A stretch of DNA of 6,596 nt from Anaerobacillus sp. GTDB taxonomy: Bacteria > Bacillota > Bacilli > Bacillales_H > Anaerobacillaceae. The position numbers and the translations under genes were made by a program. The stretch spans positions 1 to 6,596 of the forward strand of contig SKOL01000428.1 in NCBI GenBank assembly GCA_007120055.1. The letters are read 5' to 3'. Below, in pieces: positions 1-6,596 of this stretch (position 1 is its first letter; each line of letters starts with the position of its first letter). The notes below the pieces were generated by a model. It was not told where the DNA came from. It made no database searches and saw only the letters and a list, made by a program, of their open reading frames with translations.

Positions 1-5
1 AAAAT

Positions 6-893
6 ATGAGTAATGATCGAAATAATCATGATCGTTGGTTTAAGGATCTAATTATCCATTTTTTCGAAGAATTCATCATGGCTTTTTACCCCAAATTATA
101 TGAAGAAATTGATTTTAGTGAACTTACCTTTTTGTCAGAAGAACTTTTCACTGATATAATTAAAGGCGAAGAACGGCGCGTAGACATCCTTGTGAAAACG
201 AAACTAAAAGGGAAAGATGTAGCGATTATCGTTCATACAGAAACCCAAGCTTATTATCAAAAAGACTTCGCTGAGCGGATGTTTATCTACTTTAGCCGAC
301 TATATGAAAAACATCGAAAAACGATTATTCCAATTGCTTTGTTTAGTTATGATGAAAGAAAAAATGAACCTAACACATTCCAAATATCAATACCGACATT
401 ACCAATTATGCAATTCGAGTTCTTAACGCTAGAACTAAACAAAAAGAACTGGAGAGAATATATAAAAGATGAAAACCCAGTAACTGCAGCATTATTAAGT
501 AAGATGAACTACACAAAAACAGAGCAGGCTGAGTTAAAGCGAGAATTCTTTCGGATGCTAATTAAACTTAGAACAAGGTACGATAAAGCGCGAATGGCCT
601 TAATTTCTGGTTTCTTTGAGTGCTATCTACCTATCAATTTAGAAGAGGATGTTCAGCTTTTAGAAAAAGATGAAAGGGTGAAAGTCGTGGAACTTATGAA
701 CTCATGGCAACGTAAAGGGTTTGAAGAAGGAATCGAAAGAGGCATAGAAGAAGGAATTCAAAAAGGCATTGAGAAGGAACGGAAAGAAATGATATTCCGC
801 TTGCTTGACCAAGGTTGTGACATGAAAACAATCATTACAGTCACCCAATTATCGGAAAAAGAGGTTAAGAAAATAATATTGGAAAATAAATAA
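6..893 (+). CDS. Rpn/YhgA-family PD-(D/E)XK recombination-promoting nuclease (putative transposase)
   Basis: Complete 295-residue protein, a usual length for this family. The N-terminal half carries the Rpn-type PD-(D/E)XK nuclease fold: an aromatic/charged start (DRWFKDLIIHFFEEF), then RRVDILVK with Asp60, then IVHTETQ giving Glu79 and Gln81. This is the D...ExQ variant of the active site known in RpnA/YhgA proteins. Residues 88-105 (FAERMFIYFSRLYEKH) match the conserved block after the active site. The C-terminus (about 238-256) has repeated EGI/GIE units spaced by four residues, typical of the family tail, and ends in a short helical segment. Known family members cut DNA and promote RecA-independent recombination; target and role here are inferred. 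The likely promoter and ribosome binding site are seen only at the other end of the window (6506-6567), in the repeated copy of this start. A terminator follows at 901-929. Confidence 0.9.
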   Translation: MSNDRNNHDRWFKDLIIHFFEEFIMAFYPKLYEEIDFSELTFLSEELFTDIIKGEERRVDILVKTKLKGKDVAIIVHTETQAYYQKDFAERMFIYFSRLYEKHRKTIIPIALFSYDERKNEPNTFQISIPTLPIMQFEFLTLELNKKNWREYIKDENPVTAALLSKMNYTKTEQAELKREFFRMLIKLRTRYDKARMALISGFFECYLPINLEEDVQLLEKDERVKVVELMNSWQRKGFEEGIERGIEEGIQKGIEKERKEMIFRLLDQGCDMKTIITVTQLSEKEVKKIILENK

Positions 894-900
894 TCGCCAA

Positions 901-929
901 AAAAGTTAAGTGCCCAGCACTTAACTTTT
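901..929. terminator. bidirectional Rho-independent terminator
   Basis: Perfect 13-bp stem, 901-913 paired with 917-929, around a three-base CCA loop. It lies eight bases after the Rpn stop codon. The plus-strand transcript ends in TTTT; on the minus strand the T run is six long (899-904 read in reverse), so it should also stop minus-strand transcription coming from the block above 977. Confidence 0.9.
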
Positions 930-976
930 AACCTGTATTAAACAAAAACGTAAAAACTGCAGCCCAACAACCTACG

Positions 977-1275
977 TTATGAAGAATTACTTGCCGCAGC
1001 AGCTGATGATCCGGCAATCACAGCTACCATTGTTGCTTGTTGAGCTTGAATAATTGATTCGATCGTTGTTTGAATTCCCGTGCTTTCTGCAGTCAGGAAG
1101 AAATGCTCTTTTTTCATTGCTTTATATACAGCCATTGCCCTTTCAATAAGAACTTCAACATTCTCCTCTTCTGAAATATTGTTTAGAAGACTTTGCTAAG
1201 CAATGTAAGTAAACGCTCTTCTTCTAAACCACCGTCTATAAGTACAGCACGCGAAAAGAACAAATCTAGATGCTT
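977..1275 (-). pseudogene. DUF4003-like gene remnant, frameshifted and internally shortened
   Basis: Two minus-strand frames, neither with a plausible start, join into one protein-like sequence. Frame A (1275-1183) reads DLFFSRAVLIDGGLEEERLL and on to LLSKVF before TAA. Frame B (1195-977) reads LLNNISEEENVEVLIERAM, then AVYKAMKKEHFFLTAES, and ends in an Ala/Ser-rich tail (VAVIAGSSAAAASNSS). Adding one T in the TTC codon at about 1186-1188 would join them as SKVF-LNNISEEE, so a single-base loss is the simplest cause. The block RAMAVYKAMKKEHFFLT and the Ala/Ser tail recall the DUF4003 family of Bacillus, a protein of roughly 300 residues with unknown function. Only about 100 residues remain, so the 5' end and a central part seem to be missing. 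Family assignment is from memory and tentative; the coding character is clearer. Confidence 0.5.
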
Positions 1276-1448
1276 TTATTCCTAAAGCTAATTAAATGAT
1301 TGTTCCACAATGAAAGTACGACATCCATTTGGGCATTGTGAGATTTTTGCTCTCCTTCTAAAACACGATTCCATAATTCGGTTTTATTGCTAGCCAAATC
1401 AGGGTTGTTTTTTAGTAGCTGGATAGCTTTAATGCCATAATCTTTCAT
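1266..1448 (-). CDS. hypothetical 60-residue protein, translationally coupled to the DUF7662-like gene
   Basis: I do not recognise this protein. The chosen start is the ATG at 1448-1446, which shares its A with the TGA stop of the upstream gene (TGATG). No clear Shine-Dalgarno is visible, so coupling is the likely way it is translated. The frame stays open upstream, but that part only shadows the DUF7662-like domain. The product starts MKDYGIKAIQLLKNN and is soluble and probably helical, with WNRVL and LSLWNNHLI segments. It ends where the DUF4003-like remnant begins, so its C-terminus (SFRNKSI) could have been created at a deletion junction. The opening faintly resembles small DUF6979-type proteins, which I cannot confirm. 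Confidence 0.5.
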   Translation of the reverse strand: MKDYGIKAIQLLKNNPDLASNKTELWNRVLEGEQKSHNAQMDVVLSLWNNHLISFRNKSI

Positions 1449-1870
1449 CAATAGCCAAAAGGTCGTTTTTTTCTCCAGAAAACAACCTTGCCGGAATATT
1501 CTTTCACTGTGTCCACATTCCATCCCGCATTCATCCAGCACCTGGCATAGGATTGGCTAATAGAATTTGCCCACCATGTTCTAGATCGCATGCCTGTGGC
1601 CGACTTAGGTAAGGGTGCACCGATAATTTCTTCTATTTCTTGAAATGATAATGTTACTTTGTTTTTAGGGTAATCCTTTAGGAAGTCGTATAAAGGAGCA
1701 TATTTCGAATTAGGCCTCGTCGTATCATTAACATAGGTGAAAGTTTTTACAATTCCTGGAACCGACCCATGATAAGGTGGATCTAGGTCATACAAGCGTT
1801 TCTGAACTTTCTCCATATGCCTTATTATTTTCTCTAAAAAATTGATGTAGAAATTCCAAATTTTTCTCAC
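1448..1870 (-). CDS. DUF7662-like domain protein
   Basis: A 140-residue protein. The start is a GTG at 1870-1868, preceded by a strong GGTGAGGA site (1885-1878) seven bases upstream; the internal ATG at residue 19 has a poorer site. Residues about 56-134 form a domain I associate with DUF7662: SKYAPLYDFLKDYP, then VTLSFQEIEEIIGAPLPKSA, then RTWWANSISQSYARCWMNAG, and a closing WNVDTVKEYSGKVVFWR. The pattern KYxPLYxFL...LPKSA...WWxN...QxxAxxWxxAGW is its signature. The biochemical function is unknown. The N-terminal 55 residues (FLEKIIRHMEKVQKRL and following) are not recognised and may have another origin. It sits 81 bases downstream of the 80-aa gene and overlaps the 60-aa gene at TGATG, so the three could be co-transcribed. 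Confidence 0.75.
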   Translation of the reverse strand: MRKIWNFYINFLEKIIRHMEKVQKRLYDLDPPYHGSVPGIVKTFTYVNDTTRPNSKYAPLYDFLKDYPKNKVTLSFQEIEEIIGAPLPKSATGMRSRTWWANSISQSYARCWMNAGWNVDTVKEYSGKVVFWRKKRPFGY

Positions 1871-1877
1871 GACGTTG

Positions 1878-1885
1878 TCCTCACC
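1878..1885 (-). promoter_or_regulatory. ribosome binding site fixing the GTG start at 1870
   Basis: On the minus strand this reads GGTGAGGA, seven bases before GTG. It supports the GTG start over the internal ATG 54 bases further in. Confidence 0.7.
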
Positions 1886-1951
1886 ATTTTTTTATGTCGG
1901 TACACCCTTAACTCCTCATGAATTTATTATGAAATAAGTACTCAGATTAAT

Positions 1952-2194
1952 TTAATCAGAAAAAAGGCTATCATCCTTTTTCTTTTGCGAATTTTTTGCG
2001 TCCTCTCCTGTTAAGTCCTCGATTAGTGCTGATTCATAAATTCGATTGTCTATTAATAATTGCAGAAAGTCTCGTTCGGAATAAAGCGGTTTTTCATTAT
2101 TAATTTGCTTTTCCTGATTAGCTGCTTGCATGCTCATGCTATTTACCAAAGTATTTACAGCCATACTAAATATGTATATTTGCGCACTATTCAT
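1952..2194 (-). CDS. hypothetical 80-residue protein with hydrophobic N-terminus
   Basis: I do not recognise this protein. It starts with an ATG at 2194-2192 preceded by AGGAGAG (about 2211-2205) at suitable spacing, good evidence for translation. Residues 4-24 (AQIYIFSMAVNTLVNSMSMQ) are hydrophobic but broken by polar residues, so a weak membrane or amphipathic helix is possible. Residues 39-62 (SERDFLQLLIDNRIYESALI) look like a folded helical motif. The tail is charged (KNSQKKKDDSLFSD). It lies between the split 290-aa gene and the DUF7662-like gene in the same direction, with gaps of 155 and 81 bases, and has no frameshift of its own. Confidence 0.6.
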   Translation of the reverse strand: MNSAQIYIFSMAVNTLVNSMSMQAANQEKQINNEKPLYSERDFLQLLIDNRIYESALIEDLTGEDAKNSQKKKDDSLFSD

Positions 2195-2229
2195 GTTTGT
2201 AAATCTCTCCTATTTTTTTAGAGTACCCA

Positions 2230-2351
2230 TTACTTGTCCAATGACTCGACATACTCTTTAAGAGTAAGCGACCTTTCACGTACTATTTTTTTTTATTATT
2301 TCCTGTCATCCGCCTAAAAACGTCATCTAATTTATATTTTTTACAGTCTTT
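2230..2351 (-). pseudogene. possible short ORF broken at an A9 tract
   Basis: Between the 290-aa and 80-aa genes the minus strand reads KDCKKYKLDDVFRRMTGNN followed by three Lys codons, then TAG at 2285-2283. If the A9 run (plus-strand T9 at 2286-2294) were A10, reading would continue as IVRERSLTLKEYVESLDK and stop at 2232-2230. The second part looks more protein-like than expected by chance. No ATG with a good site precedes the first part: GGAGG in the end of the upstream gene is followed only by ATT at 2354. It could be a decayed small gene, a slippage-dependent one, or chance. No family is recognised. Confidence 0.3.
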
Positions 2352-3235
2352 AATTATTCTGTTTCCTCCAACTGTATATTATCGATCCAGGGTATTGATA
2401 ATAGCTTTTGGGTAATTGAACGTTTCGCTCCTCTGCTGCCATTCTTATTGCCTTCCCCTGACTTAATCCTTTTTCAATGAGTTCGAAAACACGCTCTTTA
2501 AATATTTTATCTGGAGTAAAGGTGGTTTTAGATGAAGTGTTTCCGTAGCTGCTTTGTTGTGGTTGTTTTGAAAACTCATAGCTTTTCATGAACTTTCCAA
2601 AACTCCATAGCGCTTCATCCACTTGCTTAATATATTGAAAATTGATCACATCTTCTCTTCCCTTATTTTCTTCTATAAATTCTTGAAAAAAAGCTTGATA
2701 AGATTCATATGTTGATATCGTTAAGGGTGTAGCATCTTTGTTGGCCTCTTCAGAAAGTAATACCCTTTTTGCTCGTTCGACATGTTGATCATACAATGGG
2801 TAGACAGTTGGATTTAGTATATGTAAAACAAAGGAAGGGATTACAATAGCATTGTTACTCCATAATGGAAAAGGCTTACCTTTTAAACAAAGTACTTGTG
2901 AAGAATCGAACACTTTATGTTTCATTATATTTTTAGCCCAAGAATAAAACTCAGTTGAAGTTAAAATGACTTCATGTTTTTTGGGATTATATGTATTTGG
3001 CTTCACATTATTGAATGTATACCTCAACCCCTCTAATTCATAAGAACCATTTCTATCCTCAATTTCTATCCTCAAACAATTTCCCATCTTTCCAATGAAG
3101 AAAGTGGATAATATGTTTACCCAATTCTGTACTGTTTTTAGCTTGAGAAATTTTGTTTAATGTATCACTATAAAACTTTCTTGAATATTTTCTGTCATCA
3201 AATTTTTTTCGCCATGCATCAATAAATGCTCGCAT
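2350..3235 (-). pseudogene. 290-residue DNA-glycosylase-fold-like protein gene, split by a 13-bp duplication
   Basis: Two frames form one gene. The N-terminal piece (3235-3059) starts with an ATG at 3235-3233 preceded by AGGATGG (3247-3241) and reads MRAFIDAWRKKFDD to HFLHWKDGKLFEDRN. The C-terminal piece (3087-2350) reads on from DRNGSYELEGLRYTF. A 13-bp tandem duplication (3049-3074) shifts the frame; removing one copy restores LFEDRN-GSYELE and a 290-codon gene. The middle (IPSFVLHILNPTVYPLYDQHVERA, given here by its ends and Asp at residue 100 of the second piece) recalls the segment around the catalytic Asp in HhH-GPD base-excision glycosylases. A helix-hairpin-helix is not evident, so this is a weak fold guess. 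The C-terminal 55 residues (DKIFKERVFELIEKGLSQG to YSWRKQNN) look like a separate helical domain, perhaps DNA-binding. The ATG at 3087 has no usable ribosome site, so the large piece is probably not made alone. Confidence 0.75.
3049..3074. repeat. 13-bp perfect tandem duplication causing a frameshift
   Basis: ATTTCTATCCTCA occurs at 3049-3061 and again at 3062-3074 with no change. Thirteen bases is not a multiple of three, so the extra copy throws the minus-strand 290-aa gene out of frame. Deleting either copy restores the full frame exactly. Replication slippage is the likely origin. Confidence 0.9.
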
Positions 3236-3270
3236 AAAGACCATCCTCATATAAATAATATAATTTCTAT

Positions 3271-3319
3271 CGAAGCAAGGAGACGGTTTTGTTTCTTTTG
3301 GTGAAGGAGAACCGCCCCC
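3271..3319. repeat. REP-like hairpin sequence, GACGGTT type
   Basis: CGAAGCAAGGAGACGGTTTT at the left and GAGAACCGCCCC at the right form an imperfect stem centred on CGGTT (3284-3288) and AACCG (3310-3314). It resembles the widespread Bacillus intergenic motif with GAAGCAAGGGGACGGTT. Identification is from memory. Confidence 0.45.
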
Positions 3320-3322
3320 TAT

Positions 3323-3348
3323 GCTGCTGAAAAGTAATTTTCAGCAGC
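3323..3348. repeat. 11-bp perfect hairpin without T tract
   Basis: GCTGCTGAAAA (3323-3333) pairs with TTTTCAGCAGC (3338-3348) around a GTAA loop. Neither side has a T run, so it is not a standard terminator. On the minus strand it comes six bases after the end (TAA, 3356-3354) of a 20-codon open stretch reading ETINDEKKKALLGKYLRRGY, which might be the last trace of a lost gene. The neighbouring GATATTTAATATC (3349-3361) is itself nearly palindromic. Confidence 0.6.
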
Positions 3349-3440
3349 GATATTTAATATCCTCTTCTCAAATACTTTCCTAACAGGGCCTTTTTCTTCT
3401 CATCGTTTATAGTTTCTCAATCTTAAGATTACTATAACAG

Positions 3441-3464
3441 GACCGGGGACAGGTTCATTGTCCC
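3441..3464. repeat. REP-like element, GGGACA/TGTCCC hairpin
   Basis: GGGACA (3446-3451) pairs with TGTCCC (3459-3464) around GGTTCAT, preceded by GACCG. It shares the GGGACA..TGTCCC stem with the element at 4424 and resembles the REP palindromes mobilised by RAYT transposases in Bacillus. Confidence 0.6.
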
Positions 3465-3574
3465 AGTTAAAATCTCCCTTTCTCTACTAAGTGTCCCCAA
3501 AAAGTTTTATTTACAGCTATGTTACACGAGTTCTCGTAAATTCCAGGAGTGCTATACAAATGGTGTTTTTTTTC

Positions 3575-3590
3575 GTGCCTGTCACTCCCC
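3575..3590 (-). repeat. REP-like partial element
   Basis: On the minus strand this reads GGGGAGTGACAGGCAC, close to the common Bacillus REP half GGGGTGACAGGCAC. Its partner arm is not evident. It lies 40 bases before the truncated PH-SHOCT gene, so element insertion or rearrangement may have removed that gene's 5' end. Confidence 0.45.
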
Positions 3591-3630
3591 GAAATTTCTT
3601 GTTTCACAGTAATGTTTCACAATATCTAAC

Positions 3631-4134
3631 ATGCAAGTAGAAGATTTTTCCTACGACATTATAAGCTCGGTCCAATATGAAACCGGATTCATGTTTGGAA
3701 AAATCACGATTTATTCTGTCGGAAGTAAAGCACAAATTAGTGAGATTAGTAAAGATTATGTTCAAGATTTTGCAGAGTTCGTAAGGTTAAGGACTTTTAA
3801 CTCAGAACAAAATACGAGGATGCAAAGCTTGAATTCATCTGATGATATGATCAATAAGCTTGAAAAAATATCAAACTTAAGAAAAGACGGTGTTTTAACA
3901 AACGAAGAGTTTGAAAATCTCAAGAAAAAAATAACAATGGAAAACTCCCAAATACAAAGTGAAAACGATCGATCTTTTCCAGATCGAAATCACTGGAACG
4001 AACACAACACAAGCTCCACTCACTTAACACCTATTAAGAGCAGGTTTTGGCAGAAAAAATGGTTCGCCTGGGTATTACTATTTACCATTGCTCCAATCGG
4101 AATTTTTCTTTTATGGAAATATCACCATCACTGA
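3631..4134 (+). CDS. PH-like/SHOCT/membrane protein, probably 5'-truncated and prematurely stopped
   Basis: A 167-residue frame with three parts. Residues 1-55 (DFSYDIISSVQYETGFMFGK to DFAEFVRLR) match the second half of a bacterial YokE-type PH domain (bPH_3 family). Residues 70-101 (DDMINKLEKISNLRKDGVLT, then EEFENLKKKI) are a SHOCT domain. Residues 139-164 (KKWFAWVLLFTIAPIGIFLL) are a membrane helix. The first half of the PH domain is missing, a stop codon lies 21 bases upstream in frame, and the ATG lacks a ribosome site, so the 5' end has probably been lost. After TGA (4132-4134) the same frame continues with RAVLTAVFGILFITNFFIEP, a second hydrophobic helix, suggesting that TGA is a nonsense change. 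Such proteins are thought to be membrane-associated; their function is unknown. Expression is doubtful. Confidence 0.65.
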   Translation: MQVEDFSYDIISSVQYETGFMFGKITIYSVGSKAQISEISKDYVQDFAEFVRLRTFNSEQNTRMQSLNSSDDMINKLEKISNLRKDGVLTNEEFENLKKKITMENSQIQSENDRSFPDRNHWNEHNTSSTHLTPIKSRFWQKKWFAWVLLFTIAPIGIFLLWKYHHH

Positions 4135-4320
4135 AGAGTACTAAGAGCAGTATTAACTGCCGTTTTCGGAATATTATTCATAACTAATTTCTTTATCGAA
4201 CCCGACTATTCAAGTACTGGAGATCGCTCCCCAGCTGCATTAGTTCGGTGGCTACAATATAAGATGATAGTTTGTAAAGGGCACCTGAGTGGGTGCTCTT
4301 TTTTGGCATGCCTTTCATAA
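4135..4320 (+). pseudogene. in-frame continuation of the PH-SHOCT gene after its TGA
   Basis: The frame stays open from 4135 to TAA at 4318-4320. The first 25 codons (RVLRAVLTAVFGILFITNFF and on) look like the second membrane helix expected after LLWKYHHH. From about 4210 the reading is less protein-like and runs through a terminator, so the original end probably lay between. Confidence 0.4.
4276..4304 (+). terminator. Rho-independent terminator after the PH-SHOCT gene
   Basis: Stem AAAGGGCACC (4276-4285) pairs with GGTGCTCTTT (4292-4301, with one G-T pair) around a six-base loop, running into a T tract to 4304. The strand and position fit the end of the plus-strand PH-SHOCT gene. Confidence 0.8.
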
Positions 4321-4423
4321 AACCAAAAATGAAAGCAAAGAGACAAATACTCAATGAAAATTCTCTCACGTATATCTCTAGTTTAGTGACATTGATTTTA
4401 CAGTCATCCTCTTCATTTTTTTC

Positions 4424-4448
4424 GGGACAAGGTACTGTCCCCCTGTCC
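4424..4448. repeat. REP-like element, GGGACA/TGTCCC hairpin plus CCTGTCC
   Basis: GGGACA (4424-4429) and TGTCCC (4436-4441) pair around AGGTAC, followed by CCTGTCC. It has the same stem as 3446-3464. It lies between two terminators in a 230-base stretch (4305-4533) in which I see no convincing gene. Confidence 0.6.
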
Positions 4449-4468
4449 GCTTGGGGATTATCCATTGA

Positions 4469-4499
4469 CTAAAGACCGGCAGTTGTTGCCGGTCTTTAG
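4469..4499 (-). terminator. hairpin terminator of the 574-aa gene
   Basis: Perfect 13-bp stem: CTAAAGACCGGCA (4469-4481) with TGCCGGTCTTTAG (4487-4499), loop GTTGT. It lies 35 bases downstream of the minus-strand stop codon at 4534. The T run after the stem is short, so it may need help from the stem's own TTT. Confidence 0.7.
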
Positions 4500-4533
4500 C
4501 CTATTTGGAATCGGGTCACGGCCTGAAAATCGA

Positions 4534-6258
4534 TTACTCAAAGTCTTTCCCAAGCTTCCGCCCTTCTGTTTTTACTTTTTCAAATTTTTCTTGGATATTA
4601 TTCTTCTGCTTTTCTATTTCTTTGCCGATCTCATTAAAAGATTTTTTCGTTTCATGACGTACTTTTTCTTCAGCTTTGGCAATATGCCAAAAGAAATCCT
4701 TTTTCATTTGTTTTCTTACATCGTCTACTGAATGTGTTGACTCTATAATGTCTTTTAATGATTTTTCTAATAAGTCGTTATTAGCACTGTTGTTTTCAAA
4801 GAAATTTATAATTTCTTGGTAGCGTTTTTGAATCTCGTTTTTATTTACAGGAATTATTTTAAATCTTTCATACGCTTCGTCGATAGCTTTATAGCGTTCT
4901 TTGAACCACGATTTCGCCATCGCATAATATATATCTTCGATGGATGGAAATAGCCATCTTTTTATAGAGCTCGGCTTTTGGTATTCTTTCATTAACTCAC
5001 GCTCAGCCTCTTTTAATTCAACTTTAATTTCCTGAAGCACTCTCGGTGTCATTGTCACGAATTGCCTTTGCTTGAATTCAATATTTCTCTTACAATCACT
5101 AACTTTTTGGCTGTAATGTGTTTTTAGATCTTCTTGTGCATCGTTAAGTTGGTCATTTACTTTAGTAAAGTCTTTTCTTAATCGTTCTTTTACTTGTTGA
5201 TTTTTTTGATCAATAATCTTTTCGCTTCTTTCTTTTTGGTCATCAAAAGATGTGATTGCTTCATTAAAATTCTTCTCTTTAAACTTATTAGAGACTGCAC
5301 GTCCTCCCATTGCACCGGCAATACCACCAGCAACTGCTCCGATTACCGTTCCAACTGGACCAACTGCAGTTCCTACTAATGCACCGGCCTGCGCTCCAGC
5401 TAAGCCACCACCTCCAGTTCCGGCGATATCATAGCTTGCATTTTTCATTGAGCTAACAACGTCTGTATGCTTTTTTTGTAACAAATGAAACTCTCGATAA
5501 CCAGAAGTAATCGCTGTTACAACAGGAATCCCTACACCGAACGTAGAATCTAAATGGTCAACAGCTTGAACCGAGGTTTCCGTTGTTTGCTTGATCATAT
5601 CTCCAGAAATATCATCAATACTGTGAACCATTAAATGGTCAGAAAATTGAGCTGCTAAATTAGAATTCGTAATCACTGGTACATCTGGATAGTCTTTTAA
5701 ATGCTCAGAAATAACCGACGGTGTAAAACCACCAACAACTTGCCACGGTTCGCCATCAACAGTAATATCCCAACCTTCTGTCGTCGTAGATGGAGACATT
5801 TCTACATCGTGACCTAACTTTTCTAAAACATCAACGGTATACTGTTCCATGACGTAACCTTCTAATCTAGTAATCCACCCGTCGGCAGAAGCCGTATTAA
5901 ATACATCTAAATACTTATCTGAAATAAGGTTATGGAGATCATTAAACGAACTCAAATCATCGGTATGAGCATAATCTATAGCTTCAAGTACATGAGGGTC
6001 GATTTGATTTAAATAATATAGTGAAGGAATACTCCCTATAGCACCGATTGCGGCAGCTTCCTTTAATGAAACTCTGTTTGTTTTCATATGATCATTACGA
6101 GCATTATTATTAATTGTATTATTTTTTCGTTCCCAAATAAGAGTGTTATCCGCCGGTAACTGCTCTTGAACACTCTGAATTAATTTTTTCTCTCGAAATT
6201 TTTGAACAGCTACGAATCCTCCGGCTGCCACACTACTTATTAAAAGAACTTCTAGCAT
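4534..6258 (-). CDS. membrane-anchored protein with PD-(D/E)XK-like core, double glycine zipper and coiled coils
   Basis: A complete 574-residue protein. ATG at 6258-6256 follows TAGGAGGA (6272-6265), an excellent ribosome site. Order: membrane helix 1-18 (MLEVLLISSVAAGGFVAV); possible second hydrophobic helix 66-83; a restriction-endonuclease-like domain about 128-215 (GWITRLEGYVMEQY, GHDVEMSP, EGWDITVDGEPWQVVGG, YPDVPVITNSNLAAQ). Glu138, Asp164 and Gln173 fit a PD-(D/E)XK core, but the expected Lys at 175 is Val, so catalysis is doubtful. Residues 280-319 form two glycine zippers, G288/292/296/300 and G303/307/311/315/319, split by Pro301 and probably folding as a membrane hairpin. Residues 330-574 are highly charged and mostly helical, with coiled-coil stretches. 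The gene is monocistronic, with its own promoter and terminator. I know no family with this whole architecture; a membrane effector, toxin-like or phage-defence role is only a guess. Confidence 0.75.
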   Translation of the reverse strand: MLEVLLISSVAAGGFVAVQKFREKKLIQSVQEQLPADNTLIWERKNNTINNNARNDHMKTNRVSLKEAAAIGAIGSIPSLYYLNQIDPHVLEAIDYAHTDDLSSFNDLHNLISDKYLDVFNTASADGWITRLEGYVMEQYTVDVLEKLGHDVEMSPSTTTEGWDITVDGEPWQVVGGFTPSVISEHLKDYPDVPVITNSNLAAQFSDHLMVHSIDDISGDMIKQTTETSVQAVDHLDSTFGVGIPVVTAITSGYREFHLLQKKHTDVVSSMKNASYDIAGTGGGGLAGAQAGALVGTAVGPVGTVIGAVAGGIAGAMGGRAVSNKFKEKNFNEAITSFDDQKERSEKIIDQKNQQVKERLRKDFTKVNDQLNDAQEDLKTHYSQKVSDCKRNIEFKQRQFVTMTPRVLQEIKVELKEAERELMKEYQKPSSIKRWLFPSIEDIYYAMAKSWFKERYKAIDEAYERFKIIPVNKNEIQKRYQEIINFFENNSANNDLLEKSLKDIIESTHSVDDVRKQMKKDFFWHIAKAEEKVRHETKKSFNEIGKEIEKQKNNIQEKFEKVKTEGRKLGKDFE

Positions 6259-6264
6259 TTTGTA

Positions 6265-6272
6265 TCCTCCTA
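6265..6272 (-). promoter_or_regulatory. strong ribosome binding site for the 574-aa gene
   Basis: The minus strand reads TAGGAGGA seven bases before the ATG at 6258, near the ideal Bacillus site. It fixes the start. Confidence 0.85.
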
Positions 6273-6335
6273 CAAATGGATGTTTCGATTTAATTCAATT
6301 ACACTGAAAAAATTTATATTCACTGACTGACAATC

Positions 6336-6364
6336 CTAATATGCGTAGGAATAAAATTCTTCAA
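6336..6364 (-). promoter_or_regulatory. possible SigA promoter for the 574-aa gene
   Basis: On the minus strand TTGAAG (6364-6359) is followed after 17 bases by TATTAG (6341-6336), four of six matches in each box. This gives a leader of about 70 bases. Other AT-rich choices exist nearby. Confidence 0.35.
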
Positions 6365-6505
6365 TTTATATGCGATTTAATTATTTTCGACACGAACTTG
6401 CAAATTCCTTTTATTAATATTAGGTGCTAGTGATCCCCCCGATAACTCTTGTTTCAATACCCCTCCTGTGAAACTTATTTTTCTGAAATTTCTAAACAAA
6501 ATATA

Positions 6506-6534
6506 TTCACAAACATACGTTCCTGTTTTAAAAT
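6506..6534 (+). promoter_or_regulatory. SigA-type promoter of the Rpn gene
   Basis: TTCACA (6506-6511), a 17-base spacer and TAAAAT (6529-6534), five of six matches in each box. Transcription should start near 6541, about 33 bases before the Rpn-type ATG at 6574. Confidence 0.65.
6510..6523. promoter_or_regulatory. LexA-like operator 1, between -35 and -10
   Basis: The minus strand reads GAACGTATGTTT at 6522-6511, all 12 positions of the Bacillus LexA (DinR) core GAACRNRYGTTY. On the plus strand CAAACATACGTTCC matches 13 of 14 positions of CGAACRNRYGTTYC. It covers the promoter spacer, the right place for repression. Confidence 0.6.
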
Positions 6535-6539
6535 AAAAA

Positions 6540-6553
6540 AGAACATATATTCT
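6540..6553. promoter_or_regulatory. LexA-like operator 2, at the transcription start
   Basis: AGAACATATATTCT. The minus-strand core GAATATATGTTC differs from GAACRNRYGTTY at one position (GAAT for GAAC), the same change found in the B. subtilis recA box. It lies exactly 30 bp from operator 1, about three helical turns, on the same face of the DNA. Confidence 0.5.
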
Positions 6554-6561
6554 TTGTTTGT

Positions 6562-6567
6562 GAGGTG
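6562..6567 (+). promoter_or_regulatory. ribosome binding site of the Rpn gene
   Basis: GAGGTG six bases before the ATG at 6574. As 6569-6596 equals 1-28, this is probably also the ribosome site of the gene at 6-893, or of a second copy of it. Confidence 0.75.
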
Positions 6568-6568
6568 T

Positions 6569-6596
6569 AAAATATGAGTAATGATCGAAATAATCA
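6569..6596 (+). repeat. 28-bp exact copy of the window's first 28 bases
   Basis: Identical to 1-28, in the same direction. It includes the Rpn start codon (6574-6576) and the first residues MSNDRNN. It means a circle of 6568 bp, a tandem unit, or a second Rpn copy starting here. Confidence 0.95.
6574..6596 (+). CDS. start of the Rpn-family nuclease gene (partial, cut by window end)
   Basis: ATG at 6574 with GAGGTG upstream opens the same seven residues as the gene at 6 (MSNDRNN). Only 23 bases are visible. It is either the same gene met again on a circular or tandem molecule, or the start of a second paralogue. Confidence 0.7.

Follow-up and report, generated by a model that had tools for sequence, protein, structure and literature searches.

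What controls the expression of an rpn gene? In the portion of text available, the paper that describes RpnL/RpnS as a toxin-antitoxin system with anti-phage activity reports differences in expression that it does not explain and that, in its words, "suggest additional regulation" (PMC10327210). The window analysed here is a stretch of 6,596 nucleotides from Anaerobacillus sp. (GenBank assembly GCA_007120055.1, contig SKOL01000428.1), and it contains an rpn-like gene whose promoter was held, in a preliminary description made from the sequence alone, to be overlapped by two LexA-like operators.

The window begins and ends with an exact direct repeat of 28 bp, positions 6569-6596 being identical to positions 1-28. 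The sequence is thus either circular (about 6.57 kb) or ends in the start of a second rpn gene, and because of this identity the promoter at the window end is presumed to drive the rpn open reading frame 6-893 at the opposite end. The features of the locus are as follows.

6-893, plus strand: rpnL, predicted Rpn-like nuclease of 295 amino acids; D9, D60, E79, Q81 and R91 are invariant in the 32 aligned homologues.
673-681, plus strand: internal Shine-Dalgarno-like sequence AAAGGGTGA, -8.5 kcal/mol for GTG 687.
687-893, plus strand: predicted rpnS (antitoxin) of 68 codons, starting at GTG 687 and containing the four-residue repeats; called from the internal Shine-Dalgarno signal.
6506-6511, plus strand: predicted -35 hexamer TTCACA, which aligns with TTTACG of the homologues L010, L011, L012 and L005.
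6510-6523, plus strand: putative LexA box 1, CAAACATACGTTCC, over the end of the -35 hexamer and the spacer; 12.3 bits.
6529-6534, plus strand: predicted -10 hexamer TAAAAT, from the sequence and the alignment of homologue promoters.
6540-6553, plus strand: putative LexA box 2, AGAACATATATTCT, at the predicted start site; 18.1 bits.
6562-6567, plus strand: Shine-Dalgarno-like GAGGTG ahead of ATG 6574, read off the sequence.
6574-6596, plus strand: first codons of rpnL (MSNDRNN), cut by the window end; from the 28-bp identity with 1-28.

The promoter is present as the preliminary description had given it, with a 17-nucleotide spacer and matches at 10 of 12 positions. Promoter-like matches occur across the window at chance level (24 found, 22.9 expected), so that this promoter carries weight only through its conservation among homologues. 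Two LexA-like boxes do lie over it, 30 bp apart from start to start, and box 2 has the single core mismatch ascribed to it and covers the likely start of transcription. The claim that box 1 has a full core was wrong, since it too has one mismatch relative to GAAC-N4-GTTC, the B. subtilis consensus as quoted in the part of PMC4234289 that was available. Compared to the 14-mer of the earlier description, box 1 matches at 13 and box 2 at 11 of the 14 positions. The boxes are also flanked by a perfect 9-bp inverted repeat, TCACAAACA/TGTTTGTGA, at 6507-6515 and 6555-6563, which is not common to the homologue promoters in the alignment.

In order to score the boxes, we used a symmetric matrix of 14 positions derived from the operators that precede lexA, recA and uvrB in seven Anaerobacillus genomes. 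It was built from 18 distinct, hand-picked operators, weaker core matches being excluded, and includes no rpn sequence. The seven genomes represent the host genus, with the window's own genome and LexA not among them, and the taxonomic family adds none beyond these seven. LexA is encoded in all of them; three boxes spaced 27–29 bp apart precede lexA, and one box precedes recA, in all seven. A uvrB match over the cut-off was obtained in four of the seven genomes, with a box within 220 bases in three, while the fourth uvrB (L038) has no site within that distance and a 16.2-bit site about 310 bases upstream. The 18 operators score 10.6–18.9 bits, a range that includes both boxes of the window. 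This scoring, which had been proposed earlier with a Bacillus matrix, placed the two boxes as the best sites in the window, box 2 being the stronger and the next site reaching 9.9 bits. The candidate operators of the window thus resemble the host group's own LexA sites and overlie the promoter. In random sequence of the window's composition, a site of 12.3 bits is expected about 0.15 times per window and one of 18.1 bits about 0.003 times. The first of these figures is what favors a chance resemblance in AT-rich promoter DNA, an explanation that is barely credible given the second, stronger box, the conservation within the genus, and the enrichment over other open reading frames and over permuted half-sites.

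The two closest DNA relatives of the window gene, L001 (A. arseniciselenatis) and L002 (an Anaerobacillus metagenome-assembled genome), have 93% and 97% protein identity over the matched part, and both lack their 5' ends, so a comparison of near-identical promoters is impossible. L003, L004, L008, L009, L013, L016 and L017 likewise do not reach the N-terminus, and L007, L014 and L018 are the same genes as L005, L012 and L011 respectively. The six other rpn-like genes of the genus whose matches do reach the N-terminus (L005, L006, L010, L011, L012 and L015) all show a site scoring 12 bits or more, the conservation upstream of homologues by which the preliminary description had proposed to judge the boxes. 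A second site of at least 10 bits is found 26–27 bp away in L005, L010, L011 and L012; L006 has a single site, and the second site of L015 is weak (7.4 bits). An alignment of five promoters shows conservation of the -35 and -10 hexamers and of the boxes, and divergence of the DNA beyond them on the upstream side. Of the six boxed copies, L005, L006 and L012 are disrupted or fragmented, so that box conservation in these may be a relic. A later look at L001, L002, L008, L009, L013, L016 and L017 revealed no site near the opening of the 337-codon frame of L009, a divergent Rpn-like gene with a C-terminal match only; a 14.2-bit site lies elsewhere in that locus.

A repeat of some 50 bp (GTGCCTGTCACTCC...) is found dispersed, at 3571-3620 of the window, at 845-894 of L002 and upstream of the L005 rpn copy. 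It sits near rpn genes in other genomes of the genus.

Beyond the genus, rpn homologues were found in at least 68 of 397 genomes of the order, a lower bound because no more than six candidates were scored per genome and not all matches were listed. We searched 129 upstream regions (96 fetched, 26 order loci, six from the genus and the window; listed matches starting past query residue 13 were excluded) for sites that score 12 bits or more and lie no farther than 200 bases from the anchor. Such a site was found in 35 regions, whereas the rate over these stretches predicts 0.7; upstream of other open reading frames, 4 of 293 regions had one (Fisher p 7e-16, with rows that are not independent; the control frames include overlapping ones, and one control site was counted twice). 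By source, 25 of 58 genomes had a site, or 26 of 59 including the window. The enrichment thus seen across the order was also evident for the half-site itself. Among 12 permuted half-sites, GAAC formed perfect palindromes in 15 regions and the remaining 11 together in one; with one mismatch allowed, GAAC was found in 42 regions and the other permutations in 3–19. Five rpn loci, L061, L062, L109, L127 and L133 (genomes G162, G187 and G279), exhibit a second paired-box geometry, with boxes 19 bp apart.

Samples from the class and the phylum, both independent of matrix building, gave lower counts. In the class, with L174, L177–L180 and further matches that lack an N-terminus left aside, 3 of 19 regions (11 new genomes) had a site, with a background of 0 of 27,452 positions. 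In the phylum the count was 4 of 41 (about 0.25 expected on a background of 2 in 60,245 positions), a set made up of the first 26 regions and 15 other listed N-terminal matches and including L212 with just 60 bases upstream; the first 26 alone gave 3 (background 0 of 28,201). A distant rpn gene of the phylum set, L253 (G772), has sites of 13.9 and 12.9 bits that are 58 bp apart. No site of at least 12 bits was found at 94 of 129 rpn genes in the order set, 16 of 19 in the class set and 37 of 41 in the phylum set. Since the class and phylum samples are weaker than the order set, LexA-type operators, as predicted by the matrix, are a recurrent but minority trait of rpn genes, with their highest density in the window's genus and close to it.

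A protein tree of 40 full-length rows, in which the window protein forms a long branch, includes 15 rows that have a site and 25 that lack one. To account for the trait, this tree requires five changes, with at least three of them forced by well-supported branches and gain not separable from loss. Twelve of the rows without a site form one clade devoid of sites, and 13 lie elsewhere. The box-less clade has many rpn copies per genome. LexA-type operators precede lexA in 16 of 16 genomes, eight from this clade and eight with a boxed rpn gene; because the eight clade genomes examined keep their lexA operators, it is the rpn operator that is absent from the clade and the motif is unchanged.

These lexA genes also bear on whether another repressor of GAAC-N4-GTTC specificity, encoded by a mobile element, uses the boxes. 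Some genomes do have partial LexA-like matches beyond lexA, and the window appears rich in gene remnants and repeats. However, LexA is found with this same operator motif in all seven genomes of the genus and in all 16 others, and a scan of six open reading frames of the window revealed no repressor family, which makes this explanation very improbable. Searches of the window gave no near DNA match among plasmids and no distant DNA match among phages; in viral contigs one stretch fitted a pattern and none was confirmed.

The protein is named Rpn-like because its profile scores fall below the curated cut-offs: 49.9 bits for TIGR01784 (cut-off 52.1), 16.9 for PF12784 (27.4) and 14.7 for PF04754 (21). 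Plasmid homologues share 34–37% identity with it, and some of these are annotated as Rpn family. The five invariant residues have the spacing of D11, D63, E82, Q84 and R94 of RpnA, an equivalence by spacing with RpnA itself outside the alignment; these are the catalytic residues of RpnA according to the available part of PMC5350276. An AlphaFold model of the window protein has a mean pLDDT of 86.7. Foldseek found no PDB match for it at E 0.001 or better, and the weak matches include the repair endonuclease 2vld.

In the window protein the four-residue repeats precede C-terminal helices, placed by the model at 273-280 and 284-294 after the repeat helix. Such helices, in RpnL and RpnS alike, could bind DNA, and the boxes would then be the Rpn system's own operators, with the antitoxin repressing its own promoter. 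Autoregulation by antitoxins is common, and many type II antitoxins repress their own promoter. Yet the boxes share their motif with the operators found at lexA, recA and uvrB in the genus and at lexA in another 16 genomes, the C-terminal motif is retained in the box-less clade, and three C-terminal pieces matched no helix-turn-helix family. We consider this explanation very improbable. LexA control of the window rpn gene is well supported, by the likeness of the boxes to the LexA operators of the genus, by their conservation at related rpn genes and by the enrichment across the order.

The gene appears to include a second, internal start. The anti-Shine-Dalgarno energy at GTG 687 ranks in the lowest 1% among the gene's codon positions, and AAAGGGTGA and this GTG sit just ahead of the four-residue repeats. 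The predicted rpnS start aligns with M232/M233 in L010, L011, L058 and L063, whose sites are stronger. A strong internal signal (lowest 3% of codon positions) was found in the window, L001, L002, L010, L011, L045, L054, L058, L063 and L064; L062 shows a moderate signal and L061 a weak one, and L059, missed by the motif search, was left out of the scoring. The internal start of the window corresponds in place to the start of RpnS, which is M244 of RpnA in the available text of PMC10327210. From its sequence features, the window gene is best read as a LexA-repressed nuclease of the gene-within-gene toxin-antitoxin kind. Within the rpn coding sequence, TTGTCA-N17-TATAAT at 132-160 (11 of 12 positions, TG before the -10) is identical in L001 and might be an internal promoter for rpnS.

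Taken as a whole, it is very probable that a LexA-repressed promoter of the sigma-A type drives a predicted PD-(D/E)XK DNase toxin, RpnL, that would be restrained by RpnS. In the undamaged cell, LexA dimers on the two operators, one over the -35 hexamer and spacer and the other at the start site, would block RNA polymerase. DNA damage would activate RecA, LexA would cleave itself and rpnL would be transcribed. RpnL would act as the DNase, and its C-terminal part, made separately from the internal start as RpnS, would restrain it. LexA binding and damage induction at this promoter are predicted from the DNA; toxicity of RpnL and the action of RpnS are extrapolated from work in E. coli. Since two likely LexA sites are present and recur ahead of many related genes, DNA damage probably switches this toxin on. 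Of the original proposal, LexA control has gained from the comparison with genus operators, from conservation and from enrichment; the accompanying link of RecA-independent DNA exchange to the SOS response is weaker. RpnL/RpnS is described as an anti-phage toxin-antitoxin system in the available part of PMC10327210 and the window has a matching internal start.

According to the portions of the two Rpn papers at hand, overexpression of Rpn proteins in E. coli activates the dinD SOS reporter (PMC5350276) and RpnS lowers this Rpn-driven induction (PMC10327210). With LexA control, a toxin that cuts DNA would be governed by the very response which Rpn overexpression induces in E. coli, so that positive feedback is possible at a LexA-controlled rpnL. 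By analogy with E. coli, we infer that LexA over rpnL may close a positive loop. A more tentative possibility is that in a subset of Bacilli rpn acts as a self-amplifying SOS switch, an SOS-gated abortive defence that is absent from the multi-copy rpn clade. In that case leaky or damage-induced RpnL would cut DNA, the breaks would activate RecA, LexA would leave the paired operators and RpnL would rise until RpnS could not hold it. Once damage from phage or another source had passed a threshold, the cell would be committed to destroying its DNA.

The window gene shares with E. coli RpnA-D and RpnP2 the catalytic spacing, the C-terminal four-residue repeats and the internal start of a small protein; it differs in the LexA-type operators that overlie its promoter. 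The word LexA is absent from the main text, so far as available, of both Rpn papers (PMC5350276, PMC10327210). With LexA operators at rpnL promoters, the question of how Rpn expression is controlled would have a concrete answer in some of the Bacilli. The boxes have the GAAC-N4-GTTC motif in common with the lexA, recA and uvrB operators of Bacilli (DinR box), and boxes are paired both at lexA (27–29 bp) and at the window rpn gene (30 bp). In contrast to these operators, those of the window would regulate a presumed DNase toxin and not repair or division control. Toxins under SOS control include TisB, SymE and the DNase colicins with paired LexA sites, in which damage releases the toxin; DNase colicins pair the toxin with a separately expressed protective protein. 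Unlike in these systems, the predicted toxin and antitoxin of the window lie in one reading frame, and the toxin would act in its own cell and itself provoke SOS.

In a literature search of titles and abstract openings, no report of a LexA-controlled rpn gene was found among the matches listed. The available text of a gut SOS meta-regulon paper has no word beginning with transposase or nuclease (PMC3998124). In a C. difficile LexA survey, one unnamed "Transposase" has a GAAC....GTTT site (PMC4234289); from the part of the survey at hand, this may be an rpn gene or another kind of gene. Toxins under SOS regulation are known, and an SOS-regulated gene-within-gene DNase toxin-antitoxin system is new as far as seen here.

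Two further regions of the window were noted. Overlapping minus-strand open reading frames at 1266-1870, one with a DUF7662 domain, resemble a decayed or frameshifted gene region. The minus-strand region 4534-6258 encodes a protein of 574 amino acids with a glycine-zipper stretch, the N-terminal part of which looks, by eye, like a nuclease-type fold.
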